Source: Planctomycetaceae bacterium (GTDB lineage: Bacteria; Planctomycetota; Planctomycetia; Planctomycetales; Planctomycetaceae). From it: 43,729 nucleotides of DNA. The first letter of the stretch is position 1; the number at the start of each line of letters is the position of its first letter. The position numbers and the translations under genes are program-made. Below the pieces are notes generated by a model that worked only from the letters and a program-made list of their open reading frames with translations, searched no databases and was not told the DNA's origin. The stretch is from positions 1 to 43,729 of the forward strand of contig JADZEF010000054.1 in the NCBI GenBank assembly GCA_020850695.1, written 5' to 3'. Below are positions 1 through 43,729 of this stretch, piece after piece.

Positions 1-356
1 AGCGCGATCACCTCCAGCCGGGCAAGGTACTCCTCGGGAGTCCAGAAGCGGGAGAAGCCTGCCGCCTTCACCTGCCGGCCGATTTCGGGGAGCGCGTCGC
101 GGAAGAACCCTCGGTTGAGGAGCGCCAGGATCCGGATCAGCGGCTGGAAAAAGCGGTAGAGCGGGCTGAGCTTCCGCAGCTCGTTGATGCGGTTGACGTC
201 GTACCGCCACTCGGCGTCCTGCTGAAGGTCGTCCGAATGGAGCGCATTGCGAACCGTCTGAATCAGGACGAATGCCGCCGCACCCACGATCCCGCTGGCC
301 ACTGCCGGCAGGAGCGGTTGAGGGGGCACCGGAAATTGTGCCAGGACGAAATGCAT
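1..356 (-). CDS. TadC-like type II/IV pilus inner-membrane protein, 5' part
   Basis: The reverse strand is open from an ATG at 356-354 to the left edge, giving 118 residues with no stop. An in-frame TGA lies upstream at 386-384, so the start is well bounded. The product begins MHFVLAQFPVPPQ, has one hydrophobic helix at about residues 17-34, then a charged segment with the phrases NELRKLSPLYRFFQPL and FWTPEEYLARLEV. That layout matches the N-terminus of planctomycete type II secretion F-family (TadC) proteins, which with TadB form the inner-membrane platform of Flp/Tad pili. The conserved GSPII_F domain itself would lie outside the window, so the assignment rests on resemblance of the N-terminal region only. 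No clear ribosome binding site precedes the start. Confidence 0.6.
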   Translation of the reverse strand, partial: MHFVLAQFPVPPQPLLPAVASGIVGAAAFVLIQTVRNALHSDDLQQDAEWRYDVNRINELRKLSPLYRFFQPLIRILALLNRGFFRDALPEIGRQVKAAGFSRFWTPEEYLARLEVIA

Positions 357-731
357 CGCGAGGATGTCGCAGAGAGGAATCGGTCAGCTCGCCGAGAATC
401 GCATTGTGACGCGCGCGGGGGATCAGGTCGAGCATGCCGAATCAGATCCGCGGCGGACCGGCATTCGACGTGGTGCTCAGGGGAGGTAACGGAAGGTCGA
501 TGAAGGAATCAACGCGCGGGATCTGCCAGACGACGAAGATGTCAGGGCGGAGACCTCGAATCTGTGCGTCGGACGACAGCAAACGTGCGAGTCCCCTTCA
601 TCCGGCCGAAGCGGTCACCCTCGCGACCGGGGCGCCGTGCCGTGATATTCGACGGCCCCTTGTCGGTTGCCGCGACACGTGCCGACGGGGCCGTCGTCAA
701 GCGGGAAAACACTAGCTCTCTCGCCGGGCGG
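357..731. other. intergenic region, no gene seen
   Basis: This gap lies between the start of the TadC-like gene and the natural end of the sialidase-like gene, both on the reverse strand. Short open frames exist in several phases, but none shows a domain, signal peptide or ribosome binding site. I see no convincing hairpin terminator. Confidence 0.5.
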
Positions 732-890
732 TCAGTTCGACGTTGCCGTATCGTAGAACCAACGGACGGGGATCGAGCGGAACCGCGACGAGATGCGGCC
801 CGTCTTGTCGTCCCCAACGTAATAGGTCAGCACGGCGCGTCCGTGGTGAAAAAGGATGCTCGTGTAGGCGTACGTCTCGCCGGCCGTCGA
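732..890 (-). other. in-frame C-terminal remainder of the sialidase-like gene after the TAG
   Basis: Directly after TAG 893-891, and in the same frame, 52 codons follow and end at TGA 734-732. They read STAGETYAYTSILFHHG, then AVLTYYVGDD, KTGRISSRFRSIPVRWFY, and finish DTATSN. The phrases TYAYTSI, LTYYVG and SSRFRSIPV are typical of the final strands of planctomycete BNR/sialidase proteins, so this is the natural C-terminus and not chance coding. A single substitution (GAG to TAG on the coding strand) would explain it. It may be a real nonsense mutation, a sequencing error or a readthrough site; the sequence alone does not decide. The complete product would be 649 codons including the TAG position. 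Confidence 0.85.
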
Positions 891-2681
891 CTAGATGTTC
901 CGCTTGTGAATCCAGGTCTTTCCCTCGTCCTGCGAGATCGCCGCGGTGAGCGGGTTCCGCTTCCCGCCGTGCCCCGCTTTCTCGGTGAATGAATCATTCC
1001 AGATGAGCAGCAGATCGCCGGTCGACGGGATGCGGCGGAGCGTGGCCGGGGCTTCGGGAGCCCGGACACCCCATGACGCCGGTTCGCTCCAGGTCTCGCC
1101 CCCGTCGGACGAATAGCTGACGCCGATGTGACCCAGCTGCGTGCGGAAATGCATCAGGACGCGCCCGTCCTTCAGCTCCAGCGTCTCGGGTTCCATCGCG
1201 CCGCGTTTCCCGTAGTCCACGTCCCCTTTCCCCTTCCGCCAGGTCTTGCCGCCGTCGTCGGACAGGAAGCAGCACGAGCGGAAGTGGTTGGTCTTGTGCA
1301 CGTCGGCGGTCGATGCCGTGGGACACAGCAGTCGGCCCGACGACAGCCGGACAATCCGGTCGTTGTTGACCACGTGATATCCCGGGGTCGTCGTCACCTT
1401 TCGCGGCTCGCCGAACGTCCCCCCGTCATCGTCGGATAGCCGCACGAAGGCGGCGAGATCCGAGAAGGAATTCTTCTGGAGAAAGAACAACCCCAGGGGA
1501 ACGTCGTCGCCGATGTGATCACCGATCCGGCGATACGAGGCACTCATCACGTTCAACTTCCCGGTGTTCTCCTGCACGACGCGGGCTTCGCTCCAGGTCC
1601 GCCCCTCATCGCTCGAATCCCTGGCGATTAGCCGGGCTTTCGCGAAATCCGATTCCTCTTCGAAAAACTCCGTCGTCAGGTAGGTCAGGCTTCCGTCACG
1701 GCGGTCGATGACCGTCCCTTCGCTGTAGCGCGGGTTGCGCGGCGTGGCGGGATAGACCTCTCGCACGATCACTTCATGCCGATCATCGGCGGCCGGCTTC
1801 GACAGTCGCAACAGGGCCTGGGCTCCGCGAATCCGGGCATCGAGATTGTCATCGTCGAGCAGTCGGACAAGCGCGTCGCGGGCATCGACGGCACGTGCGT
1901 CGGGAGCGAACTCCGCCGCATAGATCCGCACGGCCGCTTGCTGGTGCGACAGATTCCTGATCAGGGCAGTCATCCCGGCCGGATCCCCCAGCGCCGCAAG
2001 AGCGTGCTCGAAGAATGCCCTCACGGACGGATCGGAGTACCGCGCTGCGCCGTCGCGCAAGGCGGGAACGTCGCTCGCGTCCCCCAGGCGGGCGAGAGCC
2101 CACGCGGCGATCATGCTCACCTCCCCTTTCTCGTCGCGCACCATCTTGCGAAGCGCGGCGAGGGCCGGGAGATTCCCGTTCCGGGCGAGCGACGCGGCCG
2201 CCATGTTCGTCTTCGACGGCGCGCCGTTCTCCTCGAAGGCCGCTCGCAGCGCCGCCCCATCGCCGATCTCATTCACCTTGAACAGGCTCTCGCACGCGTG
2301 GATGTGGCCGTGCGGGTTCTTGTTCGTCAGCGTCTCAAGAAGCACCCGCACATAGGCCCGGTCTCCGGCCCGCACCATTTCGCGAGCCAACCCGCATCGT
2401 CGCTGCAGGTCCTCCTCCTTCTCGAGCTTCGGCTTCAATGCCGCAAGCACCTCACGACCGTAGCCCGCCTGCGTCAACGCCTCGGCCGCATGCATCGACG
2501 GCCAGAATTCGTTCGATGAAAACCCCGCCCGCAGGATGTCGACGCACCGATTGCGAAGCGCCTCGTCGAGGGAAATCGTCCGCGGCGCATCGGCACGCAC
2601 CATTCCGCTCCACGGGACGAGTAGGGCGAACGCAACGAGGCAGCAGGCGCGGGGGCTCGGGTGGAACCGTTGCGGCATCAT
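891..2681 (-). CDS. secreted HEAT-repeat / sialidase-like (BNR) protein, cut short by in-frame TAG
   Basis: This 596-residue product starts with a signal peptide (residues 1-31, ending GMVRADAP). Residues 40-295 are alpha-helical HEAT-like repeats with recurring ALARLGD/ALAALGD phrases. From about residue 303 it is a sialidase-type beta-propeller with five Asp-box motifs: SSDEGRTW, SDDDGGTF, SDDGGKTW, SSDGGETW and SQDEGKTW. Family-typical blocks include YSEGTVIDRRDGSL, MEPETLELKDGRVLMHFRT and LLIWNDS. Such proteins are presumed exo-glycosidases or sugar-binding surface proteins acting outside the cytoplasm; the substrate is unknown. The frame stops at TAG 893-891 immediately after HKRNI, yet the same frame continues with 52 family-like codons, so the last propeller strands are missing if TAG is read as stop. 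It is transcribed away from the permease at 2883. ATG at 2681 and at 2678 are equally possible starts. Confidence 0.85.
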   Translation of the reverse strand: MMPQRFHPSPRACCLVAFALLVPWSGMVRADAPRTISLDEALRNRCVDILRAGFSSNEFWPSMHAAEALTQAGYGREVLAALKPKLEKEEDLQRRCGLAREMVRAGDRAYVRVLLETLTNKNPHGHIHACESLFKVNEIGDGAALRAAFEENGAPSKTNMAAASLARNGNLPALAALRKMVRDEKGEVSMIAAWALARLGDASDVPALRDGAARYSDPSVRAFFEHALAALGDPAGMTALIRNLSHQQAAVRIYAAEFAPDARAVDARDALVRLLDDDNLDARIRGAQALLRLSKPAADDRHEVIVREVYPATPRNPRYSEGTVIDRRDGSLTYLTTEFFEEESDFAKARLIARDSSDEGRTWSEARVVQENTGKLNVMSASYRRIGDHIGDDVPLGLFFLQKNSFSDLAAFVRLSDDDGGTFGEPRKVTTTPGYHVVNNDRIVRLSSGRLLCPTASTADVHKTNHFRSCCFLSDDGGKTWRKGKGDVDYGKRGAMEPETLELKDGRVLMHFRTQLGHIGVSYSSDGGETWSEPASWGVRAPEAPATLRRIPSTGDLLLIWNDSFTEKAGHGGKRNPLTAAISQDEGKTWIHKRNI

Positions 2682-2882
2682 GAGTGGTTTTTCCGAAGGC
2701 GTGTTGGTCCGGACACGACGTCAGATTATCCACGACGCTCCGGCGAGGACAGGATTCCCCGTGAAAGGAGGGCCGGTTGACCGGCTTCGCCGCACGCGTC
2801 ACGATGGCGCGAGTCGCACGATATGCTGCAATCGGCATCGCGCCACTCGCACAATTCTCCTCACGCGGAATCGGATCTTCTG

Positions 2883-4568
2883 ATGGACTGGGTCCAGGTT
2901 TATGACCCTCTGGGCTCGCCATTCTGGTCCACGCTGCTGGCGTCGCTGCCGGTCGTCGCGCTCCTGGGGTTGCTGGCGGGCGGAGTCGACGCTCCGAAGT
3001 CGGCCCTCGCGGGACTGCTGGCGGCGCTGGCGGTCGCGGTCTTCGGGTTCGGCATGCCGTCCTCCGCCGCCGGAGCCGCAGCGCTGTATGGAGCGGGATT
3101 TGGCTTGCTCCCGATTGGCTGGATCGTGGTGGCGGCCGTCTTCCTGTTTCAACTCACCGTCCACACGGGTCAGTTCGAAGTCGTGAAGCGGTCGGTGGCG
3201 GCCCTCTCGCCGGACCGTCGCGTGCAAGCGCTGCTCATCGCCTTCTGCTTCGGCACGTTCATCGAAGGAGCGGCGGGATTCGGAACTCCCGTCGCCATCT
3301 GTGCGGCACTGCTGATCGGGTTGGGATTCAACCCTCTCTATGCGGCGGGCCTGGCGCTGATCGCCAATACGAGTCCGGTCGCCTTCGGCGCATTGGGGAC
3401 GCCGATCATCACCCTGGCGAAGATCTCGGGGCTCGATGAGATGGCGCTGTGCCAGATGGCGGGGCGGCAGTTGCCGTTTTTCTCGCTGATCGTGCCGGCA
3501 TGGCTGGTGGCGGTGATGTCCGGGTGGCGCGGCGTCGTCGGGGCCTGGCCGGCGATCGTGGTGTGCGGGGGGACGTTCGCCGCGCTGCAATTCGTGACAG
3601 CGAACTTTGTCGGCCCGGCGCTGGTGGATGTCGTCGGAGGGCTCGGTTCGCTGCTGGTGCTGGCCATCATGCTGCGGTTCTGGCAGCCGAAGGTGGTCTG
3701 GCGATTCCCGGACGAACCGCCCGCCGCGGGACCCGCCGCACAACCGCCGCTCACGCCGCGCCAGGTCGTGCATGCCTGGATGCCGTGGGTATTTCTCTCG
3801 GTGCTGGTCTTCCTGTGGGGATGGCCTTCGGTGAAGTCGACATTGAACGGCGGGACGGATAAGGCCCCCAACGCGCTCGCGGGGATCAGCCGGTTCGCAT
3901 GGCCCGTGCCGGGCCTTCATCACCGTGTCTACCGCGCCGCCCCGGTGGCGCCGGTGGCCGAAGGGTCGGACCGCTCGGCCGAGCCGGAGAAAGCGGTTTT
4001 CGAGGCAGCATGGCTTGGATCGACGGGGACGGGAATCTTCCTGGCGGCCATTCTGACCGCGTTCTGGCTGCGGATCGCGCCTCGGGAGTTCGTCCGCCAA
4101 TTCGGCCGCACGCTTCATGACATGCGTTGGGCCCTCTTCACGATCGCCTGCATGCTGGCATTGGCATTCACCACAAAATACAGCGGGACCGACGCGACGC
4201 TCGGCCTGGCCTTCACGCGCACCGGTGTGCTGTATCCCTTTTTTGCCCCGCTGCTGGGCTGGCTGGGCGTGGCGCTGACGGGCAGCGACACCTCGTCCAA
4301 CGCCCTGTTCGGCAGCCTGCAGCGGATTACGGCGGAGCAACTGGGGCTCAATCCGGTGCTCATCGTGGCGTCGAACAGCACCGGCGGCGTGATGGGAAAG
4401 ATGATCGACGCGCAGAGCATCGTCGTGGCGGCGGTCGCCACGGGTCAAAAGGGAGGCGAAGGAAAAATCCTGCGGTTCGTGTTCCTGCACAGCGTGGTGC
4501 TGGCGGCGCTCGTCGGGTTGCTGACGCTGGTGCAGGCCTATCTGTTGCCGTGGATGATTCCCGGATGA
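2883..4568 (+). CDS. lldP: L-lactate permease (LctP/LldP family)
   Basis: This is an integral membrane carrier of the lactate permease family, which takes up L-lactate (and often glycolate) with protons. From the chosen start MDWVQVYDPLGSPF it is 561 residues, close to the roughly 550 usual for the family. At least twelve hydrophobic segments are visible. Family signatures include FIEGAAGFGTPVAI, ANTSPVAFGALGTP, FAWPVPGLHHRV, LTGSDTSSNALFG and ASNSTGGVMGKMIDAQS. An ATG 60 bases upstream (2823) is in frame, but it adds a polar 20-residue extension unlike family N-termini, so 2883 is preferred. The 201 bases before it form a divergent promoter region shared with the sialidase-like gene. No lactate dehydrogenase gene or regulator lies nearby. 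Confidence 0.93.
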   Translation: MDWVQVYDPLGSPFWSTLLASLPVVALLGLLAGGVDAPKSALAGLLAALAVAVFGFGMPSSAAGAAALYGAGFGLLPIGWIVVAAVFLFQLTVHTGQFEVVKRSVAALSPDRRVQALLIAFCFGTFIEGAAGFGTPVAICAALLIGLGFNPLYAAGLALIANTSPVAFGALGTPIITLAKISGLDEMALCQMAGRQLPFFSLIVPAWLVAVMSGWRGVVGAWPAIVVCGGTFAALQFVTANFVGPALVDVVGGLGSLLVLAIMLRFWQPKVVWRFPDEPPAAGPAAQPPLTPRQVVHAWMPWVFLSVLVFLWGWPSVKSTLNGGTDKAPNALAGISRFAWPVPGLHHRVYRAAPVAPVAEGSDRSAEPEKAVFEAAWLGSTGTGIFLAAILTAFWLRIAPREFVRQFGRTLHDMRWALFTIACMLALAFTTKYSGTDATLGLAFTRTGVLYPFFAPLLGWLGVALTGSDTSSNALFGSLQRITAEQLGLNPVLIVASNSTGGVMGKMIDAQSIVVAAVATGQKGGEGKILRFVFLHSVVLAALVGLLTLVQAYLLPWMIPG

Positions 4569-4705
4569 GGAAACGATCTATTGCACGGCGCCGCGGCGTG
4601 CTTACAGGGAGCGATTCCTCTCGTCACCGGCGGGAGTGTCCAATTTCGCAACGCTGGTGTCGTGCGGACGGACTTCCGGGGACGTCCCAACGGAACGCCA
4701 ACCAT

Positions 4706-5428
4706 TCACTTGCCATCCAGCAGCCCCGGCGGGGTTTCGACGAAGCGGACGGTGCCCGAGTCAAGATCGTAGACCGCTCCGACCAGTGCGATGCGCTTCT
4801 CTCGCAGATGTTTCTGCGCTTCGGGCATGCGGGCGAGCTGACGCATCGACCACAGGACGTTCGCCTCGACGGCGGCGGTGATCAATGCGTTGCGGGACTT
4901 CTTCCGGTCGAGGTTCGTCAAGCCCGGAGTGATCATCCGGACGAGGGCCGCGATGTGCTCCGGCTCGTCCAGCTTGCCGAGGAGCGCGTCGACGGCTGCC
5001 GTGACCGCACCGCAGCTTTCGTGCCCCATGACGACGAAGAGCCTGGTGTGGAGATGGCGTGCGGCGTACTGGACGCTCCCCACGACGTCTTCCGCGATGA
5101 TATTTCCCGCAATGCGAACGCTGAACAGGTCGCCGAATCCCTGGTCGAAGACCAGCTCGACCGGCACGCGTGAATCGCTGCAGCTGAGGATCGTCGCGAA
5201 GGGATTCTGGCCCTTCGTCAGGCGCTTTCGCCACTCGTGGCTCTGGTGGCGGTGAATCGATTCGCCGCGGGCGAACCGCGCATTCCCGGTCTTCAACCTT
5301 TCGAGGGCCTCGTCCGCGTTCGACGGAGCGGCATCGACTTCGTCCGCATGCGCCAGGGCAGCGCCGCTCACAAGGGCGCTCCCCGCGGTCAGCATCAGGC
5401 CACGTCTTGTGATGTGTCGTCCGTGCAT
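4706..5428 (-). CDS. Tat-exported beta-class carbonic anhydrase
   Basis: This 240-residue enzyme interconverts CO2 and bicarbonate. The beta-class zinc site is complete: CSDSR at 83-87 supplies Cys83 and the Asp85-Arg87 dyad, and HESCG at 136-140 supplies His136 and Cys139. The N-terminus (ITRRGLMLTAGSALVSGAALAHA) carries a twin-arginine-type leader with a hydrophobic core and an AHA cleavage site, so the mature enzyme should be periplasmic. Export by Tat fits a metal-loaded protein, and a tatA gene lies at 42172. It faces away from the FN3/discoidin gene and converges with the lactate permease, from which 137 bases separate it. Physiological role (CO2 retention or pH control at the surface) is inference. 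Confidence 0.93.
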   Translation of the reverse strand: MHGRHITRRGLMLTAGSALVSGAALAHADEVDAAPSNADEALERLKTGNARFARGESIHRHQSHEWRKRLTKGQNPFATILSCSDSRVPVELVFDQGFGDLFSVRIAGNIIAEDVVGSVQYAARHLHTRLFVVMGHESCGAVTAAVDALLGKLDEPEHIAALVRMITPGLTNLDRKKSRNALITAAVEANVLWSMRQLARMPEAQKHLREKRIALVGAVYDLDSGTVRFVETPPGLLDGK

Positions 5429-5809
5429 CTCATCTCCTGACGAGTGGCCTGAAGGGATTTCTGGGATCGCGGCGGGGCGTCCTGCATCGGACGCGCCAAC
5501 GGTGAAAGGGTGGCGGGAGGTGTCCCCTGGAGATTGCTCTGCGGATTCCTCAGGGAGCCGACGAGCGCCGAGAGTTTAGGGCCCGGCCGACGGGACTGCA
5601 AAGTCAATCTCTAACGTCAATCTGAGGGCGACATGCTGGTGGGCGGAATATCGATAGGCAGGAACCTCGTCCCGTCGAAGTTCCCCCGCCCCCCTTTGCG
5701 ATCTCGACAGATTTCCGGTGAAATGCTCCGCACCTTTTTCGGCGAGGCGCCCGATCGCCGTTCGTTGGATGCCACACTCTGACTCGACACATTGATCATG
5801 AGGTGCACG
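5429..5809. other. divergent intergenic region
   Basis: This region separates the carbonic anhydrase (reverse) from the FN3/discoidin protein (forward) and should contain both promoters. The octamer GTCAATCT occurs twice, at 5603-5610 and 5616-5623, a 13-base spacing that could be an operator half-site pair or chance. I see no gene or hairpin terminator. Confidence 0.4.
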
Positions 5810-7594
5810 ATGCGACGCGGAATGTTTGTGGTGGCCGTCGTAGTCCTGGGTCTCCTGCTCGCAGGGCAGGCCACTTCCGTTTTCGCCGCTCCGCCGCCGC
5901 ACCCCGAAGTTTCGACCGACTCGGCCGAGCCGCTCGGAATGACCGGGCTTTCGGTCAACGGCACCATTCACCCTCACGGGCATGTGACCAGCTATTACGT
6001 CGAATACGGTCCGACGGCCGAACTGGGCAAGCGGACGAAACCGCAGCCGCTGCCTCCGGCGCTGACGGCGTACTATCACGAATCGTGGGATGCCAACGCC
6101 GGCGGCTGGCTCGGCGGAATGAGCGCTAAAGGAGACGACGCGAAGCATCACCCGGAAGGGGGCGCCAGCGGAGGCTTCCTGCGGTTTTCCGAACCGTCGG
6201 GGAACGATCCGAACCACGTCGACGGCATCGGGACGCTGCACCTTTGCAAGTACGTCTATCCGGGACTGCTCAACGGGGCGAACGGGACGATGATGCTGGG
6301 AGGGGGCGATCCCGATTTCCGCAATGCCCGCGTGACGATTTCGGTGCGGGGCAACCAGTGGCAGGCGAACGGCAGCGAACTCGTCTGGTGGACGCAGTCG
6401 CAGCGCAACATCGAGCTGGGCTTCGGAGCCGATTGGCGGCGAGCCAACTGGGCGTACTCCGGACATTCGCTCACTCCACTGCTGGCGAGCGGGAAGTGGG
6501 AGAAGTCGGAATACCGCCTGCGGAACGATTCGACGCAGTGGACCTACGGCGGCAACAACCTCGCCCAGAAGCGTCCCAACTACGCCTACTGGCCGATCGA
6601 CGATTCGCAGCGGCACCTCAACAACGACTTCTTCCATCTGCTGACGTTCGTCGATCCGGCGAAGCTGCCGCAGGGCTCGATCGACTTCGATGAACTGACG
6701 GTGGCCTATCACAACTATTCGCTGCTGATTCCTTCCAACGGCGGACGATTGGTGGGTCGGCCCGAAGGGACGTCCGAGGAAGCCGCCAACCGTCTGACGG
6801 ACGGGTGGCGGCATGGCGTCGATCACGTGTGGAAGTCATCGGCCAATCCCTCGGCACCGCAAGCCTTCACCTGGAAGTTCGACAGCCCGGTGTCGATTGA
6901 AGGGATCCAGGTCCATCAGAGCCACGAGAAGCCGTCGAAAACGGTGGTAGTCGCAGTTTCGCAGGACGGAACCGTCTGGACGCCGCTGAAAACGCTGGAG
7001 ATTCCCGAGTCATCGCCGCATGGCTTCAACTACGCTTACGCCTATGCGAAGACCGCACCAACGAAAGCGGCGTTCGTCCGGTTCAGCGTCACGGCCGGAT
7101 GCAAGTCCGATGCCTGGAGCCTGGGCGAAGTCGAAGTCTTCGGCACGGGAGAGCGGATGGTTCCCGAGGATGAGCCGCAGCCTGTCACGCTCGACCTGAG
7201 CGATCTTGAGCCGGGTAAGCCGTGCCACTACCGCTTCGTTGCGACGACTGACGCGCAGACGGTTTTCGGGAAGACACAGACAATCAGCGTTCCCGCAACG
7301 ACAGCGCCTCACGTCGTCACGCAGGCCGCGACGCGTCTGACGGGCACAACCGCACGCCTCGAAGGCCGCCTCAATCCGATGGGACAGCGGACGCAGTTCT
7401 GGTTCGAGTACGGCCCCGATACCCGCTACGGTCAGAAGACAGCCGAGACCTACGGCGGCCTTCAGATCACTCCGCGGCTTGCCGCCTCGCTGTTGTCGGG
7501 TTTGAAGTCCGGCACGACGTATCACTATCGCCTGGTGGCGAAGAACGAGACAGGGATGTCTCAGGGTGCCGACACGACCTTTACTACGCCGTGA
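5810..7594 (+). CDS. secreted fibronectin-III-like / discoidin (F5/8 type C) domain protein
   Basis: This protein starts with a clear signal peptide (MRRGMFVVAVVVLGLLLAG, cleavage near VFAAPP). It then has an FN3-like segment containing TSYYVEYGPT, a roughly 200-residue Trp/Asn-rich domain resembling a lectin-type sandwich, and a discoidin-like domain with IQVHQSHEKPSKTV and LGEVEVFGTG. The end repeats two FN3-like motifs, FWFEYGPDTRYGQKT and LKSGTTYHYRLVAKNETG. Discoidin and FN3 folds usually bind carbohydrate or surface partners, so an extracellular binding role is likely; no catalytic motif is visible. ATG 5810 is chosen because AGGTG at 5801-5805 sits just upstream; ATG 5798 and TTG 5792 are in-frame alternatives. 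A perfect 13-bp hairpin follows the stop. Confidence 0.75.
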   Translation: MRRGMFVVAVVVLGLLLAGQATSVFAAPPPHPEVSTDSAEPLGMTGLSVNGTIHPHGHVTSYYVEYGPTAELGKRTKPQPLPPALTAYYHESWDANAGGWLGGMSAKGDDAKHHPEGGASGGFLRFSEPSGNDPNHVDGIGTLHLCKYVYPGLLNGANGTMMLGGGDPDFRNARVTISVRGNQWQANGSELVWWTQSQRNIELGFGADWRRANWAYSGHSLTPLLASGKWEKSEYRLRNDSTQWTYGGNNLAQKRPNYAYWPIDDSQRHLNNDFFHLLTFVDPAKLPQGSIDFDELTVAYHNYSLLIPSNGGRLVGRPEGTSEEAANRLTDGWRHGVDHVWKSSANPSAPQAFTWKFDSPVSIEGIQVHQSHEKPSKTVVVAVSQDGTVWTPLKTLEIPESSPHGFNYAYAYAKTAPTKAAFVRFSVTAGCKSDAWSLGEVEVFGTGERMVPEDEPQPVTLDLSDLEPGKPCHYRFVATTDAQTVFGKTQTISVPATTAPHVVTQAATRLTGTTARLEGRLNPMGQRTQFWFEYGPDTRYGQKTAETYGGLQITPRLAASLLSGLKSGTTYHYRLVAKNETGMSQGADTTFTTP

Positions 7595-7610
7595 CCGCAC
7601 GCCGCGCGCC

Positions 7611-7644
7611 GCACCCAGGCTGCGGCTCTGAGCAGCCTGGGTGC
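7611..7644. repeat. 13-bp perfect inverted repeat after the FN3/discoidin gene
   Basis: GCACCCAGGCTGC (7611-7623) pairs exactly with GCAGCCTGGGTGC (7632-7644) around an 8-base loop, 16 bases after the stop at 7594. No T-run follows, so it is not a textbook intrinsic terminator. Its right part, bases 7629-7651, recurs at 7785-7807 with one mismatch, which points to an intergenic repeat family. It could still act as a transcript end or mRNA stabiliser. Confidence 0.7.
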
Positions 7645-7807
7645 CGAATCATGGGACGTTCGAAGAACCATCCGTTGAGGAACCTGGAAAGACTGAAGCA
7701 GAGTGCGCCAGGAGCGCCAAGCTGCCATTCCATCCGCATCTTCACGACGGCTTAACCTCATGCGGAGCATGAGGGCTACTTTCATGAGCAGTCTGGGTGC
7801 CGAATCA
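7629..7807. repeat. intergenic direct repeat pair plus small hairpin
   Basis: A 23-base unit beginning TGAGCAG and ending GTGCCGAATCA occurs at 7629-7651 and 7785-7807 with a single C/T difference. Between them CCTCATGC GGA GCATGAGG (7756-7774) is a perfect 8-bp hairpin. The surrounding 7595-8173 stretch has no supportable gene: an open frame from 7841 leads into the next gene, but its first 111 codons look non-coding. CACCCAGG-type motifs appear again near 7866-7880. Confidence 0.6.
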
Positions 7808-8173
7808 AACGACGTGGTGTGAATCTTCTGCAAGCGTCAATTGCACGCTGCCTGTCTCTACCAAGGCACCCAGGGCACCCAGAGCTGTACCCTGGGTACT
7901 GTCGTTTTCCCCTCGGCATTTCGACCCCACGGTCTTGACTCAAAATCGGGGATCGCATACACCCCCGCCCGTCGCAACGACCCCCGCGGCGGACCTCTTC
8001 CCGCCGACCGTTGCGGCCCCATCACCCGAGTCACAGTCACCGTTTCCGGCACCGAAGAGTTCGCTCTTCATCCCTTCTCACCCAGTTCGGTCCGCTTCCC
8101 CGGCGGATACCGTTCGCCGGAATTACGGGGCTCGACTCGACCGCATCCTGACCCAACTGCACAGGAACTAGAC

Positions 8174-9340
8174 ATGACCGCGAAGACGTTCCGTCCGGTC
8201 TCCGCCTGGGCTGCGCTCATCGCCGGCCTGATGGCGGCCCCGGCCGCCGCTCAGTGCCCGACGTGCGGTCCTTCACCGATCATTGCTCAGGGTTGCTCGA
8301 CTTGTGCGGCTCCTCCGCCGTGTCAGGTCATGACGCCCATCGTTCAGCCTTGCTACCAGACGGTGCCCGTCACCGAATACCGCCCTGAGAAGCGCACCGT
8401 GCAACGCCAGGTCGCCGACGTCGAGTACATCGACCAGCCGGTCACCGCCTATCGTCCGGTGACGGAGACCAAGACGGCGGATGTGCCGACCGTCACCTGG
8501 CAGACCGTCACCGAATACAAGACCACCCAGCGAGACATGGGTCACTGGGTCACGAATTACGAGTGCCGCCCGAAGGTGGCTCCCTGTGCTTACGATCCGC
8601 GGCCCGGCATTGCCGGCTGGTGGAACCGCACCGCCTATTCGATGCGGACGGCCTTCGAGCCGACCATGGTGGCCCGCCGCACCTGGTGCCCCAACATCGT
8701 GACGCAGTCGTGCCCGGTCGCCCGCCAGGTTCCCCAGTACGGAACGCGGCAGGTCTCGTACAACTGCACCCGCATGGAGCCATATACGACCACTCGCAAG
8801 GTCGCGATTCAGAAGACTCGTTATGTTGCGGAAGAAATCAGCGTCATGACGCCCGTGACCGTGATGCGGGAAGTGCCGATCGGAACGTCGGTCGCGTGGG
8901 CTGTCAGCAGCCCGTGTGGTGTGCCGGGTTCGAGCGGCGGATCGCTGAATGCTCTCGCTCCTCTGCCCGATCCGAATCGCTCGGCTGAACGCGGCAGCTA
9001 CGACGAGCCGGGCTTCCGCCGCAACAATCGCAGCACCGCTCCCTTCCGGGCCGATCCCAAGGGGGGCTTTGATGATCCCGCGGCTCCGCCGCCGAGCGAT
9101 CCCGTTCCCAAGAAGATCTCGAGCCCCGGCCTTCGGCCCGAAGCCGATGGCGGCCGATATCCGGAAGCTCGCGTTCCGGTTCCCGGTGCGGATGAAAACG
9201 TGACCTACGGTCCCGAGATGTCGATCCCGACGGTTGCGAAGGTCTCGGGTTGGACGTCCCGCAGCAAGCGGCTGGCGGCCAAGCCGGCGGCGGGGCCTGC
9301 CCTGACGTCCAGCGACGCGGTCGCCAAGTCGGCTCCGTGA
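8174..9340 (+). CDS. YTV-like cysteine-rich secreted protein
   Basis: This 388-residue protein starts with a signal peptide (MTAKTFRPVSAWAALIAGLM, cleavage near PAAAQ). A Cys/Pro-rich head (CPTCGPSP, CSTCAAPPPC) is followed by about 200 residues of Val/Thr/Tyr-rich, beta-prone imperfect repeats such as VTEYRPEKRTV, VTAYRPVTETK, VTWQTVTEYKTTQ and YTTTRKVAIQKTRYV, with scattered single cysteines. This composition is that of the planctomycete YTV proteins, which have been linked to the proteinaceous cell wall; cysteine cross-linking at the surface is the likely role. The tail, from about residue 255, is Pro/Ala/Ser-rich and low complexity. ATG 8174 is chosen because AGGAA lies at 8163-8167 and the signal peptide begins there; longer in-frame extensions are not protein-like. 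Confidence 0.72.
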   Translation: MTAKTFRPVSAWAALIAGLMAAPAAAQCPTCGPSPIIAQGCSTCAAPPPCQVMTPIVQPCYQTVPVTEYRPEKRTVQRQVADVEYIDQPVTAYRPVTETKTADVPTVTWQTVTEYKTTQRDMGHWVTNYECRPKVAPCAYDPRPGIAGWWNRTAYSMRTAFEPTMVARRTWCPNIVTQSCPVARQVPQYGTRQVSYNCTRMEPYTTTRKVAIQKTRYVAEEISVMTPVTVMREVPIGTSVAWAVSSPCGVPGSSGGSLNALAPLPDPNRSAERGSYDEPGFRRNNRSTAPFRADPKGGFDDPAAPPPSDPVPKKISSPGLRPEADGGRYPEARVPVPGADENVTYGPEMSIPTVAKVSGWTSRSKRLAAKPAAGPALTSSDAVAKSAP

Positions 9341-9999
9341 TCTAGAGTTTGTGAACTGACGGAACCGGGCTCCGGCCCGTTGGAAGTTCTCGTCCCGCAA
9401 AATAGTCGTCTGTCGCGGGACGAGGTTGTGGCCAAAGCGGTGCAATGCCGCGGCGGCCTTCAAGAGACGACGTTGGACGAAGCACCTGTTCGAAGAGCCT
9501 GTTCCGCGGTGATGCAGTCTCTCTCCAAGCTGCGTTGCCACCCCAAGCGGGGCTGGTTCGACGGATGTGGTGAGTTGGGTTGATGTTCTCTCCCGCCCAT
9601 CCCCTTTCCCGAGGGGACCGAAGGCCAATCACGGCGATGCCAATCCACCGTCGCCGGGGTTGATCTTCAACACACGCTTGTTGGTCTCCCCCGCGGCGCC
9701 GGCTTCAGTCCGGCGCCCACCTTCTTTTAATCTTCGTTGCGTTTTCGGTTTCGAACGCGACCAGACCTTCGTTTGAGGATGATCTCATCGAAATCGGCTT
9801 GGCCCGTCGATCAGAACTTGAGAATATCCGGACCGTCCCTCACAAGTTGCTGTCTTCGACCGGAGAAACCGCGGTCCAGACGCAAGTTACGAATCAGATC
9901 CCGTCGAAAATACTAGGAAGACGCCAGGACCTTCGTCCTTCCGCTGCTGGTCCATTCCCCGCGGCAGACATTTCGCCAACACAAGCTGCCTCCCGTGCG
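9341..9999. other. 659-base intergenic region with two hairpins
   Basis: No gene is supportable here. CTCGTCCCGC (9389-9398) pairs with GCGGGACGAG (9415-9424). GGCGCCGG (9695-9702) pairs with CCGGCGCC (9710-9717) around a 7-base loop and is followed by a short T-rich tract. Either could end transcription of the YTV-like gene. A frame open from TTG 9799 joins the glycosyltransferase, but its first 67 codons show no family similarity, so it is treated as leader. Confidence 0.5.
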
Positions 10000-11199
10000 A
10001 TGTGCGTGCTGATCCTCTCTCGCCGAATCGGGCCGGAATGGTCCGCCGATGCCGAGCGGCTGCGCGCGCTGGAACGATGGATCGCCGTCGCGGGATATGA
10101 CCCGCTGATCGTTGCGACGGAAAGTCGGGAGGTGGGAAGCCGCGAGCCTGGCATCTGGCCGGCCGTGATTCGGGCCACGAAAATCGCGTGCCACGCAGGC
10201 GGGCTCGGCCCGGTGGGCCTCGTCGTGGTGGCTGGTTGCGATCCTTCGCTGCTGCTTGCCGCGCGATTGTGCCGTGCGTGGCGCGGTTGGCCGTTCGTCA
10301 TCGATGAGGAGGCAGACTCTTCGTCATCGGCAACGGAAGCCGACGCTCGCGGCGGGCGATCCTTCGCATGGTTTCTCAATTGGGCGCGACGCCGCAGCCG
10401 CGCCGAAGCGGCCGCCGTCATCACGACTCGGGAAACGGGCGTGGATGACTCGATCGCGAGCGCTCTGGGAACAGCGCTCGCCGGTGTCCGGAAGGTTACC
10501 ATCCGGCATAGCGTCGATCTGGATGAATGGCGTCCCGCACCGCGTTCGACCCCCTTTCGAGCCCTCTGGAATTGCCGAGACCGCTTCGTCTGCGGCGCGC
10601 TGGGTGGGCCGGTGGCGTCGACCCACTCTCAGATGCTGCTGAACGCCGCTGAGCAGTTGAGCAACCTGCACCGCGACGACATCCAGTTCTGGATCGTCCC
10701 GGACGCCGAATCATCGGTCAGCTGGGAACAGGCGGTTGCGCGGCGACGGCTGGAGAATGTCCGTATCGTCGGAAGGCCGCCGCGGGCGACGCTGCCCCGC
10801 CTGGTGGCGTCGTGCGACGCGTGGCTCTGCTCACCGGCCCAGGTGGCTGGGTCTTCGTTACGAAGCGATGTCCTCTCCCTGATGGCGTTGGGCGTACCGG
10901 TATTGGCTCCCGCCCAGGGCGCCATGTTGGATCAAATCCTTGACGCCGATGCGGGATTGGGCGTCGTGCCAGGCAGTCCCGAGTCGCTGCTCGATGGTCT
11001 CGAAGAGTTGCGTCAGTTTCCCGAGGCGTGTCGCGGCGGGCGGCAATACGTCGCGGAACGAAACGACGCCGAGCGAATCGCGGCCGACTGGGAACGCCTG
11101 ATGGACAGCGTGGGGCTTCCGGTCCGGGTGCCGATGAGCCGCCGGTCGGCCACCGTGCGGCCTGCGTCCGCCGCCTGGACCGAGCGCGACGCGGCATGA
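10000..11199 (+). CDS. divergent GT4-like glycosyltransferase
   Basis: This 399-residue product begins MCVLILSRRIGPEW. The N-terminal half is Rossmann-like (sorting by age, VAGYDPLIVATE). The C-terminal half follows the GT-B scheme: IRHSVDLDEW corresponds to the family N-G-V-D-L segment, then FVCGALGGPV, ENVRIVGRPPRATLPRLVASCDAW and LMALGVPVLAPAQG. It probably transfers a sugar from a nucleotide donor at the cytoplasmic face, in polysaccharide or glycan synthesis. The EX7E donor-binding motif is not preserved: both glutamate positions align with serine (GSSLRSDVLSLMALG), so the activity is uncertain. No ribosome binding site is obvious before ATG 10000, and an in-frame TTG at 9799 is the only long alternative. 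No other glycan genes sit beside it. Confidence 0.7.
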   Translation: MCVLILSRRIGPEWSADAERLRALERWIAVAGYDPLIVATESREVGSREPGIWPAVIRATKIACHAGGLGPVGLVVVAGCDPSLLLAARLCRAWRGWPFVIDEEADSSSSATEADARGGRSFAWFLNWARRRSRAEAAAVITTRETGVDDSIASALGTALAGVRKVTIRHSVDLDEWRPAPRSTPFRALWNCRDRFVCGALGGPVASTHSQMLLNAAEQLSNLHRDDIQFWIVPDAESSVSWEQAVARRRLENVRIVGRPPRATLPRLVASCDAWLCSPAQVAGSSLRSDVLSLMALGVPVLAPAQGAMLDQILDADAGLGVVPGSPESLLDGLEELRQFPEACRGGRQYVAERNDAERIAADWERLMDSVGLPVRVPMSRRSATVRPASAAWTERDAA

Positions 11200-11497
11200 G
11201 CGTCAGGTCGAGAGTGCGTCTCTCGTGCGGACGGCCGACTTCCGCAGCGTGCACGATCGGCCTGACGCACGGTTGAGTCGCTTTCCGACGAGATCAGAAG
11301 TTCCGGCGACGGCTCACGTCCGCATGGCCATCGACTCTGGAGATTTGCCTCGGACACATCGTGTCTTCGTCGGACTGAGGCGGCTGGAGCGTGCCAAAGT
11401 CGAGCGTATTCGTGGACGGTGCGGAGGCGATGGGAAACGGCGCACCTGTCGCACGGATCGGATAGAATCTCGCTCGGCGCTCAGGGGACGTGGCCTT

Positions 11498-11613
11498 AGA
11501 GCGCATTACCGGCGGGTGTTCCGCTTCGTAGCCTGGCCTTCCAAGGCCGGGCGCGAGGTTTTGTCCGGCCTTGGAAGGCCGGACTACGGAAAACGCGGCG
11601 GTAACGCGCTCTA
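11498..11613. repeat. 116-bp palindromic intergenic repeat, copy A
   Basis: The whole segment is an imperfect inverted repeat from TAGAGCGCATTACCG (11498-11512) to CGGTAACGCGCTCTA (11599-11613). The arms carry GGCCTTCCAAGGCC on the left and GGCCTTGGAAGGCC on the right, around a short GC-rich loop. Each arm is itself palindromic, so alternative small hairpins are possible. A second copy lies at 26461-26538 in opposite orientation. It sits in the 547-base gap between the glycosyltransferase and the kinase gene, where no gene is supportable. It resembles a REP- or MITE-like element. Confidence 0.8.
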
Positions 11614-11746
11614 GCCTTCCATGCAACGTGCCCGCACGGGGGCCGACGCAAGGCGTTCCGAGGATTGCTGTTCGAGGACGCTCGCACTTGCAGGCGGCGT
11701 TCCATGCCTGTCCGGTCACGGTGAATTCACACCCCGAAGTCACCTC

Positions 11747-13945
11747 ATGTCGAACCCCCGAGAATCCTCTTCGATCCGTTCCGGCGGTTTGCAGACGCCG
11801 CCGATGGACGACCTCACGCTGACGCAGGATCTCGAGGCTCAGGATCGGGCCGCATCGCTCAGCCGGCCCCGCGAACAGCCTCCCGCAGCGGTGCCCGGCT
11901 ATGCCATTCTCCGGCGGATCGGCGACGGAGCCTACGGGTCCGTGTGGCTTGCCAGAGAACAGAACACCGGCAAGCAGGTCGCCATCAAGTTCTACACGCA
12001 CCGTCGAGGCGTTGACTGGTCACTGCTGAACCGCGAAGTCGAGAAGCTCGCGGTCCTGTATACCAGCCGAAACATCATCGGACTGCTGGACGTCGGCTGG
12101 GATGCCGACCCGCCCTACTACATCATGGAGTTCCTGGAGAAGGGTTCACTGGCCGGCTTTCTGACCGCCGGCCCACTTCCTCCCCACGAAGCGGTCCGGA
12201 TCGCGCGGTCGGTCCTCCATGCGCTCGTTCATGCGCACGGCAGCGGGATCCTGCATTGCGATCTGAAGCCGGCCAACATCCTCCTGGACAGCGATTTCGA
12301 GCCGCGACTGTGCGACTTCGGGCAATCCCGGCTTTCGAACGAGCAGTACCCTGCCCTCGGCACGCTGTTCTACATGGCGCCCGAGCAGGCCAGCCTGACC
12401 GCCATTCCCGATGCCCGCTGGGACGTCTATGCCCTCGGGGCCCTGCTTTATCACATGCTGACCGGCGAGCCGCCGCACCGTACCCCCGAGAACGAAGAGC
12501 GTATTCGTGCGGCGCCCACGCTGGAGCAGCGGTTGCAGATTTACCGGCAGATCCTGGAAGAAAGTCCGCGGCCCGGCAAACACCGGCGGCAGCGGGGCGT
12601 CGACCGGATGCTGGCCGAGATCGTCGATCGTTGCCTGCGGGTCGACCCTCACAAGCGATTCGCGAATGCCCAGTCGGTGTTGACGGCCCTCGACCAGCGC
12701 GATCGGAACCGCGCCCGCCGCCCGCTCATCGGCCTGGGGGTCATCGGGCCGACGCTGCTGCTGGTCGCGATGGCCCTGGTCTTCTGGGTGGCCATGCAGA
12801 CCGCCGTCGAAACGGCCCGAGACAACGTCGCCACGCGGGCGCTCGAAAGCGATTCGTTGTCTGCTCAACTGCTCGCCCGGAGCCTCCAGCGAGAGGTCGA
12901 AGATCGGATCGCCAGCCTCGAACGCATCGCCGATGACGATGAACTCCGCAACGCCATCCTGGCGGCGGAAGCGTCGAAGTGGTCCGACCGCGAAGCGATG
13001 GCTCGAATCCTTTCCAGGAACAAGGACCGGCTCGACGATCATCGCCGCAAGACGGGCCGCCGTCCGGATGTCTCGTGGCTGTTCACCGATTCCGAAGGCT
13101 TCCAGCGGTGGCGCGGGCCGTCCGAACCCGGCACCCTCGATCGCAACTACGCCTATCGCGATTACTTTCACGGAACCAATCGCGAGTACCGGTCCGACGA
13201 GCCGCACGAAGGGGTCGAGCCACTTCGCGCCCCGCATCTCTCCATCGTTTTCAAGAGCACCGCGACCCTACGTTACATGACGGCGATTTCGGTTCCCGTC
13301 TGGAGCGAGGACCATACCCGCGTCATCGGGGTCATCGCCCGCACCGCACACCTCAACGAACTCCTCGATGAATATGGCACCCTGATTCGCGGAGGCGATA
13401 CGCCCGGCGAACGGGACGACGTCAATCGCATGATTGCGCTGGTCGATCGCCGCGACTGGAAGCTGCTCGACCACCCCTGGATGACCCCGGACAACATGGA
13501 GCAGATGACGGACGAACAACTCGCGACGCTCAAGCTCTCGACCGATGACATCGAACGTCTGAGCGCGCAGGCTGCCGATGCGGCTTCGTTCCGCGAAGGA
13601 CATACCGTCGAAAACTCGCACTACCGTGACCCGGCCGGAAGACTGGATTCCGAGCGGTACGGCGGACAATGGCTGGCAGCGTTCGCGCCCGTCGGCCAGA
13701 CGGGATGGGTCACCATTGTCCAGGAGCGGCGTCGTGATGCATTGAGGCCAGTCAACCGCGTTCACGAGTCGCTGCTCGAGCATGGTCTCCTGGCTCTGGG
13801 AGTCAGTTGCGTGCTGGTCCCACTCGTCTGGTATCTCGTCATGCGCGGGCTGAATGACCGCCCGGTACGTCTTCATTTTGACAGGGGGGAGGGGGGACCT
13901 TCTTCGGTTGGAACAGGAACCGCGACGGGGGGAAGTTCTCAATAG
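11747..13945 (+). CDS. transmembrane Ser/Thr protein kinase with C-terminal extracellular Cache-like sensor
   Basis: This 732-residue protein has a Hanks-type kinase at about residues 50-315: glycine loop GDGAYGSVW (59-67), Lys81 in VAIKF, Glu97, catalytic HCDLKPANILL (Asp172), DFG at 190-192 and APE at 211-213. The arginine of the usual HRD is Cys, placing it among non-RD kinases that may not need activation-loop phosphorylation. A helix at 327-350 crosses the membrane, residues 355-680 form a dCache-like sensor (RNYAYRDYFHG, LSIVFKSTATLRYMTAISVPVW, GWVTIVQERR), and a second helix follows near 682-704. The layout suggests that an external ligand controls cytoplasmic phosphorylation. ATG 11747 is chosen because the frame upstream overlaps repeat-flanking DNA. 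Targets are unknown. Confidence 0.88.
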   Translation: MSNPRESSSIRSGGLQTPPMDDLTLTQDLEAQDRAASLSRPREQPPAAVPGYAILRRIGDGAYGSVWLAREQNTGKQVAIKFYTHRRGVDWSLLNREVEKLAVLYTSRNIIGLLDVGWDADPPYYIMEFLEKGSLAGFLTAGPLPPHEAVRIARSVLHALVHAHGSGILHCDLKPANILLDSDFEPRLCDFGQSRLSNEQYPALGTLFYMAPEQASLTAIPDARWDVYALGALLYHMLTGEPPHRTPENEERIRAAPTLEQRLQIYRQILEESPRPGKHRRQRGVDRMLAEIVDRCLRVDPHKRFANAQSVLTALDQRDRNRARRPLIGLGVIGPTLLLVAMALVFWVAMQTAVETARDNVATRALESDSLSAQLLARSLQREVEDRIASLERIADDDELRNAILAAEASKWSDREAMARILSRNKDRLDDHRRKTGRRPDVSWLFTDSEGFQRWRGPSEPGTLDRNYAYRDYFHGTNREYRSDEPHEGVEPLRAPHLSIVFKSTATLRYMTAISVPVWSEDHTRVIGVIARTAHLNELLDEYGTLIRGGDTPGERDDVNRMIALVDRRDWKLLDHPWMTPDNMEQMTDEQLATLKLSTDDIERLSAQAADAASFREGHTVENSHYRDPAGRLDSERYGGQWLAAFAPVGQTGWVTIVQERRRDALRPVNRVHESLLEHGLLALGVSCVLVPLVWYLVMRGLNDRPVRLHFDRGEGGPSSVGTGTATGGSSQ

Positions 13946-14230
13946 TCCCGCGGCGCGGCAGATGGTCCCGGCCCGTCGCTGTTCAGAATTTTGAACGGGA
14001 TCAACAGGCGTTTGTCAACCCGCCGGAACGTCCATCGGCTATCGGTGGCTGTCAAGGATGGCGGCGAAATCCGGTGATTCTCGGCATTCGGGGAGGGCTC
14101 GAAGCTGCGGGAACGCTAATCGCGGGCCGTCGAACAAACTTGGCGCAGGACATGCTGCGATGGAACCGATCGCCCGATGGGATGGGCGTTCCTGACTTCC
14201 CCGCCATCAGTCACACCTGCGATCACGCTC

Positions 14231-14491
14231 ATGGCCAACCCATCCCTTTACAAGCCGCGAAGGACCCGCACTCCGCAGACGGGACCCGAAGTAGACACCA
14301 GCGTCAACTACCTGCTCGGTGGGATTGTGTTGCTGGCGTTGCTGTTCGTCTCGCTGTTCGGATTGATCGGCTTCTCATCGATGCAGCAGCCTCTGTGGGA
14401 AACGACGGACGTGCGCGTCCGACGCGTCGCGGCCCCCGAGCAGGACATCGGTCCGCCCATCGAGACCCCGGCGACCGAAGCCGGTCGCTGA
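14231..14491 (+). CDS. small single-helix membrane protein
   Basis: This 86-residue product has a basic N-terminus (MANPSLYKPRRTRTPQ), one strong transmembrane helix (YLLGGIVLLALLFVSLFGLI, about residues 29-48) and a hydrophilic acidic/proline tail. I recognise no family. It lies between the sensor kinase and the hybrid histidine kinase on the same strand, so it might be an accessory membrane protein, but the spacing (285 and 218 bases) argues against a tight operon. The gap that follows contains the phrase GCCGGTCGCTGA twice, once at the end of this gene and once near 14637, a small duplication. Coding is inferred from the helix and the plausible start only. Confidence 0.5.
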   Translation: MANPSLYKPRRTRTPQTGPEVDTSVNYLLGGIVLLALLFVSLFGLIGFSSMQQPLWETTDVRVRRVAAPEQDIGPPIETPATEAGR

Positions 14492-14697
14492 CGCCGGGAG
14501 GTTTGACAGGTAACTTTCGTTCCGGTCCCTTGTCTTGCGAGGGACTCGACCGGTAAACTTGGCCGCAATAGCGACAGACTCTCGCTTTCCGGTCGTCAGA
14601 TTTCTGCCGGTGCAGGAACAGATCAAAGGCGCTGAGGCCGGTCGCTGAGCAATCCGTTTGGCGGGGAGACCCCTCGCCCGGTTGCGGGCCGGAATTC

Positions 14698-14704
14698 AAG
14701 GAGG
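14698..14704 (+). promoter_or_regulatory. strong ribosome binding site of the hybrid histidine kinase
   Basis: AAGGAGG lies five bases before ATG 14710 and is the clearest Shine-Dalgarno sequence in the window; most genes here have weak ones. It fixes the start of the kinase. Confidence 0.85.
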
Positions 14705-14709
14705 ATTTC

Positions 14710-16350
14710 ATGTCGCCCGGACGGCGTCCTGCGCTGCTTCGTTACTTCGCCGCCGCCTGCATTGTGGCTGTCTGCTTACTGCTGCGTGGTCTTCTCGACC
14801 CCCTCATCCATCGCGAGAGTCCGTATGTGATTCTCCTGGGTGCTGCAATGCTTGCCGCCTGGTTCGGTGGATTCGGTCCCGGGGCCTTTGCGGTGCTTCT
14901 TTCCGCTCTGGGAGCGAATTACTTCTTCCTCGACTCGGATGCGGGCATTTTTGTTCCGGGAACGCTGATCAATGCGGGCCTGATCGTGTTTGTGCTCGAA
15001 GGGATGTTCGTCAGCTGGCTGACCGAGAATCTGCACGTCGCACTCCAGAAGCATGCGGCGTCCGAGCGGCAACTGGCCGAGGCGGACGTCCGCAAGGATG
15101 AATTCCTTGCGACTCTCGGACACGAGATGCGGAATCCACTCGCGACGATCCGCCATGCGATCGCCATTCTCAAGGACGCCCGCGCGACGCCGGCGCAGTG
15201 TTCCCGCGCGCGCGATACGCTCGAGCGACAGTCCGATTATCTGACTCGGATGATCGACGACATCCTCGATGTGTCCCGGATCACGCGCGGAAAACTCGTC
15301 CTCAAGAATCAAAAGCTCGATTTGCGGGAGGTCGTCGCGCGGGCGGTCGAACAGTGCCGCAACCAGATCGACGCGCGGCGCCATGAGTTCCTGGTCTCGG
15401 TTCCGGCCGAAGCAATGATGGTCGACGGGGACATCATGCGGCTGACACAGGTTGTGTCCAACCTGCTGACGAACGCGGCGAAGTATACCGACGAAGGGGG
15501 ACGGATCATCCTTCAGGCGACCGTGGACGAGTTCGAAGCCACGATCTCGGTCCGCGACTCGGGGATCGGCATCTCTCCCGAGATGCTCCCACGCGTTTTC
15601 CAGCTCTTGTCGCAGTCGGACCGCTCGATCAGCCGTTCGCAGGGGGGGCTGGGATTGGGTCTGGCCGTCGTCCGGAGCATCGTCGAACGGCATCGCGGGA
15701 CTGTGATGGCATACAGTGCCGGGGCAGGCCGGGGAAGCGAATTCGTCGTGCGGATCCCGCGGGCGACGGCCCGTCCCGAACCGAGTCGCGCAGCAATCGC
15801 CCGGCGCCGCGCCCGCCGAACGACGGCGACGTCGACCCCCACCGTCCCCACCGCGACAGTCAGCAATTCGATGAGCGGATTGCTCCCCTCACAGCTCGAG
15901 CGCCGCCAGGCCGGATTTCCTTCGCCACGAGCGCTGCGGATCCTGATAGTCGACGACAATGAGGACATTGCGTCCGGATTGTCGACGCTGTTGCGGTTGG
16001 ACGGCCACGATACGCGGACGGCCGGCAATGGGGCGATTGCCGTGGAAATGGCTCGCAGCTACAAGCCGCATGTCGTGCTGCTTGACCTGCATCTGCCGGA
16101 CGCCGACGGGTGCGATATCGCTCGACAATTCCGCCAGGAGTTCCAAGGTCAGCCGCTCCTGCTGGTGGCCATGACCGGCCACTCGGGCGAAGAGGTCCGC
16201 CGACGCTGCCGCGATTCGGGTTTTGACGAATACCTCTTGAAGCCGGTGCGGCATACGGACCTGGTCGATCGCCTGAGCCGATTCGCGGCCGACCGCGTGA
16301 TGGGCAAGACGAATTCGAGCGTGTCGATCCCCACGTTGGCGACGAATTGA
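14710..16350 (+). CDS. hybrid histidine kinase: DUF4118 membrane domain, HisKA, HATPase, receiver
   Basis: This 546-residue sensor opens with a KdpD-like DUF4118 domain of closely spaced helices (about residues 10-103: YVILLGAAMLAAWFGGFGPG and others). A coiled linker leads to HisKA with phospho-acceptor His138 in ATLGHEMRNPLATI. The ATPase domain has an N-box (VVSNLLTNAAKY), G1 (RDSGIGIS) and G2 (GGLGLGLAVV). A Pro/Ala/Arg-rich linker precedes a complete receiver domain with acidic pocket VDDNED, phospho-acceptor Asp459 (LLDLHLP) and Lys511 (LLKPV). No HPt or output domain is present, so the phosphate is probably passed to a separate partner or the receiver tunes the kinase. DUF4118 helices suggest a membrane-derived signal with no large external sensor. 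It converges on the methyltransferase with 53 bases between them. Confidence 0.93.
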   Translation: MSPGRRPALLRYFAAACIVAVCLLLRGLLDPLIHRESPYVILLGAAMLAAWFGGFGPGAFAVLLSALGANYFFLDSDAGIFVPGTLINAGLIVFVLEGMFVSWLTENLHVALQKHAASERQLAEADVRKDEFLATLGHEMRNPLATIRHAIAILKDARATPAQCSRARDTLERQSDYLTRMIDDILDVSRITRGKLVLKNQKLDLREVVARAVEQCRNQIDARRHEFLVSVPAEAMMVDGDIMRLTQVVSNLLTNAAKYTDEGGRIILQATVDEFEATISVRDSGIGISPEMLPRVFQLLSQSDRSISRSQGGLGLGLAVVRSIVERHRGTVMAYSAGAGRGSEFVVRIPRATARPEPSRAAIARRRARRTTATSTPTVPTATVSNSMSGLLPSQLERRQAGFPSPRALRILIVDDNEDIASGLSTLLRLDGHDTRTAGNGAIAVEMARSYKPHVVLLDLHLPDADGCDIARQFRQEFQGQPLLLVAMTGHSGEEVRRRCRDSGFDEYLLKPVRHTDLVDRLSRFAADRVMGKTNSSVSIPTLATN

Positions 16351-16403
16351 TTCGCGTGCGCGATTCGTCCGGCGTTTCGACCAATACGCGTCCCGCGCCG
16401 AAG

Positions 16404-18146
16404 TCAGATCGCCGTCCCGTCGAACAGGTTGAGCACGGGCTTGAGTCGCTGCACCAGAAGGGACTGGTACCCTAGGAGAATGGTCGAATTCGTGTCGGCG
16501 GGAAATGTCCGCACGAAAAGCGAATCCGAGCGAGCCCACTCGCTCCACACCTGTCGAAGCGACTTCTTGCCGAAGTTGGACGTCAGCCGTTCGCGAAGGT
16601 GCAGCGACTGACCGACGTAGATCGTCGAATCCGTTCCATCGCCCGAGACGACGTAAAGCCCCGACGCAGGGGCGTCAATCGCCGCCACTTCTTCCAGCGG
16701 ACGCGGCGCTCCCAGGCGTCCCGGACCTTCGAGCCGTGTCAGTGTTTCCGACATTCGCTGGCCGTGCGCGCGTGCGTCGTTCGCCTCTTTGCGGAGCTTC
16801 AATGCTCCCCAGCGATATTCCAGCGAAGTGAAACCGGGTGCCGCGCGGCGTGCCACCGCGTCAAACTCGGCCGCCGCAAACGGATCGCACAGGACGTCGT
16901 CCAGGCTGTCCGCTCCCGCATCGATCATCTTGCGCCAGGCAATTTCGCTGGCGAAGAGAAAGGGATCACAATGATCCCACGTGAACTCCGTGCGCTGATG
17001 CGTTTCCAGCCCCGCGAGACGACCCGCCTTGCGAAGGCGGAACAGCAGCCGGTTGATGTGGCGGGCGTCGCCGGGAACTCCCTTTGCAGCACATTCGGCG
17101 GCCAGCCGTGTATTGAGTTCGGGATCGGCGATAACGCGATCGAGCGAGTGTCCCTCCCGGGCCTTGTCATAGGCTGCGATCAGATTTTTCACCACCTGCT
17201 CGTCGACGTGGGGTGCGGCCGGAGGCGGCGGTTCACTCGCCTTTCTCTGCTTCCTGGCGAACTCGTTCGCCGGCCGTCCCGACGTTTTCCCCGTGGGCGT
17301 GGGGGGAGCGCTGGCTGTCGGCTCGGCGGCGCCGACGAGCGGATCGCCCACGCAGACGGAAGCCAGCCGCTCGCGGCCGCGGGCGATGTATTCCGGCGAA
17401 ACATCGAATCCCACGTAATCCCGTCCCAGTTTGCGAGCCACGATGAGCGTCGATGCACTCCCCGAGAACGGGTCGAGCACCAGCTCTCCCGGCTCGGAAC
17501 ACATGCGGATGATGCGGCCGAGCAGCTGTTCCGGCATCTGACAGCCATGGAACCCGGCCCGTTCCTTGAACGTGCCGGCGACGCGGGGGAAGTACCACGT
17601 GTCTTCCATCGTCGTGAAGGCCCCGGCGGCATCCTGCGGACGCAGGATCCATGTGTCGTCAGCCAGCCGTCCCCTGGGGTTCGCCCGCGTGTCCGCGTAG
17701 ACGAGCTGCCGCGCCGAAGGAATGCGGTTCTCCGGATCCTCGGATCGAAAGGTGAACTGCGAACGGTCTTTCACGAAATGGAACAAGTGAGCGTGCGACC
17801 GCGTGAACTTGCGCGTGCAGTTCACACCGAAGGTGTAATACCAGACGACCCAGCTGCGGCAATGAAATCCGATTTCGCGGCTGATCAGCTTGAGCTCGGC
17901 CGCGTACTCGTCGCCAATCGCCAGCCAGAACGTCCCGGTCGGCTTCAGCGCGCGATGCACCGCACCGATCCATTGCCGCGACCAGTCGAGGTACTGCTCG
18001 TGCTCGCGCGAGTCGTCGTAGACGTCGTATTCATAGCCGATGTTGAACGGAGGATCGGCAAAAGCCAGATCGACCGAACCCGCCGGCAGAGCATTCATTC
18101 CGGCAATACAGTCGCCGAGATGGATCGAATTTCGCGCTCCGTCCAC
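16404..18146 (-). CDS. DNA methyltransferase (N4/N6 type) fused to C-terminal GIY-YIG-like domain
   Basis: This 580-residue protein carries an amino-methyltransferase domain at about residues 5-260: catalytic DPPFNIGYEY at 31-40 and SAM-binding LVLDPFSGSASTLIVA later, an order typical of beta-class N4-cytosine/N6-adenine enzymes. A Pro/Ala-rich linker follows, then a helical middle region of unknown fold (about 315-480). The C-terminal 85 residues resemble a GIY-YIG nuclease: GLYVV (496), IYVGQSLHLRERL (Arg518) and LVQRLKPVLN. The position of the metal-binding Glu before the final helix is Gln561 (GYQSLLVQRLKPVLN), so cleavage is doubtful and DNA binding or target recognition more likely. No separate restriction enzyme lies nearby. 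It could be an orphan regulatory methylase, a degenerate single-chain restriction system or a repair factor. Confidence 0.85.
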   Translation of the reverse strand: MDGARNSIHLGDCIAGMNALPAGSVDLAFADPPFNIGYEYDVYDDSREHEQYLDWSRQWIGAVHRALKPTGTFWLAIGDEYAAELKLISREIGFHCRSWVVWYYTFGVNCTRKFTRSHAHLFHFVKDRSQFTFRSEDPENRIPSARQLVYADTRANPRGRLADDTWILRPQDAAGAFTTMEDTWYFPRVAGTFKERAGFHGCQMPEQLLGRIIRMCSEPGELVLDPFSGSASTLIVARKLGRDYVGFDVSPEYIARGRERLASVCVGDPLVGAAEPTASAPPTPTGKTSGRPANEFARKQRKASEPPPPAAPHVDEQVVKNLIAAYDKAREGHSLDRVIADPELNTRLAAECAAKGVPGDARHINRLLFRLRKAGRLAGLETHQRTEFTWDHCDPFLFASEIAWRKMIDAGADSLDDVLCDPFAAAEFDAVARRAAPGFTSLEYRWGALKLRKEANDARAHGQRMSETLTRLEGPGRLGAPRPLEEVAAIDAPASGLYVVSGDGTDSTIYVGQSLHLRERLTSNFGKKSLRQVWSEWARSDSLFVRTFPADTNSTILLGYQSLLVQRLKPVLNLFDGTAI

Positions 18147-18382
18147 ACGCCGCTCCAGGGAGATTCACCGCCGCCATTTCACGCGAGTCATCGCCTTCCC
18201 TGGAAGACTCAATTCCTGCCTGTCCAATGTCCCCATTTGCAGCGCGAAATGCCAGCGTGCGGCGGTTCGAGTCAGCAGGCGTGCGATGCCGCTTTCAGCC
18301 CGCATCTGATCAGATCAAATGCAGGATCCACAGGAAATACGGAATGAGCGAATCGTCGCTGTGATCTCCTGACTGCGCTCGT

Positions 18383-20041
18383 TCATTTCCCCGCACGGAG
18401 AGCAATCGCCAAACCAAGCAGCCGCAGGTATCCCTCTTCTACAGTCACCTTCAGCACCGGCCCGGTTGGTGAACCGGTCACGTCGACCGACAAGCGGTCC
18501 TTGCCCCGAATGAAGGCATCCCGCAGCAGCCGCGTTCTGGCGCTCTCCTCTCCGGCCTGGGGCGACATCGCCACCCACGTTCCCGCCGCAATCTCCAGCT
18601 GCAGTCCGTCCACTGGCGTCCCCTCCCTGGCAGCGCGGGAGACAAAGCCGGTCACGTCGCTCTCGTTCGACTTTCCCGCGACAGCGAACCAGAGGGTCTC
18701 TCGTCCCGCCCCCACCAGCAGCCCTGGCTTGGGGCCAAACACTCGGTCGTCATTCGCCGACGCACTGCGACCCGTCAAGCGATGAAGCTGGACCTCTCCC
18801 GCGTCGACGGCGTTCGTCTCGACGGCCCCAACGTTCGGATGCCGGCCGAGCTTCTGGAGCAACTCGGGCAGTGCTCGGGCCAGCGAGTCGGCGTCCTTCA
18901 TCTGGATGCCCCCCACCATCGTCAGCGGCCCGGGGGCGGCGCCGACGAAATGAACTTCCACATCGAGCCGGCCGGCTTCCATCGTCGCCTTGAGGGGCCC
19001 AAACAAGCGTGACAGGAGTGCTGCATCCTCGGGATTGGCCTTGGCCAGGGCCTGCTTTTCAACGGCATTCGCCAGATCTCGAAGTGCCGGACGACGCTTC
19101 TCGGAAACCGTAAAACCGATTTTCAACCGGGCGGGAGAGGCCGGGTTCGCCAGGTTTCCGACCATCGGCGGCGCCCCCGCCTCCTTGCCGTTCGCATTGA
19201 CGAACCGTGCCTCCAGCGAAGCGGACCTGGTCGTCTGGTCGATCGTGAGTCCGACGACAACCTCGCGCCCATTCCGGACGGCCGATTCGATCATCTCGAG
19301 ACCCGCATCGCTCATTTCCTTTTGCGCCCGAACCGCTTCTTCCGTCGAGTCAGGCTTCTCGGCGGCCTTCTGCTGGTCGGCCTCGACCCGAGCCCGGACC
19401 GTCCCCAGAAACAATTGCTTCACCCCCTCGGGAACGACGCTCAAATCGACCCGTGCGGCAATGTCGTACTTCGTCGCGAGATCCTTCGTCAAAGCCTCGA
19501 TGTCGGGAAACGCGCGGTCGAGCGCAACCCCCTTGGGGGCGATCATCGCGTGCGTCCCGTGGAACTGGAGAAATGCCGATCCGTTCGGACCTGCCAGTTC
19601 GTGCCGCCCGGTCTTTCCTTCCACGGGTTTCGTGCGGATCGGCCCGAAGGCCACCGTCTTGAGGAAGGCGTCGGCATCTGCCACCGGGACAAATCCGATC
19701 GGCTCGGGCTTGGGAGGAAAGCCCCCCGTCAGAAAAACGAGAATGCCCGCCGGTCGGCTGCGATCGGCCCCTTCGAAGTTGCCGACGTTGTTCAGCAGTC
19801 CCTTGAGCGAATCGAACAAGTCACCATGGTCAGCCGAGACGGCGACCGTCTTGACGTCTTCGAGGAGCCGATCAATCGAAGCGGCCGTGACCACAACGAG
19901 CGGACGGGCCGTTGCCTTGTCTTGTGCGACGGCGTCCTGCGCGACGGCCGACAGCGGCGGCAAAACCAGCGATTGAGAGAGAACGACGACGACCGTCAAA
20001 AAAATCCGGCGCATGGTGGGCGAGATGCGAATGCGGAACAT
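18383..20041 (-). CDS. secreted protein of unknown function
   Basis: This 552-residue product starts with a signal peptide (MRRIFLTVVVVLSQSLVL, cleavage near AVAQD). After that no enzyme motif is visible. Two roughly 200-residue halves share a layout of alternating strands and helices, with phrases such as ILVFLTGGFPPKPEPIGFVPVADADAFL and GPLTMVGGIQMKDADSLARALPEL; an acidic, Lys/Glu-rich helical stretch lies between (ARVEADQQKAAEKPDSTEEAV). This resembles planctomycete exported proteins annotated only as hypothetical. Location is probably periplasmic. ATG 20041 is taken; ATG 20014 (nine codons in) begins the signal peptide more neatly and is a good alternative. It is divergent from the DUF1549 gene. 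Confidence 0.75.
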   Translation of the reverse strand: MFRIRISPTMRRIFLTVVVVLSQSLVLPPLSAVAQDAVAQDKATARPLVVVTAASIDRLLEDVKTVAVSADHGDLFDSLKGLLNNVGNFEGADRSRPAGILVFLTGGFPPKPEPIGFVPVADADAFLKTVAFGPIRTKPVEGKTGRHELAGPNGSAFLQFHGTHAMIAPKGVALDRAFPDIEALTKDLATKYDIAARVDLSVVPEGVKQLFLGTVRARVEADQQKAAEKPDSTEEAVRAQKEMSDAGLEMIESAVRNGREVVVGLTIDQTTRSASLEARFVNANGKEAGAPPMVGNLANPASPARLKIGFTVSEKRRPALRDLANAVEKQALAKANPEDAALLSRLFGPLKATMEAGRLDVEVHFVGAAPGPLTMVGGIQMKDADSLARALPELLQKLGRHPNVGAVETNAVDAGEVQLHRLTGRSASANDDRVFGPKPGLLVGAGRETLWFAVAGKSNESDVTGFVSRAAREGTPVDGLQLEIAAGTWVAMSPQAGEESARTRLLRDAFIRGKDRLSVDVTGSPTGPVLKVTVEEGYLRLLGLAIALRAGK

Positions 20042-20306
20042 GACGGCAGCTCTCGGTGAAACCTGGGGCGGGGCCGAAATCCGTAAAAATCGGACAGCCG
20101 CTGATACCCGGCGATGGATCGACTCGGTTTCAGGCGCATTCCAAAGACGCCCCGAGGCGAAAAGCGAAAATTACGGCGGACTGGAGTTTTGACTCCTATG
20201 GGCAACGTTGACGCCCCTCACACTGTCCCATTAAATTTGATTGATGGATCTCGTCGGACGGCTGTCTTCGATTTGTCGACGGATCCTGCAAGCCAGCGGA
20301 ACTCTC

Positions 20307-22571
20307 ATGACCGAATTGTTGAATCGTCGACCATTCTCCATCGGGCAGAAGGAAAGTTCCTGCCTGCGGTTCATCGCGGTTTGGGGGCTCATGCTGTCCG
20401 CCGCCGGAATGCCTCTCACCGCGACCGCCGGCGAGCGGACGGTGAGCTTCATCAACGACGTGATGCCCGTGCTGACGAAGTCGGGCTGCAATGTCGGCGC
20501 CTGCCATGCCAAGGCCGGCAGCGGGCAGAACGGGTTTCAACTTTCGTTGTTGGGATTTGAACCGCTCGAGGACTACGAGCATCTGGTCAAGGAAGGACGC
20601 GGGCGTCGGCTCTTCGCCGTCACCCCCGAACGCAGCCTGCTTCTCCTGAAGGCCTCCAGCCAGGTTCCGCATGGAGGGGGCCTTCGATTGGCTCCCCATT
20701 CCGCGGGCTTCGCGACGCTTCTCGAATGGGTGCGCCAGGGGATGCCGTACGACGCTCCCGGCGCTCCGAAGCTCGTCGGCTTCGAGGTCGAACCGCAACG
20801 CGGAACGGTTCAGCGCGGCGGCGAACAGCAGTTGAAGGCCATCGCCCGCTATTCCGATGGCGCGGTTCGAGACGTGACGTCGATGGCGCTCTACGCATCG
20901 AATGAACCCGCCATGGCGGACGTGAATGACTCCGGGCTTGTCAAAGTCCTCGACCTCTCGGGCAAAGTCGCGGTGATGGTGCGGTATCAGGGACGATCGG
21001 CGGTCTTCAACGCGTCGGTCCCCCTCGGTGCTCCGGTCGAGTCGCTCCCCGCGGCACGCAACTTCGTCGACGAACACGTCTTCGCGAATCTCAAGGTCCT
21101 GGGAATTCCTCCCTCGGCCCTCTGCGACGATTCCACGTTCCTTCGCCGCGTGACGCTCGACATCGGCGGACGCCTGCCAACGGATGCGGAGACATCGGCG
21201 TTCCTCGCCAGCAGCGACCCGGAGAAACGCGACAAGGCCATCGATGATCTGCTCCGCACCCCGGACTACGCGGACTACTTTGCCGCCAAGTGGACGGCCC
21301 TGCTGAAGAACCGCCGTGATGACGCCAGCGACATCGTCTCGAACTTTGCATTTCACGCCTGGGTTCGAGACAGCCTTCTGGCCAACAAGCCCTACGATCA
21401 ATTCGTCCGCGAGCTGCTGGCCGCCACCGGCACGGTGATGGGAAACCCGCCCGTCGCGTGGTACAAGCGCGTGAAGGAGCCCAAGCAGCAGATCGAGGAC
21501 GTGGCCCAGTTATTCCTCGGCGTCCGCATGCAATGCGCCCAATGCCATCACCACCCCTTCGAGCGCTGGAGCCAGGACGACTATTACGCGCTGGCGGCCT
21601 TCTTCAGCCAGGTAGGACGGAAGCCTTCGGCGACGCGCGGGGAAGACATGATCTTCCACAAGCGGGGAATCGCGGTCGCGAACAACATGAAGACCGGGGC
21701 CCCGCTGAAGCCGGCGGCCCTCGGCGACGCCATCCCGCCGATCGCGGCGGACGAAGACCCGCGGCTCCGTCTCGCCGACTGGATGCGGCTCGAGAACAAT
21801 CCGTTTTTCGCCAAGTCGCTGGTCAATCGTTACTGGAAGCACTTCTTCAGCCGCGGGTTGATCGAGCCGGAAGACGACATTCGTGACACCAACCCTCCGA
21901 CGAATCCCGAACTCCTGGCGGCGCTCGAGAAGCATTTCATCGCCAGCGGATTCGATCTCAAGGAACTGGTGCGGGCCATCACGCGGTCGAACGCGTATCA
22001 GCTCAGCGCCAATCCGAACGCTCATAATGTCGTCGACCGCCAGAACTATTCGCGGTTCTACCCGAAGCGACTTCAGGCCGAAGTCCTGCTTGACGCTGTC
22101 GACTTCATGGCGGGGACACAGACCGACTTCGCCAATCTGCCGCCGGGAACGCGGGCCGTCGCACTTCCGGACAACAGCTATAACCGTGCGATTCCATTTC
22201 TCAGGGTCTTTGGACGTCCGGAAGGGGAGAGCGTCTGCGAGTGCGAGCGCGTGCAGTCGTCCAGTCTTGCCCAGAGCCTTCACCTGTTGAACGCCCCAGA
22301 CGTCAAGGCGAAGCTCGGCAGCCCGACGGGTCGCGCCGAGGGACTGGCCAAGGACGAGCGTCCGGCCGAAGCCCGGATCCGCGAACTCTATCGAGCGGCT
22401 TTTTCCCGAGAGCCGCGTTCGGAAGAACTCCGCACCGCATTGGATTATCTGGCCGAACCGCGCGTTGACGCCGAAGGAAAACCGGTCGATGCAAAGAAGG
22501 CCAATCGAGAAAACTGGCAGGACCTGATCTGGGCCCTGATCAACACGAAAGAGTTCCTGTTCAATCATTGA
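20307..22571 (+). CDS. DUF1549/DUF1553 protein with N-terminal cytochrome-like and Ig-like domains
   Basis: Read from ATG 20307 (754 residues), this exported protein has a hydrophobic leader ending near TATAGERTV. A planctomycete cytochrome-type segment follows with SGCNVGACHAKAG (Cys61, Cys66, His67, a CX4CH spacing) and the family phrase NGFQLSLLGFEP. Next are a bacterial Ig-like (BIG2) domain (VQRGGEQQLKAIARYSDGAVRDVT), DUF1549 (FLRRVTLDIGGRLPT) containing a canonical haem site CAQCH at 410-414, and DUF1553 (LVNRYWKHFFSRGLIEPEDD, NAYQLSAN). These proteins are abundant in planctomycetes and usually neighbour DUF1501 proteins; redox or polysaccharide-related roles have been proposed but not proven. 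ATG 20241 is an in-frame alternative. It leads the three-gene set to 26346. Confidence 0.9.
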   Translation: MTELLNRRPFSIGQKESSCLRFIAVWGLMLSAAGMPLTATAGERTVSFINDVMPVLTKSGCNVGACHAKAGSGQNGFQLSLLGFEPLEDYEHLVKEGRGRRLFAVTPERSLLLLKASSQVPHGGGLRLAPHSAGFATLLEWVRQGMPYDAPGAPKLVGFEVEPQRGTVQRGGEQQLKAIARYSDGAVRDVTSMALYASNEPAMADVNDSGLVKVLDLSGKVAVMVRYQGRSAVFNASVPLGAPVESLPAARNFVDEHVFANLKVLGIPPSALCDDSTFLRRVTLDIGGRLPTDAETSAFLASSDPEKRDKAIDDLLRTPDYADYFAAKWTALLKNRRDDASDIVSNFAFHAWVRDSLLANKPYDQFVRELLAATGTVMGNPPVAWYKRVKEPKQQIEDVAQLFLGVRMQCAQCHHHPFERWSQDDYYALAAFFSQVGRKPSATRGEDMIFHKRGIAVANNMKTGAPLKPAALGDAIPPIAADEDPRLRLADWMRLENNPFFAKSLVNRYWKHFFSRGLIEPEDDIRDTNPPTNPELLAALEKHFIASGFDLKELVRAITRSNAYQLSANPNAHNVVDRQNYSRFYPKRLQAEVLLDAVDFMAGTQTDFANLPPGTRAVALPDNSYNRAIPFLRVFGRPEGESVCECERVQSSSLAQSLHLLNAPDVKAKLGSPTGRAEGLAKDERPAEARIRELYRAAFSREPRSEELRTALDYLAEPRVDAEGKPVDAKKANRENWQDLIWALINTKEFLFNH

Positions 22572-22627
22572 ACGACCGAACGACCTAACCAAGCTTTTTC
22601 GGAAGACTGTCCGTCAGGAATGCCCGC

Positions 22628-24886
22628 ATGTTGTGTCGATTCAAGTTTCTCCTGATTCTGTCGTTTGCTTTGCTGTCATTCATTGGACGCGCGGCGAACG
22701 CACAATCGGTCTGCCTCCCCGCTCCGCGGCTGCTGACCACCATGCCGATGGGGGGAAAGGCAGGCACCCAGGTCGAGATCACGATCACGGGCGAGCACTT
22801 GGATGACGCCAGCGATCTTCGCTTTTCCGATCCGCGCCTCACGGCGACTCCGAAGCTCGACGCGGCCGGAAAGCCGGTGCCGAACACGTACGTGGTAAGC
22901 ATCGCCGCGGACTGTCCCGCGGGTCTCTACGAGGCTCGGCTGATGACGCGGCTCGGCGTGTCTTCATCGCGAGTGTTCTGCGTCGGGGATCTGGATGAAC
23001 TCGTGCGGACGAAGCCGAATACGACGCTGGCCACGGCGATGGAGGTCCGCGTCAACTCGGTCTGCAACGCCGTGATGAGCGTGAGGGCAGTGGACCACTA
23101 TGCGTTCGATGCTCGTAAAGATCAGCGCGTGATCATCGACTGCGCCACCCGCGGAATCGACTCGAAGCTGGATGCGGTGGTCATCGTAGCGGATGCGGCG
23201 GGGCGGGACCTGCAGGTCGAGCGCCGCGGAGGAGTGCTTGACTTTACCGCGCCCGCAGACGGGCGATACGTCATCAAGGTGCACGAGCTCACCTACAAGG
23301 GGGGGCCGGCCTTTTACTATCGGCTCGCCGTGCGCGAGCTTCCGCCCGGCGCCGCGATCGTCCGGCAGCCGTCAACCAAGGCGGTCAATTCGTTCTCATG
23401 GCCCCCCACCGGACTCCCTGAGCAGGCGGCCACGGCCGAAACGGAACCCAACAACGACCGCTCCAAGGCTCAGCGGATCACCCTTCCCTGCGACGTCTCC
23501 GGAAGCTTCTTCCCCGCCGCCGACGTCGATTTTTACGAGTTTGAAGCGAAAAAGGGAGAAGAGTGGTGGGTCGAGGTCGGGTCGGAGCGTCTCGGGCTGC
23601 CGACCGATCCTTCCATCCTGGTGCAGCGCGTCGTCGGCTCGGGGGCGGACGAAAAGGCGACCGACATCGCCGAGTTCAGCGACATCCCGAGCCCGGTGAA
23701 GGTCTCGAGCAACGGCTACGCCTATGACGGACCGCCGTACAATGCGGGCACGGCCGACATTCTCGGCAAGCTGACGATTCCGGAAGACGGTCTCTACCGT
23801 CTTCAGATCACCGACCTTTTCGGCGGCACCCGGAATGATCGCCGCAACGTCTATCGGCTCGTCATCCGCAAGCCGCAACCCGAGTTCGCACTCGTCGCCT
23901 GGGCGCTCCACATGGAACTGCGGAACGGCGACCGCAACGCCCTCTCGAAACCGCTGGCGCTTCGCGGCGGCGCGACGATGGCGCTGGAGGTCGTCGCCTT
24001 CCGGCGCGACGGTTTCAATGGCGATATCGAACTCGTCATGGAAGGACTGCCGGAGGGAGTGACCGCACAGGGGCTCAAAATCCCCGCCGGTCAGTCGCGC
24101 GGCATGGTCCTGGTGACGGCCAGCCAGGAGGCTCCGCGGGCGCTCGCCAGCGCCCGGTTCTTCGGCCGTGCCGTCGTCAACGGGGCGGAAATGATTCGCC
24201 CGTGCCGGCTCGCGTCGATGGCGTGGCCCATTCCCGACTCATGGGGCGAGATCCCCTATCCCCGTCTGCTGGCCGACGTCCCGGTTTCGGTGAGCGGCTT
24301 CGATCTGTCCCCGTTGACGATTGCTCCGGTCAGCTCCGTGTTCCAGGCAGCGGCCGGTTCGAAATTGACCATTCCCTTGCGGCTGACGCGACGCAGCGAG
24401 TTCTCGGGCGCCACGATGCAGTTGCGGACGGCCGGCGCCGGCGGATTCGAACGCGTTCCGCAGTTCAATCTCTCGCTTACCGCGGATGAGACGCAGGCCG
24501 TCATCGATCTGGGAGCGCTCAAGACGCCGCCCGGAGACTACATGATCGCCTTTTATGGCGGGGCGGTCGCCAAGTACCGGCATCGCCCGGACCTCATCGC
24601 CGTGGCCGAGGAAGCCCGGAAGCAGGCCGAGCGGCAGCTGGCCGAAATTGACGCCGAAGTCAAAAAGACTGCGGACGAGGCCAAGGCGGCTTCCGAAGAG
24701 AAGAAAGCCGAGGCGGCCAAAGCGGTCGAAGCCGTGACCGCCCGGCAGAAGGCGGCCGCCGCCGCCCTGGCGGCCGCGGCGGAACAGGTCAAGAAGGCCA
24801 CCCAGACAGCGCAGCCGACAGACATTGTCGATATCGTCGTATCCGAACCCATCGCCATTCGCGTCCAGCCCGCAGAGTCGAAATGA
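22628..24886 (+). CDS. secreted pre-peptidase C-terminal (PPC) domain protein with C-terminal coiled coil
   Basis: This 752-residue protein has a signal peptide (MLCRFKFLLILSFALLSFIG, cleavage near AANAQ). An IPT/TIG-like segment follows (GKAGTQVEITITGEHLDD), then at least two PPC-type beta domains with the usual markers AETEPNNDRSKAQRI, DVDFYEFEAKKGEEWW and DGLYRLQITDLFGGTRND. The last 100 residues are an Ala/Lys/Glu-rich coiled coil (EARKQAERQLAEIDAEVKKT and onward) ending in a short basic-free tail. PPC domains are usually accessory binding domains of extracellular enzymes. It starts 57 bases after the DUF1549 gene, and its stop overlaps the next start by four bases (ATGA at 24883-24886), which implies translational coupling and a shared job with the DUF1501 protein. 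Confidence 0.88.
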   Translation: MLCRFKFLLILSFALLSFIGRAANAQSVCLPAPRLLTTMPMGGKAGTQVEITITGEHLDDASDLRFSDPRLTATPKLDAAGKPVPNTYVVSIAADCPAGLYEARLMTRLGVSSSRVFCVGDLDELVRTKPNTTLATAMEVRVNSVCNAVMSVRAVDHYAFDARKDQRVIIDCATRGIDSKLDAVVIVADAAGRDLQVERRGGVLDFTAPADGRYVIKVHELTYKGGPAFYYRLAVRELPPGAAIVRQPSTKAVNSFSWPPTGLPEQAATAETEPNNDRSKAQRITLPCDVSGSFFPAADVDFYEFEAKKGEEWWVEVGSERLGLPTDPSILVQRVVGSGADEKATDIAEFSDIPSPVKVSSNGYAYDGPPYNAGTADILGKLTIPEDGLYRLQITDLFGGTRNDRRNVYRLVIRKPQPEFALVAWALHMELRNGDRNALSKPLALRGGATMALEVVAFRRDGFNGDIELVMEGLPEGVTAQGLKIPAGQSRGMVLVTASQEAPRALASARFFGRAVVNGAEMIRPCRLASMAWPIPDSWGEIPYPRLLADVPVSVSGFDLSPLTIAPVSSVFQAAAGSKLTIPLRLTRRSEFSGATMQLRTAGAGGFERVPQFNLSLTADETQAVIDLGALKTPPGDYMIAFYGGAVAKYRHRPDLIAVAEEARKQAERQLAEIDAEVKKTADEAKAASEEKKAEAAKAVEAVTARQKAAAAALAAAAEQVKKATQTAQPTDIVDIVVSEPIAIRVQPAESK

Positions 24887-26346
24887 GCCCTACCGAAATG
24901 CAACACCTGTCCCGGTGCGCCGGTCCCTTCCAGTCGAAACCGTGGGACGCGGGAGTCGGCAGCCGCCGCGGTTTTCTGCGGATGGGGCTGGCCGGCTTCG
25001 CCAGCCTGAGCCTTCCAGGCGTCCTGCGTCTTCAGGCGCAAAGTCGCCTGCTGGCGGCCGAGTCCCCCGCCCCCTCGGGTGAGAAGACGGCCGTCATCAT
25101 GGTGTGGAAGCCGGGGGGGGCTTCGCATATCGATTCGTACGATCCGAAGCCGAACGCGACGAGCGAGTATCGAGGCCCCTTTCATGTGATCGATACGAAG
25201 GTGCCCGGCCTCCAGTTCACCGAGCTGCTGCCGCGGCACGCGGCCATCGCGGACCGCTTCACCGTGCTGCGGTCGATGCGGCAGACGGCCGGGGGCCACC
25301 CCGCCGGATCGATGCAGCTCCTCTCGGGCGACCCGGACACCCGCGACAAGCCGAAGCCCCGCTATCCCGACTGGATGTCGGTCGCCAACGACCTCCGTTC
25401 GAAGGAAGGCCCGCGGCAGAATCCCCTTCCCGCCTACGTCGGCATCAACCCGCCGCTCGAATACAACGGTCCGGCGTACCTCGGCGACGCCTATTCCCCG
25501 TTCACCGTCCACGGCAACCCGAACCTGCCGACGTTTTCCGTGCCCAATATCGGCCTCTCGGACCAGGGAGAAGTGCGGCGGCTGGGACGGCGGTCGAACC
25601 TGCGGAAGAACCTCGACACGCTCGAGCGGGCCTTCGACAAGGCGGGAGAGCTGGCGGCGCTCGACGAGTTCGAAACGCAAGCGATGACGCTCCTCACGAA
25701 TGCGAAGACGAAGGAAGCGTTCGACCTCTCGCGCGAGGACGACCGCACCCGCGACCGCTACGGCCGCAATCAGTGGGGGCAGCAGTTGCTTCTCGCGCGG
25801 CGACTGGTCGAGGCGGGCGTGGACGTGCTGACGACGAGCCTCAACGGGCCGTTGTGCGGGCGGGTGCAGAACTGGGACGACCACGCGGTCAACCACAACG
25901 TTTTCGAGGCGATGCGGTTCCGGGCCGACGTCTACGACCAGGCGGTGACCGCCCTCATCGAGGATCTCTTCGAGCGCGGGCTCGACAAGCGGGTGCTGGT
26001 CGTGGTGACGGGAGAATTCGGCCGCACGCCGAAGATCAGCTATGCCGCCAGCACCGGCGGCGGCGACGCCAGCGCCCCCGCCGGGACGATGCAGCCGGGC
26101 CGCGACCACTGGCCGCGGGCCTTCTCGAACCTATGGGCCGGCGGCGGCATCGAGGCGGGGCGGTTCATCGGGGCGACGGACAAGCGGGGCGAAGACTCGA
26201 TCGAACGGATCTGCGGCCCCGGCGATTTCCTGGCGACGATCTACCGCCACCTGGGGATCGACCACGGCACGCCGATTCTCGACTTCAACGGACGGCCGAC
26301 GCCGATCGTCGATCACGGCAGGCCGATTCCCGAACTCGCGGGCTGA
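24883..26346 (+). CDS. DUF1501 family protein with Tat-type leader
   Basis: This 487-residue product belongs to the DUF1501 family, which is related to the alkaline phosphatase/sulfatase superfamily; the reaction is not established. A twin-arginine leader is visible (SRRGFLRMGLAGFASLSLPG, from residue 27), so it should be exported folded. Family blocks include MVWKPGGASHIDSYDPKPNA (a metal-site-like segment), LPRHAAIADRFTVLRSM, the GGHPAGSMQLLSGDP stretch, VVVTGEFGRTPKI and AGRDHWPRAFS-like PGRDHWPRAFSNLW. The start codon lies inside the stop of the PPC gene (ATGA), so translation is coupled. Together with the DUF1549 gene it forms the canonical planctomycete pair. Confidence 0.92.
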   Translation: MSPTEMQHLSRCAGPFQSKPWDAGVGSRRGFLRMGLAGFASLSLPGVLRLQAQSRLLAAESPAPSGEKTAVIMVWKPGGASHIDSYDPKPNATSEYRGPFHVIDTKVPGLQFTELLPRHAAIADRFTVLRSMRQTAGGHPAGSMQLLSGDPDTRDKPKPRYPDWMSVANDLRSKEGPRQNPLPAYVGINPPLEYNGPAYLGDAYSPFTVHGNPNLPTFSVPNIGLSDQGEVRRLGRRSNLRKNLDTLERAFDKAGELAALDEFETQAMTLLTNAKTKEAFDLSREDDRTRDRYGRNQWGQQLLLARRLVEAGVDVLTTSLNGPLCGRVQNWDDHAVNHNVFEAMRFRADVYDQAVTALIEDLFERGLDKRVLVVVTGEFGRTPKISYAASTGGGDASAPAGTMQPGRDHWPRAFSNLWAGGGIEAGRFIGATDKRGEDSIERICGPGDFLATIYRHLGIDHGTPILDFNGRPTPIVDHGRPIPELAG

Positions 26347-26460
26347 CCTAAGCCGACCTGGGCCAGCGCCTGCGAGGCCGTGGACGCGCGCCGGGCCGAC
26401 TTCCCTGGCCGATGACATCGCGGCAGGACGCCACCCGTCATCGCGAATGGCCCGACGGGC

Positions 26461-26538
26461 GTTCCGTTTCGTAGTCCGGCCTTCCAAGGCCGGACAAAGT
26501 CTCGCTCCCGGCCTTGGAAGGCCGGGCTACGAAAGACG
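26461..26538. repeat. palindromic intergenic repeat, copy B (inverted relative to copy A)
   Basis: The core CCGGCCTTCCAAGGCCGG (left arm) pairs with CCGGCCTTGGAAGGCCGG (right arm, 26508-26525) around a 14-base loop. Flanks CGTAG and CTACG also pair. Reading it against the reverse complement of 11498-11613 gives a better match, including the loop (ACAAAGTCTCGC against ACAAAACCTCGC), so the two copies are in opposite orientation. The outer TAGAGCGC/GCGCTCTA ends of copy A are not preserved here. It lies in the 271-base space between the convergent DUF1501 gene and the giant repeat-protein gene. Confidence 0.8.
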
Positions 26539-26617
26539 CAGCAGTGCCTCGCTGTAACGAGCGGACGCGTCCATGGCGTGTCATCATGCCCTGGCGGTTG
26601 CCGGAACTGGAACCCAA

Positions 26618-29600
26618 CTACTTCCCGCTCAGACTTCGCCGGCCGCGGGCCATCAATCGGATGGCATCGATCGCAAGTCGGCGAGTCTCCGGCGATCCGT
26701 CGAAGACGGCCCGCAGTGCAATGGCCGACTCGTCCCCCGCGGCGTCGGCCACGGCGATCGCACCCGTCCCGTCCGCCTCCCCAGGCTCAGCGTCGTTGCC
26801 TTCGCCCGCGATGCCGGCGGACGTTGCGAGAGTTGTCCGTCGAAGTTCGACTGACGAGGTTTCCTGCGTCTCGGCCGAGTCGCCAGGGCTTCGGGCTTCC
26901 AGCGGCTCTCCGTCCGGCTCGGCCGGGGCGAAGAGCAGAGGAACTTCGACCCCCAGGAACTGGCCGAGCTGGAAGACCTGGCCGGGAATGCCGCCCAGCA
27001 TGCTCTGGCCCAGTCCCGTCCAGAAATCGTCCAGCAGATTCTGCGTCTCCAGGGAATCCTCGGTGAGCCAGTCCGGCTCGAGCTCATCGAGCAGGACGCG
27101 CTTCAGGGCCTTCGAATTCGTCCGCACCGCATCGATCCAGCGGATGATCTGCTCGCGAGGCGTCAGGTCGCCCGATTCGTTCTCGGCGTCCAGGCCCGAG
27201 AGAGCCGCCAGGGCGTCATCGTCGTCGCCGTCCCCATTCCCATCCGCGACGTTGAAGAAGACCTGGCCCCGGCCCCCGGCCTGCGCCACCTGCGTCCCTT
27301 CGGTGCCGAGGGTCGGAGCGGCGTAATCGAGCGAGAGCGAAACCGCCTCGCTGACGGTCAGCCCGCCCTGGAACGTCGACTGCTGAGTCCCGGCCGCGGT
27401 GATCAGCGAGGCGCCCCCGCGGAACACGCCGCCGACCCCGGTGAAGTCGATCTGGTATTCGCCGGGAGAGGCGTTGCGGATCACCAGCAGCTCGACGGCC
27501 CCGTCCCCGCTGAACGTCAGGTTGCCCCCGATCTCGTTGAAAGTCCCGCGATCGGCGGTATGCCCGGCCTGCCGCCCCTGGGGGTCGGTGATGACGTAGT
27601 CGACGGGATGCGTCACGAAGACGAAGACGTTCTCGATCGTCCCGCGGTCCAGCGAGATCTGGTGATTGATGGCCGCGATGATTTCCTGAAGCTCCTCGTC
27701 GGTCTCTCCCTGCTCGAAGCCGCCCTGTCCGCTTCCGCCCTCCTGGTTTTCCTGCCCGCTTCCGGCGCCTTGGAAGACGAGCGGAACCGTTCCATCGGGC
27801 TGATAGTCCGGATCGGCGATCAGCTCGTCGGCATAGGCGGCGATGAACCGCTCCGTGGCGATCTCCAGGGCTGCCTCGAAAGTCCGCGAATCGAAATAGC
27901 CCGGCTCGGGGTTGCGGTTCCCGATGGCGACGAGGTAATCCTCGACTTCGCCGTCCGCAGCGAAGCCGTTCGCGTTGAGATTCCCCTGGGTGCTCACCCG
28001 CAAGCGGGCATAGGTCGAGACGACGTCCCGCGAGACATCCTGCGGGCGGCCGTCCTCGCCCGTGACGGTGTCGGTGAAGTCGACTGCCCCGGCGGGGATG
28101 ACGATATCGACGTAGTTGACTCCTTCATGCAGGACGAGGCTGGTTCCGTCGAGTTGGAACGTCGATTCGGTCCCGGCGGTCCCGTCCTCATTGATTACCG
28201 CACGGCGGTTATTGCGGAACTCGACCCGCTCGTTCGCGTCGAACGTGCCGTTGCGATTGAAATCGATCCAGGCGTCGAGCCGGCCGCCCGCCGGCGCCTC
28301 GATGCGGAGCGTGCGGATCAGGTCGCGGTCGTCGCGGCCTTCGATTCCCGTCAGGATCGTCACGCCGTCCTCGTCGTCTCCGCCGTTGAGGTCGTCTCCA
28401 TCGGCCCCCACGGAGGGCTGGCCGTTGGTCTCGCCGTAACCGACCGTCGTCCCCAGCCGGACCGGGTTGGGATTAATATGCGACCCGCCATGCCGGGCGC
28501 CGTTGGGGCCCGGGTTGTCCTGGTCCGGGGCGGTCGTTCCGTACGACTCGGGGGCGTCGCCCAGGTCCTGGTAGCGCAGCACGCGGACGCTGATCGTCCC
28601 GCTGCGGGTGATGGGCTGGCGCGGGACGTCATCCGGGGCTTCGTTGAGGCGGTCGCCGAGGTCGGTCGCCGAATAGGTGAACGTGGCGATTCCGACGAAG
28701 TCGGGATCCGGGATGAAGATCGCGAAGTTGCCGTCGTCGGAAATCTCAGCGTATCCGCCGGTGACTCCGGTGATCCGGAATGTGAAGTCATCGGGGTTCG
28801 TTTCGACGTCGGTCAGGAACTGTCTGAGGTCGACCACGAATGACTGGGCCTGATCGATCGTGGGCCGATCGGTCGGCGCGACCTCGGGCTGGTCGTTCAC
28901 GGGAAGGACCGTCACCAGCAGCGTCTCGATGGTGACGGCGATGCTCGTGTTTTCGCCTTCGTCGGAGGTCGAGGTGAGGGTCAGCACGAAGTCGCGGTTG
29001 TCATTGAGCGGCGGCGTGATCCGCAGCGAGGCCAGGTTCCACGACGTGATGTTGACCGACCGGACATTGGTCGTGGACGTGAACGTATGCGTTCCGTCCG
29101 ACACGACAGATCCGGCCGGAATCGCCGAGAGAATCAGCGTTCGCGTTTCCGAGCCGTCATCGTCGAACAGGGTGTTGGTCACGCTGAGCGGGATGGCAGT
29201 GTCTTCGCGCCCCGTGGCGGGACTCACCGTGAGGATCGGCGCATCGGCCACGGCCGTCACTGTCACCGTCAGGTATCGCACCGTCTGCGCGGTGCTTTGA
29301 TTCTCGCTTTCCGTGGTGGTCGAGGTGAACGTCAGCGTGAAGTCATCTCCGCTGTTGAGCAGCGGCGTGACGCGCAGTTCGCTCAAGGTCCACGTCGTGA
29401 TGTCGACCGAGGTGTTCCCCGCGGTGGCGGTGAATGTGTGATCGGGGTTTCCATCGGTGATCGTCGCGCCGATCGGAATGCCGCTGACCAGGAGCCGGAT
29501 CGACTCGGACCCGTCCTGGTCGACGAACGAGTTGGTCACCGTCAGCGGGATCGTCGTGTCCTCGTCGCCGATGGCATTGGCGACGGTCAGAACCGGAGCA

Positions 29601-32600
29601 TCGGCCACCGCGACGACCGTGACCGTCAGCGTCCGGACGACGGTCTCGAAGTCGCCGTTCTCGGACTCGGTGGCCGTGGTGGTCAGCGTGAGGGTGAAAT
29701 CGTCGCCGCTGTGAAGCGGGGGCGTCACGCGCAGCCCGCCCAGGGTCCAAGCGGTGACGTCGCACGAGGTGTTGTCGGCGGTTGCCGTGAACGTGTGGCC
29801 GGCGCCGTCCGCGAGTGTCGCGCCCGCGGGGATGCCGCTGACGACCAGCGTCCGGGTTTCGGACCCGTCGAGATCGACGAGCGCGTTCGTCACGGACAAC
29901 GGAATGACGGTGTCTTCGTTGCCGGTCGCGTCCACCGTCGTGAGGATCGGCACGTCGGCCACCGCGACGACCGTGACGGGAAGCGCACGGACGGTGCTGG
30001 CCGTATTGCCGTTCTCACCTTCGGTCGTCAGCGACGTCACAGTCAAAGTGAAGTCGTCCGAGCCGTGAGTCCGCAACTGGATCGTCAGTTGCGAGAGGTC
30101 CCACCCGGTCACTTCCCACTGCGTCATTCCAACGGACGCGGTGAAGCGGTGAGCGGGATTGCCGTCCGTGATCGTCGCGCCCACAGGGATCGCGCCCAGA
30201 AACAGGCGGAGCGTTTCCGACCCGTCCGTGTCGGTCCGCGTGGTGCTGATGTCGAGCGGAATGGCCGTGTCTTCATCGCCGGACGCCGCGGAGACGGTCA
30301 GCACGGGGGCATCGGCCACGGCAGTGACGGTGACCCGCAGCGTGCGGACGGTCTGCGCCGTGTCGCCGCCATCGGCTTCCGTCGAAGTCGACGTAAACGT
30401 CAAGGTGAAGTCATCGCCGCTGTCCGCGAGCGGAGCAATCCGCAACCCGCTATGGTTCCACGAGGTGATGTCGACGGAATCGACACCGGCCGTCGCCGTG
30501 AAGGTGTGCTCGGGATTGCCGTCGGAAATCGTCGCGCCGGCGGGGATGCCGCTCACCACGATCTGCAGCGACTCGGTCCCGTCGACGTCGGTCAGGCTGG
30601 TCGAGACCGTCAGCGGAATCGTCGTATCTTCCAGACCGGAAGCGGGGGCCGTCGTCAGCACCGGCGCATCGGCCACCGCCGCGACTTCCACATCGATCGT
30701 CAACGTGACCGTTTCGACGCTCGGATCGCGATTTTCCGAAGCCTGAGCGACGACCGTCAGCGTGAAATCGCCGTCGCTGTCGTGCGGTGGGGTCACGGTA
30801 AGGCCCGGCAGGTTCCAACCCGTCAGTTCGACGATCTGTTCCGAATCGGCGACGACCACGACGTTCCCTGCACCGTCCGCAATCGTCGAACCGGCCGGGG
30901 CGCCCGAGATGGTGAGCGTCTGGGTTTCCGATTCGTCCGTATCGCCGTAAGAGAGCGTGATGCCGAGCGGAATGGCGGTGTCTTCCGAGCCGCGCGCCGG
31001 CGTGGTGACGGACAGCATCGGGACATCGGCGACGGCCGTCACCACGACGTCCAGCGTCGTTTCGACGGTCGACGTTTCGCTTCCGTCCTCGGGACGGGCT
31101 TCGACCGACGTGGCGGTCACGGTCAGCGTGAAATCGTCATCGCGATTGAGCGGAGGAGTGATCGTCAGGCTGTCCAGAGTCCAACCGGCCACGTCGAAAG
31201 ACCGGCAATCGTCGGACGCGGTGAAGACGTGATCGGGATTCCCGTCCGAAAGGGTCGCGCCGACGGGAATGTTGCCGATCACCAGCGAGGCGATCGTTTC
31301 CGAGTCGAGATCGGTCGCGCGGGCGGTGATGCGCAGGGGAATCGCCGTGTCTTCGCTGCCCGCCGCCGTCGAGACGGTGAGCACTGGCGGATCGGCCTCG
31401 GCATGCACGGTGACGGCGAGTGTTCGCTCGACGCGGGCGATGCCGCTCTCACCGTTCGACTCTCCCGCTTCGACTGCCAGGGCCGTCACCGTCAGGTCAA
31501 AATCGGCGTCACTGTCCGCAGGCGGGGTGATGGTCAGCTGCCCGAGGTCCCAGTCGAGGACATCGAGGCTTGTCTGCCCGTCGCTCGCGGTCCAGCTCTG
31601 GCTGCCGTCCGAAAGGGTCGCCCCGGAGGGAATGCCGCTGATCGTCAGCGAGTGCGTCTCCGATTCATCGAGCAGGTCGCCGAACGTGGCGGCAATCGAG
31701 AGGGGAATTGCAGTGTCTTCCGTCCCTTCGGCGTCGGCCACTTCCAGCGTTACCGCATCGGCCACGGCATCCACGGTCACCGCGAGGTCGGCCGTCGTTG
31801 TGGCGGTGCTGGCGTTCGATTCGGTCGCCACTGCCACCACTCGCATTGTGAAATCGACGTCGCTATCGGCCGCCGGGGTCACCGTCAGTTCCGAGAAAGT
31901 CCAGCCGGTGACGTTGACCGACGACAATTCCGCATCCGCGGTGAACGTGTGCCCGCCGCTTCCGTCGGTCAGCGTGACACCCGGGGGAATCTCCTGGATT
32001 TCGAGAGAAAGGAGCTCATCGCCATTGACGCTTCCCAGTGCCGCAATGATCTGGAGGGCGACCGAAGTGTCCTCCTCGGTGCGGGCCGGGGCGACAGTCA
32101 GCGCGGGAGGATCGGCGACCGGCGTGACCGTGATGTGAAACGTCGAGTCCGAAGAATCGACGAAGTCGGTCAGCGTGTCGGTCAGCGTGAAGTCGAACGA
32201 ATCGGAATCGAACTCTTCCCCGTCGTTGACGTACTCGACGATCCCCTGGTCGATCTGCGACTGGGAGAAGTGATCATTAACGCGGAGCGACTGGAAGTTG
32301 CCCTCTCCAAGATTGATCCGCAGCGTGCCATGGCTCGGCAGCGCGTCGAGGACAAAATAGATCTGGTCCGCCGGATGATCCGCGTCGGTCGCCCGCAGCA
32401 TCTCGTTCGTGATGACGAGCGGCGCGGCCCCCTCGGCGACGGTGCCGCCGAGATTCGTCACCAGTTCGGGAGCATCGTTGACCGGAACGATAAGGAAGGC
32501 AAATTCGGTTTCGGCAACCTCTGCTCCCTGGCCGTCGCTGACGGTGAACCGGAAGCTGTCTTCCGTCGACTCACCGCCATCGTGCCGGTAAGCGAGACGT

Positions 32601-33385
32601 TCCGCGTCAATGTCGGCCTGGGTGAATGTGAACAGGTCATCCAACTTCAAGGGGACGCCATTGAGCAGCAAGTCCCCGTGGAGTGGCGTCGTCATCAGCG
32701 TGTAGGTCAGCGTTTCGGCGGAGCCATCGGCATCGATCGTCTGCAATTCCGCCGCCGTGATCGTCGCTGTCTCTCCCTCACCAACTTCGAGACCTGAACC
32801 CTGCTCCCGCGTCGTCATCAAGAGGGGCAGCGCATTGACGATGACTTCCAGCGATTGAGTGGCCGAGACCCTTTCGGGTTCCTCGCCTTCCGGCGCATCG
32901 GTGGCGGTCGCCGTGGCGGTGAAGGTCAGAGTGAAGTCTTCGCCGCTGTCGAGCGGAGGGGTGATGCTGAGTTCGGCCATGTTCCAGTGCGTAATATCGA
33001 CGGACGTCGATTCCGCGGCTGTGAACGAGTCTTGTCCATCGGAAAGGGTTGCCCCAAGCGGGATGTCAGAGACGGTCACCGACAGGTTCTGCGAACCATC
33101 CGCCGTGGCAAGTGACGCAAAAACGCAGAGCGAAATCGGTTGGTTGGCCTGGCCGGCCGCGGGGCTGGCGACGTTCAGCGTGGGGGGCGTCGCCGGACCG
33201 GAACTCGCAGGAGGCGGTTCGCTTGGCGTGGTGCCGCTCAGCAAAGTGCGATCTTCGAGCAGCTCGACCGTCGTCCAGAACTTGTCCTTGTACTGGGTGC
33301 GGCGGCGCTGCGCCGTCGCATCACCTGACGAGTTGCGAAGAATGTCAGAGATTCGATCGGCGACGAAAGAGACGAGAGAGATCAT
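26618..33385 (-). CDS. giant Ig/cadherin-like repeat surface protein with LEDRTLLS motif and GEVEDY domain
   Basis: This 2255-residue protein is the longest in the window. Residues 43-50 read LEDRTLLS, a motif found at the N-termini of many very large planctomycete exported proteins. Then come one degenerate Ig-like repeat, two cadherin/CSPG-like units (YTLMTTPLHGDLLLNG, FVLDALPSHGTLRIN) and nine tandem units of about 119 residues, each starting VADxPxLT, followed by EDTxIPL, then SGIPxGATxxDG, then SxxDFTLT. A GDAPESYGT...GEVEDYLV domain with a calcium-loop-like DFNRNGTFDANE follows, then an acidic tail containing GNGDGDDDD. It is probably an extracellular adhesin or matrix protein; no catalytic motif or anchor is visible. 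ATG 33385 is chosen over an in-frame TTG at 33439. Confidence 0.9.
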   Translation of the reverse strand: MISLVSFVADRISDILRNSSGDATAQRRRTQYKDKFWTTVELLEDRTLLSGTTPSEPPPASSGPATPPTLNVASPAAGQANQPISLCVFASLATADGSQNLSVTVSDIPLGATLSDGQDSFTAAESTSVDITHWNMAELSITPPLDSGEDFTLTFTATATATDAPEGEEPERVSATQSLEVIVNALPLLMTTREQGSGLEVGEGETATITAAELQTIDADGSAETLTYTLMTTPLHGDLLLNGVPLKLDDLFTFTQADIDAERLAYRHDGGESTEDSFRFTVSDGQGAEVAETEFAFLIVPVNDAPELVTNLGGTVAEGAAPLVITNEMLRATDADHPADQIYFVLDALPSHGTLRINLGEGNFQSLRVNDHFSQSQIDQGIVEYVNDGEEFDSDSFDFTLTDTLTDFVDSSDSTFHITVTPVADPPALTVAPARTEEDTSVALQIIAALGSVNGDELLSLEIQEIPPGVTLTDGSGGHTFTADAELSSVNVTGWTFSELTVTPAADSDVDFTMRVVAVATESNASTATTTADLAVTVDAVADAVTLEVADAEGTEDTAIPLSIAATFGDLLDESETHSLTISGIPSGATLSDGSQSWTASDGQTSLDVLDWDLGQLTITPPADSDADFDLTVTALAVEAGESNGESGIARVERTLAVTVHAEADPPVLTVSTAAGSEDTAIPLRITARATDLDSETIASLVIGNIPVGATLSDGNPDHVFTASDDCRSFDVAGWTLDSLTITPPLNRDDDFTLTVTATSVEARPEDGSETSTVETTLDVVVTAVADVPMLSVTTPARGSEDTAIPLGITLSYGDTDESETQTLTISGAPAGSTIADGAGNVVVVADSEQIVELTGWNLPGLTVTPPHDSDGDFTLTVVAQASENRDPSVETVTLTIDVEVAAVADAPVLTTAPASGLEDTTIPLTVSTSLTDVDGTESLQIVVSGIPAGATISDGNPEHTFTATAGVDSVDITSWNHSGLRIAPLADSGDDFTLTFTSTSTEADGGDTAQTVRTLRVTVTAVADAPVLTVSAASGDEDTAIPLDISTTRTDTDGSETLRLFLGAIPVGATITDGNPAHRFTASVGMTQWEVTGWDLSQLTIQLRTHGSDDFTLTVTSLTTEGENGNTASTVRALPVTVVAVADVPILTTVDATGNEDTVIPLSVTNALVDLDGSETRTLVVSGIPAGATLADGAGHTFTATADNTSCDVTAWTLGGLRVTPPLHSGDDFTLTLTTTATESENGDFETVVRTLTVTVVAVADAPVLTVANAIGDEDTTIPLTVTNSFVDQDGSESIRLLVSGIPIGATITDGNPDHTFTATAGNTSVDITTWTLSELRVTPLLNSGDDFTLTFTSTTTESENQSTAQTVRYLTVTVTAVADAPILTVSPATGREDTAIPLSVTNTLFDDDGSETRTLILSAIPAGSVVSDGTHTFTSTTNVRSVNITSWNLASLRITPPLNDNRDFVLTLTSTSDEGENTSIAVTIETLLVTVLPVNDQPEVAPTDRPTIDQAQSFVVDLRQFLTDVETNPDDFTFRITGVTGGYAEISDDGNFAIFIPDPDFVGIATFTYSATDLGDRLNEAPDDVPRQPITRSGTISVRVLRYQDLGDAPESYGTTAPDQDNPGPNGARHGGSHINPNPVRLGTTVGYGETNGQPSVGADGDDLNGGDDEDGVTILTGIEGRDDRDLIRTLRIEAPAGGRLDAWIDFNRNGTFDANERVEFRNNRRAVINEDGTAGTESTFQLDGTSLVLHEGVNYVDIVIPAGAVDFTDTVTGEDGRPQDVSRDVVSTYARLRVSTQGNLNANGFAADGEVEDYLVAIGNRNPEPGYFDSRTFEAALEIATERFIAAYADELIADPDYQPDGTVPLVFQGAGSGQENQEGGSGQGGFEQGETDEELQEIIAAINHQISLDRGTIENVFVFVTHPVDYVITDPQGRQAGHTADRGTFNEIGGNLTFSGDGAVELLVIRNASPGEYQIDFTGVGGVFRGGASLITAAGTQQSTFQGGLTVSEAVSLSLDYAAPTLGTEGTQVAQAGGRGQVFFNVADGNGDGDDDDALAALSGLDAENESGDLTPREQIIRWIDAVRTNSKALKRVLLDELEPDWLTEDSLETQNLLDDFWTGLGQSMLGGIPGQVFQLGQFLGVEVPLLFAPAEPDGEPLEARSPGDSAETQETSSVELRRTTLATSAGIAGEGNDAEPGEADGTGAIAVADAAGDESAIALRAVFDGSPETRRLAIDAIRLMARGRRSLSGK
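28905..32120 (-). repeat. nine tandem ~357-bp coding repeats in the giant gene
   Basis: The boundaries recur at roughly 355-360-base intervals, marked on the forward strand by GCATCGGCCAC-type sequence (for example near 29250, 29610, 29958, 30317 and 30670). Each unit encodes one ~119-residue Ig-like domain. The units have diverged at DNA level but keep blocks that could recombine, so copy number may vary between strains and short-read assemblies may be unreliable here. Confidence 0.75.
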
Positions 33386-34073
33386 CCGGGCGGCCCCTGC
33401 AAGTGCAGTCGTCCAACAGAGCGCCGGGGATCTGCGCAATCCCGGCGGTTCGAGTGTCCGATTGTATCGGTGGACCCGTCATCATTTCAACAACAATAGA
33501 TCGTTTGGTCGGAATTGGTTCAAGGTCCGTGCAACGAGGGCGTTACGGGCTCGCGAGATCAAGGTTTACACCCAGATATCCTGCTTGTCTTCCCTGTGGC
33601 GCCACGACCTCATCGGCCCGCGCTAGGCGGCTGAAGCGACCGACTGACGGAGTTGGAAGTCATCAAACTTTGAGCGGCGGCATACCTCGACCCATGGGAA
33701 ACCGAACGCCGGATCGTCGATAGTCGTCGCGGGAACGATCGCATTGATTGTCGCCGGGTCCTCTGGATGCCGAGGGCGTCCCCAATGCTCGCGACGAGGG
33801 CAGATTCCGCACGTTACGGCGACTGTTTCGCCGGTCGGAAGGAGGGGAAATGGGCTTGCGGGCACACTCGCGGCGGCCTGTCGGCGGGAGCTGTCGGAAT
33901 GTCCTCGCGAACGAGTCCGTGTCGTTTCCTGCGCGCTTCGGGCCGTCCGACGACACTTTGCGCATCTTCTCCTCGCGTGAGAATCGCTCGCGATGGTGAC
34001 GCTGTGGAGTATCCTGTCACGAGATCGTGAATGGTCACATGCCGCTCCCCCTCCGTATGGATTGACCCTTCGA
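33386..34073. other. 688-base divergent intergenic region
   Basis: This holds the promoters of the giant repeat protein (reverse) and the aldo/keto reductase (forward). It includes a relatively AT-rich patch near 33480-33530 just upstream of the giant gene. A GGAAGGAGGGGAA sequence precedes ATG 33849, but the 50-codon frame it would start is Arg/Ser-rich with no features. I can support no gene here. Confidence 0.5.
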
Positions 34074-35024
34074 ATGATTTACCGTCGGCTCGGACGAACT
34101 TGCCTCGACGTGTCGGTCATCTCCTTTGGTGCGGGGCCGGTTTCGGGATGGTTTGCGTCGACGGATCGAGCACTGCCTGTCCGCATTGTCGCCCGCGCTG
34201 TCGAATGCGGGATCAACTGGTTCGATACCGCCGCGACCTATGGCGAGGGTCGATCCGAGGAGACGCTCGGTCGATGTCTCGAGGAAGTCGGCGCGGTGGA
34301 CCGCGTGCATGTCGCGACGAAGGTGCGGGTCAGCGACGAGGCGTTCTCCGATATTCGCGGCTTCGTCCTGCGATCGGTGGAAGGGAGTCTGCGCCGGTTG
34401 CGGCGGGACTCGGTGACGCTGCTTCAGCTGCACAATTCCATCACCACGCGCCGCGGCGACCAGCCGACCTCGGTGACGCCGACCGATGTGCTCGATGCAA
34501 CCGGCGCGCTGACCGCGTTCGAAGAGCTCCGTGCGGCGGGAGTGGTGCGGCATCTCGGGCTGACCGGCCTGGGAGATGTTCCCTCGATGCGCGAGGTCAT
34601 CCATTCGGGCCGCTTCGCGACGGTGCAGGCGCCGTACAACCTGCTCAATCCCAGTGCGGGGCGCATCACGGATGAATCCGGGGAAGCGAACTATGGAGAC
34701 ATCTTCTCCGACTGTCGGCGTCAGGACATGGGCGTTTTCGCGATTCGCGTCTTCGCCGGCGGAGCGCTGGCGGATCAGGAACCGAGCGCTCATACGAAGG
34801 TGACGAAGTTCTTCCCGCTGGACCTTTACGAGCGCGATCGAGCGAGGGGGGCGGAGTTGGCCTCCCGCCTGCCCGCGGACGTGACGCTGCGAACAGCCGC
34901 CGTCCGCTTCGCGCTCGACCACCCGACGGTGACCTCGGCTCTGATCGGTTTTGGCCGTCCCTGCGAGATTGACGAGGCCATCGCTTCCGCGACGGGAACG
35001 GCGTCCGGACATCACGCGAAATGA
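34074..35024 (+). CDS. aldo/keto reductase
   Basis: This 316-residue enzyme should reduce a carbonyl substrate, or oxidise the alcohol, with NAD(P)H in a TIM-barrel. The catalytic tetrad is complete: Asp51 (FDTAATYG), Tyr56, Lys83 (VATKVRV) and His120 (LLQLHNSI). The early strand reads VSVISFGAGPVSGWFAS and the cofactor end has TSALIGFGRPCEIDEAI. The barrel order and the GR SEETLG phrase (residues 59-66) match the L-fucose/galactose-dehydrogenase-like AKR group, but the substrate cannot be named. ATG 34074 gives the usual family N-terminus MIYRRLGRT; upstream in-frame GTG/ATG codons from 33993 add a non-family extension. It converges with the DUF1501 gene, 84 bases away. Confidence 0.9.
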   Translation: MIYRRLGRTCLDVSVISFGAGPVSGWFASTDRALPVRIVARAVECGINWFDTAATYGEGRSEETLGRCLEEVGAVDRVHVATKVRVSDEAFSDIRGFVLRSVEGSLRRLRRDSVTLLQLHNSITTRRGDQPTSVTPTDVLDATGALTAFEELRAAGVVRHLGLTGLGDVPSMREVIHSGRFATVQAPYNLLNPSAGRITDESGEANYGDIFSDCRRQDMGVFAIRVFAGGALADQEPSAHTKVTKFFPLDLYERDRARGAELASRLPADVTLRTAAVRFALDHPTVTSALIGFGRPCEIDEAIASATGTASGHHAK

Positions 35025-35108
35025 AGACGGGCGGACCATTCCAGCGATGGAACAGCCCGCCCGTGTCGCGTCGAAATATCGGTCCGGCGAATCGCTCGCC
35101 TCGGCGGC

Positions 35109-36446
35109 TCAGCCCATGACTTCGATGATCGGCGTCGGATCGCTGACGATATGGGACGGCCGGCCCTGCGGCGTGTAGAGGACTTTGTCCGGATCGATCC
35201 CGAGCTTGCGGTAGATCGTCGAGACGAAGTTCTCCGGCGAGAGAACCCGGTCGACGGCAGAGTAACCGTGGCGATCGGTCGCTCCCAGGCAGAGACCTCC
35301 CGGCGTTCCGGCGCCGGCCATCAGCACCGACATCGCGTTGGACCAGTGATCGCGGCCCGCGGTGGCGGCACCCGGCAACGTCGAGATCTTCGGAGTGCGG
35401 CCGAATTCGCCCAGCATGACGATCAGCGTGCTGTCGAGCAGGCCGCGCGTTTCGAGGTCGCGGATGAGGGCGGCAACCGCCTGATCGACGATGGCCGTCG
35501 CCTTGGGAAGCTCGGTGAAGACGCCCGAGTGATGGTCCCAGCCACCGTGGTTCATCGTGATGAAGGGGACACCCGCTTCGACGAGACGTCGCGCGAGGAG
35601 CATCCGCTGGCCGAAACTGTTGCGGCCATATTCATCGCGAAGCGAGTCCGACTCGCTCTTCATGTCGAACGCCTTCTGAGCGGACGTCGACGTGACCAGA
35701 TCGAGTCCTTTTCCGTAATCCGCGTCGATGGCGAAAGCCGGATCGACCGCCGCCGGATCTTCAATCCGCTTCAGACGGTCGACCGTCTTGCGGAGATCGG
35801 TCCGGCGGTTGAATCGATCGGTCACCAGGCCATTCGGCAGGGCGACGTCCCGCACGCGGAACCCGGCGCTGTTCGGATCGTCGGCGACGATGAAGGGGGC
35901 ATACTTGGCCCCGAGGAAGTTCGGGCCGCCCGAGCGGTTCATCGACGGGATGCTGAAGTAGGCGGGCAGCCCGTTCGGCTTCCCCAGTTCGTGCGCGACG
36001 ACCGAGCCGACGCTGGGATGGAAGCTGACGAACGCCCCGCAGCCGACCGGGATGCGCGTCGGCGAACCGGTCGTCATGTAGTGGTTGCCGGCGCCGTGGT
36101 TCCCCTGGTCGTGGCGGATCGAACGGATCGTCGTGAACTTGTCGGAGATCTCGGCCAGCCTGGGGAGCGTCTGGCAGAACTGGACGCCGGGCATGCGGGT
36201 CTGAATGGGGTTCAGCTCACCGCGGATTTCCATCGGGGCGTCGGGCTTCGGGTCGAAGGTCTCGAAGTGAGACGGGCCGCCGTCGAGCCAGATGGTGATG
36301 CAGCTCTTGGCTCGGGCCTGTCTTCCATCGCTGGCCCGCGACTGCATCCGCAACATGTCGACGAGGCCGGCCCCGATCCAGGCCCCCACGCCCAAGTGCA
36401 TCGCCTGGCGGCGGTTGAAACCCGAAGGATGATCCAGCTGCGTCAT
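35109..36446 (-). CDS. DUF1501 family protein, stand-alone copy
   Basis: This 445-residue DUF1501 protein begins MTQLDHPSGFNRRQAMHLGV, a twin-arginine-like leader (NRRQAM) with a short hydrophobic stretch, so Tat export is likely. Family blocks include CITIWLDGGPSHFETFDPKP, LPRLAEISDKFTTIRSIRHD, NHGAGNHYMTTGSPTR, MNHGGWDHHSGVF, IVMLGEFGRTPKI and AGRDHWSNAMSVLMAG. The histidine- and glycine-rich blocks probably form a metal site as in alkaline-phosphatase relatives. Unlike the copy at 24883 it has no DUF1549 or PPC neighbour here. ATG 36446 is preferred to ATG 36527 because it places the leader at the N-terminus. The 257 bases to lpxB show nothing else. Confidence 0.9.
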   Translation of the reverse strand: MTQLDHPSGFNRRQAMHLGVGAWIGAGLVDMLRMQSRASDGRQARAKSCITIWLDGGPSHFETFDPKPDAPMEIRGELNPIQTRMPGVQFCQTLPRLAEISDKFTTIRSIRHDQGNHGAGNHYMTTGSPTRIPVGCGAFVSFHPSVGSVVAHELGKPNGLPAYFSIPSMNRSGGPNFLGAKYAPFIVADDPNSAGFRVRDVALPNGLVTDRFNRRTDLRKTVDRLKRIEDPAAVDPAFAIDADYGKGLDLVTSTSAQKAFDMKSESDSLRDEYGRNSFGQRMLLARRLVEAGVPFITMNHGGWDHHSGVFTELPKATAIVDQAVAALIRDLETRGLLDSTLIVMLGEFGRTPKISTLPGAATAGRDHWSNAMSVLMAGAGTPGGLCLGATDRHGYSAVDRVLSPENFVSTIYRKLGIDPDKVLYTPQGRPSHIVSDPTPIIEVMG

Positions 36447-36703
36447 GAAGGCGGCTCGCTCAGGAAGGCGACGACACGAAGTGTGCGGCAGGACGAGGCA
36501 TCGGCCTCTCCTTGCCGCTTCGACCACGATTCGAGTGCCACTCCAGATTATACAACGCCGCTATTCAATTCAATCGTTTTTGATGTTCGATTCCCGCCGG
36601 AAGAATCGATGACATCAAGGGTTCCGCGCATCGGCCACGGTACGGATGCCTACCGGTGATTGGGGGACGTGTGTCGACGGAAGCCGAGAGCGGACCCCGT
36701 GTT

Positions 36704-37879
36704 TCACGCCGCACGGCGGGCCACGGACGGCATCGCGAGCTTCGAAAGAACGGTGTCCGCCGCGCGGGATGATGCGCCCGTACGAGCGACCCGGCGGGCC
36801 AACTCGTCGAGTTCATTGACGACGGTCAGGCGTCGCGTCTCGTCGGACAGCCACAGGTCGAGCGATTCGGTCAGGCGTTCGACGGCCCGCTCTTTTCGCA
36901 GAATGACGAGCTGCTCCGGAAAAATCGTTCGTCCGGCCATCAGGTTGGGCAAGGTCATCGAGTTGACCTGCGACAGGGCCAGCTTGAGGAACCACAGGAA
37001 GATACTGGCCTGATAGACCACGGCGGCCGGAGTCCGGCGCGCAAGCAACTCGAGGCTGACCGAGCCAGAGACCATCAGGCAGCACTCGGCGATCTCGATG
37101 ATTTCCGGAGTGCGGCCGGTGTGGAACTCGATCGGCAGCGGCGGCTGGCCGTCGTTCAATTCGTCGAGCATCGATTCGCACCGCGCCCGCTGCTGCTCGC
37201 GGTAGTTGGCGACCACGAACCGGATGTCAGGGTGCCGTGCCCGCAGCCGTTGCATCACCTGGACCTGCAACGGCCAGTTCTTCTCGACTTCATGATTTCG
37301 CGAGCCGGGCAGCACGCCGACGATCCGTCCGGGACGCCGCCATTGCTCGTCGACAAACGCCTGATCGAGGGTGTGCTCGGCGACTTCATCGAAGAACGGG
37401 TGGCCGACGTAGTCAACCTGCATGCCGCGCTTCGCATACCACTCGGGCTCGAACGACAGCCCGCACAGCACGTGGTCGACAAAGGCCCGCATCTTGTGGA
37501 TCCGCCATGGCGCCCACACCCAGAGCTGCGGCGGAAGATAATAGAAGACGGGGATGCCGGCGGCTTTGGCCTTCCGTGCGATCCACCAGTTGAATCCGGG
37601 GAAATCGACGAGGATGACGGCGTCGGGCCGCTCGGTCTGGAACAGCTGATCGGCTTTCTGTACCAGGTCGTAGAACTGCTTGAGGAGCGGAACGACGCGG
37701 AGGAAACCCATCACGGCGAGGTTGGTGAGCTGATAGTTGAGCCGGCAGCCCGCCTGTTCCATCATCGGACCGCCATACCCCATGAACTCCATCTGGGGGG
37801 CGCGGCGACGAAAGGCTTCGATGAGGTGGGCGGCATGTTGGTCGCCGCTGGGCTCACCGACCGAAAAAAACAATTTCAT
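36704..37879 (-). CDS. lpxB: lipid-A-disaccharide synthase
   Basis: LpxB joins UDP-2,3-diacylglucosamine and lipid X to give lipid A disaccharide at the inner face of the cytoplasmic membrane. The 391-residue length matches the usual ~380-390. Motifs are intact: MKLFFSVGEPSGDQHAAHLI at the start, VDFPGFNWWIARKAK, PPQLWVWAPWR, GHPFFDE, VLPGSRNHEVEKN and SGSVSLELLA (the GT-B donor site). ATG 37879 is chosen because GEPSGD lies at the expected distance from it. A complete lpxB implies lipid A synthesis and an outer membrane, in line with the current Gram-negative view of planctomycetes. Other lpx genes are not in the window. A methyltransferase-like gene lies 106 bases upstream on the same strand. 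Confidence 0.95.
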   Translation of the reverse strand: MKLFFSVGEPSGDQHAAHLIEAFRRRAPQMEFMGYGGPMMEQAGCRLNYQLTNLAVMGFLRVVPLLKQFYDLVQKADQLFQTERPDAVILVDFPGFNWWIARKAKAAGIPVFYYLPPQLWVWAPWRIHKMRAFVDHVLCGLSFEPEWYAKRGMQVDYVGHPFFDEVAEHTLDQAFVDEQWRRPGRIVGVLPGSRNHEVEKNWPLQVQVMQRLRARHPDIRFVVANYREQQRARCESMLDELNDGQPPLPIEFHTGRTPEIIEIAECCLMVSGSVSLELLARRTPAAVVYQASIFLWFLKLALSQVNSMTLPNLMAGRTIFPEQLVILRKERAVERLTESLDLWLSDETRRLTVVNELDELARRVARTGASSRAADTVLSKLAMPSVARRAA

Positions 37880-37985
37880 CGAAACCTTCCCTGGTCGTCG
37901 TCGAGTTGTGTCGCACTTCGTCGGTGAAGGACGGGCGTCCCAATTCCTGTTGAATGTCATCCGATGCGGTGCGCCTGGCGGAGCC

Positions 37986-38708
37986 CTATGCGGCTCGCCG
38001 CTGATCTCGCGCGGCCGACTGCCTTTCGCAGCAGTCCCCCTTGAAATACTCCGTCGCCAGCTCGGCCAGGCGTCGCCAGGCGAGGCGAGGAATCAAGTCG
38101 GCTCCCAACTGGTGCTGGACGATCCAGTAATTGCTCGAGGGGGCGAGAGCCTGGCCGCGCTGCCAGAGGCGTCGCACGGGCCCCTCGGCGAAGAACTCGG
38201 TCCTGGCCGTTCCCGGAAAACTCTGCAGCAGCGATGCGACACAACCCGCCGCGTGCGATCGCGCTCCGACGACTGGAACGGAATGCGACGGATCGACGAA
38301 CGCGAGGAACCCACCCGGCCGGAGCGAGGAAAGAAGGTCCGACGTCGTGCGGAGCGCGTCCGCACTGGAGAGTGGACCATGATACGAGGGGTGCTCGCGA
38401 ACGAGCACCAGGTCGAACGCATGCTCGGGCAGGCATGCCGTTTCGCCCGCGTTGCCGCCGCGCCAGTCAATCGGAGGCTGAGTGCCGCGGAGCGCAGCCA
38501 AGGTCGACGCGTTCGACTCGAATCCTGTGACCAGAAGTCCCAGCCCGTCGAGACAGCGGAGAAACTCGACGCTGGCGCCGCCGACCACCAGGACGCGCGA
38601 CCCCGGACAGAGGCCGTTCCCCACCAGCAAGGCCTTTAATGCCTTGCGCGGGACGCCCGCATGTTCCACCAGCGAGACTGAGTCGAGTGCGGAGATAAAT
38701 TGGCTCAT
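37986..38708 (-). CDS. SAM-dependent methyltransferase-like protein
   Basis: This 240-residue protein follows the class I methyltransferase scheme: motif I region RVLVVGGASVEFLRCLDGLG, acidic end of strand 2 in VTGFESNASTLAAL, then FDLVLVREHPSYHG (motif IV-like) and LLSSLRPGGFLAFVDP (post-II strand). Motif I is unusual (GGAS in place of GxGxG), so SAM binding should be tested. The C-terminal part (SNYWIVQHQLGADLIPRLAWRRLAELATEYFKGD) is outside the core. Substrate unknown; being just upstream of lpxB it could act on an envelope component, which is inference from position only. ATG 38708 begins MSQFISALDS; ATG 38744 would add 12 residues. Confidence 0.65.
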   Translation of the reverse strand: MSQFISALDSVSLVEHAGVPRKALKALLVGNGLCPGSRVLVVGGASVEFLRCLDGLGLLVTGFESNASTLAALRGTQPPIDWRGGNAGETACLPEHAFDLVLVREHPSYHGPLSSADALRTTSDLLSSLRPGGFLAFVDPSHSVPVVGARSHAAGCVASLLQSFPGTARTEFFAEGPVRRLWQRGQALAPSSNYWIVQHQLGADLIPRLAWRRLAELATEYFKGDCCERQSAARDQRRAA

Positions 38709-39334
38709 TCCTGGCATCCTGCCGGAGCGCGCAAACCTGCCCATCGTGAGGCGGCGTTCTATTTCTTCCCTCGAAACCGGTCAAGATGACTCGGACTGGA
38801 AGTACGCAGCGACGGGCGATCCCAGAATCGCCAATTCCTCTGATCATCGGGACTTCCGACTTCGAGACATCTTTTCGATCGTCCAGCAACACCCATGAAA
38901 TGCGCTGGCAGGCGCTGCGAGACAGTGCAAACTGCTCTCATCTGGGAAGTGAGCGGAGTGCGGCGATGACCGCGCCCCGACGAATCTCGGCCGCTTTGGG
39001 CCGCTTGCCTTCGATGTCCCGTTTCCATGGTTCCATTCGGATCACTGTCCGGTTCTGACCATCGATCAGCGCCGAGAACCATCGGTGTGGATAGGGTCTT
39101 CCAGAATTCCTCATCGCAACTCAGAAACCGCATGGGCAGTCCGGTGACCGGCTTTCCAATTGGTTCACGCGGTGGTAAGAGGGAATCCATTCAAGCTCAC
39201 GCTCGTCGACTCTCCATGCCGTTGATGGGAGAGGCGAGGGGCCGATTGGATGAGCTGCGCCCGTCATCGACGGAATGCAGCATTCAACGGGGCGGGCGTG
39301 GCAGTGCCTTACGGTGGGCTTCAAGGAGCGTCCC
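38709..39334. other. 626-base divergent intergenic region
   Basis: This separates the methyltransferase-like gene (reverse) and the small membrane protein (forward). Open frames are present on both strands (for example 38759-39190 reverse), but they lack domains, hydrophobic segments or ribosome binding sites. I see no strong hairpin. Confidence 0.4.
39323..39328 (+). promoter_or_regulatory. ribosome binding site favouring a TTG start
   Basis: AAGGAG at 39323-39328 is six bases before TTG 39335 and nine before TTG 39338. No ATG lies at a suitable distance in this frame; the nearest in-frame ATG is at 39275, upstream of this site. This points to translation of the membrane protein from TTG. 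Confidence 0.6.
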
Positions 39335-39757
39335 TTGTTGAAGGTGTATCTCGTTCTGACGGCCGTCCACATCGTTTCGCTGGTCGTGACCGGCATTCTC
39401 TGGACGATCGTGGATCTTGCGAAGCAATCGCCGCTGCGGGCGCACTTGCGCGATATCCGCGCCGTGCATTTCGGGTCGCTTTACCTGGTCCCCTGGTTCC
39501 TTGGGCTGGCCTGGGCCTTCGAGCGGCTCAATGTTCCGGCGATCCACCAGGTCGTGTTTCCGCTCGGACTTGGATTGCTCGTGACGTTCTCGAGCATCGG
39601 GTACATTCTCCCCCGTCCCAAGGGACTGGATCCCTTCTACTATTGGACTCAGGGACCGGCGAAGATCCTCGCGCTGATTGGACTGGCCTGCCTGGTGCTT
39701 GCTCTCTGCTGGACGGCCGGCGTGCTGACATGGTTCGCGTTCGCTCCGACGACCTGA
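39335..39757 (+). CDS. four-helix membrane protein of unknown function
   Basis: From TTG 39335 the product is 140 residues with four hydrophobic segments: VYLVLTAVHIVSLVVTGILW, LYLVPWFLGLAWAF, VVFPLGLGLLVTFSSIGYIL and ILALIGLACLVLALCWTAGV. Conserved-looking histidines (AVHIVS, AVHFGSLY, IHQVV) lie near the membrane face, which could hint at haem or metal binding, but I recognise no family. A start at ATG 39275 would add 20 residues with no signal; the AAGGAG at 39323 argues for TTG. It faces away from the methyltransferase gene and is followed 264 bases later by the SET-domain gene. Confidence 0.6.
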   Translation: MLKVYLVLTAVHIVSLVVTGILWTIVDLAKQSPLRAHLRDIRAVHFGSLYLVPWFLGLAWAFERLNVPAIHQVVFPLGLGLLVTFSSIGYILPRPKGLDPFYYWTQGPAKILALIGLACLVLALCWTAGVLTWFAFAPTT

Positions 39758-40021
39758 GCTTCCATCGCAACGCGAGCCGTTGCAGCGTCGCCGTGCCGCC
39801 GTGTGTGCTGGGCGATGATCACCCGCCGTCAAATGGCGGTCTGTGACAGACGCGCCTGCGGAACGGTCTCAAGCTTCGAAATGCGAACCGACTCCGCGCG
39901 AATTGGCTGCGGAGTCGTTGGCGCGCGGGTATCCTTTTGCGCCAACCGGAGGTCGTCGACCAATCCGGTCAAGGCAATGTCACCGCGTCCGGGCATTGCC
40001 AATCGCAGCAGAGGATCATTG

Positions 40022-40492
40022 ATGCCAAGGATTCGTGTTGGAGAGAACCATCTCGGTCGAGCCGTCTATGCCGCCCGGGATTTTTGCCCAGGAGAGTATG
40101 TGGGACCTGTTCGCGGGAGAGTCATTGATGATCCCGAATACTCGTCTCCCTACAGCATCGACCTCGGTGCCACGTTTTCGCTTGATCCGCTTCCCCCCTT
40201 TCGGTTCCTGAACCACTGCTGCTCTCCCAACTGCGAATTGATCCTGGTCGATGCTCCTGCCGGACGTCGTAAAACTGGCGGCTACGCCATTCCGCGGGTG
40301 ACCGTTGTGACCCGCAAGGGGGTGCGGGCCGGCCAGGAACTGACGATCGACTATGCCTGGCCGGCCGAAGCGGCGATTCCGTGCGGGTGCGGAAGCCGGT
40401 GGTGTCGAGGTTGGGTCGTCGCGCGTTCCGAACGAAGCCGCATCGAGGCGTTGAAGCCTTCTTCTCAGTCGACCGAAGCGGCCGGGTCCTGA
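40022..40492 (+). CDS. SET-domain protein methyltransferase with post-SET cysteines
   Basis: This 156-residue protein is a compact SET domain. Lysine methyltransferase signatures are present: GRAVYAARDFCPGEYVG (strand 1-2 region), FLNHCCSPNCEL at 63-72 (matching NHxCxPN), and ELTIDYAW at 106-113 (the catalytic tyrosine motif ELTxDY). A post-SET-type cluster follows, CGCGSRWCRGW (Cys121, Cys123, Cys128), which with the Cys of NHCC-PNC could hold one zinc. It would use SAM to methylate lysine on a protein; bacteria lack nucleosomes, so the target is probably another DNA-associated or ribosomal protein (inference). ATG 40022 is chosen as the domain starts there; upstream in-frame codons to 39803 are not protein-like. 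Confidence 0.85.
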   Translation: MPRIRVGENHLGRAVYAARDFCPGEYVGPVRGRVIDDPEYSSPYSIDLGATFSLDPLPPFRFLNHCCSPNCELILVDAPAGRRKTGGYAIPRVTVVTRKGVRAGQELTIDYAWPAEAAIPCGCGSRWCRGWVVARSERSRIEALKPSSQSTEAAGS

Positions 40493-40594
40493 ATCCGTCC
40501 AACTCCGAACCTCGCGATCCGGACGTAGTAAGTCTTCATTGCAGGAATTGCCGAAGTCGTGCGTTGAGATGCGAGGGGGAACGCAAGTGCTCTG

Positions 40595-40817
40595 TACGCC
40601 GAAGGCGTTCCATCCGATAGCCCAGCGTCGCGAACGGAGTGAGCGCACGCTGGGGATGGCCAGAAATTTTTCAGATACCCCAACGGGGTTCCATCCGAAC
40701 GGGCCAGACGCTCGTTATGGAACCCCGTTGGGGTACGTAATGAGATGGATGCCCCACCCAGCGTGCGCTCGCCAGGCCTCGCGACGCTGGGCTATCTGAT
40801 GAAACGCCTTCGGCGTA
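40595..40817. repeat. 223-bp nested palindromic intergenic repeat
   Basis: Outer arms: TACGCCGAAGGCGTT followed by CCATCCGATAGCCCAGCGTCG on the left (from 40595) pair with the right arm ending GCCTTCGGCGTA (to 40817) with few mismatches across about 65 bases. Inner arms: 40676-40694 (TACCCCAACGGGGTTCCAT) pair perfectly over 19 bases with 40717-40735. Smaller palindromes such as CGCCGAAGGCG lie inside the arms. This looks like two different palindromic repeats, one inserted in or flanked by another. It lies in the 556-base gap between the SET gene and the SDR gene; no gene is supportable there. Confidence 0.85.
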
Positions 40818-41048
40818 GTGATGCTCGCCGCGTCTCTGGAGTCCACCACGACAGGAATGCAGAAATCCGCTCCTACGCCCGGACGACAGGCTCCCATCCC
40901 ACTGCCGGATGCGTCTGCTATCATCCTCGAACATGGCAAAGCCCTCCTGATCGGCTCTGTTCCGCCGGAACGAGTCTGGTTCATGAGACTTCATTCTCTC
41001 CATCCACGCAGAGTGCCGCTGGGGCGAACCCGGCGGGAAGGGACCTGA

Positions 41049-41927
41049 GTGTTCGGCATGCGCCGACTGGTGTTGGGTTGCGGGTATCTGGGACTGAGAG
41101 TGGCGCGGCTCTGGCAAGCGGCGGGGGACGAGGTATTCGCTCTCACCCGCAGCGAGGTGCATGGAGCCGCGTTCGAACAGGAAGGAATTAGACCTGTCCG
41201 AGGCGACGTGACGGAGCGGGGATCTCTCGACGCGCTGCCCGAGGTCGACTCTGTCGTCTGGACGGTCGGCCTCGATCGGTCCACGGGCCAGACTCAACAC
41301 TCGGTTTACGTCGAAGGACTGAAGAATGCCTTCGATGCGCTGCGCGGACGGGCGCGGCGATGGCTTCTCGTCTCCAGCACCAGTGTCTATGGACAGAATG
41401 ACGGGAGCTGGGTGGATGAATCGTCGCCCTGCGAACCGAAGCAGCCGAATGGCCGGGTGTGTCTCGAAGCCGAGCAGACATTCTGGCGCGGAATCGAGGA
41501 GCAGCGTGGAGTGACCGGACACATTCTGCGATTCGCGGGAATCTACGGCCCCGGACGATTGCTGCAAAGGGTCGCGGCCCTGAAGTCGGGGATTGTGCTC
41601 AGTGGGAGGCCCGACGCATGGTTGAATCTGATTCATGTGGACGACGGAGCCCGGATCGTCGACCTGGCATCCAGGACAAACGAACCGAACGGCACCTGGC
41701 TGGTCGTCGACGATCGCCCGCTCGAGCGGCGTGAATACTATGTGCGTCTGGCGCAACTGGTCGGAGCGCCGAACCCGGAATTCGAGCAGTTGCCCCAACT
41801 GGTCTCCGCGTCGGGGGATCGCAACAAGCGGTGCTCCAACCGCCGGATCCGTGAGTTGCTCGGGGTCAAACTGGCCTATCCCACGTTCGAAACGGGATTG
41901 CCGCACGCGGTCGGCCAGAGCGGTTGA
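41049..41927 (+). CDS. atypical extended SDR / NAD-dependent epimerase-like protein
   Basis: This 292-residue protein has a Rossmann fold with nucleotide loop LVLGCGYLGLRVARLW and the extended-SDR order: GDVTERGSLDALP, VSSTSVYGQ, LRFAGIYGPGRLL and NLIHVDDGARIVDLA. It is closest in layout to the YeeZ-like group. The catalytic YxxxK is absent: the position reads NGRVCLEAEQ where active members have Y-x-x-x-K, so reductase or epimerase activity is doubtful. GTG 41049 (seven bases after an AGGGA) or ATG 41058 (MRRLVLGC) may be the start. It is followed by tatA 244 bases later on the same strand. Confidence 0.85.
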   Translation: MFGMRRLVLGCGYLGLRVARLWQAAGDEVFALTRSEVHGAAFEQEGIRPVRGDVTERGSLDALPEVDSVVWTVGLDRSTGQTQHSVYVEGLKNAFDALRGRARRWLLVSSTSVYGQNDGSWVDESSPCEPKQPNGRVCLEAEQTFWRGIEEQRGVTGHILRFAGIYGPGRLLQRVAALKSGIVLSGRPDAWLNLIHVDDGARIVDLASRTNEPNGTWLVVDDRPLERREYYVRLAQLVGAPNPEFEQLPQLVSASGDRNKRCSNRRIRELLGVKLAYPTFETGLPHAVGQSG

Positions 41928-42161
41928 ACCGGCCGACGGCGAGAACCTGATCGGTCAGACGGCGCCGTGACTCAAAGTGCTCCGGAAGTCATTGACTTCG
42001 GGACGGAGTCTGGTAGCCTTTAAGGCGTCGCCGCTCCCCCACCTGCCTTCCGCGCGGGTGAATCGAGTGGACACCGCCCGCGGTTGGCTCCGCCATCACC
42101 GCGCCGGCTCTGTTCCTCGCCCTCCCCCCGGACGCCGTTGCGCGTCGCCCCTTCTCCCACC

Positions 42162-42166
42162 GAGGT
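42162..42166 (+). promoter_or_regulatory. ribosome binding site of tatA
   Basis: GAGGT lies five bases before ATG 42172 and supports this start, giving the usual TatA N-terminus MFGIG. Confidence 0.65.
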
Positions 42167-42171
42167 AGACT

Positions 42172-42441
42172 ATGTTCGGAATCGGCGCCCCTGAAATGAT
42201 CGTCGTCGGAATCATCGCGCTTCTGCTCTTCGGCAAACGGCTGCCCGAAGTGGCCCGCAGCATGGGCAAGGGCGTCACCGAGTTCAAGCGCGGCCTGGCC
42301 GGTATTGAAGAAGAGGCGACCCGCCCCACCTATCGCGAACCGGAGCGAGAGACGTCCCGCCCCCGCGCCGCAGATGATCGCGTCGAAGTGACGGCTCCGA
42401 AATTCGAGCCGCCGGTCAGCGCTCCGAGCGACCGCGCCTGA
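42172..42441 (+). CDS. tatA: Sec-independent translocase subunit TatA/TatE
   Basis: This 89-residue protein has the TatA plan: short N-terminus MFGIGAPE, membrane helix MIVVGIIALLLF (about 9-20), hinge FGKRLPE, amphipathic helix VARSMGKGVTEFKRGL (about 27-42) and a hydrophilic charged tail. TatA oligomers form the pore that exports folded twin-arginine proteins, which are represented here by the carbonic anhydrase and the two DUF1501 proteins. No tatB or tatC is adjacent. A strong intrinsic terminator follows 29 bases after the stop, so this gene ends its transcript. The upstream 244 bases hold its promoter or are readthrough from the SDR gene. Confidence 0.93.
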   Translation: MFGIGAPEMIVVGIIALLLFGKRLPEVARSMGKGVTEFKRGLAGIEEEATRPTYREPERETSRPRAADDRVEVTAPKFEPPVSAPSDRA

Positions 42442-42470
42442 GAGCGCGTTTCGAGGCGGGTTCAAAAATC

Positions 42471-42510
42471 AAAGGGCTGGACCATCTCGTAAGGGTCCAG
42501 CCCTTTTTTT
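42471..42510 (+). terminator. intrinsic terminator after tatA
   Basis: AAAGGGCTGGACC (42471-42483) pairs perfectly with GGTCCAGCCCTTT (42494-42506) around a 10-base loop, and T continues to 42510. This is the clearest rho-independent terminator in the window. An A-rich run before the stem (TTCAAAAATC) means it could also work in reverse on transcripts of the DUF1080 gene. Confidence 0.95.
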
Positions 42511-42538
42511 GTGTGCGGGAGCGCCAGGATCGAACGTA

Positions 42539-42630
42539 GCACGGGCACTCATGCCCGTGCGAAATCTGATCCTGTTGCGCATTCCCACAGTCTTCGACGC
42601 GGATGAACTCACGGGCATGAGTGCCCGTGC
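42539..42630. repeat. paired palindromic repeat between tatA terminator and DUF1080 gene
   Basis: GCACGGGCACTCATGCCCGTGC (42539-42560, itself a hairpin with an 8-bp stem) recurs in inverted form as CACGGGCATGAGTGCCCGTGC (42610-42630), 49 bases apart. The pair therefore forms either two small hairpins or one large stem-loop. It lies in a 203-base gap between convergent genes and looks like a REP-type intergenic repeat distinct from the other kinds in the window. Confidence 0.85.
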
Positions 42631-42644
42631 GACGTGGGTCGCGA

Positions 42645-43729
42645 CTACTCCTTCTGCCCGGCTCCCACCCGCACATTGCGGAACCAGACGCCGCCGCCGT
42701 GGTTCTGCAGGCCGAGGAAGCCTTTCACCTGCCGCAGCTTGATCAGCGGGTGCGTCTCTGGAGTGACGTGAGTGACGCGCACTCCGTTGTGAATCGTTGA
42801 GACCGTTTCGCCCACGCAGTTGATTTCGAGCGTGTTCCACTCCCCGGCGGGGCGAGTGTTCCGCGGGTTGGCTCCCGCGATATCGTAGACCGACGCCGAG
42901 TACTGGTAGTCCTTCAGCGTCGCATATTTCGGCGAGGCGTCGTCGAGCATCTGGACTTCGAAGCCGGCCGGCGGCAGCGTGTCGTTGTCGCGATGATGAT
43001 TTCCGTCGGCCGGCACCCGGACATAAACGCCGCTGTTCGCCGCGTCGCCCAGCCGGTAGTCAATTCGGAAGTTGAAGTCGCCGTATTCTTCCTTCGACCG
43101 CAGCCAGGGGCCGTTCGTCTTGAGGCAGGTCAGAAGTCCGTCCTCGACCGCCCAGCACTTCTCGGCGGGTTGCCCCGCCCCCACCCAGCCCGTCAGGTCC
43201 TTGCCGTTGAACAGCGACTTGAACCCGACCTCAGTGATGCGGAACGAACGGACCAGGAACTGGCCTCCTTTCGGCACTTCGACCTGCAGGCCGACATGGC
43301 CGCGCGGAATCGTCGCGCCGTCGACTTTCCACGCCGGTTTCCCATTGATGACCATCTCGATCGTCTCGCCGGCGGCGGTGATGTCAAAGGAATTCCAGTC
43401 TCCCGCCTTGATCAGTCCGGTGCTGGCGGCCCCTTTCAGGCTGCCGATGTTCCCTTCCTTTCCCTGGAGCATGTTGGCCTGATAGCCCTTCTTGGGGAAG
43501 GGCTTCCCGCCGTCGGACGTCGCCCGCAGGTACACCCCCGCATCGTAGTTCTCGGCCTGCAGGGCCTTCCATTCGACGTGCAGCTTGAAATCACCGTACG
43601 TCGCATGCGAACGAAGCCAGCCGTCTCCCCCCTTGAGGAGCAACACGCCTTCTTTCACTTCGGCCTCGGCGCCGTTCTCGACGACCCACCCCTCCATCGA
43701 CTTGCCGTCGACGAGTTCGAGTTCGAAAT
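42645..43729 (-). CDS. DUF1080 (3-keto-disaccharide hydrolase-like) protein, 5' end outside the window
   Basis: The frame is open past the right edge: upstream of Met at 43697 it reads FELELVDGKS, so the true start lies beyond 43729 and residue numbering is unknown. Two tandem concanavalin-type domains are visible. The first has NYDAGVYLRATSDGG, GYQANMLQGKEGNIG and GDWNSFDITAAGETIEMVING; the second begins GFKSLFNGKDLTGW and has NSGVYVRVPADGNHHRDND, GFEVQMLDD and GEWNTLEINCVGETVSTIHNG. DUF1080 members have been linked to hydrolysis of 3-keto-disaccharides and other glycans and are expanded in planctomycetes. It is transcribed toward tatA, with the terminator and a paired palindrome between. 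Confidence 0.9.
   Translation of the reverse strand, partial: FELELVDGKSMEGWVVENGAEAEVKEGVLLLKGGDGWLRSHATYGDFKLHVEWKALQAENYDAGVYLRATSDGGKPFPKKGYQANMLQGKEGNIGSLKGAASTGLIKAGDWNSFDITAAGETIEMVINGKPAWKVDGATIPRGHVGLQVEVPKGGQFLVRSFRITEVGFKSLFNGKDLTGWVGAGQPAEKCWAVEDGLLTCLKTNGPWLRSKEEYGDFNFRIDYRLGDAANSGVYVRVPADGNHHRDNDTLPPAGFEVQMLDDASPKYATLKDYQYSASVYDIAGANPRNTRPAGEWNTLEINCVGETVSTIHNGVRVTHVTPETHPLIKLRQVKGFLGLQNHGGGVWFRNVRVGAGQKE

Follow-up and report, generated by a model that had tools for sequence, protein, structure and literature searches.

Gene organization and the methyltransferase domain

We analysed a 43,729-nucleotide stretch of DNA from a Planctomycetaceae bacterium (the window), in which an open reading frame on the minus strand (16404-18146, GTG start) encodes a 580-residue protein. 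This protein joins a DNA methyltransferase domain, through a linker, to two helical repeats and a C-terminal domain of the GIY-YIG type (Table 1). Its neighbours are a membrane hybrid histidine kinase on the plus strand (14710-16350; DUF4118, HisKA, HATPase, and response regulator domains) and, on the minus strand, a gene for a probably exported protein of 552 residues with no Pfam match (18383-20041). Of the 80 homologous loci, only 4 have a protein similar to the histidine kinase in their flanks.

Table 1. Features of the methylase gene in the window; residue numbers refer to the 580-residue protein.
Feature	Position in window	Strand	Basis
Whole gene, 580 aa: predicted solitary DNA methylase of the beta class, ending in helical repeats and an inactive GIY-YIG-like domain	16404..18146	-	predicted
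Methyltransferase domain, residues 6-268 (DPPF 31-34; DPFSGSAST 225-233)	17343..18131	-	Pfam, NCBIfam, structure match
Stretch of highest conservation (residues 141-205); probable target-recognition region	17532..17726	-	conservation; target-recognition call inferred
Linker, residues 277-312, unstructured, poorly conserved	17211..17318	-	pLDDT under 50; conservation
Tandem pair of helical repeats, at about residues 316-378 and 395-462	16761..17201	-	internal homology; model pLDDT 94-98
GIY-YIG-fold domain, residues 494-575	16422..16667	-	family profile, Pfam on homologues, AlphaFold, structure search
Gln561 codon, replaces metal-binding Glu	16464..16466	-	alignment of homologues

Residues 25-255 match the Pfam family N6_N4_Mtase (PF01555, E=1.1e-49), and the solved structures nearest to the domain are M.MboIIA, CcrM, and M.BceJIV. 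The DPPF motif at 31-34 is invariant in 81 loci, with DPFSGS at 225. An N6_N4_Mtase domain with a catalytic DPPF/Y/W ahead of the SAM-binding motif defines the beta-class N6-adenine type, and this is the arrangement found here; judged by sequence, the window protein is a beta-class N6-adenine-type DNA methyltransferase, and adenine methylation is predicted. Conservation within the methylase peaks over residues 141-205 (mean majority-residue frequency 0.87). From the motif order of the beta class, this stretch is the probable site-recognition region and a better candidate for that role than the repeats.

A scan of species genomes returned 80 essentially full-length homologues that are 47-60% identical. 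Wherever a phylum is recorded for them it is Planctomycetota; a few records read only 'bacterium'. None of the 80 loci has a shortened C-terminal half. We also considered a universal CcrM-like methylase of the phylum and dropped the idea, as the distribution of the module is patchy, with 103 of the 397 genomes of the class carrying it.

A GIY-YIG fold preceded by two helical repeats

Queried on its own, the window protein gave no GIY-YIG match in Pfam or among PDB sequences, and a family profile was needed to reveal the domain. The profile matched UvrC GIY-YIG structures at an E of 8e-10, while Pfam found GIY-YIG in 67 of 91 homologous C-terminal regions at E<=0.1 (best 2.3e-8), one homologue (L027) lying above the curated cut-off. 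In an AlphaFold model of residues 310-580 (mean pLDDT 93.1, pTM 0.91), residues 496-568 follow the strand-strand-helix-helix-strand-helix order expected for GIY-YIG. The best structural match of this model is the GIY-YIG domain of UvrC (Z 6.7, 85 of 90 residues), with further matches to T4 endonuclease II and to R.Eco29kI (Z 5.0-5.3). These Z values are moderate, yet GIY-YIG domains consistently fill the top ranks, in accord with the sequence profile; Foldseek alone gave an E of about 0.05 against UvrC, which is convincing only when combined with the profile evidence. A structure search with the full-length model was filled by methylases and uninformative on the C-terminus. By family profile and predicted structure, residues 494-575 adopt a GIY-YIG fold. 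An earlier note, made from the DNA letters, had proposed methylase motifs and a GIY-YIG fold in one chain and had staked this beforehand on the predicted fold. Pfam, the family profile, AlphaFold, and the structure matches, UvrC and Eco29kI among them, bear the proposal out.

The middle region, described in that note as matching nothing known, consists of two tandem helical repeats of about 60 residues (hhalign 97.1%, E=7e-11, against at most 2% in column-shuffled controls) that are common to a wider nuclease family. Their structural matches are weak and helical (GT-1 DNA-binding domain, Z 5.2 over 62 residues) and give no basis for a fold claim. The repeats recur in the nuclease of the same operon, in proteins with signal-like N-termini, and in HicB/RHH-like proteins near D12-class adenine methylases, and thus they go with the nuclease domain rather than with the methylase. 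Their occurrence in apparently exported nucleases argues against a sequence-specific role. The suggestion that the middle region serves by itself as the specificity module is weakened accordingly, all the more as the methylase has a conserved region of its own at 141-205 that resembles a target-recognition domain.

Active-site positions of the fused domain

The motif residues of the window protein are G496-L497-Y498, Y510-V511-G512, Q561, and N573, with Q561 exactly 12 residues ahead of N573. An active GIY-YIG nuclease carries its metal-binding Glu 12 residues before the Asn, and here that position holds Gln. Across 106 methylase loci (95 different sequences) the residue at 561 is Q in 90, R in 6, K in 5, A in 3, C in 1, and V in 1, and Glu in none, confirming the earlier reading of Gln561 as the substituted metal ligand. 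The motif positions first assigned at 496, 510, 561, and 573 stand; Arg518 does not, as the Arg conserved across the family is R520 (76/81, versus 38/81 for R518). Tyr498, Tyr510, Arg520, and Asn573 are conserved in the fused family. The active-site His expected four residues after the Arg (H108 in Eco29kI) is Asn524 in the window protein and is His in only 9 of 69 methylases.

A search for a nearby Glu that might rescue the metal site, which the earlier note had named as an outcome that would refute its reading, yielded none. Glu513, directly after the YIG motif, is present in 65 of 81 homologues, but the nucleases with Glu561 have it without exception too; it is therefore not a replacement for the missing residue, and the window protein has Gln there. 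Type IIC single-chain restriction-modification enzymes combine cleavage and methylation residues in one polypeptide, and in the window sequence the catalytic Glu of such a set is absent.

In R.Eco29kI, the E142A substitution abolished cleavage and kept DNA binding (PMC1952068), and an E142Q variant has been crystallised as an inactive form of the enzyme. H108 belongs to the Eco29kI active site, and H108F weakened DNA binding by that enzyme (PMC1952068). We infer that the fused domain is unable to cut, as had been predicted together with possible DNA binding, and the evidence supports that prediction. By analogy with R.Eco29kI, binding of DNA by the dead domain is possible, though it could be weaker without the counterpart of H108.

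An intact nuclease in the next gene

At 10 of 81 close loci (the window being one of the 81), L021 and L022 among the ten, the methylase gene is followed by a nuclease gene of about 252 codons, joined by an ATGA overlap in seven cases, by TAATG in two, and by a 6-base gap in one. The encoded protein has the same two repeats and a GIY-YIG domain that lies above the Pfam cut-off, and the G-Y, Y-G, R, H(+4), E, and N positions are all present in 13 of 13 aligned rows, which stand for 11 separate loci, L122 and L123 being duplicates of L028 and L035. On these motifs, the downstream gene is likely a restriction enzyme, with cleavage predicted. It is the only recurrent same-strand gene adjacent to the methylase, and the flanks of the homologous loci revealed no other conserved gene neighbourhood.

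The nuclease gene is absent at 63 of the 81 loci, including the window, and 8 loci are unjudgeable at contig ends. A cultured carrier of the methylase without the nuclease is Thalassoglobus neptunius KOR42 (L045). A methylase gene adjacent to a nuclease gene, the mark of a Type II restriction-modification system, is therefore found at the level of the family (10/81) and not at the window locus. The window's own genome contains no second module of repeats plus GIY-YIG, and its one other GIY-YIG protein above the cut-off is UvrC-sized (555 aa). With the nuclease gene absent from this genome, the window protein is probably a solitary methylase. Plasmids searched for a nuclease homologue contained none, and the phage matches listed cover only the methylase domain.

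Where both proteins are present, distances between nucleases correlate with those between methyltransferase domains (Mantel r=0.60, p=0.002) and with those between methylase C-termini (r=0.79, p=0.0002). Nuclease and methylase may share a target site, a matter on which this co-divergence bears indirectly. Loci with the nuclease lie dispersed across the methylase tree (10 changes, at least 7 of them forced), for which the simplest reading is that an old methylase-nuclease pair lost its nuclease many times over; transfer of both genes together on several occasions is a possible alternative.

Selection and history of the fused domain

Between close pairs, nearly all of them nuclease-less, dN/dS of the GIY-YIG domain is about 0.02-0.24, well below neutral, yet the domain evolves faster than the methylase domain. 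It is also the least conserved folded part of the protein (mean 0.41), and for this reason its role may be structural. The low dN/dS values indicate that the fused domain, inactive as judged from its residues, is under purifying selection and not decaying.

On the tree, the fused domains group in a single clade that excludes every standalone one (100/99), and methylases still paired with a nuclease have Gln or Lys at 561. From these two observations, inactivation of the fused domain would be an old event, probably a single one, that preceded loss of the nuclease. The alternative first offered for this gene, a decayed single-protein restriction-modification system, fits poorly with the absence of Glu561 from every fused relative (0/106), with the one clade, and with purifying selection. 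Together these indicate that what is missing is a nuclease encoded separately downstream, and not a lost activity of the chain itself.

Standalone members of the wider family

We also identified standalone two-repeat GIY-YIG proteins with an intact Glu and a signal-peptide-like N-terminus. Eight of them (L127:1126-2271, L128:1492-2508, L129:1492-2457, L130:1495-2532, L131:1492-2481, L142:1492-2379, L148:1495-2424, and L095:1315-2340) form one clade and, with signal peptides judged by eye, are apparently exported nucleases. Four further standalone proteins (L132:1477-2667, L133:1492-2667, L138:1042-2253, and L120:1249-2274) each lie less than 2 kb from a D12-class adenine methylase (4/4 seen). 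Three of them carry a HicB/RHH-like stretch at the front (checked with Pfam in two), and an Mrr-type restriction nuclease is also found near L132. By gene context, these four loci may be additional restriction-modification systems that use the shared module. L133 has Leu at the metal-Glu position, while L120 keeps Glu and has a changed YIG motif and catalytic Arg; inactive GIY-YIG forms may thus have arisen more than once.

Interpretation

Our starting point is a domain make-up with a GIY-YIG fold, a conserved Gln in place of the metal ligand, pairing with an intact nuclease in some species, and absence of that nuclease from the window genome. We consider it probable that the gene supplies the methylase half of a Type II-like restriction-modification family of planctomycetes, fused to a nuclease-dead homologue of the nuclease from that family, with the repeats and the dead domain binding DNA. 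More tentatively, and with rather less confidence, we propose that this family, so far seen only in Planctomycetota, might use the dead homologue as a shared DNA-targeting or partner-binding module, which, in the majority of species that have lost the nuclease, would now serve a solitary, conserved epigenetic methylase.

In the proposed mechanism, the methylase carries the fused repeats and a GIY-YIG domain in which Gln replaces the metal Glu and the active-site His is lost, and in some species the next gene of a start/stop-overlapping pair encodes an intact nuclease (with Glu and His). The repeats and the dead domain would bind DNA and so help the methylase to hold or find its sites. Where the nuclease is present, they could bring both enzymes to the same DNA, or into contact with each other. 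In the window organism, the protein would act as a solitary adenine methylase at one conserved site, for epigenetic marking or for protection against foreign nucleases.

The main rival is a pure partner-binding role, in which the dead GIY-YIG domain would be chiefly a protein-protein module, forming a mixed dimer that restrains or positions the nuclease as a built-in antitoxin and serving as a dimerisation or structural domain where the nuclease is missing. GIY-YIG restriction enzymes such as Eco29kI act as dimers (PMC3161791), the methylase C-terminus and the nuclease have the same domain order, and the nuclease co-diverges more tightly with that C-terminus than with the methyltransferase domain. 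We nevertheless regard this role as unlikely, given that 63 of 81 methylase loci have no adjacent nuclease and the domain is still under purifying selection. It is much less probable that the C-terminal half has been a leftover on its way to being lost since the nuclease disappeared: the faster evolution of the domain and the many nuclease-less loci would fit, but dN/dS is well below 1 in nuclease-less pairs, all 80 loci keep the full length, and the change to Gln, found also in nuclease-paired methylases, came before nuclease loss. Least probable of all is a single-chain restriction-modification enzyme that still cleaves through another acidic residue or an unusual active site, of which R.Hpy188I is an example (PMC2630997); four motif residues are conserved, but the metal Glu is missing throughout, the His is usually lost, the corresponding E142A kills R.Eco29kI, and Glu513 is shared with the Glu561-bearing nucleases and is Gln in the window.

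The preferred reading, of a methylase with a disarmed nuclease homologue, would offer a testable case of an enzyme pair with one common DNA-handling module, live in the nuclease and disarmed in the methylase, and thereby a possible route for a methylase and a restriction enzyme to keep matching targets. Repeated nuclease loss with the dead domain kept would constitute a natural series for restriction-modification systems becoming solitary methylases. The family also adds a group of predicted restriction enzymes from a phylum on which we found little published work about restriction-modification in the open literature.

Comparison with known systems

The beta-class methylases YhdJ, CcrM, M.MboIIA, and M.BceJIV resemble the window protein in sequence, in fold, and in having DPPF first and DPFxGS last. 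However, they match it only in residues 1-276 and have neither the repeats nor GIY-YIG, and the window protein scores under the curated cut-off of both the YhdJ-type and the CcrM model. UvrC, whose N-terminal GIY-YIG domain is the best match to the window domain by both fold and profile, keeps its Glu and works in excision repair, whereas the window domain has Gln.

The restriction enzymes R.Eco29kI, R.Hpy188I, and R.Cfr42I share the GIY-YIG fold. The Eco29kI system is also similar in its overlapping nuclease and methylase genes, and the active-site Y, Y, R, H, E, and N are all found in the downstream nuclease of the planctomycete family. The gene order differs, with the nuclease first in Eco29kI and the methylase first here, and, in contrast to the GIY-YIG restriction enzymes, repeats and GIY-YIG occur here in both the methylase (dead) and the nuclease.

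Searches of the open literature on GIY-YIG/methylase fusions, Planctomycetes methylomes, and planctomycete restriction-modification yielded no description of the family, nor of a methylase carrying a dead homologue of its own restriction enzyme beside a live one. Two known arrangements come close. The engineered RM.Eco29kI, a fused Type IIC enzyme, has methylase and GIY-YIG in one chain as in the window (PMC3039593), but is active in both functions, while the window protein is without the metal Glu. In Lactobacillales, a COG4123 methylase is fused or adjacent to an Slx1-like GIY-YIG domain (PMC1564403), although that methylase belongs to another family (NPPY, COG4123) and the Slx1-type domain is without the C-terminal Asn. 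A single-chain methylase with GIY-YIG is thus already known, and what is apparently new in the planctomycete family is a dead nuclease homologue on the methylase next to a live nuclease.
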